A stretch of 32,258 nt of DNA from Candidatus Nealsoniibacteriota bacterium (GTDB taxonomy: Bacteria > Patescibacteriota > Minisyncoccia > Minisyncoccales > PWPS01): positions 1 to 32,258 of the forward strand of contig PWNV01000004.1 in assembly GCA_003557645.1 (NCBI GenBank). Direction: 5' to 3'. This document shows positions 1 to 32,258 of the stretch, one piece after another (the stretch's first letter is position 1; each line of letters opens with the position of its first letter). Below the pieces are notes generated by a model. The model was not told where the DNA came from, did not search any database, and saw only the letters and a list, made by a program, of their open reading frames with translations. The position numbers and the translations under genes are program-made.

Positions 1-2
1 CG

Positions 3-422
3 GAAAGATTAGAGTATCATATAGGAACCCGGGCAAAAGCAAGGGCAGGATATCTACACGAACTAACTCCCAGCACCTACTTTGACATAGCATGGCAAAC
101 TCCCGTAAGAATCACCTACTTCTATTTCGCCCCCCTCCCATGGCAAGTGGAAACAAAAGAAGACGTTATGGGGGTAATAGACGCTTCACTTTACCTTATT
201 CTCATCATCTTCTCTGCTATTACTCTTAAAAAGCTAAAAAAGAAAGACAAAGCGCTCTTCATTTCATTGCTACTTATCCTCCTCGTCTTTTCCACCACCT
301 TCGCCTGGGGAACATCCAATTACGGAACATCTCTCCGTCACCGGCAAAAAATAGCCTTCGTCCTTATCATCACCGCTTCTTACTCTATCGCCGAAAGGAG
401 ATCTCTCAAAGAGGGGGCTTGA
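3..422 (+). CDS. C-terminal part of a polytopic membrane protein (5' end outside window)
   Basis: The frame is open from the left edge to a TGA at 420-422, giving 139 residues of a protein whose start lies outside the window. A GTG at 147 could be mistaken for a start, but coding-like sequence continues upstream of it. At least two and probably three hydrophobic segments are visible: around LYLILIIFSAITL, ALFISLLLILLVFSTTF and KIAFVLIITASYSIA. A motif SNYGTSLRHRQK precedes the last one. Similar N-GT-x-RHR endings occur in large membrane proteins linked to glycan or O-antigen type synthesis, but this is only a resemblance from memory and I do not assign a function. The stop codon sits inside the -35 box of the next gene's promoter, so spacing is extremely tight. 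Confidence 0.75.
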   Translation, partial: ERLEYHIGTRAKARAGYLHELTPSTYFDIAWQTPVRITYFYFAPLPWQVETKEDVMGVIDASLYLILIIFSAITLKKLKKKDKALFISLLLILLVFSTTFAWGTSNYGTSLRHRQKIAFVLIITASYSIAERRSLKEGA

Positions 423-447
423 CACATATTCATTATGAATATATACT
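419..447 (+). promoter_or_regulatory. Strong sigma-70-type promoter with a palindromic operator in the spacer
   Basis: TTGACA (419-424), a 17-nt spacer and TATACT (442-447) form a near-consensus promoter for the DUF5320 gene at 487. A perfect 17-bp palindrome, ATATTCAT-T-ATGAATAT at 426-442, fills the spacer. A direct repeat of TCATTAT (430-436 and 447-453) is spaced by 17 nt. The predicted transcription start is about 454, giving a leader of about 33 nt. Position between the boxes suggests repression by a dimeric regulator; its identity is not visible, though the DUF134 protein encoded downstream is one candidate. Confidence 0.8.
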
Positions 448-486
448 CATTATAGAAAGGTCGATTATAAACCAAAAAATAATACT

Positions 487-687
487 ATGCCAAGATTTGA
501 CGGAACTGGTCCTATGGGCTGTGGTCCCCTCACGGGAAGAGGCTTTGGCCCTTGCAATATGGGACGAAGAAGATTCTTCTCCAAGAAGAACGAACTTGCT
601 GCCTTAGAAGAAGAAGAAAGAATGCTTCAAGAAGAACTAGAAGCTATTCAAGAAGAGAAAAGAGCCCTTCAGGACCAGGCTAAATAA
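487..687 (+). CDS. DUF5320-family small protein
   Basis: A 66-residue protein that starts MPRFDGTGPMGCGPLTGRG, the signature of the DUF5320 family (small proteins with a glycine/methionine/cysteine-rich head). Residues about 1-30 form the GPxGxGPxTGRGxGPC head with two cysteines (C12 and C23); residues about 34-66 are a charged Glu/Lys/Gln-rich helix likely to form a coiled coil. Family members are often found beside DUF134 and NifX/NifB-type iron-molybdenum cofactor proteins, and DUF134 does follow here. The molecular function is not established. The start is fixed by the conserved MPxFDGTGP head; no good Shine-Dalgarno site lies close to it. A near-consensus promoter with an internal palindrome lies upstream, so the gene is probably regulated. 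Confidence 0.85.
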   Translation: MPRFDGTGPMGCGPLTGRGFGPCNMGRRRFFSKKNELAALEEEERMLQEELEAIQEEKRALQDQAK

Positions 688-738
688 AAAGAAGGCACGG
701 GAGCCGGCCTCTTATAAAGGGGCCGCGTGACCTTCTTT
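688..738 (+). promoter_or_regulatory. Long hairpin between DUF5320 and DUF134 genes
   Basis: Right after the DUF5320 stop, AAAGAAGG-CACG (688-699) pairs with CGTG-A-CCTTCTTT (726-738), a 12-bp stem with one bulge. An inner stem GGCCTC (706-711) pairs with GGGGCC (719-724) with one G-U pair around a 7-nt loop. There is no long T tract after it, so it may be a weak terminator, an mRNA 3'-end stabiliser or an attenuator that sets the DUF5320:DUF134 ratio. Confidence 0.6.
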
Positions 739-768
739 CAACTTAAAGAGTAACACAAGAATAAAATC

Positions 769-1047
769 ATGCCAAGACCAAGACTTTGTCGGAGAGTAAG
801 GTTCCGGCCGAAAACAACCTATTTCAAACCCCGAGGAATACCGCTAAGAGAGCTTGAAACAATCACCCTAACTCCCGAAGAAATAGAAGCTTTAAGGCTT
901 AAAAACATAAAAAACCTCGACCAGAAAGAGTGTGCCAAGAAAATGGAAACTTCTCAGAGTACGTTTCAGCGAATCCTCTCTTCTGCTTATAAAAAAACAG
1001 CAAAAGCATTGACGGAAGGAAAAGCAATTGAAATAAGAGAAAATTAA
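769..1047 (+). CDS. DUF134 (UPF0251) predicted DNA-binding protein
   Basis: A 92-residue protein matching the DUF134/UPF0251 family through its full length: MPRPRLCRRVRFRP at the start, then YFKPRGIPLRELE, LTPEEIEALRLKN and a helix-turn-helix around LDQKECAKKMETSQSTFQRIL (about residues 47-67), related to sigma-factor region 4 type folds. Family members are predicted transcription regulators, frequently next to genes for NifX-like or DUF5320 proteins. It lies 81 nt after the DUF5320 stop, separated by a hairpin, and probably shares the promoter at 419-447. It could regulate its own operon through the palindrome there; that is inference. No partner metal-cofactor gene is present nearby in this window. 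The CDS is followed directly by a strong terminator. Confidence 0.88.
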   Translation: MPRPRLCRRVRFRPKTTYFKPRGIPLRELETITLTPEEIEALRLKNIKNLDQKECAKKMETSQSTFQRILSSAYKKTAKALTEGKAIEIREN

Positions 1048-1049
1048 AG

Positions 1050-1075
1050 CCGCCCCTAGAAAAGGGGCGGTTTTT
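1050..1075 (+). terminator. Rho-independent terminator, probably bidirectional
   Basis: CCGCCCC (1050-1056) pairs with GGGGCGG (1064-1070) around a 7-nt loop, followed by TTTTT (1071-1075). It ends the DUF5320-DUF134 unit. The convergent PKD gene stops at 1074, so the same stem can terminate it on the minus strand, where an A/T-rich tract follows. Confidence 0.92.
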
Positions 1076-2102
1076 AAAAGGGATCTACCTCTCTCCAGTC
1101 ATCGGGAAGTGGTGGCCTTACCGTAATAATCTCCGTATCAGTACAGCTTAACCCGTCTTTTGTAACGGTTAAAGTTACTTCTTTTGGCCCTTCTATCTCA
1201 AAAACTACACTCAGGCTCGCTTCCGAGCTTTCTTCCGGATCTCCTCCTTCAAACGTCCAGCTTCTAGTATCAAAATCGCCTCCACTATCAGAGAAGATAA
1301 CTTCTTTATCTACAATCGGCTTAGAAGGCTCCCAAGTAAAGCTTGAATCCGGGTACTCGGGGAGCGTTTCAAACGTAGTGCTTACCCAGTCCGACCATAA
1401 TCCATGGTCATTTCTTGACCTTATCTCCCAAACATAACTACTACTGTAATCAAGATTAGTGTAAACATACCCTCCTTCAGAACTGGTAGTAAACTCATCG
1501 GCATTTATCTTCATCTCAGATCTACTATATCCTCCTCCAAAATCTTCGTAATCCCAGTTAAGCGTTACTTGCGGAGTGATCTCACAGTAGTCCGGTGGGT
1601 GAGACACGTCTAAATTCGAGACCACCGGTTTTGGATATGGATAATATCCAGCCATATCCCAACTCATCCATCCTAAAAATCCATCTCCAAAAGAATATCC
1701 AGAGAGAGATCCTTCGTCATACAAAATTCCGTAACCCTCCCCGCTAAGAGATATCCACTCCTCAGGATCTAGTACTTTTGCCCATCCGGTTATCTCTCCT
1801 TCCTCCATGTCAAATCTCGGTACACACGGCACCTCAGGACAACCTCCTACATCAGTAAAACTAATCCACCCAAGAGCATCAGACCAAGCTTTTCCACTTA
1901 TATACCCCTCATCATCAATCTCAACTCCGTAGTTAGAGCCACAAAAACTAATCCACCCTACATTATCGGACCAAGCAAAACCAAAGATACTGTCTTCCGA
2001 GCAGTCCGTGTTAACACTACCCACTCTGTTAAAACTAAAAAGAAAAATCCCCATAAAGATTAAAAAAGAGAGGATTAAGATTTCAGTTTTTTTCAAAAAC
2101 AT
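1074..2102 (-). CDS. Secreted/anchored surface protein with GWISF repeats, Fn3-like and PKD domains
   Basis: A 342-residue protein starting at ATG 2102. An in-frame ATG at 2141 is possible, but it would overlap the upstream gene and lies before the likely promoter (2110-2137). Residues about 7-25 are a hydrophobic signal or anchor. Then come four W-rich repeats: GFAWSDNVGWISF (41-53), GKAWSDALGWISF (70-82), a WISL copy (106-119) and GWMSW (to 148). A fibronectin-III-like region spans about 159-250, and a PKD domain about 255-328 (SFTWEPSKP, then WTFEGGDPEES, then EVTLTVT). The tail is VRPPLPDDWREVDPF. GWISF repeats with PKD domains are common in Parcubacteria surface proteins of unknown role. 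The partial gene at 32137-32258 has almost the same tail, so these are paralogs. No LPXTG motif or lipobox is visible. Confidence 0.82.
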   Translation of the reverse strand: MFLKKTEILILSFLIFMGIFLFSFNRVGSVNTDCSEDSIFGFAWSDNVGWISFCGSNYGVEIDDEGYISGKAWSDALGWISFTDVGGCPEVPCVPRFDMEEGEITGWAKVLDPEEWISLSGEGYGILYDEGSLSGYSFGDGFLGWMSWDMAGYYPYPKPVVSNLDVSHPPDYCEITPQVTLNWDYEDFGGGYSRSEMKINADEFTTSSEGGYVYTNLDYSSSYVWEIRSRNDHGLWSDWVSTTFETLPEYPDSSFTWEPSKPIVDKEVIFSDSGGDFDTRSWTFEGGDPEESSEASLSVVFEIEGPKEVTLTVTKDGLSCTDTEIITVRPPLPDDWREVDPF

Positions 2103-2109
2103 ATTTTTA

Positions 2110-2137
2110 TTTATAACTCCTCTTCCAGCTCCATCAA
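2110..2137 (-). promoter_or_regulatory. Putative promoter of the PKD protein gene
   Basis: On the minus strand TTGATG (2137-2132), a 16-nt spacer and TATAAA (2115-2110). The predicted start of transcription (about 2103) falls next to the ATG at 2102, so the mRNA would be leaderless. It overlaps the 3' end of the upstream small gene. Confidence 0.5.
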
Positions 2138-2368
2138 ACAATCGATATTTATGAGCTGTACTTCTCCTTCGTCAGAGTAAATAAAGAAAGGCTCACAGTC
2201 TTCTTTAGCGTGCAGGATTATCTCGTTTACCGCTTGAGCATACCCTTGAACCCAGAAACTATTTAAAACTCTTGTTGAGATATCCCAGATTACGTAACTG
2301 GCAAGTAAAACGACAACAACAATTAACAGCGTGTTCTTTTGAAATATCTTCTTAAAATTACCAGACAT
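2111..2368 (-). CDS. Small single-pass membrane protein with paired cysteines, unknown function
   Basis: An 85-residue protein starting MSGNFKK at 2368. A start seven codons further upstream (2389) is rejected because the promoter -10 box (2375-2380) would then lie inside the gene. Residues about 13-31 are a hydrophobic helix; the remaining 54 residues (FWVQGYAQAVNEII, then CEPFFIYSDEGEVQLINIDCLMELEEEL) would be extracytoplasmic. The layout TM, then G-x-x-x-A, then C-x-P-F and V-x-LINIDCL looks like a recurrent small protein of CPR genomes, but I cannot name the family. The two cysteines could form a disulfide outside the membrane. It lies 8 nt upstream of the PKD gene. Confidence 0.7.
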   Translation of the reverse strand: MSGNFKKIFQKNTLLIVVVVLLASYVIWDISTRVLNSFWVQGYAQAVNEIILHAKEDCEPFFIYSDEGEVQLINIDCLMELEEEL

Positions 2369-2374
2369 ATCAAC

Positions 2375-2403
2375 ATTATAATAAAGCAAAGATTAAATGA
2401 CAA
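2375..2403 (-). promoter_or_regulatory. Strong promoter predicted to give a leaderless mRNA
   Basis: On the minus strand TTGTCA (2403-2398), a 17-nt spacer and a perfect TATAAT (2380-2375). Seven nucleotides downstream of the -10 box is position 2368, exactly the A of the ATG. It sits between tRNA-Ser and the small membrane protein gene. Confidence 0.75.
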
Positions 2404-2413
2404 GTAATAAATG

Positions 2414-2497
2414 CGGAGGAGGTGGGATTCGAACCCACGTGAGCTTGCGCTCGCACGCTTTCCAAGCGTGTGGAATAGACCGCTATCCGACTCCTCC
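2414..2497 (-). tRNA. tRNA-Ser (anticodon GGA)
   Basis: An 84-nt class II tRNA read on the minus strand. The acceptor GGAGGAG pairs with CTCCTCC; the anticodon arm is CACGC-TTGGAAA-GCGTG with anticodon GGA; a long variable arm (GAGC-GCAA-GCTC) identifies serine; the T arm is GTGGG-TTCGAAT-CCCAC. The discriminator is G, and CCA is not encoded. The first tRNA base (2497) directly follows the TAG stop (2500-2498) of the zinc-ribbon gene, so the tRNA is probably cut from an operon transcript. Confidence 0.95.
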
Positions 2498-3031
2498 CTA
2501 TGCGCTTGGAAGATTGGAAATGGCTTTCGAGAGAAACGGCCTCTTTCCCGCAAAGCGGTACTTTAAGAGACTAAGCACAGTGAGAACATCACCGACTTCT
2601 TCTCTTAGTGGCCCAGGACCAACAAAAACCTCACCTACTTCCTCAAGCAGTGTCCTCGCGTAATCGTTCATTATCTTCTCTCCGCCCTCCTTTTTTAAAT
2701 ACGTCATTATCTTTTTAAACTCCCCTCTATCAAGCCACACCCCCTGGCAAACGTTACAGACATCTACTTTTATTCCAGAATCACCATAATTTACTTCATA
2801 AAGCGGCATGATACAAGTCGGGCAGTGTTTCTTTTCTTTGGAAACACGAAAATCTTTCTCGTTTTTCCATAAATCAACATCCAGCCAATCCAACTTCTTT
2901 TCCTTCATATCTTTAGCTTGAAAAAACTCATCTTTTTCAAACCAAATACCCAAGCAAGTCGGGCAGTGATCAATCTCCGTGTTCTGAAAAACCGCCTTTT
3001 CTAATTTCTGCTCACAATTTGGACAATTCAT
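2498..3031 (-). CDS. Double zinc-ribbon protein (zf-TFIIB family)
   Basis: A 177-residue protein with two zf-TFIIB-like zinc ribbons. The first uses C3, C6, C23 and C26, followed by LGIWFEKDEF; the second uses C70, C73, C92 and C95, followed by QGVWLDRGEF. The C-x2-C...C-x2-C-x-G-x-W-x-(D/E)-x-x-E-(F/L) signature is diagnostic of this family. The C-terminal 70 residues (from about 108) lack cysteines and carry a moderately hydrophobic stretch near VGDVLTVLSLLKYRF. The start overlaps the htpX stop by 4 bp (ATGA), so the two are translationally coupled. The function of the family is not well defined; linkage to LemA and HtpX suggests a membrane-protein quality-control context. The stop codon touches tRNA-Ser. 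Confidence 0.88.
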   Translation of the reverse strand: MNCPNCEQKLEKAVFQNTEIDHCPTCLGIWFEKDEFFQAKDMKEKKLDWLDVDLWKNEKDFRVSKEKKHCPTCIMPLYEVNYGDSGIKVDVCNVCQGVWLDRGEFKKIMTYLKKEGGEKIMNDYARTLLEEVGEVFVGPGPLREEVGDVLTVLSLLKYRFAGKRPFLSKAISNLPSA

Positions 3032-3924
3032 ACATCTATTGATCTTAAGTTTTTAATACGCTCCTCTACCGGAGGATGAGTCATAAAAAGCTTTCTGATA
3101 CGACTCTTCGCCTCCTTCCCTCGAAAGGGACTAACAACATAAAGATGTGCTGTAGCGTCATTTGCTGCCTTGAGCTGGTGAGGATCACTGGAGATCTTCT
3201 CTAAAGCTCTGGCAAGTGCTTCTGGATATCGCGTAGTAAGTGCTGCTGTAGAATCAGCAAGATGTTCTCTTTTACGGGAAATAGCAAACTTCATCACTTG
3301 AGCTAAAACAGGGGCAAGGATGAGGAAAAGGAGAGCACCAGCTAAAACGGCGAGACCAACTCCTCCTTCTCTCTGTCTCATTCCTCCAAAAAACGCCATA
3401 CGGAAGAAGAAATCAGCAATAAGAACAACTACCCCTACCAGCACCACTACCACAGATTGAATAAGAATATCACGGTTTCCGATGTGAGCAAGCTCGTGCG
3501 CTATAACCGCCTCCAGTTCCACTCTTTCCAGCCTCTCTAAAAGCCCTGTGGTAACAGCAATAACACCGTGCTTAGGATCGCGCCCTGTGGCGAAGGCGTT
3601 GGGCTGTTTATCTTCTATCACAAAAAGACGAGGGACCGGAAGACCATTTGTAATCGCCAGATTCTCTGCAATACGATACAGCTCTGGATTGTCATCCTTT
3701 TTTATCGGCGTGGCCTTACTCATTCTCAAGATAATCTTGTCCGAGTACCAGTAAGAGCTAAAACTCATCACCACCGAAATCCCTACCGCCAAGTAGAGTA
3801 TCCACTGCCCTTCAAACACGTAACTTAAAACCCATCCCACGGCCATAATGAGAAGAAAAAATCCAAACAAATAAAGATACGTGCGAAAAATATTCTTTTC
3901 CGCTTCTCTGTATAGTGTTGCCAT
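3028..3924 (-). CDS. htpX: HtpX-like M48 membrane zinc metalloprotease
   Basis: A 298-residue M48 family protease that degrades damaged or misfolded membrane proteins. Two N-terminal TM segments (about 16-32 and 42-58) precede the catalytic domain; the zinc motif is H143-E144-LA-H147, and the third ligand is E220 in REHLAD. Two more TM segments lie at about 156-172 and 188-210. FATGRDPKHGVIAVTTGLL is the conserved strand before the zinc helix. Length matches the family (about 290). It lies 3 nt after lemA and overlaps the zinc-ribbon gene by 4 bp. The lemA-htpX pairing is common in bacteria. The motif set leaves little doubt; the exact substrate is unknown. Confidence 0.95.
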   Translation of the reverse strand: MATLYREAEKNIFRTYLYLFGFFLLIMAVGWVLSYVFEGQWILYLAVGISVVMSFSSYWYSDKIILRMSKATPIKKDDNPELYRIAENLAITNGLPVPRLFVIEDKQPNAFATGRDPKHGVIAVTTGLLERLERVELEAVIAHELAHIGNRDILIQSVVVVLVGVVVLIADFFFRMAFFGGMRQREGGVGLAVLAGALLFLILAPVLAQVMKFAISRKREHLADSTAALTTRYPEALARALEKISSDPHQLKAANDATAHLYVVSPFRGKEAKSRIRKLFMTHPPVEERIKNLRSIDV

Positions 3925-3927
3925 GTT

Positions 3928-4494
3928 TTAGAAACTTACGTTTACAGGATCTCTTTCTTCTTTATTTTCTATTTCAAAGAAATCCTGCTTTTCAAATCCA
4001 AACATACCAGCGACAAGATTTACCGGGAACATCTCTACTTTAGTATTAATCTCTTTGACGTTGCGATTGTAGAATCTTCTGGAAGCCTGAATCTTGTCCT
4101 CGGTATCCCTAATCTCTTTTTGTAGTTCAATGAAATTTTCTGATGCCTTTAAATCGGGATAATTCTCTGAAACCGCAAAAAGACTCTTTAGTGCGCCCGC
4201 AAGTTGGTTTTCCGCTTCTCCCACTTTCTTGGGATCACCGGACTGCTCTGCGCTCATTGCACTCGCTCTCGCCTTGGTTACTCTTTCAAAAATCTCTCTT
4301 TCGTGAGTTGCATATCCTTTCACCGTCTCTACTAAGTTAGGGATAAGATCATATCTTCTCTTAAGCTGTACGTCTATATCTGCCCAAGCTTCCTTTACCC
4401 TGTTTCTTAAAGTTACAAGGCGGTTATAGGAAAAGACAAGCCAGAGAAGAAGTAAAACAATCAGTCCTATTAAAATATTAACTGGCGTAAACAT
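3928..4494 (-). CDS. lemA: LemA family protein
   Basis: A 188-residue LemA family protein with a short N-terminal TM anchor (about residues 6-22, ILIGLIVLLLLWLVF) and a long helical body. Diagnostic motifs are YNRLVTLRNRVKEAWADIDVQLKRRYDLIPNL (about 24-55, with the YDLIPNLVE signature), LKASENFIELQKEI and RRFYNRNVKEINT near the C-terminus. LemA proteins are membrane-anchored four-helix proteins of uncertain role that often accompany HtpX. It is the first gene of an operon (lemA-htpX-zinc ribbon-tRNA-Ser), with a promoter at 4526-4554 and a leader of about 25 nt lacking a clear Shine-Dalgarno site. Confidence 0.93.
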   Translation of the reverse strand: MFTPVNILIGLIVLLLLWLVFSYNRLVTLRNRVKEAWADIDVQLKRRYDLIPNLVETVKGYATHEREIFERVTKARASAMSAEQSGDPKKVGEAENQLAGALKSLFAVSENYPDLKASENFIELQKEIRDTEDKIQASRRFYNRNVKEINTKVEMFPVNLVAGMFGFEKQDFFEIENKEERDPVNVSF

Positions 4495-4525
4495 ATTTTT
4501 GTTAAATTACTTTATTACTTCTTAG

Positions 4526-4554
4526 ATTATAAATCACTTTCGCCATCCTTACAA
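4526..4554 (-). promoter_or_regulatory. Promoter of the lemA-htpX operon
   Basis: On the minus strand TTGTAA (4554-4549), a 17-nt spacer and perfect TATAAT (4531-4526); predicted start near 4519. The -35 box lies in the foot of the hairpin that follows groEL (4552-4592), so terminator and promoter overlap. Confidence 0.65.
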
Positions 4555-4592
4555 GAAAACCGCAAAGAAAACAAGTCCTTCGCGGTTTCTTG
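4552..4592 (-). terminator. Candidate terminator hairpin after groEL
   Basis: CAAGAAAACCGC (4552-4563) pairs with GCGGTTTCTTG (4582-4592) with one bulged A, around an 18-nt loop. On the minus strand the 3' arm is T-rich, but only short T runs follow, so it may be a weak terminator or an mRNA end-protecting stem. Confidence 0.5.
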
Positions 4593-4606
4593 TCTTCTTT
4601 TTCTTT

Positions 4607-6537
<1,931 letters not shown>

Positions 6538-6571
6538 ATTAATTAATACTTTACTTTTAAAACGACCATTT

Positions 6572-6598
6572 TTAGCAGTTAACCTGCAAGAGTGCTAA
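6572..6598 (-). promoter_or_regulatory. CIRCE operator (HrcA binding site)
   Basis: TTAGCAGTT (6572-6580), a 9-nt spacer and GAGTGCTAA (6590-6598). The CIRCE consensus is TTAGCACTC-N9-GAGTGCTAA: the right arm is perfect and the left arm matches at 7 of 9 positions. It overlaps the predicted transcription start (about 6596) of groES, the normal arrangement for HrcA repression. No hrcA gene lies in the window. Confidence 0.92.
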
Positions 6599-6602
6599 GT
6601 CC

Positions 6603-6631
6603 ATTATTACCTATCTTTTATTCTCTGTCAA
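6603..6631 (-). promoter_or_regulatory. groESL promoter
   Basis: On the minus strand a perfect TTGACA (6631-6626), a 17-nt spacer and AATAAT (6608-6603, 5 of 6 to consensus). The -35 box lies within the last codons of the transglutaminase-like gene. CIRCE begins 5 nt downstream of the -10 box. Confidence 0.8.
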
Positions 6632-7261
6632 GTAGATAAAAAAAACAGGGCAGAACAACAGCTCTACCCTTCTTTCGATATAAATAATAAACAAAGAAAA
6701 AAATAATCCTTGATAAAAAAGAATCTTTTTATCTAGAGGAACAGGGTCAAGAAACGCTAATTGAAAAGAACTCTTTTTATGTTTAATGTCAATTTCAGGA
6801 CGACTAAAAGAACGCCTTTCTTTATCTGCAACAATCATTGCTACTTCGTTATTTTCTCTCTTCGTTGGCTTTTTTCCTTCATACTCTAACCATATATGCG
6901 TAGGAGAAAATACTGCCTTGTAAGGAATATCAAGGAACTCAAACACGGAAGCTAAAATAATAAATCTTGTTTTACAGTCCCCTTTTCCCATCAACAACGC
7001 CTCTTTTGTGCTAGGGAAGTACCAAGGCTTGCCGTAAGTTTTCCAGTCATGGCTGTAAGGAACAGCAGATTTAATAAAATTCTCAATCTCTGCGGGTTCC
7101 TCTGGAAGATCCTCAAAAAATCCTGCTACAGCAATCTCATCTACTGGAGAATTAAAAAGACGATAAACACTTTTCCCAAGGTCCAGTGGATTAGGATAAC
7201 AAACAAAGAACGTCCATAAAAATAAAAACCCAAAACCAAAAAAGAGACCTTTCTTTGTCAC
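6611..7261 (-). CDS. Membrane-anchored transglutaminase-like cysteine protein
   Basis: A 216-residue protein with an N-terminal hydrophobic segment (about 5-21) and a transglutaminase-like core: C96 in GKGDCKTRFIILASVF and H122 in PTHIWLEYEG, with an acidic residue just beyond (E126 or E128). Bacterial members are often proteases or peptidoglycan/peptide processing enzymes; the substrate here is unknown. A second hydrophobic stretch at about 184-210 (LFFSLFIIYIERRVELLFCPVFFIYL) could be a C-terminal membrane segment. The start is GTG at 7261, chosen because a full AGGAGG Shine-Dalgarno box lies 7271-7276, about 9 nt upstream; this is the clearest ribosome-binding site in the window. It has its own promoter, divergent from the holin-like gene. 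Confidence 0.82.
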   Translation of the reverse strand: MTKKGLFFGFGFLFLWTFFVCYPNPLDLGKSVYRLFNSPVDEIAVAGFFEDLPEEPAEIENFIKSAVPYSHDWKTYGKPWYFPSTKEALLMGKGDCKTRFIILASVFEFLDIPYKAVFSPTHIWLEYEGKKPTKRENNEVAMIVADKERRSFSRPEIDIKHKKSSFQLAFLDPVPLDKKILFYQGLFFSLFIIYIERRVELLFCPVFFIYLTENKR

Positions 7262-7270
7262 TGTTTATTA

Positions 7271-7276
7271 CCTCCT
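7271..7276 (-). promoter_or_regulatory. Strong Shine-Dalgarno site deciding the GTG start
   Basis: Minus-strand AAAGGAGGTAA contains AGGAGG at 7276-7271, about 9 nt before GTG 7261. It stands out because almost no other gene here has a recognisable Shine-Dalgarno sequence. Confidence 0.85.
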
Positions 7277-7294
7277 TTCAAATGAACTGCTGAG

Positions 7295-7303
7295 ATTATA
7301 GCA
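7295..7303 (-). promoter_or_regulatory. Extended -10 promoter of the transglutaminase-like gene
   Basis: Minus-strand TGC-TATAAT (7303-7295): a perfect -10 with the extended TGn motif; no good -35 at the expected distance. Predicted start is about 7288, giving a leader of about 27 nt that contains the Shine-Dalgarno site. Confidence 0.65.
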
Positions 7304-7311
7304 CAAAAACC

Positions 7312-7339
7312 TTGCAAAATCCACTATTTATGGTACACT
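7312..7339 (+). promoter_or_regulatory. Extended -10 promoter of the holin-secG operon
   Basis: TTGCAA (7312-7317), a 16-nt spacer ending in TGG, and TACACT (7334-7339). The predicted start is about 7346, only 3 nt before the ATG at 7349, so the mRNA would be nearly leaderless. Confidence 0.6.
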
Positions 7340-7348
7340 GCGGAAAGT

Positions 7349-7693
7349 ATGAATCTTCTCTCGCATATTGTCGCTGGAATAGTAGGGTTCTTCCTAGCAG
7401 AATGGCTCATAGAAGGCGTAACGATAGATCCCTCACAAATAATTATCTATGCAGGAGTGGTCTTGGGAATTCTTAACTTCTTTGTAAGGCCTGTCTTAAG
7501 GCTTCTTACTTTCCCTTTTCACATAATTACTCTCGGCCTCTCCTCATTTCTTTTAAACATTATTATTATCTGGTTCGTGCAGGCAATTTTTCTAGAGATA
7601 CGTATTGACGTTTTTCTCCCCTTGCTTTACACTACCATTATTATCTGGCTTTTGGAGTTTGCACTTCAATCCTTTGCTGAAAACAAAACATGA
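7349..7693 (+). CDS. Phage holin family (YvlD/DUF360-like) membrane protein
   Basis: A 114-residue protein of four hydrophobic helices, matching the Phage_holin_4_2 family. Helix 1 is about residues 3-22, helix 2 about 31-50, helix 3 about 55-80 and helix 4 about 88-108. The family motif GILNFFVRPVLRLLTFPFHIITLGLSSFLLN (residues about 40-70) is clear. Despite the family name, such proteins are widespread in bacterial chromosomes and not tied to prophages; no phage genes are nearby. It is the first gene of the operon leading to secG, and its stop overlaps the secG start by 4 bp. Confidence 0.88.
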   Translation: MNLLSHIVAGIVGFFLAEWLIEGVTIDPSQIIIYAGVVLGILNFFVRPVLRLLTFPFHIITLGLSSFLLNIIIIWFVQAIFLEIRIDVFLPLLYTTIIIWLLEFALQSFAENKT

Positions 7694-7905
7694 AAGAAAT
7701 ACTACCTTTTCTACAAATCATTATTTCTATACTTCTTATCACTGTAATTCTCCTCCAACAAGGAAGAGCGGCCATGGGATCTGCCTTTGGTCAAGGAGAG
7801 GGGTTTCACTCGGAAAAAAGAGGGATGGAGAAAACTCTTTACCTTGGGACTATTATTCTCGGGATAACTTTTGTTTCTCTTGCTGTCCTCAATCTCTTCC
7901 TGTAA
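7690..7905 (+). CDS. secG: Preprotein translocase subunit SecG
   Basis: A 71-residue SecG. The family signature is seen as LQIIISILLITVILLQQGRAAMGSAFGQG (TM1 about 8-23, then the conserved LLQQGR loop); TM2 is about 48-68. It joins SecY and SecE in the inner-membrane protein-conducting channel. Length fits the short SecG forms. It starts in a 4-bp ATGA overlap with the upstream holin-like gene and is followed 6 nt later by the peptide-binding protein gene, a secG arrangement that recurs in CPR genomes as far as I recall. Confidence 0.93.
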   Translation: MKEILPFLQIIISILLITVILLQQGRAAMGSAFGQGEGFHSEKRGMEKTLYLGTIILGITFVSLAVLNLFL

Positions 7906-7911
7906 TAGAGT

Positions 7912-9876
7912 ATGTACAATAATCTAAAGGAACTCTGGCCAAAAGAATGGCCGTCTAGAGGAAAGTGGAAATACTTGCCTCGAGTACTAAACAAGAAAGA
8001 AAAAATCATCTTTTCCGGGATGTGTCTTGTTTTTTTGATTTCCGGATTTTTCCTTCTTCTCGGAACTTACTACTCGCAAACAGAGGTCGTCCCTGGGCCC
8101 GGAGGAATTTATCGTGAAGGTTTTGTTAAATCAAGTCGCTGGCTTACTATTAATCCTCTTTACGCTTCACACAGCGACGCAGAAAGAGATATTATTGAGG
8201 TAGGCTTTGATGAATTGATGCGCTATGAAGATGGAGAGCTTGTTCCTCGGCTTGCAGAAAGCTACGAGGTCACAGACAACCGTATCTTTGAAATAGAGCT
8301 TCGTGATGATATTTACTGGTCAAACGGAGAAAAAATTACTTCTCAAGATGTTCTATTTACCGTAGGAGCCATTCAAAACCCCGCTTTCCAAAGCACTTTA
8401 AGACAACAATGGACAGGAGTGAAAACAGAAAAACTGTCCGAAAGAAAAGTACGTTTTACGCTTGACAGTCCTTCCGCCGTTTTCGCACAAAATCTCACAT
8501 TAAAAATCATTCCCGAGCACATCTTTAAAGATACCACTCCTCAAAATCTTCGTTACGATATTCATAATATGCAGTTTGTCGGCTCCGGCCCTTATCGCTA
8601 CAAGGACTTTGAGGAAGATGAAGAAAGAATTAAGTCTATCACTTTGGAGCGTAATCCTTACTATGTTTTTTCTGATCCTTTTATAAATGAAGTTGTTTTC
8701 CTTTTTTACGAAAGCGAGAGTGACCTTTTAGAAGCACAAAGAAAAGGAGAGATTGATGGATTTACGCCATCACGAAGCATGCAGGATTACCAAACCTCAC
8801 TATCAACTTATGAGTTTTTCCTTCCCCGATACTTCTCCGTTATTTTTAATCTGGAGCAAGAAAGTGTCTTAGAAGATCACAACATCAGAAAGGCTTTAAA
8901 CTACGCCACAGATAAAGAAGAGATTCTTCGCAAAGTTCTTAATAATAAAGGAACTGTTGTCGACTCTCCAATTCTTCCATCTTTTTACGGAATAACACCA
9001 CCAGAAAAAAGGTATGACTATAATCCCGAAAAAGCAAAGGAGTTAATAAGCAGTGCTGGGTTTGTAGACGGAATAAAAGTAGATGAAGATCCTTTCCGTT
9101 TTACAGAAGACCTGAAAGAGGGATCACAAGGAGAAGAGGTAAGAAACTTGCAAAGATGTTTTATTAGTATAGAAGAAGATTTTTACCCTGAAGGAGAGGT
9201 CACCGGATTCTTCGGATCAGAAACAAAAGAAGCTGTAAATCGCTTTCAAGAGTTCTATTTTGAAGATATTCTTGCTCCACACGGATTTACCAAAGGAACG
9301 GGTATGGTTGCGGGAAGCACAAGAGAAAAATTAAACGAACTTTGCGCTGACATCTTTAAGGGGGCGATCCCGCTAGAAATCTCAGTTACTACCATTAATG
9401 ATCCAACCCTTGTTGAGCTTACAGAAGTCCTTAAAGAGCAGTGGGAAAAAGTAGGGATTAATTTGATTGTAAAAGCAAAAGATGTGCAAAGATTTACAAC
9501 AGAAACGATTCCATCTAGGGATTACGAGTCTCTTCTTCTTGGAACAACACTTACCGCAATCCCCAACCCTCTCCCCTTGTGGCACTCTACGAAAAGAGAA
9601 GAGCCGGGAATAAATCTCTCTGGATACGAAAACGAAACGGTAGACGAGCTTACTGAGATTATAATTAAGAAAACCGGAGAAGAGCGAGAAGAAGCGCTTT
9701 TACAATTGCAAGAGTTAATTCTAGAAGACGCACCAGGAATATTTCTTTACAATCCTTCTTTTTCCTACTACGTTTCTCCAAGAATAAAGGGAATTGAGGA
9801 GGGAAAACTTATTGACGCATCAAAAAGACTAAAAAACATTGACAAGTGGTATATAGCCACTCGAAGGACGTTTTAA
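7912..9876 (+). CDS. Peptide-type ABC substrate-binding protein (SBP_bac_5) with an inserted peptidoglycan-binding-like module
   Basis: A 654-residue extracytoplasmic solute-binding protein of the oligopeptide/nickel class. A cytoplasmic stub is followed by one TM helix (about 33-51) that anchors it; there is no lipobox cysteine. Family 5 motifs follow: LYASHSDAERDIIEVGFDEL, LAESYEV, DDIYWSNGEKITSQDVLFT (about 130-150), SGPYRYKDFE and IRKALNYATDKEEIL (about 325-340). At about residues 398-478 (nt 9105-9345) is an insertion, DLKEGSQGEEVRNLQRCF through VTGFFGSETKEAVNRFQE to STREKLNELC, which fits a PG_binding_1 domain. The SBP fold resumes at PLEISVTTINDPTLVELTEVL. No permease or ATPase genes lie beside it. 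Wall tethering is an inference from the insertion. Confidence 0.85.
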   Translation: MYNNLKELWPKEWPSRGKWKYLPRVLNKKEKIIFSGMCLVFLISGFFLLLGTYYSQTEVVPGPGGIYREGFVKSSRWLTINPLYASHSDAERDIIEVGFDELMRYEDGELVPRLAESYEVTDNRIFEIELRDDIYWSNGEKITSQDVLFTVGAIQNPAFQSTLRQQWTGVKTEKLSERKVRFTLDSPSAVFAQNLTLKIIPEHIFKDTTPQNLRYDIHNMQFVGSGPYRYKDFEEDEERIKSITLERNPYYVFSDPFINEVVFLFYESESDLLEAQRKGEIDGFTPSRSMQDYQTSLSTYEFFLPRYFSVIFNLEQESVLEDHNIRKALNYATDKEEILRKVLNNKGTVVDSPILPSFYGITPPEKRYDYNPEKAKELISSAGFVDGIKVDEDPFRFTEDLKEGSQGEEVRNLQRCFISIEEDFYPEGEVTGFFGSETKEAVNRFQEFYFEDILAPHGFTKGTGMVAGSTREKLNELCADIFKGAIPLEISVTTINDPTLVELTEVLKEQWEKVGINLIVKAKDVQRFTTETIPSRDYESLLLGTTLTAIPNPLPLWHSTKREEPGINLSGYENETVDELTEIIIKKTGEEREEALLQLQELILEDAPGIFLYNPSFSYYVSPRIKGIEEGKLIDASKRLKNIDKWYIATRRTF

Positions 9877-9877
9877 A

Positions 9878-9960
9878 GGGCAGGTGGTGAAATTGGTAAA
9901 CACGCCAGATTCAGGTTCTGGTGCCCTTGCGGCTTGAGGGTTCGAATCCCTCCCTGCCCA
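9878..9960 (+). tRNA. tRNA-Leu (anticodon CAG)
   Basis: An 83-nt class II tRNA. The acceptor GGGCAGG pairs with CCTGCCC; the D loop carries AAATTGGTA; the anticodon arm CCAGA-TTCAGGT-TCTGG gives anticodon CAG; a variable arm with GCC/GGC follows; the T arm is GAGGG-TTCGAAT-CCCTC. The discriminator is A, and CCA is not encoded. It starts 1 nt after the stop of the substrate-binding protein gene (TAA 9874-9876) and lies 41 nt before the RNase J start, so it is embedded in the operon. Confidence 0.96.
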
Positions 9961-10001
9961 CCTTAAAAGGTTCTAAATTAAAAGATAAACTAAAACAAAG
10001 T

Positions 10002-11660
10002 ATGAACGAAGAAGACTTAAAAATTATTCCCCTGGGAGGCTTAGGGGAAGTAGGACGTAATATGACGCTGTTTGAGTGGGAAGATAAAGTTCTTATTGTT
10101 GATATGGGATTTAACTTTCCAGAAGAAAGAACTCCGGGAGTTGATTACGTAATTCCCAACATCTCCTACTTAACCAAAAACAAAAAACAAGTATTAGGAC
10201 TTGTTCTTACACACGGTCATTATGATCACATCGGAGCAATTCCTTATCTCATGGAAAAAGTAGGAAATCCTCCTATTTTCGGTTCTCCTCTTGCTTTGGG
10301 AATAACCAAGAAAAGACAAGAAGAGTTTCCAAACAAACCTAAATTAAGAACTACAGAGATAAGCGACGGTTCTAAGATTGAGCTTGGTCCTTTCTCGTTA
10401 GAATTTTTTCACCAAAATCACAACATTCCGGATAATCTCGGTTTTCTGATGGAGACTCCGGTGGGAAACATTGTTAACACTTCCGATTTTAAGTTTGACT
10501 TTACTCCCACCAACGCTCCCGCTACCAGCCTTGAGACCTATAAGAAGATCGCCTCTAAGGGTGTGCTTTTATTAATGTCCGACTCTACTGGTGCAGAGTC
10601 AGAAGGAAAATCGCTCTCGGAAAAAGTAATTCAAGAAAATCTGGAGAAAATATTTCAAAGATCAAAGGGGCGTATTATCTCTTCTACTTTTGCTTCTCTC
10701 ATAAACCGTGTTCAAGATATCATCGCTCTTTCAGAGAAGTACGGAAGAAAAGTAGCAGTTGAAGGATACGGAATGAAAACCAATCTGGAAATTTCTAGAC
10801 AGCTTGGCTTCATTAGGTCCAAGAAAGGGACCATTATTCCTTCAGAGAAAGCCGCAGACTACCCAGATAATAAGATAACCGTACTTTGCACAGGAGCACA
10901 AGGAGAAGGCAACGCCGCTCTCATGCGCATTCTAAGCAAACAACACCGTTTTTTCCAACTAAAAGAAGGAGACACCATCGTTCTCTCTTCTTCCGTAATT
11001 CCAGGAAACGAGCGCGCTGTTCAAAACTTGAAAGACGACATGATACGCCAAGGAGCAGACATTTATCACTCCCAAATGATCGACATTCACGCAAAAGGAC
11101 ACGCCCAAGAAGAGGAACTACAAGAGATGATAAGAATCATGAAACCAAGGTTCTTTATGCCAATTCACGGTCAGTACTCTATGCTGGCAAGTCACGCTAA
11201 GATTGCAGAAGGAGAAGGACTCCCAAAAAGCCGTATCGCTCTTACTGATAACGGGCATGTTATAAGGCTCAATTCGGAAAAACTAAGCATTGATAAAAAA
11301 CCACTCCCTGTAAGTCCAGTAATGGAAGACGGCCTAGGAGTTGGAGATGTGGGAGGAGTAGTTTTACACGATCGTATGGAGCTAGCAGAAAGTGGTATTT
11401 TTGTCATTATCGCCGTTATCGACAAGAAAACAGGTAAACTCAAAAACTCTCCTGACATTATTTCTCGTGGTTTTGTGTATCTTCGGGAATCACAAACCCT
11501 ACTGACAGAAACAAGAAAAAAAGTAATGGAAACCATCAACAAAGAAAAAGGAGGTGATAAAAAGGAAATCCGAGCAAAGATCAAGAAAAGGTTGGAAAGT
11601 TTTCTCTTTAGCAAAACACAAAGAAAGCCAATAGTGCTTCCCGTGATAATCGAACTATGA
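10002..11660 (+). CDS. rnj: Ribonuclease J (metallo-beta-lactamase/beta-CASP)
   Basis: A 552-residue RNase J, a 5'-3' exo- and endoribonuclease for mRNA decay and rRNA maturation. The start at ATG 10002 is chosen because an earlier in-frame ATG (9921) lies inside tRNA-Leu. Motifs: IIPLGGLGEVGRNM (8-21), the metal motif HGHYDH (71-76), SDFKFD near 160, beta-CASP residues DSTGAESEG (about 188) and the late HAKGHAQ (about 365) and PIHGQYSM (about 388). The C-terminal domain (from about 450) includes the KTGKLKNSPDIISRGFVY stretch. Length matches the family. It is the penultimate gene of the + strand operon and is followed 13 nt later by trpS. Confidence 0.95.
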   Translation: MNEEDLKIIPLGGLGEVGRNMTLFEWEDKVLIVDMGFNFPEERTPGVDYVIPNISYLTKNKKQVLGLVLTHGHYDHIGAIPYLMEKVGNPPIFGSPLALGITKKRQEEFPNKPKLRTTEISDGSKIELGPFSLEFFHQNHNIPDNLGFLMETPVGNIVNTSDFKFDFTPTNAPATSLETYKKIASKGVLLLMSDSTGAESEGKSLSEKVIQENLEKIFQRSKGRIISSTFASLINRVQDIIALSEKYGRKVAVEGYGMKTNLEISRQLGFIRSKKGTIIPSEKAADYPDNKITVLCTGAQGEGNAALMRILSKQHRFFQLKEGDTIVLSSSVIPGNERAVQNLKDDMIRQGADIYHSQMIDIHAKGHAQEEELQEMIRIMKPRFFMPIHGQYSMLASHAKIAEGEGLPKSRIALTDNGHVIRLNSEKLSIDKKPLPVSPVMEDGLGVGDVGGVVLHDRMELAESGIFVIIAVIDKKTGKLKNSPDIISRGFVYLRESQTLLTETRKKVMETINKEKGGDKKEIRAKIKKRLESFLFSKTQRKPIVLPVIIEL

Positions 11661-11673
11661 TATCCTTAAAGTA

Positions 11674-12651
11674 ATGCGTATCTTTAGTGGAATACAACCG
11701 ACAGGAGAACTGCACATCGGAAATTATCTGGGCGCGATAAAGCAGTGGAACTCCTTACAACACCAGAACAACTGCATCTTTTGTATTGTAGACCTTCACG
11801 CCATAACCGTGCCCTACGATACAGAAAAGCTGTCTAATCTTATCCTTGAGAAAGCGGTAATCTATCTTGCTGCTGGTATAGATCCGGAAAAAGCCATCAT
11901 CTTTGTGCAATCACACGTAAAAGCACATACTGAACTTTGCTGGCTCTTAAATACTATCACTCCTCTCGGAGATCTCTACAGAATGACACAGTACAAGGAA
12001 AAGTCACAGAAAGGCAAAAAGAACGAAAACGCTGGGCTTCTAAATTATCCTATTCTAATGGCGGCAGATATTCTTCTCTACGACGCGGATATCGTCCCTG
12101 TAGGAGAAGATCAAAAGCAACACGTTGAACTCGCTCGAAGTATCGCCCGTAAGTTTAACAGTAAGTTCGGGGAAACCTTTACTCTTCCCAAGGAGCAACT
12201 CCCAACTGAAGGGGCTAGAATAATGAGTATCACCAACCCCAAAAAGAAGATGTCCAAATCAGACCCCGAAGCTTCTTACATCTCTCTTTTCGACTCTCCT
12301 GAAGCAATAAAGAAAAAAATAAAATCGGCGGTAACCGATACTTATAAAACTATTAAATATGATAAGGAGAAGCGTCCCGGAATCTCTAATCTTTTAACCA
12401 TTTATTCTCTTTTTTCTGAAATTGAAGTCAAGGAAGTGGAAAAAGAAATGAAAGGAAAAAGTTACAAGAAGTTTAAGGACGAGCTTGCCGAGTTAATGAT
12501 AATTAAACTTGCTCCTTTCCGAAAAAGAAGGGAAGAATTTCTCTCGAGAGAAGTTTACGTAAAAGAGATACTAAAACAAGGACAAGACGCGGCCAACTCT
12601 CTTGCTGAGTCTAAAATAAGCGAGGTAAAAAGAAAGATGGGGCTTATTTAG
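11674..12651 (+). CDS. trpS: Tryptophanyl-tRNA synthetase
   Basis: A 325-residue class Ic synthetase that charges tRNA-Trp. It shows FSGIQPTGELHIGNYLGAI (HIGH-type motif H14-I-G-N17), AADILLYDADIVPVGEDQKQH (about 130-150), which binds tryptophan and ATP, and KKMSKSDP (KMSKS at about 192-196). The C-terminal helical domain ends in AESKISEVKRKMGLI. Length is standard. It begins 13 nt after RNase J and converges with the phosphomannomutase gene; the two coding regions overlap by 8 bp at their 3' ends with no intergenic terminator visible. Confidence 0.97.
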   Translation: MRIFSGIQPTGELHIGNYLGAIKQWNSLQHQNNCIFCIVDLHAITVPYDTEKLSNLILEKAVIYLAAGIDPEKAIIFVQSHVKAHTELCWLLNTITPLGDLYRMTQYKEKSQKGKKNENAGLLNYPILMAADILLYDADIVPVGEDQKQHVELARSIARKFNSKFGETFTLPKEQLPTEGARIMSITNPKKKMSKSDPEASYISLFDSPEAIKKKIKSAVTDTYKTIKYDKEKRPGISNLLTIYSLFSEIEVKEVEKEMKGKSYKKFKDELAELMIIKLAPFRKRREEFLSREVYVKEILKQGQDAANSLAESKISEVKRKMGLI

Positions 12652-13975
12652 TCAAAACAGAAATAATTCTCATTCTCTTATCTTCCAACAATTCTTTGTT
12701 TTCTGCTTCTATTCTAAGACGAACCACATCTTCCGTGTTGGATTTGCGAAGGTTAAACCACCATTTGGGATAACGCACGTATAGTCCATCAATATCCAAC
12801 TCCTCTCCATCACTAAAAAAACTTTTTACTCTGTCTATCGCGATATCCTTATTTCTTACCCTCAAACTAATCTCTTCACTTTGATAATATTTTTTGTAAG
12901 GGGCGAGAACTTGAGAGAGAGTCTTTTTTTCCTTAGAGAGAGTGTTCATCGCTTTTGCAGCAGCAAAAAGTCCGTCGTCTATTCCAAAATTTTCTCTAAA
13001 CATGATGTGCCCGGAAAGCTCGCCTCCCAGAAGACCGTTTTCTAAAATAATTTTTTCCTTATAAAAAGGATTCCCAACACGCATCATTACCGGCTCTCCT
13101 TTATTTTTTGTAATTACCTCTTCAATCACTCTGCTAAAACGTAAATCATAATAAACCTTCTCTCTTGGAAAAAGAGAAAGTTGCTCTTCTGCAAACAAGG
13201 CAAGCAGAATGTCCGGGGAGACAATCTCCCCTACTTCGTCAACCAAGATACTTCTATCAGCATCTCCATCAAAGAAAATTCCTAGATCTGCATTTTCCTT
13301 TAAAACTCTTTTTTGCAGTGAAGCGATATTCTGTAAGTTATGAGGATCTGCCGGGTGATTGGGAAAACTTCCATCAACCTCTTCATACATAAAAACAGTT
13401 TCTACTGGAAACCTGGAAAAAAATGGTCTTGCTGTAATACCTCCCGTTCCGTTTCCACAGTCCACCACTACTTTTAAATTTCTCATTTTTCCGATAAGAG
13501 GAGTGATGTGATTTAAATAGTCTTCTAGTGGATTTATCTTTTGAACATCTAACTTTTCATTCTCGTAGCTCTCTCTTACTTCTTCCGCTATTTTCTTAAT
13601 TCTTTTTATTTCATCTCCGTGTACCTGCAAAGCCTTTTCTTTAATCAGCTTTATTCCATTAAACTGTGCTTCGTTGTGCGAAGCAGTAATCACTGCTCCC
13701 CCATTGCAGTCGTAATTAATCACCGCAAAGTTTAAAAGAGGAGTTGGAGCAACACCGATATCAAGAACTGTTGCCTTTGCATCAATAACTCCTTTTATAA
13801 AAGCAGCTGAAAGAGAAGGAGAAGATTTTCTTCCATCACGAGCAACGACTACTCGAGGTTTGTCCTCGTTCAAGAAAAGCACGAAAGCTCTTCCTATCTT
13901 GTAAGCCATGTCTTCGTTTATCTCATCTCCGTAAATGCCTCTGATATCGTATGCTTTGAAAATTTCTTTTTTCAT
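12644..13975 (-). CDS. manB: Phosphomannomutase/phosphoglucomutase
   Basis: A 443-residue alpha-D-phosphohexomutase, interconverting hexose 1- and 6-phosphates for glycan precursor synthesis. The active-site phosphoserine is S99 in ITASHN; the metal loop is DGDADR (236-241); the sugar-specificity loop is GGELSGH (about 318); the phosphate-binding C-terminal loop is near 415 (KWWFNLRKSNTEDVVRLRIE). The start is set at ATG 13975 (MKKEIFKAYDIRG), which matches the family N-terminus; ATGs at 13984 and 13996 precede or overlap the -10 box. Specificity for mannose or glucose cannot be decided from sequence by eye; the gene symbol is approximate. It is transcribed alone, divergently from ychF. Confidence 0.92.
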   Translation of the reverse strand: MKKEIFKAYDIRGIYGDEINEDMAYKIGRAFVLFLNEDKPRVVVARDGRKSSPSLSAAFIKGVIDAKATVLDIGVAPTPLLNFAVINYDCNGGAVITASHNEAQFNGIKLIKEKALQVHGDEIKRIKKIAEEVRESYENEKLDVQKINPLEDYLNHITPLIGKMRNLKVVVDCGNGTGGITARPFFSRFPVETVFMYEEVDGSFPNHPADPHNLQNIASLQKRVLKENADLGIFFDGDADRSILVDEVGEIVSPDILLALFAEEQLSLFPREKVYYDLRFSRVIEEVITKNKGEPVMMRVGNPFYKEKIILENGLLGGELSGHIMFRENFGIDDGLFAAAKAMNTLSKEKKTLSQVLAPYKKYYQSEEISLRVRNKDIAIDRVKSFFSDGEELDIDGLYVRYPKWWFNLRKSNTEDVVRLRIEAENKELLEDKRMRIISVLTK

Positions 13976-13982
13976 TGCTTCC

Positions 13983-14010
13983 ATTATACTAAACAATCTG
14001 TCAATTTCAA
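13983..14010 (-). promoter_or_regulatory. Promoter of the phosphomannomutase gene
   Basis: Minus-strand TTGAAA (14010-14005), a 16-nt spacer and perfect TATAAT (13988-13983). The predicted start (about 13976) is next to ATG 13975, so the message would be leaderless. The -35 overlaps a 12-bp palindrome, TCAAAATTTTGA, at 14007-14018. Confidence 0.7.
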
Positions 14011-14024
14011 AATTTTGAGTATTG

Positions 14025-14033
14025 TGATAGCAT
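14025..14033 (+). promoter_or_regulatory. Possible extended -10 promoter of ychF
   Basis: TGA-TAGCAT (14025-14033) is an imperfect extended -10, ending 7 nt before ATG 14040, so again leaderless. The hexamer 17 nt upstream (14005-14010) is the same one that forms the -35 of the divergent gene, but is a poor match in this direction. Confidence 0.35.
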
Positions 14034-14039
14034 TAAAAT

Positions 14040-14981
14040 ATGAGTTTAAAAATAGGAATCATTGGACTTCCTAACGCTGGAAAGTCCACTCTCTTTAAAG
14101 CGATTACCAAAAAGAAAGTTCTTATCGCTTCTTATCCCTTTACTACCATAAATCCTAATATTGGAGTTACGGAGGTTTTAGATGAAAGGCTCTTGGAAAT
14201 ACAAAAAAAGATAAAACCGAAGGAAACCGTGCCCGCAACCTTGGAGTTTGTAGACATCGCCGGCTTGATAGAGGGAGCACACAAGGGAGAGGGTCTTGGA
14301 AATCAGTTTCTTTCACATATTCGAGAATGTGATGCCCTTGTACAGGTAATAGACGCCTTTAAGGAGAAAAACATCGCCGAAGATAAGAGGATAATTCAAG
14401 AAGAGCTTCTCATGAAGGATGTTGAAACACTAGAAAGAATGATAGAAAAAATTCAAAAGAAAGAAGGGAAAAATAGCAAAGAAGTGTTTCGTTTAGAAAA
14501 AATAAAAGAAAACCTAAAAAATAAAGAAAGCTGTAATGATTTGCAACTACTCTCATCCAAGCCGGTTCTTTACCTCTATAACGGCCCAGAAAACAAAGAC
14601 GATTATTTCTATCTTGATCTAAAAACAGAAGAAGAAATTACCGAGCTTACAGATGAAGAAAGAAAAGAGCTGAATCTCTCTTCTTCTCTTGACCGTCTTA
14701 TTAAGGAGTGCTATAATTTGCTAGATTTAATTACATTTTTTACCGTCGTCGGAGGAGAAAAAGCACAAGCTTGGGCACTAAAAAGAGATGAAAACATCAT
14801 TACTGCTGCTGAAAAAGTGCACACCGATTTCAAAGAAAGATTTATTCGGGGAGAAGTGATCTCTTATGATGATTTTCTTGAAATAAATTCCCTACAAGAG
14901 GCAAGGTCAACGGGCAAGATAAAAACTGTTGGCAGGGATTACATTGTGCAAGACGGAGATATAATCGAGTTTAAAATATGA
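14040..14981 (+). CDS. ychF: YchF-type P-loop ATPase (Obg superfamily)
   Basis: A 313-residue YchF/OLA1 type translation-associated ATPase. It starts MSLKIGIIGLPNAGKSTLFKAIT (Walker A GLPNAGKST at 9-17), then SYPFTTINPNIG (switch I) and DIAGLIEGAHKGEGLGNQFLSHIRECDALVQVIDAF (switch II, G3). YNGPE replaces the canonical NKXE-type G4, as is typical of YchF, which favours ATP. The TGS-like C-terminal domain has FFTVVGGEKAQAWALKRDENIITAAEKVHTDFKERFIRGEV. It is about 50 residues shorter than E. coli YchF (363), mainly in the coiled-coil region. Its stop overlaps the rpsF start by 4 bp, coupling it to the S6-SSB-S18 genes. Confidence 0.94.
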   Translation: MSLKIGIIGLPNAGKSTLFKAITKKKVLIASYPFTTINPNIGVTEVLDERLLEIQKKIKPKETVPATLEFVDIAGLIEGAHKGEGLGNQFLSHIRECDALVQVIDAFKEKNIAEDKRIIQEELLMKDVETLERMIEKIQKKEGKNSKEVFRLEKIKENLKNKESCNDLQLLSSKPVLYLYNGPENKDDYFYLDLKTEEEITELTDEERKELNLSSSLDRLIKECYNLLDLITFFTVVGGEKAQAWALKRDENIITAAEKVHTDFKERFIRGEVISYDDFLEINSLQEARSTGKIKTVGRDYIVQDGDIIEFKI

Positions 14982-15418
14982 ATATTTACGAAATAACTTA
15001 CCTATTTGATTCTTCTCTTTCCTTGGAAGAGGCGAAGTCTTATCAGGAAAAAATAAAAGAAATGATTAAAAAGGCGGGAGGAGAAACAGATAAAGAACAA
15101 TCCCCCTCCAAGAAGACGCTTGCTTATCCTATTAAAAAGAAGGAAGAAGCTTATTTATCCTGTTTTGACTTTAAAATAGAGGAAGAAGGGATAAAAAAAA
15201 TAACATCAAAAATAAAGGAAGAAGAAGAAATTTTACGCTATCTTTTGATTAAAAAGCCAATATTTAAGAATAAAGAAGAAGGCATTGCTGGGAAAAGAAG
15301 ATCTTTAAAGCCTCAAGATAAGATAGAAATAGAGGAAGAACCAGCAAAAGAAAAACCTGCGAAGCCAGAAAAAAGAAAATTAAGCGACATCGACGAAAAA
15401 ATAGAAGAAATATTATAA
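14978..15418 (+). CDS. rpsF: 30S ribosomal protein S6
   Basis: A 146-residue bS6. The ribosomal fold occupies residues about 1-95, with YEITYLFDSSLSLEEAKSYQEKIKEMI, KTLAYPIKKKEEAYLSCFDF and EEEILRYLLIKKP as the family landmarks. A charged Lys/Glu/Pro tail of about 50 residues (KPQDKIEIEEEPAKEKPAKPEKRK) extends it. S6 pairs with S18 on the small subunit platform. It lies in the classic order rpsF-ssb-rpsR, with an ATGA overlap with ychF upstream and a 7-nt gap to ssb. Confidence 0.93.
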   Translation: MNIYEITYLFDSSLSLEEAKSYQEKIKEMIKKAGGETDKEQSPSKKTLAYPIKKKEEAYLSCFDFKIEEEGIKKITSKIKEEEEILRYLLIKKPIFKNKEEGIAGKRRSLKPQDKIEIEEEPAKEKPAKPEKRKLSDIDEKIEEIL

Positions 15419-15425
15419 AAAAAAT

Positions 15426-15854
15426 ATGAACTTCAATAAAGTAATAATCGCAGGAAATTTAACCAGAGATCCGGAGAAAAGAACCCTTCCGGATAGTGGA
15501 ACAAGCGTTGTTTCCTTGGGAATAGCTACCAATAGCTATTTTAAAGACAAGTCTGGTCAAAATCAGCAAAGAGCGGAGTTTCACAACGTCGTTCTTTTCG
15601 GCAATGTTGCTGATACTGTCGCAAAGTACTTAAAGAAAGGTTCTGTTGCCCTTGTTGAGGGAAGACTTCAGACCAGTAGCTGGGACGACAAGGAAGGAAA
15701 TAAAAGATATCGCACCGAGATAGTAGGCGAAAGAGTGCAGTTTGGACCAAAAGGCGATGACTCCCCGAAACAAGACTCCGAAGATAAAAAAGAACGAGAC
15801 ATTCCAGTAATAAACGAAGACGATGAAATCGATGTAGAAGATATTCCTTTTTAA
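15426..15854 (+). CDS. ssb: Single-stranded DNA-binding protein
   Basis: A 142-residue SSB. The OB fold covers residues about 1-105: [68 protein letters not shown] and [13 protein letters not shown] disordered, charged linker leads to the acidic C-terminal tip DVEDIPF, the docking site for replication and repair partners. It lies between rpsF and rpsR, as in most bacteria, and presumably binds ssDNA at replication forks together with LigA and RecA encoded further along. Confidence 0.97.
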
Positions 15855-15858
15855 TACT

Positions 15859-16056
15859 ATGCAGTGTTATTTTTGCCAAAACAACATCAAAAGAATAGAC
15901 TTTAAAGACAAGGACCTCCTTTTGAGGTTTATGTCAGAGATGTACAAGATAAAACCAAAAAGAAAGACTGGAACGTGCTCCAGTCATCAAAGAAAGCTTG
16001 CACAAGCGATAAAGCGTGCTCGCTACTTGGCTCTTATTCCTTACACCCGACTCTAG
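15859..16056 (+). CDS. rpsR: 30S ribosomal protein S18 (cysteine-containing form)
   Basis: A 65-residue bS18: [50 protein letters not shown] is the core motif. C3-x2-C6 and C40-x2-H43 could coordinate zinc, as in the C+ forms of S18 known from some bacteria. It partners with S6. It follows ssb by 4 nt. Its TAG stop is interlocked with the recA stop on the other strand: the four bases CTAG (16053-16056) supply both. No rplI (bL9) gene follows, although rplI commonly ends this operon. Confidence 0.95.
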
Positions 16057-17054
16057 TCCTTCTCTTTAGTTAGTTTTTCTTTAACCTCTTCCTCGATCTT
16101 TTTTGCAAGATCGGGGTTTTCTCTTAGAAACTTCTTGGACTGCTCCATTCCCTGTCCAAGCTTTTTACTTCCGTAATTATACCAAGCTCCACTCCTACTT
16201 ATTATTTTCTCCTTTAGTCCTAGATTGATAAGCTCTCCTTCGCGTGATATTCCTTCATTATAATAAATATCGAACTCTCCGTTTCGGAAAGGAGCGCCTA
16301 CTTTATTTTTTACAACTTTTGCCCTGATGCGATTTCCAATAATATCTTCCTTGCTTTTGATTTGCGCTATCTGTGCTAGATTGATTCTTACAGAAGAATA
16401 AAACTTCAGTGCCAATCCTCCGGATGTGGTTTGCGGGTTTCCGAAACGTTGACCAATATTCATTCTTGTCTGATTCAAAAATACCACCACCGTACCGGTT
16501 TCAGAAATTATTTTTGAAAGCTTTCTCAATGCTGAAGACATTAATCTCGCTTGCAATCCAATTTGAAACTCACCTATCTCCCCCGCAATTTCTGTCTTAG
16601 GAGCTAGTGCCGCCACCGAATCCACCACAACCATATCTACTTCACCTGATCTAACCAGCGTTTCTACGATCTGAAGCGCTTGTTCGCCAGAATCAGGTTG
16701 AGATATTAGCAAATCATCCACGTTTACTCCTATTTTGCGCGCATACTGAGGATCTAGAGCATTCTCTACATCAATAAAAGCACCAACCCCATCATCTTTT
16801 TGCGCTTCCGCGAGAAGGTGAAGCGAAAGTGTTGTCTTCCCAGTAGAAGCACTACCGAAAATCTCTACCACTCTCCCTCGAGGAACTCCCCCAACACCAA
16901 GCGCTGTATCAAGAGCAATTGATCCAGTAGAGATGCTGTCCACATCCACCATCTTCATATCTTCTAGCTTCATAAGAGAGCCTTCTCCAAAGCGTTGTTT
17001 AATTTCTTCTATCGCCTCCTCTAGTCCTTTTTTTTCTTTTTTCTTTTTAGTCAT
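16053..17054 (-). CDS. recA: Recombinase RecA
   Basis: A 333-residue RecA, the ATP-dependent strand-exchange protein. Walker A is GSASTGKT (67-74), where most RecA proteins have GPESSGKT; the catalytic glutamate is retained in [10 protein letters not shown] (E97), though the usual EHALDP histidine is Asn98; Walker B is [20 protein letters not shown] (N194-Q195) and [21 protein letters not shown] follow. The L1/L2 loop regions differ somewhat from model sequences. The C-terminal part is short and Lys/Glu-rich. It starts 13 nt after ftsK and probably shares its transcript; no LexA-type box was recognised. It converges with rpsR at a shared CTAG stop. Confidence 0.97.
16094..16120 (+). terminator. 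Possible terminator of rpsF-ssb-rpsR inside recA
   Basis: On the + strand CGATCTT (16094-16100) pairs with AAGATCG (16107-16113) around a 6-nt loop, then GGG and TTTT (16117-16120). It lies about 40 nt after the rpsR stop, within the antisense 3' end of recA, and could end the + strand transcript. The stem may instead be a coincidence of recA codons. Confidence 0.35.
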
Positions 17055-17067
17055 ATAAATTATTATT

Positions 17068-19152
17068 TTATACCTTAGTCCAAGAATCTTCTTCGGGATT
17101 ATCGTCTTCCCTTATTGGTGTCTCGTATATCTCTCTTGGTTTTGCTCCTTCTGCAGGACCAACAACTCCTCTCATCTCCAGTATATCAAGTAGACGAGCT
17201 GCGCGAGCATATCCTACACGCAACCTCCTTTGCAAGAGAGAGGCAGAAGCTTTTCCTGATTCAACTACTAATTTCTTAGCATCCTCGTAGAGAACATCGT
17301 CATCTTCATCGCTATCTATGGTGTTTTCCTGCTGTTTCTTTTCCAAAGACTCTCCTAGATTTTCTGCTAGCTGATCGTCATCTGTCATCTCCACATTCTC
17401 TTTAAGCCAGCTTACCACATCTTTTGCTTCTTTTTCTGAGATATAAGGAGCCTGAATACGTCTTGGTTTTGAGTTTTCCGTGGAAACACATAACATGTCT
17501 CCCGAGCCAAGCAACTTTTCTGCTCCTGCCATATCAAGAATAGTTCTTGAATCAACCTGAGAAGCAACACGAAAGCTTACTCTTGAAGTAATATTCGCCT
17601 TAATAAGTCCGGTAATTACTTCCACCGAAGGCCTTTGTGTAGCAAGCACAAGATGAATTCCTACCGCTCTTGCCATCTGTGCGATACGTACAATTCCTCC
17701 CTCAATTTCATTGCCTTTTGTCGCCATTAAATCGGCTAACTCATCAACTATGAAAACAATATAGGGCATCTTTTCAAGTTCCGGTTTTTTAAGACAAACA
17801 TCTTGATAACTAGCAATATTTCTTGACCCTACTTCTGAGAGCACTTTAAATCTTCTTTCCATCTCTCCGATAACCCAACCTAAGGCGTTCGAAGTTTTCT
17901 CTGCGTCATAGATCACGGGAGTGAGAAGGTGAGGAAGGTTCGCGTAAAGCGAAAACTCTACTCGTTTGGGATCAACCATAATAAGTCTTAAATCTTCCGG
18001 AGAGTTCTTATAAATCAGACTGAGAATAAGAGTGTTAAGAAAGATCGTTTTACCACTTCCTGTGGATCCTGCAACAAGGAGATGTGGCATCTTAGAGAGA
18101 TCGGTATAAAGCGCCTCCCCTGAAACAGCCTTTCCAATCACAACAGTAAGAACTGAGTCCGACTGAAAAAAGGTTTTGTCCTTGAGAAGACCACCCAAAG
18201 TTATCTGCGCTCTTTTTCTGTTTGGCACTTCAATTCCAACCAGGGATTTCCCGGGAATCGGAGCTTCTGTTCTTACCGGATGCATCGCAAGGGATATTGC
18301 AAGATCATCGGAAAGAGAAGTAATACGGGAAAGCTTTACTCCTTCTGCCGGCTTAAGGGTGTACTGAGTTACGGAAGGACCAACGTTTACCTCGTTCATG
18401 CCAACAGCGATATCAAAATCACTAAAGGTCTTCTTAATAATAGAAGCATTTCTTTTTATGTCACCCGGATCCGCCTTTTCATCAGCAGCCTTTAGAATGT
18501 CTAAAGGAGGAATAAGGCTGGGAAGATCTCTGCTCTTGGGAGGAGACACTTCCTTTTTCTCTTCCTCTTTCTTCTCTTCTTTTTCTTTTCTCTCGTTGTT
18601 TGAAGAAATAAACACCTTACGAACTCTCGATAGTTCCGCCTCATCCTTTTTCTTGAAGATTCCTTTTAAGATATCAAAAAAAGAGAACTCTTTGTGTAGT
18701 AAGTGTAAAAAAATCATTACTCCTGCAGTAATGAGAGTTAGAAATATAATGTAAGCAGCAAAACCTAAGAAATCGACAAAAGGAAACCCGAGAACCCTTC
18801 CCCAAAAACCCCCGTTGTTTTTAACACTAGTAGCAATAAGAGTGGAAACTCCAGTAATTAAAAAAATATTAGATAAAAGAAGAGGTAAAAGAAAATTCTC
18901 ATACCTAGTACGAAAATAAACAAGAGCAGAAAAAAGGAAAAGAAAGGGAATTATAAACACCGTATTTCCAAAAAGAGAAAAGAAGATTTCGTAAATTATT
19001 TCTCCACCTCTTCCTGCTAAGCCGTCAAAAAAACTAAGAGCAGTAATTATTGAAAGAAGAAGAAAGACTACTCCAATGAGATTCCTTTTTATTTTATCGG
19101 AAAGAAACGGCTTCCTTTCTTCCTTGTTTTTCTTTTGCTTTCTCTTCGCCAT
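17068..19152 (-). CDS. ftsK: DNA translocase FtsK/SpoIIIE
   Basis: A 694-residue FtsK. The N-terminal membrane domain has about four TM segments (between residues 23 and 150), followed by a charged, Lys/Glu-rich linker (about 175-210). The alpha/beta motor domain contains Walker A GSTGSGKT (362-369), then [12 protein letters not shown], Walker [13 protein letters not shown] and [22 protein letters not shown]. The gamma domain (about 620-680, [39 protein letters not shown]) is the winged helix that reads KOPS-like DNA polarity signals. It pumps DNA at the septum during chromosome segregation. Length is shorter than E. coli FtsK because the linker is short. It has its own likely promoter after the rpoC terminator and precedes recA. 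Confidence 0.96.
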
Positions 19153-19161
19153 AATAGTTGT

Positions 19162-19170
19162 ATTTTACCA
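19162..19170 (-). promoter_or_regulatory. Extended -10 promoter of ftsK-recA
   Basis: Minus-strand TGG-TAAAAT (19170-19162), ending 10 nt before ATG 19152, which implies a leader of about 3 nt. No good -35 is seen; the site lies directly downstream of the rpoC terminator stem. Confidence 0.5.
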
Positions 19171-19180
19171 TAAAAAGCAC

Positions 19181-19206
19181 AAAAGAACAGGAGAGCCTGT
19201 TCTTTT
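19181..19206 (-). terminator. Terminator after rpoC
   Basis: AAAAGAACAGG (19181-19191) pairs with CCTGTTCTTTT (19196-19206) around a 4-nt loop. It is 27 nt past the rpoC stop; on the minus strand the stem ends in TTTT. The + strand side carries a longer T8 tract, so it can act in both directions. Confidence 0.85.
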
Positions 19207-19232
19207 TTTTCTCTCCTTTTTACTATCAAAGC

Positions 19233-22200
19233 CTATTCTTTTTCTTTAAATCCACTTCCGGAGGGAATAAGTTTTCCAATGATAACGTTCTCTTTTAATC
19301 CTCTTAATCGATCTTCTTTGCCTTCTAGGGCGGCATCAATTAAAACTTTAGATGTTTGCTGAAAGGAAGCCGCAGAAAGGAACGAGTCTGTAGTAAGTGC
19401 TACTCTAGAGATTCCAAGAAGAATATCCTCTTCCTTAGGTGGCTTTTTCCCTTTCTTTTCCAACTCTTTCTTTTCTTCCAAAAATCTCTCTCTTTCAACA
19501 GTCTGTTTGTAGGTGAAAGAACTGTCTCCAGGATCAACGATACTAACTCGAGAAAACATCTGTCTGACAATTACTTCCAGGTGTTTTTCATGAATATCAA
19601 CTCCTTGTGAAACATACACCTTCTGTGCTTCTTTTAAAATGTATTTCTGAGTCTCTTCGGTTCCTCTTAACTTAAATAGCTTATTTAAATCAATGTTTCC
19701 TTCACAAAGGGCGTCTCCTTTCTTCACCTTGTCCCCTTCTTTCACGTAGAGAGCTTTTTTAGGTTCTATCTGGTAGTTTACCGTCTTAACCTTCTTTTCT
19801 TTGCTCTCAGGCCTTATTTTGATGACTTTAGTGTCTGTTATCTCTACTACTCGTCCATCCACTTCAGAGATATGAGCAAGTCCTTTAGGAACACGACGTT
19901 CAAAAATCTCTTGAATTCTCGGAAGACCGAGAGTAATATCTGCTCCCCCAGCAACTCCTCCTGTATGAAAAGTTCTCATAGTAAGCTGTGTTCCGGGCTC
20001 TCCAATTGCTTGTGCTGCAACAATACCAACCGCATCTCCTATTTTCACTCCTTTGTTTAGTCCCATATCCCAGCCGTAACACTTCGAACAAACCCCACCA
20101 ATCGTTTTACACTTAATAGCGGACCTTATATGCACCGAATCAATATCTGAATTCTCTATTTCTTTTGCTTGTCTCAAATTAATGATCTCTCCTTTCTTAA
20201 CCAAGGTCTTTCCTCCTACTTTAATGTCTTCCATAGTCGTCTGCCCTACAATCTTAAAAGAGAAGTCTTGCCCGATCTCATCCGCATCACTTCTTAGTGC
20301 TTTTTCTCCCTTTTTATCCTTACAGTCTTTCTCTCTAACGATTACTTCATGAGCAACATCGATAAGACGGCGAGTAAGATACCCTGCTTGTGCTGTCCTA
20401 AGAGCGGTATCTACCGTACCTTTCCTTGCTCCGTGAGTGGAGATAAAGTACTCAAGCACATCAAAGCCCTCTTTATAAGAACTTTTAATAGGAAGTTCAA
20501 GAATGTCTCCGGAGGGGTTTACTACGAGCCCTTTCATTCCCGCCATCTGAATCGGCTGAGACCAAGATCCACGAGAGCCAGAGTCTGTAATAACAAACGC
20601 TGAGCCGTCTTTGGGGAGAGTCTTTGGAACAAGCTCTTCAATCTTACCTTTAGCTTTGGTCCAAACTTCAACAATCTTTTCTGTTTTCTCTTCTTCTGAA
20701 AAGAATCCTTGCTCAAAGTAATTCTCTATCTCCTCTCTTTCTTTTTCCGCGGTTGCAAGAATCTCCGGTTTCTCCTCGGGGGTTATAAGATCACCCATTC
20801 CCCAAGAAACCCCTGACCTTGTAGCGTATTCGAATCCAAGATCTTTAATCTTGTCTAGTAAAAGATGTGCTTCTTCATTTTCGTGCTCTTGAATGATGTT
20901 TCCAACAAGCGCTTTCAGTTCACGAGACCTCATCGTTTTGTTTTGAAAAGGAATACTTTCCGGTAATACTTGATTAAAAATAACTCTCCCTGCGGTAGTT
21001 TCAATCATCTCTCCGTTGTGCCTCACTTTTATCTTGGCTTGAAGATCTATTGCTCCACTTTCTAAGACAAGCTCTACCTCTTTAGGAGAAGAAAAGACTC
21101 TTCCCTCTCCTTTTCCTTTTTCTTTTATAATCGTGAGCCAGTAGCATCCCAAAACAATATCCTGAGAGGGGGAGATAACAGGAAGTCCAGTTGCTGGCTT
21201 TAAAAGATTCAAGGAAGAAAGCATCTTTTCCTTGGCTTCTTTTTGTGCTTCATCAGAGAGCGGAAGATGAACCGCCATTTGATCTCCATCAAAATCAGCG
21301 TTAAATGCCTCACAAACAAAAGGATGAATACGAATAGCAAGCCCTTCAATTAAGATAGGCTTGAAAGCTTGAATTCCGAGCCTGTGTAGTGTGGGGGCAC
21401 GGTTAAGGAGTACTACCCGATCTTTAACAACTTCTTCAAGTATTGCCCACACTTCATCGGTCTCATCTTCAATGAGACGAGTCGCTCCACGCACATTATA
21501 GGTAAGTCTTTGTTCTAGTATCTTAGAAATCACAAAAGGCTTAAAAAGCTCTAGTGCCATTTTTTTAGGTATTCCGCACTGGTCAAGTCTTAAGTCAGAA
21601 CCAACTACAATTACCGATCTTCCCGAATAATCCACCCTCTTTCCAAGTAAGTTCTGTCTAAATCTTCCTTGTTTACCCTTAAGCATGTCCGCAAGTGATT
21701 TTAGAAGCCTTTTTCCTCCCGTAGAAGCCTGCGTTACCACTCCTTTTCTCATTTGATTGTCTAGGAGTGCGTCCACTGCTTCCTGAAGCATTCTTTTTTC
21801 GTTTCTAATAATTACTTCCGGAGCACTTATCTCTAATAAATACTTCAGACGATTGTTACGATTAATTACTCTTCTGTAAAGATCGTTTAAGTCGGAAGAA
21901 GCGTATCTTCCTCCGTCAAGTTGAATAATGGGGCGAAGATCGGGCGGAAGAACAGGGATAACGGTTACAAACATCCACTCTGGCCTTATTCCCGCTTTTT
22001 CCATTCTGCGAAAAAGGTCTAATCTTTGAAAAAGCTTTCTTTTCTTTGCCGAAGATGTTGTTCTGATCTTCTCTTTGTTCATCTCTTCAATTTTTTCCCG
22101 AAGATTGATCTTTTCAAAAAGATCTCTTAGAACTTCAGCTCCCGTTCCCGCATCAAACATCTCTCCGTATTTCCCAGAAAGTCTGTGATACTCCATTTCG

Positions 22201-22793
22201 GAAAGAACTTCTTTTTCCTTTATTAGCCTTAACTCTTCTTTAACTTTTTCTTTTTGTTTGTCCAGTTTTGCAATCTCTTCTTGCAAAGCCTCTCCTTTTA
22301 GTTCTGTCTTTAGACTCTTTACTCTTTCCTTGTACTCTTTATCTACTTTCTTTAGAATCTTTTTCTTTTCTTCTTTGTTGATATCAGTAATAATATAAGC
22401 AGCAAAATAAACAACTCTCTCCAACTTTTTCATGGGAATATCCAAAATAAGCCCCATTCGGGAAGGAACTCCTCGCAAAAACCAAATATGAGAAATTGGA
22501 CAGGCAAGCTTAATGTCTCCCATGCGTTCCCGACGCACAGAAGCTTTGGTCACCTCTACACCACAACGATCACAAACAACTCCTTTATAACGCACCTTTC
22601 GATACTTACCGCAGTAACACTTATAATCTTTCTCCGGACCAAAAATCTTTTCGCAAAAAAGACCATCTTTCTCTGGCTTTTGGTTGCGGTAATTTATCGT
22701 TTCCGCTTCTAGTACCTCGCCATATGACCATTTTAAAATATCTTCAGGAGAGGCAAGTTTTATTCTAATAGCGACTAAATCTTCTACGCGCAT
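19233..22793 (-). CDS. rpoC: RNA polymerase subunit beta'
   Basis: A 1186-residue beta' subunit. The N-terminal zinc site is CYCGKYRKVRYKGVVCDRC (about residues 58-78); the catalytic metal motif NADFDGDQMAVHLPLS is near residues 497-512; PTLHRLGIQAF precedes it; the second zinc site is CKTIGGVCSKCYG; GEPGTQLTMRTFHTGG marks the trigger-loop/bridge-helix region. Length is typical of beta' lacking large lineage inserts. It starts 11 nt after rpoB and ends at a strong terminator. A coiled-coil-like charged stretch at about 140-200 corresponds to the clamp helices region. It forms the active core of transcription with beta. Confidence 0.98.
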   Translation of the reverse strand: MRVEDLVAIRIKLASPEDILKWSYGEVLEAETINYRNQKPEKDGLFCEKIFGPEKDYKCYCGKYRKVRYKGVVCDRCGVEVTKASVRRERMGDIKLACPISHIWFLRGVPSRMGLILDIPMKKLERVVYFAAYIITDINKEEKKKILKKVDKEYKERVKSLKTELKGEALQEEIAKLDKQKEKVKEELRLIKEKEVLSEMEYHRLSGKYGEMFDAGTGAEVLRDLFEKINLREKIEEMNKEKIRTTSSAKKRKLFQRLDLFRRMEKAGIRPEWMFVTVIPVLPPDLRPIIQLDGGRYASSDLNDLYRRVINRNNRLKYLLEISAPEVIIRNEKRMLQEAVDALLDNQMRKGVVTQASTGGKRLLKSLADMLKGKQGRFRQNLLGKRVDYSGRSVIVVGSDLRLDQCGIPKKMALELFKPFVISKILEQRLTYNVRGATRLIEDETDEVWAILEEVVKDRVVLLNRAPTLHRLGIQAFKPILIEGLAIRIHPFVCEAFNADFDGDQMAVHLPLSDEAQKEAKEKMLSSLNLLKPATGLPVISPSQDIVLGCYWLTIIKEKGKGEGRVFSSPKEVELVLESGAIDLQAKIKVRHNGEMIETTAGRVIFNQVLPESIPFQNKTMRSRELKALVGNIIQEHENEEAHLLLDKIKDLGFEYATRSGVSWGMGDLITPEEKPEILATAEKEREEIENYFEQGFFSEEEKTEKIVEVWTKAKGKIEELVPKTLPKDGSAFVITDSGSRGSWSQPIQMAGMKGLVVNPSGDILELPIKSSYKEGFDVLEYFISTHGARKGTVDTALRTAQAGYLTRRLIDVAHEVIVREKDCKDKKGEKALRSDADEIGQDFSFKIVGQTTMEDIKVGGKTLVKKGEIINLRQAKEIENSDIDSVHIRSAIKCKTIGGVCSKCYGWDMGLNKGVKIGDAVGIVAAQAIGEPGTQLTMRTFHTGGVAGGADITLGLPRIQEIFERRVPKGLAHISEVDGRVVEITDTKVIKIRPESKEKKVKTVNYQIEPKKALYVKEGDKVKKGDALCEGNIDLNKLFKLRGTEETQKYILKEAQKVYVSQGVDIHEKHLEVIVRQMFSRVSIVDPGDSSFTYKQTVERERFLEEKKELEKKGKKPPKEEDILLGISRVALTTDSFLSAASFQQTSKVLIDAALEGKEDRLRGLKENVIIGKLIPSGSGFKEKE

Positions 22794-22804
22794 ATTACTA
22801 AAGT

Positions 22805-25800
22805 TTATCTACTACTTTTTTTTATTTCCACACTGAGCCCCATCGCCTTAAGTTCGGCAACCAGCAGCTCAAAAGAAGCCGGTATATTTGGAGTTTGAAT
22901 AGGCTCTCCTTTTAAAATAGATTCGTAAGCTGCTGCTCTTCCGGGAACATCATCTGATTTAATAGTGAGCATTTCCTGCAAAATATATGCTGCCCCGTAT
23001 CCTTCGAGAGCCCACACTTCCATCTCCCCGAATCTTTGTCCTCCAAATTGTGCTTTTCCTCCAAGGGGTTGTTGGGTAATAAGCGAATAAGGACCGATAG
23101 AGCGCATATGAATCTTATCTTCAATCATGTGCTCTAGTTTCATCATATAAATATATCCTACAGTAACTCTTTCGGGAAAAACTTCTCCTGTTCTTCCATC
23201 AATAAGTTTCATCTTTCCATCTTCCGGAAGTCCCGCTTTCTTGAGTTCGTTTTTAATATCTTCCTCGTTAGCACCAGAAAGGGAGGGAGTAACTGCGATG
23301 TAATTTAACTTTTTAGCCGCAATTCCAAGATGTGTTTCCAGCACTTGCCCTAAATTCATTCTAGAAACAACAGAAAGAGGATTTAATAAAATATCAACCG
23401 GCGTTCCGTCTTCAAGAAAAGGCATCTCCTCTTCAGGAAGAATTTGAGAAATAACCCCCTTATTACCGTGTCTTCCTGCGAGCTTATCACCAGCCCTGAT
23501 CTTTCTCATTTGGCTCACTTTCACCTCAATCCTTTTTATTACTCCAGTGTCTAGTTTATGTCCCTCATCTCTGGAAAAAACCTTTACTCCGATAACTCTT
23601 CCTCTCTTTCCATGCTCCATAACAAGAGAAGTGTCCTTAACATCCTTTGCCTTCTCTCCAAAAATAGCTTTCAATAATCTTTCTTCCGCAGTGAGATCCG
23701 TTTTTCCTTTCGGAGATATCTTTCCTACAAGAATATCATTGGGACCAACTTCTGCTCCAGGACGAACAATTCCCTCTTCGTCAAGATCTTTGAGTTTTTT
23801 CTCTGAAACATTGGGAATATCACTAGTAGTAATCTCTGGACCAAGCTTTGTCTCTCTTACATCACAAACAAAGTTCTCTATTTGAATGGAAGTATAGGTA
23901 TCGTCTTTAACCAGCTTTTCAGAGATAACTATTGCATCTTCGAAGTTCTTTCCTCTCCAAGAAAGAAAAGCTACTAAAAGATTCTGCCCAAGAGCAACTC
24001 TTCCTTGTGCTATCGCCCCTCCGTCGCTTAATACTTGTCCTTTCTTAACTTTCTCTCCTTTTTTAACAACTGGTCTTTGATGAAAACAGGTATACTGATT
24101 TGTTTCTGAAAAAACTTCTAAATCGTATCTTTTCTTTCCGTTCTTTGTTTTTAATAAAATATGGTCCGCATCAACCTCTTTTACTTCTCCTGCTTCTTCT
24201 GCAATAACAATTTGACCAGAATCAAGTGCAATTCTCTCTTCTATTCCGGTAGAAACTAAAGGAGCTTCCGGGTTTATTAGAGGAACGGCTTGTCTTTGCA
24301 TATTTGACCCCATCAATGCTCTGTTAGCATCATCACTTTGCAGAAAAGGAATAATAGAGGAAGCAACCGAAACCAGTTGTTCTGCGGAAACATCAATCAA
24401 ATCTATGTCTTTTTTTTCAATAATCATTGGATTTCCTTTCACTCTGGCTTCAACTTTGTTTTTGACAATATTTCCTTTTTCATCAACATCTACTCCGCCG
24501 TGAGCAATACGATACTTCTCTTCTTCATGAGCATCGAGATAAATCATCTCTTTGGTGACCTTCCCTTTTTTTACTTTAAAGTAAGGGGTTTCCAAGAAGC
24601 CGTAACGGTTTGTCCTTGCGTACAAAGATAAATGACCTACCAGCCCTACGTTTTGTCCTTCTGGGGTTTGAATAGGGCATATTCTTCCGTAGTGAGAAGC
24701 TTGAACATCTCTTGCTTCAAATCCAGCACGTTCTCTCCTTAATCCACCCGGTCCAGTTGCAGTGAGTCTCCTCTTGTGTTCTAGCTCAGAGAGTGGATTG
24801 TCGCAATCCATAAACTGAGATATCTGAGACGAGGCAAAAAATCTTTGCACTGCTGATGCAAAAGGACGAGAATTTATAATCTTTCCAGGATTAATGCTAT
24901 CAACTTCTAACGTAGATATCTTGTCTTTTACATTTCTTTCTATTCTCGCAAGCCCCACACGTAAGGTGCTTTCTAAGAGCTCTGTAAAAAACCTCATTCT
25001 TCTGTTGCCGAGATGGTCTATTTCATCTTCCTTAGCGGTAGGATCATTGTTCAACCTTATAATCTCTCTTAAGGTTGCCACAATATCTTCTGGATAAAGC
25101 AACCTGTCCTCAATCTCAATTTCCTTTTTCCTTGTTATTTCAGGAAGCCTTTGCCACATTCTCCAACGCCCAACATCAGAAAAATCGTAACGCTCAAAAT
25201 TAAAAAAAGTATTCTCTATTAGTTCCCTGGCTGTTTCTGGGGTTACCACATCTCCAGGACGTATTCTCTTATATATCTCTACAAGAGCTTCTTCCCTGTT
25301 TTTTGCCGAGTCACGTTCAATTGTTTTTTCAATATATCTTTTCTCTCCTTTATCAACATCTTTAAAGAGATCCATTACTTCCTTATCGCTAGCTTCTTTC
25401 CATCCAGGATACTTCATTCCTGGAAGTCCGAGAGCACGAAGTAACGTTGTTGCAGAAACCTTTCTCCTACGATCTATCTTCACTCCGATAAAACCGGATG
25501 ACTCCGTTTGAAATTCAAGCCAAGTCCCTCTGTTAGGAATGATTTTTGCTCCGAAACACTTTTCACCACGTGACATTTGAGCAGTAAAAAATGCTCCCGG
25601 AGAGCGAATAATTTGTGCAACAAGAACTCTTTCTACGCCGTTAATAATAAAAGTTCCCCTCTCTGTCATAAGGGGGAAGTCACACAAGAAAATCTCTTGT
25701 TTGCTTGTTTTTTTTGTTTTAAGATTACGAAGCTCTACCTCAACTTTCAAGGGTGCCTCGTAAGAATCGTTGTTCTCCTTTGCTTTTTTTCCGTTTTCGT

Positions 25801-25999
25801 ACTTAGGCTTTCCAAGACGATAGTCGGAAAAATAAAGTTCCCACTCTTTTCCGGTATAATCCCGAATAGGAGACGCTTCATGGAAGAGAGTCTTTAATCT
25901 TTCATCCCAAAAGTTTTTCCAAGGATCTTTTTGGGTACTTAAAAGATAGGGAGGAGGAAGCGATATTTTTTTCTTTCCAAAATATTTTACTTTTTGCAT
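22805..25999 (-). CDS. rpoB: RNA polymerase subunit beta
   Basis: A 1064-residue beta subunit starting MQKVKYFGKKK at ATG 25999; an in-frame TTG at 26011 is less likely. The rifampicin region reads SQISQFMDCDNPLSELEHKRR followed by LTATGPGG: most pocket residues are conserved, but the position equal to E. coli Ser531 is Thr and Leu511 is Ile. Downstream are CPIQTPEGQNVGL, AFLSWRGKNFEDAIVISE and, near the C-terminus, GDKLAGRHGNKGVIS and GGKAQFGGQRFGEMEVWALEGYGAAY. It is compact, without the lineage-specific inserts of E. coli beta. No rplJ-rplL genes precede it, unlike in many bacteria; rodA lies upstream instead. It is co-transcribed with rpoC. Confidence 0.98.
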   Translation of the reverse strand: MQKVKYFGKKKISLPPPYLLSTQKDPWKNFWDERLKTLFHEASPIRDYTGKEWELYFSDYRLGKPKYENGKKAKENNDSYEAPLKVEVELRNLKTKKTSKQEIFLCDFPLMTERGTFIINGVERVLVAQIIRSPGAFFTAQMSRGEKCFGAKIIPNRGTWLEFQTESSGFIGVKIDRRRKVSATTLLRALGLPGMKYPGWKEASDKEVMDLFKDVDKGEKRYIEKTIERDSAKNREEALVEIYKRIRPGDVVTPETARELIENTFFNFERYDFSDVGRWRMWQRLPEITRKKEIEIEDRLLYPEDIVATLREIIRLNNDPTAKEDEIDHLGNRRMRFFTELLESTLRVGLARIERNVKDKISTLEVDSINPGKIINSRPFASAVQRFFASSQISQFMDCDNPLSELEHKRRLTATGPGGLRRERAGFEARDVQASHYGRICPIQTPEGQNVGLVGHLSLYARTNRYGFLETPYFKVKKGKVTKEMIYLDAHEEEKYRIAHGGVDVDEKGNIVKNKVEARVKGNPMIIEKKDIDLIDVSAEQLVSVASSIIPFLQSDDANRALMGSNMQRQAVPLINPEAPLVSTGIEERIALDSGQIVIAEEAGEVKEVDADHILLKTKNGKKRYDLEVFSETNQYTCFHQRPVVKKGEKVKKGQVLSDGGAIAQGRVALGQNLLVAFLSWRGKNFEDAIVISEKLVKDDTYTSIQIENFVCDVRETKLGPEITTSDIPNVSEKKLKDLDEEGIVRPGAEVGPNDILVGKISPKGKTDLTAEERLLKAIFGEKAKDVKDTSLVMEHGKRGRVIGVKVFSRDEGHKLDTGVIKRIEVKVSQMRKIRAGDKLAGRHGNKGVISQILPEEEMPFLEDGTPVDILLNPLSVVSRMNLGQVLETHLGIAAKKLNYIAVTPSLSGANEEDIKNELKKAGLPEDGKMKLIDGRTGEVFPERVTVGYIYMMKLEHMIEDKIHMRSIGPYSLITQQPLGGKAQFGGQRFGEMEVWALEGYGAAYILQEMLTIKSDDVPGRAAAYESILKGEPIQTPNIPASFELLVAELKAMGLSVEIKKSSR

Positions 26000-26011
26000 A
26001 AGACAAAACAA

Positions 26012-26038
26012 AACTGCCCCACAACGAAACCGTGAGGT
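26012..26038 (-). promoter_or_regulatory. Possible attenuator hairpin in the rpoBC leader
   Basis: In the leader (minus strand) CCTCAC (26037-26032) can pair with GTGGGG (26022-26017) with one G-U pair, followed by a T-rich run CAGTTTTGTTTT, about 18 nt before the rpoB ATG. It has terminator form and could modulate rpoBC readthrough. The 152-nt region 26000-26151 also holds the rodA terminator; no convincing rpoB promoter could be picked out in it. Confidence 0.3.
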
Positions 26039-26100
26039 CTTAAAAACTTTTATTCACGAGCTATTAAAATGATATCAAACAAGAGAGTAATAATTTAAAC

Positions 26101-26124
26101 AAAAAAAGGGTCTTTCTGAGGACC
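26101..26124 (-). terminator. Terminator of the pilus-ligA-rodA operon
   Basis: On the minus strand a short stem GGTC/GACC with partial extension (26124-26109) is followed by CTTTTTTT (to 26101), about 28 nt past the rodA stop. The stem is weak, but the T tract is long and the position fits the end of the operon. Confidence 0.55.
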
Positions 26125-26151
26125 TGTTGCTATAAGTAGTCCTAATTTTAC

Positions 26152-27264
26152 TTATAATATATTTTTTGTCAACCCCTCGTGGAAAGAGATGTCTTTTCTT
26201 ATGCTTTCCATTATTCCAAGTCCCAGAAAAACAAAAAGCAGATTACTTCCTCCATAACTTACCAAAGGAAGCGGTGTACCGATAATCGGCAGAACACCTA
26301 GATTCATTCCCATATTTATAAACGCCTGGGTAGCTATAATAACAACAAAACCAAAAACAAAAAGACGTGGAAAGTTCGTGTTTGAGTGTAAAATAACAAG
26401 GAAACTTCGCCAAAAGAACACAATGAATCCAAAGACAAGCAATACTACTCCGATAAAACCCATCTCTTCTGCGATGGCGGCAAAAATAAAATCTGTTTGG
26501 GGAAGAGGAAGAAAGCCTAGTTGGGTTTGAGAACCACTTCCAATCCCCTGACCAAGAAAACCACCGCTTCCTACCGCTATCTGTGCTTGCGTTTGCCCCC
26601 ATCCTATCCCTTGAGGATCAAGCTGAGGCTCCAAGAAAGCAATAACACGATCTTTTTGATAATCTTGCAAGAAAACCGACCAACCGACTCCTAAGAAAAC
26701 TACCCCTAAAAGACAAATAGCTATAAAGTGGCGTAACTTAATTCCAGAAAGCAAAAGTACACCGATCCACATAATAACAAGGATTAGTGCAGATCCAAGA
26801 TCTGGTTGTCTAAAAATAAGAAAGGTAGGAATAAGAACATATATCCCAGCAAGTACAATATGAGAAACCTTGTACATCTCCACGTGTCTGTTGGAAAAAA
26901 ACTTAGCCAATAAAATAATAATAACTATTTTGAAAACTTCTCCTGGGTCAAAAAGAAACGGCCCTATCTCATACCCCCTCCTTACATCTCTTATCTCTGG
27001 AGCAAAAAAGAAAAGTCCCACCAAAAGAAATAAGGAAAAGAAATAAAGTGCCAAAATTAAATAAGAGTTTTCTCGGAAAATTCGCCAGTCAATGAAAGAG
27101 ACTAAAAACATTAAGAAAATCCCTCCAACAAGAAAAAAGGCTTGCCTTACCGCAATTTCACTGTTAGACCCATAAATAGAAAGCATTCCGATCACAGCAA
27201 GAAGGAGTACAGAAGACAAAAGAATAAAGTCAAATCCCTTAATATGATCAATTATTTTTTTCAT
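26152..27264 (-). CDS. rodA: RodA/FtsW-type SEDS peptidoglycan polymerase
   Basis: A 370-residue SEDS protein with about ten TM helices. RodA landmarks are FFAPEIRDVRRGYEIGPFLFDPGEVFKI (about residues 86-113, with the conserved E-x-x-K region), RQPDLGSALILV (D at about 154), LDPQGIGWGQTQAQIAVGSGGFLGQG, TDFIFAAIAEEMGFIG (about 260-275) and IIGTPLPLVSYGGSNLL near the C-terminus. These are glycosyltransferases that polymerise lipid II, with RodA acting in elongation with a class B PBP. RodA is preferred over FtsW because of the DPxGxGW and PLPLVSYGG context, but this is not certain. The start overlaps the ligA 3' end by 17 bp. Confidence 0.92.
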   Translation of the reverse strand: MKKIIDHIKGFDFILLSSVLLLAVIGMLSIYGSNSEIAVRQAFFLVGGIFLMFLVSFIDWRIFRENSYLILALYFFSLFLLVGLFFFAPEIRDVRRGYEIGPFLFDPGEVFKIVIIILLAKFFSNRHVEMYKVSHIVLAGIYVLIPTFLIFRQPDLGSALILVIMWIGVLLLSGIKLRHFIAICLLGVVFLGVGWSVFLQDYQKDRVIAFLEPQLDPQGIGWGQTQAQIAVGSGGFLGQGIGSGSQTQLGFLPLPQTDFIFAAIAEEMGFIGVVLLVFGFIVFFWRSFLVILHSNTNFPRLFVFGFVVIIATQAFINMGMNLGVLPIIGTPLPLVSYGGSNLLFVFLGLGIMESIRKDISFHEGLTKNIL

Positions 27265-29329
27265 TGATAAGATTCAAAAACTCTGCTTCGTTAATAATAT
27301 TTCTTTTTAAGGCTTTCGCCTCCTTAAGCTTGGACCCCGGATTATCTCCTACTACTAGATAGTTTGTGTTGCGAGAAACTGATGATGAAACTTTCCCTCC
27401 TAAATGAGAAATTTTTTGTTTCGCCTCTTCTCTTGTCATCTTCTCAAGACTACCAGTAATAACAAAAACTTTCCCATCAAACTTTTTTTGTGTTTTTTCT
27501 TTCTTTATTACTACTCCCACATCTTTTAACTTTTTAATGAGGTCTCTATTTTTTTCATCTTGGAAAAATTTAAAAATCTGTTTTGCAGTTTTTGGACCTA
27601 CATCAGGAACATTTTCCAGTTCTTCTAAAGAGGCACTTTCTACTTTTTCTAGGCTACCAAAAGCTCTTGCTATATCACGCGCAACACCCTCTCCCACATA
27701 AGAGATTGAAAGTGCTTGCAGAAACCGAGAAAGAGAGATGTGTTTGCTGTTTTGAATAGACGCAACCAATTTCTTGGAAGATAGTTCCGCGAAACGCTCT
27801 AGATGAGTTAAATCTCCTTCGTGAAGCATAAAGAGATCAGCCGGATCAGAGATGATTCCTTCCATTAACAGCTGATCAATAACTTTTTCTCCTAATCCAT
27901 CAATATCAAACCCTTTTTTGGAAACAAAATAACTAAGTTGTTGCCTTCTCTTTCCTTGACAGTTTTTATTAATACAGTACCATCTCGCCTCATCTTTCGG
28001 TCGCAAGACCTCTCCCTCACAAAGCGGACACTTTTTGGGGAAAACAATTTTCTTTTCTTCTCCCTTGCGAAACTCTTTTAATACTTTCACAACACGAGGA
28101 ATAACATCTCCCGCCCTTCCAACTATCACCGTATCTTTTTTCTTTACGCCCAAACGCTTGATCTCATCTTCGTTGTGCAGTGTAGCACGAGATACGGTTA
28201 CTCCTCCAAGAGAAATCGGTTCAAGTAAAGCCACCGGAGTAATCGCTCCCGTTCTTCCTATTTGAAAATGCACGTCGTTTATTGTTGTTGCTCTTTCCTC
28301 TAGTGGAAATTTGTAAGCAATCCCACCACGAGGAGACTTTCCAGCAACTCCCAATACTTCAAACAACTCGTTGTCATTTACAAACACAGCCACTCCGTCA
28401 ATTTGATAAGTGTACCTTTCTCTTTCCTTTTCCGTTTTTCTGTAAAAATGAAAAACCTCAGAGAGATCTCGACAGTACTTTTCACGATCCACTGTTTTAA
28501 ATCCAAGAGCACGTAGGAGAAGATGCTTTTCTTGGTGCGTTTTGGCTCCAAAGGGAGTCACCATTTCTTTTTCTTCTTTGTCCGCTACTAGGTTATAAGC
28601 AAGAAAACCAAGATTGCGGCTTGCAGCAATCTTTGGATCAAGCTGTCTTATTGATCCAGCGGCAATATTCCTTGGATTGGCGTAGAGAGGAAGTCCCATT
28701 TTTTCTCTTTCTTTGTTCTGTTTTAAAAACTCTTTTTTGGAAATAAAAACTTCCCCGTGAACAACAATACTTTTCCCGTCTTTTCTCCATCCAAAGCTCT
28801 GAGAAATTTTCTTTTCTTCTTTAGAAAAACTGCTTGGAGATCGAAGTCGTAAAGGAACTGCTTCTATGGTCTTCAAGTTTTGCGTTACATCCTCGCCAAT
28901 TTTTCCATCACCTCTTGTAGAGCCACTAACTAAAACATCATCTTCATAAACAAGCTCTACCGCTAAACCATCCACTTTAAGTTCACAAAAGTAATCTATC
29001 TTAACTTCGGGAGGAAGGAGACGTTTTATTCTTTTTTCAAAATTACACATATCCTCCTTACTAAAAGCATCTTGGAAAGAGAACATCTCTCTGTAGTGCT
29101 CTACTTTTTCAAACTCATCAAGCGTCTTTCCTTCCACTCTTTGTGTCGGCGAATCGGGAGTTACAAGATCAGGAAAATCGCTCTCCAAATCAAAAAGCTC
29201 TTTTTTAAGAGAGTCCAGTGCATCGGCGGACACCTCCTCTCTGTCGTGAACATGATAGAGATAGCGATAATGATTAATAACTTTCTTGAGATCTTCTATT
29301 CTTTTTTTTGCCCCCTCTTTATTCTTCAT
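27248..29329 (-). CDS. ligA: NAD-dependent DNA ligase LigA
   Basis: A 693-residue LigA of normal length. The Ia domain with HYRYLYHVHD (20-29) binds NMN; the adenylation lysine is K118 in CELKVDGLAVEL; GSTRGDGKIGEDVT and SPRGGIAYKFP are later nucleotidyltransferase motifs; the OB domain has IGRTGAITPVALLEPISLGG. A zinc finger (CPLCEGEV... WYCINKNC, about 403-425), helix-hairpin-helix repeats (about 500-590) and a C-terminal BRCT domain (about 615-690) follow. MFSFQDAF replaces the more usual MLSLDNAF. It seals nicks using NAD+. It sits between pilin-like genes and rodA, overlapping the upstream gene by 11 bp and rodA by 17 bp, so all are translationally linked. Confidence 0.97.
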   Translation of the reverse strand: MKNKEGAKKRIEDLKKVINHYRYLYHVHDREEVSADALDSLKKELFDLESDFPDLVTPDSPTQRVEGKTLDEFEKVEHYREMFSFQDAFSKEDMCNFEKRIKRLLPPEVKIDYFCELKVDGLAVELVYEDDVLVSGSTRGDGKIGEDVTQNLKTIEAVPLRLRSPSSFSKEEKKISQSFGWRKDGKSIVVHGEVFISKKEFLKQNKEREKMGLPLYANPRNIAAGSIRQLDPKIAASRNLGFLAYNLVADKEEKEMVTPFGAKTHQEKHLLLRALGFKTVDREKYCRDLSEVFHFYRKTEKERERYTYQIDGVAVFVNDNELFEVLGVAGKSPRGGIAYKFPLEERATTINDVHFQIGRTGAITPVALLEPISLGGVTVSRATLHNEDEIKRLGVKKKDTVIVGRAGDVIPRVVKVLKEFRKGEEKKIVFPKKCPLCEGEVLRPKDEARWYCINKNCQGKRRQQLSYFVSKKGFDIDGLGEKVIDQLLMEGIISDPADLFMLHEGDLTHLERFAELSSKKLVASIQNSKHISLSRFLQALSISYVGEGVARDIARAFGSLEKVESASLEELENVPDVGPKTAKQIFKFFQDEKNRDLIKKLKDVGVVIKKEKTQKKFDGKVFVITGSLEKMTREEAKQKISHLGGKVSSSVSRNTNYLVVGDNPGSKLKEAKALKRNIINEAEFLNLINEKNN

Positions 29330-29693
29330 GAGTTCTTCTAACTATCCAGATAGCTCTTCTGGTTCCTCTGTGCAGTCCTACAGATTTAATCTCCGTCTCA
29401 TAGTACCAGTCAATAAGAACCGGTCCTTCCTTTTCATACATATAATAAGTGTCTTCTGCAAGTTCATGTTCTGTGTCCCAATCAAGCTCGTCAAAACTTT
29501 CATCATCCCAAGAATACAGGATCTCTTCTATCCCTGTGTCAGCAGCGTAAAAAGCGGTTACCGATTCTCCGATATCTTCAATCATTCTAAGTTGACTGAT
29601 GAACATGTTCGTAGAGGAAAGTCCAAGAATAAAAAGCACTCCCATTATTATAATAGTAAAGTATAAAGCTGATCCTTTTTGTTTTTTATTCAT
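29319..29693 (-). CDS. PilX-like pilus accessory protein
   Basis: A 124-residue protein starting MNKKQKGSALYFTIIIMGVLFILGLSSTN, a short basic leader with a G-S-A-L junction and one hydrophobic helix (about 9-30), then QLRMIEDIGESVTAFYAADTGIEEILY. The AFYAADTGIE motif is characteristic of PilX/PilX_N-like minor pilins and related proteins, where the TM helix packs into the pseudopilus and the AADxGxE segment follows. The rest (about 60-124) is acidic and rich in Tyr/Trp. It is the last of four pilin-like genes here and overlaps the start of ligA by 11 bp. Whether it is cleaved by the prepilin peptidase is uncertain because the site is less canonical than in its neighbours. Confidence 0.8.
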   Translation of the reverse strand: MNKKQKGSALYFTIIIMGVLFILGLSSTNMFISQLRMIEDIGESVTAFYAADTGIEEILYSWDDESFDELDWDTEHELAEDTYYMYEKEGPVLIDWYYETEIKSVGLHRGTRRAIWIVRRTHEE

Positions 29694-29695
29694 AA

Positions 29696-30277
29696 TTAAG
29701 GGGTTGCAAAATCAATACCTCTTCTTGTAATAGTGGTCTGAATATCAAGCTCAAACCAGTCTTGATCTTCCTCTTTTGCGGTAAAGAGAACTGTTATCGA
29801 CGGTTGTATTTTATTAATATCCTTTTCTGCTTTTCCCTGATCTTCTTCTGGGTCTATAATCGTTCTAATCTGAAAGTTTTCAATAACGATATTAGAGGAT
29901 GTCAAAAATCCTTCCACTGTTTCTTCCCCCTCAATCACTATTTTCACTCTCTCATCTTCCTCAAAAAAACTAATACACCTCCCTTGATAATCGAAGAATT
30001 TCAATACTTCATTTTCTAGATTGTAAGTATAATCCTCGTATCCAATACAACTTCCATCGATGTCTTTTCTTGCCATTCTTGCTAGTCTGCTTATGTACTC
30101 CATCGCATAGTTTATCTCTCCCAGATTTCTTTGTGTAGTGAAAATTCTTTGTTTTACTCGAAGATTGGTAATAAGTGTTCCTGTAAGCATTACGATTATA
30201 AGTGAAAATATAAACATCGACACCAGCACCTCTACTAGCGTTATTCCTTTTTCATTTTGAAATATTTTCTTAGTCAT
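29696..30277 (-). CDS. Prepilin-like protein (PilW/PulJ-type minor pseudopilin)
   Basis: A 193-residue type IV pilin-like protein. The leader MTKKIFQNEKG is followed by ITLVEVLVSMFIFSLIIVMLTGTLI: cleavage after G11 would leave Glu at mature position 5, the type III signal recognised by prepilin peptidase. The C-terminal domain (about 45-193) contains C62 and C84 (SCIGYEDYTYNL and GRCISFF), which could form a disulfide, and ends in DWFELDIQTTITRRGIDFATP. Similar proteins act as minor pilins initiating assembly. It overlaps the upstream gene by 8 bp and lies 2 nt from the PilX-like gene. Confidence 0.87.
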   Translation of the reverse strand: MTKKIFQNEKGITLVEVLVSMFIFSLIIVMLTGTLITNLRVKQRIFTTQRNLGEINYAMEYISRLARMARKDIDGSCIGYEDYTYNLENEVLKFFDYQGRCISFFEEDERVKIVIEGEETVEGFLTSSNIVIENFQIRTIIDPEEDQGKAEKDINKIQPSITVLFTAKEEDQDWFELDIQTTITRRGIDFATP

Positions 30278-30779
30278 ACCATCTGTATAATTTAAGGTAA
30301 GCCTCTCTTCTCTCTTCTTCTCCTCTTTCTTCCCAAAAAACAGTGACCGTTACAAGTAAATAATCTTCTTCTGCGGTTTCTACTCTCTCAACATTTACTT
30401 CTCTTCTAAATCCAGAGTAATCTCCTGCGTCGTCGTGGCTGAAGAGACCGTCTCCATCAACGTAAAGCCTAAAAAAGTTAGCTCCTAAACCACCTTCAAT
30501 TTCTTCAGAGTTGTAATCAATTCTTCCTGTTCCCTCCATCTCGTCTACTATATCTTCCCACCCCTTCCCTTGAAGCCATCCCGAATCCCTAACTCTTCTA
30601 ACAGATTCAACCCCCTCTTGTGTTAGGTAAGAAGCTGTTAACTTATCAGCTAAAGGCATCGTAGATGTAAAAGCACTGGTAATCATGGCAACAGAAGCCA
30701 CCACTCCCGTGGAGATCACGCCAATAACAACTAAAAGCTCGATAAAAGTAAGTCCTTTTTGTAGTTTTTTTAATCTCAT
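30270..30779 (-). CDS. Prepilin-like protein (PilV-type minor pseudopilin)
   Basis: A 169-residue pilin-like protein. The leader MRLKKLQKG ends at G9; FIELLVVIGVISTGVVASVAMIT follows after LT, with Glu13 at the usual position relative to the cleavage site (GLTFIE). The mature domain carries SYLTQEGVESVRRVRDSGWLQG, a region common in PilV/GspI-like proteins of CPR, then a Gly/Asp-rich part (about 100-120) and a strand-rich end (VNVERVETAEEDYLLVTVTVFWEERG). Overlaps with both flanking genes (4 bp upstream, 8 bp downstream) indicate translation as one set. Confidence 0.87.
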   Translation of the reverse strand: MRLKKLQKGLTFIELLVVIGVISTGVVASVAMITSAFTSTMPLADKLTASYLTQEGVESVRRVRDSGWLQGKGWEDIVDEMEGTGRIDYNSEEIEGGLGANFFRLYVDGDGLFSHDDAGDYSGFRREVNVERVETAEEDYLLVTVTVFWEERGEEERREAYLKLYRWYD

Positions 30780-31315
30780 AGATGCTTAATGCTTACAAGG
30801 CCGACACTATTAACAATGATAATCATCTTAGGATCGTTTTCATAAGCATACCCTATCTCTATCTCAACTTCATCTACTTCTTCTTCGCTAAAGCGCACCG
30901 TCGGATCAGGAGGAGAAAAAGTAACCTCTAACGGATCTTCTGGTGAGAACACAACAACTTCTCTCTCCAGTTCTTTTTTTCTAATTATAACTCTTCTTAT
31001 CTCCTCATCTCCGCCACCAGTTGGAACTATTCGAGTTTCTGCAAACAATTCATAATTATCACTCTCAAACCTTATTCCGTATCTTCTCCCAGGAACAAAG
31101 TCATACAAATTCTCATCTATCTCAAAATCAACCTCTTTAGCAGAGATTGACATACCTCTTACTCTTTCTATCTCTTTTGCTATATTATTTACTTCTTCTT
31201 CCAAGAAAATATTTCTATTAAAAATCCCATAACCAGGAAAAACAAGCACCGAAACAATTGCTATTATCCCTATAGCTACCATTAACTCTATAATACTAAA
31301 TCCTTTTGTGCTCAT
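30776..31315 (-). CDS. Prepilin-like protein (GspH/FimT-type pseudopilin)
   Basis: A 179-residue protein beginning MSTKGFSIIELMVAIGIIAIVSVLVFPGYG: cleavage after G5 leaves F1 and E5, a canonical type IV pilin signal. The helix runs to about residue 55 (NNIAKEIERVRGMSISAKE), then a GspH-like beta domain with YGIRFESDNYELFAETRIVP and IIIVNSVGLVSIKH at the end; no cysteines are visible, so there is no classic C-terminal disulfide loop. It overlaps the prepilin peptidase gene by 4 bp, immediately downstream of the enzyme that would process it. Confidence 0.88.
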   Translation of the reverse strand: MSTKGFSIIELMVAIGIIAIVSVLVFPGYGIFNRNIFLEEEVNNIAKEIERVRGMSISAKEVDFEIDENLYDFVPGRRYGIRFESDNYELFAETRIVPTGGGDEEIRRVIIRKKELEREVVVFSPEDPLEVTFSPPDPTVRFSEEEVDEVEIEIGYAYENDPKMIIIVNSVGLVSIKHL

Positions 31316-32082
31316 ATAATAAAACTAAAATACCAATCTACTAAAAAATCTCCAAAAAAATAGGAAAGAATTGTACCGGTAATAAGAAAGGGTCCAAAAG
31401 GTATCTCACTTTTCATTCCCTTTTTTTTCAGTGTTAATAAGATTAATCCTATTATAGCACCAAGAGAAAAAGAAAGAAAAAGGCCAACGATGATTTCAGG
31501 AAATCCAAGGAAAAGACCCATGAAAATAACATATTTAACATCACCAAACCCCATCCCTTTTCCTTTAGAGAGATAGAAAATAAGAAAAAAGAATACAAAC
31601 GCTCCCAGAGCGGAAAAAACAGGATAAAGAAGATTATTTACATCTCCTTCTGTGAAAAAATGGAAAAAGCGATAAAGGAGAGCTATTCCTATAAGAGAGA
31701 AAACGGCAAAATCAGGAATAATATAATACTTTAAATCATAGACAAAAACAAAGGAAAGCAAAGACAGAACAAAAAACAAATAGAAAAGTGTAGCAAGAGA
31801 AAGTGCAGGAACGATAAATAAATAAGAAGACAGAAAAACCAACCCAACAGCAAGCTCTACCAGAGGATACTGTACTGATATTTTTTCTTTACAATACCGG
31901 CATCTTCCAAATAAAAAAACCCAACTTAAAAGAGGAACCAGGTCCTTGGCAAAAAGACTGTGCCTACAGTGAGGACAAAAAGATGTGCCTCTCATGCTTT
32001 GCTCGGTATAAACGCGATAAACGGCACAATTAATAAATGAACCGATGGCAAGTCCTAGTAAAAAAACAAATAGAAAATCCAT
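31312..32082 (-). CDS. pilD: Prepilin peptidase / N-methyltransferase (A24)
   Basis: A 256-residue bifunctional inner-membrane enzyme that cleaves prepilin leaders and methylates the new N-terminus. It starts MDFLFVFLLGLAIGSFINCAVYR at ATG 32082; an ATG eight codons earlier (32106) lies in the terminator stem of the upstream gene. The cytoplasmic zinc motif is CPHCRHSL...CRYC (about residues 36-64), linked to the methyltransferase part. The catalytic aspartates lie in VYDLKYYIIPD (about 116-126) and GMGFGDVK (about 175-182). Eight or so TM helices span the protein. It heads an operon with four pilin-like genes, ligA and rodA, which suggests an active type IV pilus or pseudopilus. Confidence 0.94.
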   Translation of the reverse strand: MDFLFVFLLGLAIGSFINCAVYRVYTEQSMRGTSFCPHCRHSLFAKDLVPLLSWVFLFGRCRYCKEKISVQYPLVELAVGLVFLSSYLFIVPALSLATLFYLFFVLSLLSFVFVYDLKYYIIPDFAVFSLIGIALLYRFFHFFTEGDVNNLLYPVFSALGAFVFFFLIFYLSKGKGMGFGDVKYVIFMGLFLGFPEIIVGLFLSFSLGAIIGLILLTLKKKGMKSEIPFGPFLITGTILSYFFGDFLVDWYFSFII

Positions 32083-32088
32083 ATCACA

Positions 32089-32117
32089 AGAATAACAAAA
32101 AAACACTGCCTCTTCAA
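32089..32117 (-). promoter_or_regulatory. Promoter of the prepilin peptidase operon, overlapping a terminator
   Basis: Minus-strand TTGAAG (32117-32112), a 17-nt spacer ending in TGT, and TATTCT (32094-32089), an extended -10. The predicted start is 32082, exactly the A of the ATG (leaderless). The -35 lies in the loop and arm of the terminator of the upstream PKD gene. Confidence 0.55.
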
Positions 32118-32129
32118 TAGAAGGGCAGT
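32097..32129 (-). terminator. Terminator of the right-edge PKD gene
   Basis: On the minus strand ACTGCC (32129-32124) plus CTTC (32123-32120) pairs with GAAG (32115-32112), one bulged A and GGCAGT (32110-32105), then G and TTTTTTT (32103-32097). It is a strong hairpin with a T7 tract, 8 nt after the PKD stop. Confidence 0.85.
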
Positions 32130-32136
32130 ATCTCTC

Positions 32137-32258
32137 TTAGAAAGGATCCACTTCTCTCCAGTCATCGGGAGGTGGTGGACGAACGCTAACTGTCTGTGTG
32201 TTTTCGCAGGATTCAGTTGCACTTGAAACCTCCAGTGTCACTTCTTTGTCTCCTTCTC
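32137..32258 (-). CDS. C-terminal end of a PKD surface protein, paralog of the gene at 1074-2102 (5' end outside window)
   Basis: The minus-strand frame from the right edge to TAA (32139-32137) encodes 39 residues: EGDKEVTLEVSSATESC, then ENTQTVSVRPPPPDDWREVDPF. The first part matches the last strands of a PKD domain, and the tail matches the left-edge PKD protein (EGPKEVTLTVTKDGLSC ... VRPPLPDDWREVDPF). The two genes are about 30 kb apart in this window, on the same strand. It is followed by its own terminator and then the prepilin peptidase operon. The N-terminal architecture is unknown because the gene runs off the window. Confidence 0.88.
   Translation of the reverse strand, partial: EGDKEVTLEVSSATESCENTQTVSVRPPPPDDWREVDPF

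Follow-up and report, generated by a model that had tools for sequence, protein, structure and literature searches.

A predicted DUF134 operator over the core promoter of a DUF5320-DUF134 operon in Patescibacteria, and a candidate one-residue specificity rule

A close described parallel to the locus reported here is provided by the autorepressing dimeric helix-turn-helix (HTH) repressors, in which the operon that encodes the regulator likewise has a palindromic operator over its promoter. The window (that is, the whole 32,258-nt stretch of DNA analysed) encodes a clear member of DUF134/UPF0251 (PF02001), a family predicted to bind DNA from its HTH, and the structure prediction gives, with high confidence (AF2 pLDDT 91), a small HTH protein with a long final helix beginning at residue 63. 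DUF134 differs from the autorepressing HTH repressors in being only ~92 aa long, with short conserved N- and C-terminal parts and no separate effector domain. The nearest solved folds are the DNA-binding domain of DeoR, the nearest solved HTH and one that the DUF134 HTH resembles, and sigma region 4, none with an E value below 0.001, and a sequence search of the PDB gave no match. Sigma-70 region 4 has the same HTH fold; however, DUF134 is a stand-alone protein that scores below the Sigma70_r4_2 cut-off (22.1 vs. 25.7 bits) with region 2 absent and does not qualify as a sigma-70 factor, and it is read here as a probable dimer on a palindrome as opposed to a reader of the -35 box within a sigma factor.

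In other genomes, DUF134 and DUF5320 recur in NifX/MRP-type clusters together with Nitro_FeMo-Co, NUBPL-type ATPase and ferredoxin genes. The window operon, in contrast, consists of DUF5320 and DUF134 only, as the original prediction, made from the window sequence, also had it: profile search found no adjacent Nitro_FeMo-Co or MRP-type ATPase gene that could serve as a cofactor-binding partner, and the surrounding window genes are unrelated. A search of open-access papers yielded almost no information about DUF134/UPF0251 or DUF5320, and neither an operator nor a target or mechanism of the DUF134 family; since the search covered open-access papers, the priority of a DUF134 operator is not proven. 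What is new for the family would be the predicted operator and the predicted specificity residue, an autorepressor being ordinary in kind.

The operon and its predicted operator

Both genes pass their Pfam cut-offs and lie, in the order originally proposed, downstream of one promoter on the plus strand. DUF5320 (487-687; 66 aa) matches PF17253 with 39.4 bits (cut-off 27), the match spanning only residues 1-29, and has an MPRFDGTGP-type motif at its N-terminus and a long, charged C-terminal part. DUF134 (769-1047; 92 aa) matches PF02001 with 67 bits (curated cut-off 27; E 2.2e-18) and is the single DUF134 of the 596-kb genome. A terminator-like hairpin with a T-run (CCGCCCC...GGGGCGG-TTTTT; 1050-1076, plus strand) ends the two-gene operon; the same inverted repeat is also listed for the minus strand. 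The sole recognisable promoter of the operon is formed by TTGACA (419-424), which is conserved upstream of DUF5320 in the family and shares bases with the TGA stop codon (420-422) that ends the preceding ORF, and TATACT (442-447), separated by a 17-nt spacer (425-441) and matching the consensus at 11 of 12 positions.

Centred on the -10 box is an imperfect 20-bp dyad, TTATGAATATATACTCATTA (433-452, plus strand; core ATGAATATATACTCAT at 435-450, centre 442/443). DUF5320-DUF134 is a recurrent pair at loci of the same family, with the same promoter in the form TTGACA-N8-TTATGRRTATATAYTYATAA. Among the 16 family genomes searched, the promoter-borne dyad before DUF5320 occurs once per genome where the stretch is assembled (in one genome of the same genus, G009, it is not), and other operator-like matches (up to 3 mismatches) lack TTGACA and mostly lie within coding sequence. 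A matrix built from many loci gives the site at 433 a score of 29.4, compared to 5.7 for the next best site of the window. As expected of an autorepressor, the operon encoding the regulator has a conserved, two-fold symmetric site over its core promoter. We consider it highly likely, judging from sequence comparison, that DUF134 represses the DUF5320-DUF134 operon by binding 433-452 as a dimer, and hence that it very probably switches its own two genes off.

The position of the dyad relative to the promoter differs among lineages. In 30 Patescibacteria loci, 8 nt separate TTGACA from the dyad, which thereby covers the -10 box; the gap is 18-21 nt in other loci (over +1), 0-2 nt in some (in the spacer) and 25-26 nt in Chloroflexi; in Clostridia, the dyad TTATTGACATATGTCAATAA includes the -35 box (read by eye), and in archaea it begins directly behind the TATA box. 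Since placement varies in this way, the dyad is best viewed as an operator, not a promoter element, and all positions observed would block initiation. These positions also bear on an alternative in which DUF134 acts at a genuine operator as an activator, e.g., by recruiting RNA polymerase in the manner of sigma region 4. Such a role would suit the similarity of both fold and profile to this sigma region and a site at the core promoter, but a dimer bound over the -10 box, +1 or the spacer would obstruct the polymerase, a near-consensus promoter (11/12) needs no help, and the archaeal site lies behind the TATA box; hence, we regard activation as improbable. From the comparisons described here and below we infer binding, dimerisation, and repression rather than activation.

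Less probable still is that the operator is the perfect 17-bp palindrome of the spacer, ATATTCAT-T-ATGAATAT (426-442, plus strand), as originally proposed. The coordinates then given for this palindrome, the two promoter boxes and the spacer are all correct, and its perfect symmetry, its single occurrence in the 596-kb genome and its overlap with the promoter are attractive features. However, the window contains one perfect palindrome with 8-bp arms where 1.3 are expected from dinucleotide shuffles, i.e., the palindrome by itself is at chance level, and the only other exact copy among the 16 same-family genomes lies within coding sequence. The left half of the dyad, which is offset from the palindrome by seven bases, is formed by the right arm of the palindrome, whose left arm, ATATTCAT, is conserved in no relative, the family alignment showing ..ATAGT/ATAAT at the orthologous promoters; scored in the register of the palindrome, the operator matrix falls below -14. 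A search of the orthologous promoters, the check suggested with the original prediction, found the palindrome absent, the outcome that the original prediction had named as refuting it, and the shifted dyad at 433-452 conserved instead. The left arm does correspond to an inverted half-site, so that this lineage might conceivably possess an extra, third half-site of its own. Accordingly, the original prediction is partly supported: a dimer site does appear to overlap the promoter, with DUF134 as its likely binder, and the kind of element and the likely protein were right, but the site was wrong, autoregulation being predicted to act through the conserved dyad and not through the spacer palindrome.

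Distribution of the dyad among DUF134 genes

The dyad consensus was originally derived from the window's own family. The dyad (up to 3 mismatches of 20) was found within about 570 nt upstream in 98 of 143 distinct DUF134 genes or operons, vs. 2/140 in downstream controls and 0/143 with the reversed consensus. The 143 loci include 80 from GTDB, representing Patescibacteria, Chloroflexi, Firmicutes, Acidobacteria, Verrucomicrobia and several archaeal phyla, and the dyad occurs in many Patescibacteria families (named records include Berkelbacteria and Curtissbacteria, with operator contexts that agree with those of the other genomes of the phylum), in Chloroflexi, in other bacteria and in archaea. 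In six further DUF134 loci, the dyad lies farther upstream in long operons; about 31% of the loci have no near operator, a few of these having a distant one. Within Patescibacteria alone, 49 of 73 loci carry the dyad in the 500 nt upstream (up to 3 mismatches), compared to 0.14% of shuffles. Further, a scan of 380 genomes of the phylum allowing at most one mismatch matched 20 genomes, 19 of which carry DUF134 (present in 66/380 overall); in the twentieth, the site is within coding sequence. Viral contigs and phages that were searched had essentially no DUF134.

In several loci (L041, L070, L082, L086, L186 and Dehalococcoidia), the dyad stands directly before DUF134 with no DUF5320 between. 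Since it immediately precedes DUF134 where DUF134 is first or alone, the dyad tracks DUF134, not DUF5320.

A few loci deserve separate mention. Locus L225 of genome G375 has two perfect DUF134-type operators, at 591-610 and 1949-1968; downstream of one lie a predicted permease with a weak match to ArsP_1 and a Nitro_FeMo-Co gene, and downstream of the other lie DUF5320, a membrane protein containing CPHC, and DUF134. A contig labelled as a Thermoplasmata archaeon (L158) carries a DUF134 operon resembling those of Patescibacteria together with a TTGACA promoter of bacterial type, and is probably misbinned. Finally, many Klebsiella/Citrobacter plasmids carry a DUF134-NifX pair beside a Dps family gene, with only a weak operator-like site in the two loci L244 and L245.

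Residue 63 and the operator half-site

Using a search consensus kept neutral at the tested positions, we found that DUF134 proteins with Gln63 have T:A at position 8 of the half-site in 75 of 77 cases and those with Arg63 have C:G in 25 of 27, with a mutual information of 0.80 bit between residue and base compared to 0.44 for the next column. Contacts of glutamine with adenine and of arginine with guanine are classical. Weaker links connect residues 64 and 67 with operator positions 6 and 10, and their order is compatible with a single helix lying in the groove. Genome G289 encodes two paralogues, one with Gln and one with Arg, and each follows an operator of the matching class. In the window protein, Gln63 is thus the predicted specificity residue. 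A residue of the recognition helix and an operator base therefore covary, as expected of an autorepressor, with independence on the tree being limited: on a poorly resolved DUF134 tree (91 columns), the residue changes 5 times and the base 6 times, giving 5 independent pairs that agree in nearly all samplings, and since just one of these lies on well-supported branches, the code rests partly on shared ancestry.

The rule was then fixed and applied to 12 new loci that had not been used to find it, drawn from class-mates of genome G322 and from plasmid records (Patescibacteria class-mates, Acetoanaerobium, Peptoclostridium, Pusillibacter, Subdoligranulum, Parabacteroides, Roseburia, Phocaeicola, Treponema and a Klebsiella plasmid). 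In 12/12, the higher score went to the operator class expected from residue 63, by a marginal difference in L238 and L243, with the Gln class represented by only one of the twelve. Upstream scores exceeded downstream controls throughout, and the best-scoring site was weak in L237 and L244.

Covariation with residue 63 also bears on the reading of the conserved stretch as a well-kept extended -10 promoter element instead of a protein operator. The dyad does coincide with the -10 box in most Patescibacteria, but an extended -10 element would account neither for its two-fold symmetry, nor for its occurrence once per genome, at the DUF134 locus, nor for its movement relative to TTGACA, its place behind the archaeal TATA box or its dependence on a DUF134 residue, and we consider this explanation very unlikely indeed. 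Equally unlikely, while formally possible, is that another regulator encoded in the genome binds the operator with DUF134 as a passenger target. None of the results favors this reading, and such a regulator would need to accompany DUF134 across archaea and numerous phyla of bacteria and to reproduce its Gln/Arg code.

Comparison across genomes, then, shows a conserved dyad that tracks DUF134, changes place with respect to the promoter and covaries with residue 63 of the protein, and repression by DUF134 bound at the dyad is the reading that we favor.

Proposed mechanism and accompanying elements

In the mechanism that we propose, two DUF134 monomers would bind the 20-bp dyad at 433-452 and cover the -10 box, the bound dimer would keep RNA polymerase off the promoter, and DUF5320-DUF134 would be held at a self-limited level. 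The recognition helix would begin at residue 63, with Gln63 reading T:A at half-site position 8 (ATGRR-T-A) and the Arg63 members of the family reading C:G at the same position. The window genome, with one DUF134 and one operator, would hold a single-site switch, and to this extent the earlier view of a self-contained switch is upheld. In other lineages, the genes behind the operator encode NifX/Nitro_FeMo-Co, MRP-type ATPase, ferredoxin and DsbD-like thiol-redox proteins, and partners found elsewhere include NUBPL-type ATPase and DUF364 (heavy-metal chelation), which suggests a role in metal-cofactor or thiol homeostasis. A DsbD-like/thioredoxin-like membrane protein with an FFYGEGCPHC-type motif adjoins DUF134 in several archaea and in Peribacteria (L120:2794-3903, L125, L132 and L226).

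It is tempting to speculate, albeit with considerable doubt, that DUF134 represents an old, cross-domain family of autorepressors in which a single residue determines the operator sequence recognised (ATGRRTA for Gln, ATGRRCA for Arg). On this view, the family would have persisted from archaea through Patescibacteria to Firmicutes and Bacteroidetes as its operator shifted in position along the promoter, and in Patescibacteria it would be reduced to a two-gene switch with the small DUF5320 protein as the sensing partner that releases the repressor. The operator and code predicted here would provide a widespread domain of unknown function with a DNA target, a probable role and a specificity rule based on one residue. 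They would allow DUF134 sites to be called in genomes of archaea and bacteria and would link DUF5320, along with NifX/MRP-type metal-cofactor genes, to one candidate regulator, and the tiny genomes of Patescibacteria, which have few understood regulators, would possess a complete one-site switch.

Two further elements accompany the operon. Between the two genes lies a two-tier RNA hairpin (688-738, plus strand; z -5.5, with 0/200 shuffles as stable) that is kept in most same-family genomes, with changes on both sides in 8 of its 16 pairs and a covarying inner stem; an Rfam search of the window returned only two tRNAs. The hairpin is probably an attenuator or an mRNA-processing/stability stem, and would probably lower DUF134 relative to DUF5320 or protect the first message. 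The second element, the leader AAAGGTCG (456-463, plus strand), lies near the predicted transcription start and is common to other genes of the family: the pattern AAAGGTCG(G)..TTATNAANCAA is found about 30-36 nt before the start codons of many family genes (in the window and L214-L224), with 246 matches in 16 genomes vs. 140 for the reversed control. We considered AAAGGTCG as part of the switch and rejected it, since it precedes many other genes, such as groES-, Hsp20-, pilin- and phage-like genes (identities by eye), at a near-constant distance from the start codon. It is probably a general leader element, possibly one for SD-less translation or for transcription start.

Elsewhere in the window, on the minus strand at 2498-3031, a protein with two Zn_ribbon_TFIIB motifs adjoins a protease-like membrane protein and a LemA-like gene.

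What the first reader, a model, noticed from the sequence alone, without database searches (positions are those of the whole stretch)
1074..1124. Conserved C-terminal tail shared by two PKD surface proteins
The left gene ends VRPPLPDDWREVDPF and the right-edge gene ends VRPPPPDDWREVDPF, although the preceding PKD strands have diverged (for example KDGLSC against SATESC). Stronger conservation at the extreme C-terminus than in the domain is what a sorting, anchoring or secretion signal looks like. Neither LPXTG nor a C-terminal hydrophobic helix is present, so this would be a different kind of tag.
Basis: partly seen in the sequence, partly recalled or inferred. Interest (0 to 1): 0.7.

Follow-up and report, generated by a model that had tools for sequence, protein, structure and literature searches.

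The report
Conserved tail on probable pilus adhesins
Ultra-small Parcubacteria carry many different secreted surface proteins that end in the same short tail (P-x-W-K/R-E-I/V-x-P-F), and the genes' repeated position among the pilus-tip genes suggests the tail plugs interchangeable adhesins into the tip of the type IV pili these cells probably use to reach their hosts.

Summary
In detail: both genes end VRPP[LP]PDDWREVDPF. A third copy lies on another contig. The tail is far more conserved than the domain before it (14/15 against 52/139 identical). It is not limited to duplicates: P-x-W-[KR]-E-[IV]-x-P-F closes secreted PKD proteins across the order, and a variant (last F replaced by W, R, K or nothing) occurs across the class (Paceibacteria/Parcubacteria). 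In AlphaFold2 the tail is an unstructured extension beyond the PKD fold. The proteins have signal peptides, diverse heads (WISF repeats, Kelch, cadherin, lectin) and no LPXTG. Sortase is not found in this genome.

The co-occurring partner is the type IV pilus tip. Tail genes are repeatedly inserted in the operon prepilin peptidase–FimU–PilV–PilW–PilX: 46/155 lie within 15 kb of pilW (44/46 same strand, about 7 expected), against 1/42 PKD hits without the tail. The window's right-edge gene is such a case. Published models dock the C-terminal strand of the PilY1 adhesin on PilX.

Best reading: PilY1-like tip adhesins, not homologous to PilY1, docked on minor pilins by the tail. Docking is inferred, not shown. 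No Pfam or NCBIfam model covers the tail, and I found no paper describing it.

The parts
1077..1121 (-). C-terminal tail VRPPLPDDWREVDPF of the left gene (core PDDWREVDPF at 1077-1106)
   Evidence: conservation; unstructured in the AlphaFold2 model
1074..2141 (-). left tail-bearing surface protein (listed from a TTG; the ATG at residue 14, 2100-2102, is the likelier start)
2010..2102 (-). N-terminal signal segment (residues 14-44)
   Evidence: helix 18-38 in the model; shared by 64 of 65 complete relatives
1647..2006 (-). head: WAWS..GWISF-type beta repeats
   Evidence: sequence, alignment, all-beta model
1362..1634 (-). Ig/FN3-like domain
   Evidence: model and PDB fold search
1116..1349 (-). 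PKD domain, directly before the tail
   Evidence: Pfam PKD_4, E 8.6e-5, below the gathering score; model pLDDT 94-98
32140..32184 (-). C-terminal tail VRPPPPDDWREVDPF of the right-edge gene
32137..32258 (-). right-edge tail-bearing gene, cut by the contig end
   Evidence: window = whole contig C11
31312..32106 (-). prepilin peptidase (PilD), next gene after the right-edge tail gene
   Evidence: Pfam A24_N_bact 1.8e-26 and Peptidase_A24 1.9e-15
30776..31315 (-). minor pilin, FimU/GspH-like
   Evidence: N_methyl; position and similarity
30270..30779 (-). minor pilin, PilV-like
   Evidence: N-terminal pilin motif, just below the N_methyl cut-off; similarity
29696..30277 (-). minor pilin, PilW-like
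   Evidence: N_methyl; similarity and alignment A1
29319..29693 (-). minor pilin, PilX-like (the proposed dock, by analogy)
   Evidence: Pfam PilX_N 7.1e-6

Best explanation
The two genes encode secreted tip adhesins of the cell's type IV pilus, functional counterparts of PilY1 that are not homologous to it. A signal peptide sends the protein out through Sec. The variable N-terminal part (WISF repeats here; Kelch propeller, cadherin-like or lectin domains in relatives) does the binding. The constant C-terminal PKD domain presents the tail [L]P-x-W-[KR]-E-[IV]-x-P-F. The tail docks on the minor-pilin tip complex (FimU-PilV-PilW-PilX), most likely by adding a strand to PilX or a neighbour, which fixes the adhesin to the pilus tip. 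Several paralogues with the same tail and different heads (three tail genes in this genome) would compete for, or share, the same dock. Shown here: the motif, its range, its position outside the predicted fold, the secretion signal and absence of another visible anchor, and the linkage to the minor-pilin operon. Inferred: pilus-tip location, adhesin function, docking on PilX, and exchange between paralogues.
For: Linkage: 32/109 tail-complete hits within 15 kb of the best pilW in the order (about 5 expected; 30/32 same strand; most at +1.4 to +3.1 kb, i.e. directly upstream of fimU-pilV-pilW). Replicated in other orders of the class: 14/46, all same strand, 1.7 expected. PKD hits that do not reach the tail: 1/42; Fisher p = 6e-5. 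In 60 loci chosen by PilW alone, 13 hold a tail or near-tail gene in or beside the operon. The window and its genus mate have the order TAIL-PilD-FimU-PilV-PilW-PilX-ligA-rodA. PilX_N and PilD confirmed by Pfam. Tail lies outside the PKD fold. 64/65 complete proteins have a signal segment and only 6/65 another membrane-like segment. Heads include Laminin_G_3, Kelch and cadherin-like domains. Precedent: the C-terminal residues LQNVYELP and SKVLIYAP of Myxococcus PilY1 are modelled as strands added to PilX (PMC11046646; PMC13190605).
Against: About 70% of tail genes are not near the pilin operon, including two of three in this genome. Pili are nearly universal in the group (PilW in 182/196), so co-occurrence has little power (odds ratio 3.8, p = 0.025, and genome incompleteness could cause it). 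No complex could be modelled here; the PilX model failed (pLDDT 50). The PKD domain and the tail nearly always travel together, so the PKD domain itself may be the dock. Some relatives extend 17-34 residues past the motif.
Confidence: 0.55

Rival explanations
1. Cell-envelope anchor: the tail binds a wall polymer, an S-layer or a membrane protein and holds the protein on the cell body. The link with pilin genes only reflects clustering of surface genes.
For: No other anchor is visible. WISF heads also occur on proteins that end in a peptidoglycan-binding domain instead of PKD plus tail (L022, L024; PG_binding_1 E 9.8e-7 in L024, below cut-off in L022). Most tail genes are away from pilin genes.
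Against: Linkage is specific to the minor-pilin operon, is same-strand, sits mostly at one place and is seen almost only for PKD proteins with the tail.
Confidence: 0.2
2. Sorting tag for an unknown processing enzyme (sortase- or exosortase-like), which cuts at the motif and joins the protein to the surface.
For: Short C-terminal motif on many different secreted proteins; some relatives carry an amphipathic extension after it, as a cut-off peptide would.
Against: Sortase (PF04203) is not found in this 98%-complete genome and shows no association with the tail (43/114 against 34/82, p = 0.66). No hydrophobic segment and basic end. In most proteins only 0-3 residues follow the motif, leaving nothing to cut off. 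NCBIfam finds no C-term signal model.
Confidence: 0.08
3. Secretion signal: the pilus-like machine (pseudopilin tip) recognises the tail and pushes the protein out, as a type II secretion system does with its substrates.
For: Same linkage to GspH/I/J/K-like minor pilins; this genome has three T2SSF proteins.
Against: A Sec signal should suffice to release a protein from a cell without a true outer membrane (general knowledge, not tested); no secretin was looked for; the operon contains prepilin peptidase, major pilins, PilB and PilT, the make-up of a retractable pilus.
Confidence: 0.08
4. Structural cap of the PKD domain: the conserved residues pack on the domain and stabilise it; no partner is involved.
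For: The tail directly follows the last PKD strand and nearly always co-occurs with it.
Against: The model leaves the tail without secondary structure and with falling confidence (pLDDT 64 at the end against 94-98 in the domain); one 190-aa secreted protein without a recognisable PKD domain carries it (L047/L207).
Confidence: 0.07
5. Recent duplication only: the tail is shared because the genes are recent copies.
For: The right-edge and C10 copies are nearly identical over their last ~100 nt.
Against: The motif is found across dozens of families in which the PKD region has diverged to about 25-40% identity.
Confidence: 0.02

Closest known systems
PilY1/PilC tip adhesins of type IVa pili (Pfam PF05567)
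   Same: Secreted protein with a variable N-terminal head and a constant C-terminal part, encoded in the minor-pilin operon, often several copies per genome; a short C-terminal strand is modelled to dock on PilX (PMC11046646, PMC13190605)
   Different: No PilY1 beta-propeller; constant part is a PKD domain plus a defined P-x-W-[KR]-E-[IV]-x-P tail; no hit to PF05567 in 196 genomes of the order (whose control genomes also gave none)
Modular minor pilins with adhesive domains (PilB/PilC of Streptococcus sanguinis; PilX2 of Saccharibacteria TM7x, PMC12206443)
   Same: Adhesive domains presented on pili of bacteria without a classical outer membrane; TM7x is in the same phylum and its pili contribute to host binding
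   Different: There the adhesive domain is fused to a pilin-like subunit; here it is a separate secreted protein with a proposed docking tail
LPXTG/sortase and PEP-CTERM/exosortase tags
   Same: Short C-terminal tag shared by otherwise different surface proteins
   Different: No transmembrane segment or basic end, motif at the very C-terminus, no link to sortase
PKD-domain proteins highly expressed by Paceibacteria parasitic on methanogens (Kuroda et al. 2024, PMC10936435)
   Same: Same class of organisms, secreted PKD proteins, proposed role in host attachment
   Different: The passages read name no tail and no link of the PKD protein to pili; whether its PKD protein (PMX.108_01191) has the tail was not checked

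Membership tests
PilY1 (PF05567) | C-terminal seven-bladed PilY1 beta-propeller | tested here: not met
   Pfam scan of the window protein and of relatives finds no PF05567; genome-wide search found none, but its controls gave none either
PilY1 (PF05567) | gene within a minor-pilin operon | tested here: met
   right-edge gene of the window and about 30% of tail genes
PilY1 (PF05567) | located at the pilus tip, needed for adhesion or pilus priming | not testable with these tools
   needs experiment
PilY1 (PF05567) | C-terminal strand added to PilX | not testable with these tools
   no multimer prediction available; the PilX monomer model failed
LPXTG sortase substrate | LPXTG-like motif, hydrophobic segment, basic tail | tested here: not met
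   sequence ends at ...DPF; 6 of 65 complete relatives have any second hydrophobic segment
LPXTG sortase substrate | sortase encoded in the genome | tested here: not met
   no PF04203 hit in G000; no association in 196 genomes
PEP-CTERM, GlyGly-CTERM and similar C-term sorting signals | match to an NCBIfam signal model | tested here: not met
   no such family for the window protein or five relatives
PKD domain (PF18911) | match over the gathering score | tested here: inconclusive
   window protein 23 bits against a cut-off of 27; relatives L158, L161 and L185 pass
Type IV pilus minor-pilin operon | prepilin peptidase, type III signal minor pilins, PilX_N | tested here: met

The most novel reading that the evidence does not exclude
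Paceibacteria/Parcubacteria use a class-wide docking code, P-x-W-[KR]-E-[IV]-x-P, by which interchangeable secreted adhesins unrelated to PilY1 are plugged into one minor-pilin tip complex, so that host-binding heads can be swapped between genes without changing the pilus.
Probability: 0.5. Interest if true: 0.78.

Novelty: new variant of a known kind. Interest (0 to 1): 0.68.

Why it matters
How Parcubacteria recognise and hold their hosts is largely unknown, and pili are a main suspect. A short tail that marks candidate tip adhesins would let anyone list them from sequence alone, sort their binding heads by likely host, and test the idea with a synthetic peptide and recombinant minor pilins. 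It would also show that the PilY1 solution (a separate tip adhesin held by its C-terminal strand) exists in a second form built from different domains.

Tried and rejected
Sortase-type anchoring. Recent duplication as the whole explanation. The strict pattern ending in F-stop across the phylum is at chance level outside the order; the class-wide form was found only with the PKD-plus-tail profile. Co-occurrence with pilin genes as proof: too little power. PF05567 as proof that PilY1 is absent: the controls gave nothing. AlphaFold2 of PilX with four sequences: no usable model. Fold search of the tail protein against the PDB: only generic Ig/FN3/PKD folds. The search for related loci with alignments: no stretch conserved enough. 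Apparent extended tails upstream of pilB (L194, L218, L222) are chance matches in a small pilus protein.

Full report
WHAT IS THERE. The window is the whole of contig C11 of a 596-kb Patescibacteria-type genome (22 contigs, 98% complete). The left gene (1074-2141, minus) ends VRPPLPDDWREVDPF. The gene cut by the right contig end (32137-32258, minus) ends VRPPPPDDWREVDPF. A third copy starts contig C10. The tail is much more conserved than the rest: left against C10, 14/15 tail residues against 52/139 elsewhere (p = 3e-5); left against the same-genus genome G001, 14/15 against 54/197 (p = 5e-7). The left and right tails differ at several synonymous positions but at one amino acid, which points to selection on the peptide. 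The right-edge and C10 copies are recent duplicates in their last ~100 nt, so that pair alone would prove nothing.

RANGE. A DNA pattern for W-x-E-[VI]-x-P-F-stop gives 50 matches in 43 of 196 genomes of the order against about 5 for the reversed pattern, but only chance-level matches elsewhere in the phylum. A GTDB-wide scan with a stricter pattern returned tail-ending secreted proteins from Staskawicz-, Wildermuth-, Portnoy-, Nealson- and Yanofskybacteria and unnamed Patescibacteria; the one exception, a contig labelled Kiritimatiellae (L176), resembles a Patescibacteria protein and is probably misbinned. A PKD-plus-tail profile finds the module in 154 of 196 genomes of the order and in 74 of 188 drawn from the class. 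In the other orders the core P-x-W-[KR]-E-[IV]-x-P stays and the last F becomes W, R, K or nothing. Selected with a profile of the PKD domain alone, 89 of 96 proteins in the fetched loci carry the motif after it, 77 within 3 residues of the end and 12 with a longer extension. Many of these loci had been fetched by the tail, so that fraction is inflated; among loci fetched by the whole protein or by PilW alone nearly all PKD proteins also have it. In an 85-sequence set the motif columns carry about twice the information of the PKD columns (3.3 against 1.7 bits), with the caution that the P, E and P of the motif were used to select that set.

SHAPE. AlphaFold2 (mean pLDDT 84) gives a signal helix (18-38), an all-beta head of WISF repeats, an Ig/FN3-like domain and a PKD domain whose last strand ends at 342; residues 343-355 have no secondary structure and confidence falls to 64 at the end. 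Invariant residues in an unfolded extension are the mark of a linear binding motif. Of 65 complete tail proteins 64 have an N-terminal hydrophobic segment and only 6 another one (simple hydropathy scan), so they are probably secreted without another visible anchor. Heads differ: WISF repeats, Kelch propeller plus Fib_succ_major (L189), cadherin-like and Big_9 (L181), laminin-G lectin (L162). WISF heads also occur with a C-terminal peptidoglycan-binding domain instead of PKD plus tail (L022, L024), which suggests the tail fills an attachment role.

PARTNER. In twenty neighbourhoods chosen by the tail, the gene sits again and again inside pilB-pilT-pilC-major pilin-pilD-[tail gene]-fimU-pilV-pilW-pilX-ligA-rodA. 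The window shows nearly the same: right-edge tail gene, pilD (A24 peptidase), three pilins, PilX_N, ligA, rodA, all on one strand. Counted over the order, 32 of 109 tail hits lie within 15 kb of the best pilW hit (about 5 expected), 30 on the same strand, most at +1.4 to +3.1 kb, i.e. immediately upstream of fimU. In the rest of the class it is 14 of 46, all same strand, 1.7 expected. PKD hits that do not reach the tail: 1 of 42 (p = 6e-5); these are weaker hits and may include internal PKD domains. In 60 loci picked by PilW only, 13 have a tail or near-tail gene in or beside the operon; elsewhere pilD is usually followed directly by fimU. So the gene moves in and out of one operon at one main place.

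MECHANISM. In Myxococcus, eight C-terminal residues of PilY1 (LQNVYELP; SKVLIYAP in a second copy) are modelled as a strand added to the minor pilin PilX, holding the adhesin on the pilus tip (PMC11046646); the same is predicted for other PilY1 complexes (PMC13190605). The Parcubacteria tail has the same place (extreme C-terminus, after the constant domain), similar length and the same gene neighbourhood. I propose that it docks the protein on the minor-pilin tip complex and that the head binds the host or a surface. Docking, tip location and adhesion are inferred. Saccharibacteria in the same phylum use pili in host binding (PMC12206443), and Paceibacteria parasitic on methanogens express secreted PKD proteins highly (PMC10936435).

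LIMITS. About 70% of tail genes are not near the operon; in fragmented genomes some of this is assembly. Pili are nearly universal in the group, so presence/absence carries little weight (p = 0.025). PKD and tail cannot be separated as the dock. The PilX model failed. Sortase is not found in this genome and is unrelated to the tail. No Pfam or NCBIfam family covers the tail, and no paper found describes it; the library lacks most subscription journals.

Noticed in passing
window 7912-9876 (+): Oligopeptide-type solute-binding protein (SBP_bac_5, 9.7e-60) with a peptidoglycan-binding domain (PG_binding_1, 4.5e-6) inserted near its middle, perhaps a wall-tethered binding protein.
   Followed up: partly
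window 32137-32258 and L002 1-519 (contig C10): The last ~100 nt of the right-edge gene and of the C10 copy are nearly identical while sequence just upstream differs: recent duplication or gene conversion, and a likely reason why both contigs end there.
   Followed up: partly
L158 1518-5287: Two tail-bearing genes in tandem (899 and 364 aa) directly upstream of fimU-pilV-pilW: two candidate tip adhesins for one operon.
   Followed up: no
L022 1473-2810, L024 496-1833: WISF-repeat heads joined to a C-terminal peptidoglycan-binding domain instead of PKD plus tail.
   Followed up: partly
L013, L014, L083, L257, L262, L263, L265, L268, L271: After the motif these proteins continue 17-34 residues as an amphipathic or hydrophobic segment (for example PTTWFKNLFAEIVNLFDGFLKI). 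A second attachment mode is possible.
   Followed up: partly
L047/L207: Secreted 190-aa glycine-rich protein without a recognisable PKD domain that ends PPATNWREILPF: tail on a different carrier, downstream of a minor-pilin cluster.
   Followed up: no
L083 7822-9227, L067 6575-7018, L081 11806-12243: Small proteins with a signal-like start and an FAW.EP...PPG.NV-type stretch recur next to tail genes; function unknown.
   Followed up: no
G000 contigs C9, C14, C17: Three pilus platform proteins (T2SSF) in this 596-kb genome, so possibly more than one pilus-like machine.
   Followed up: no
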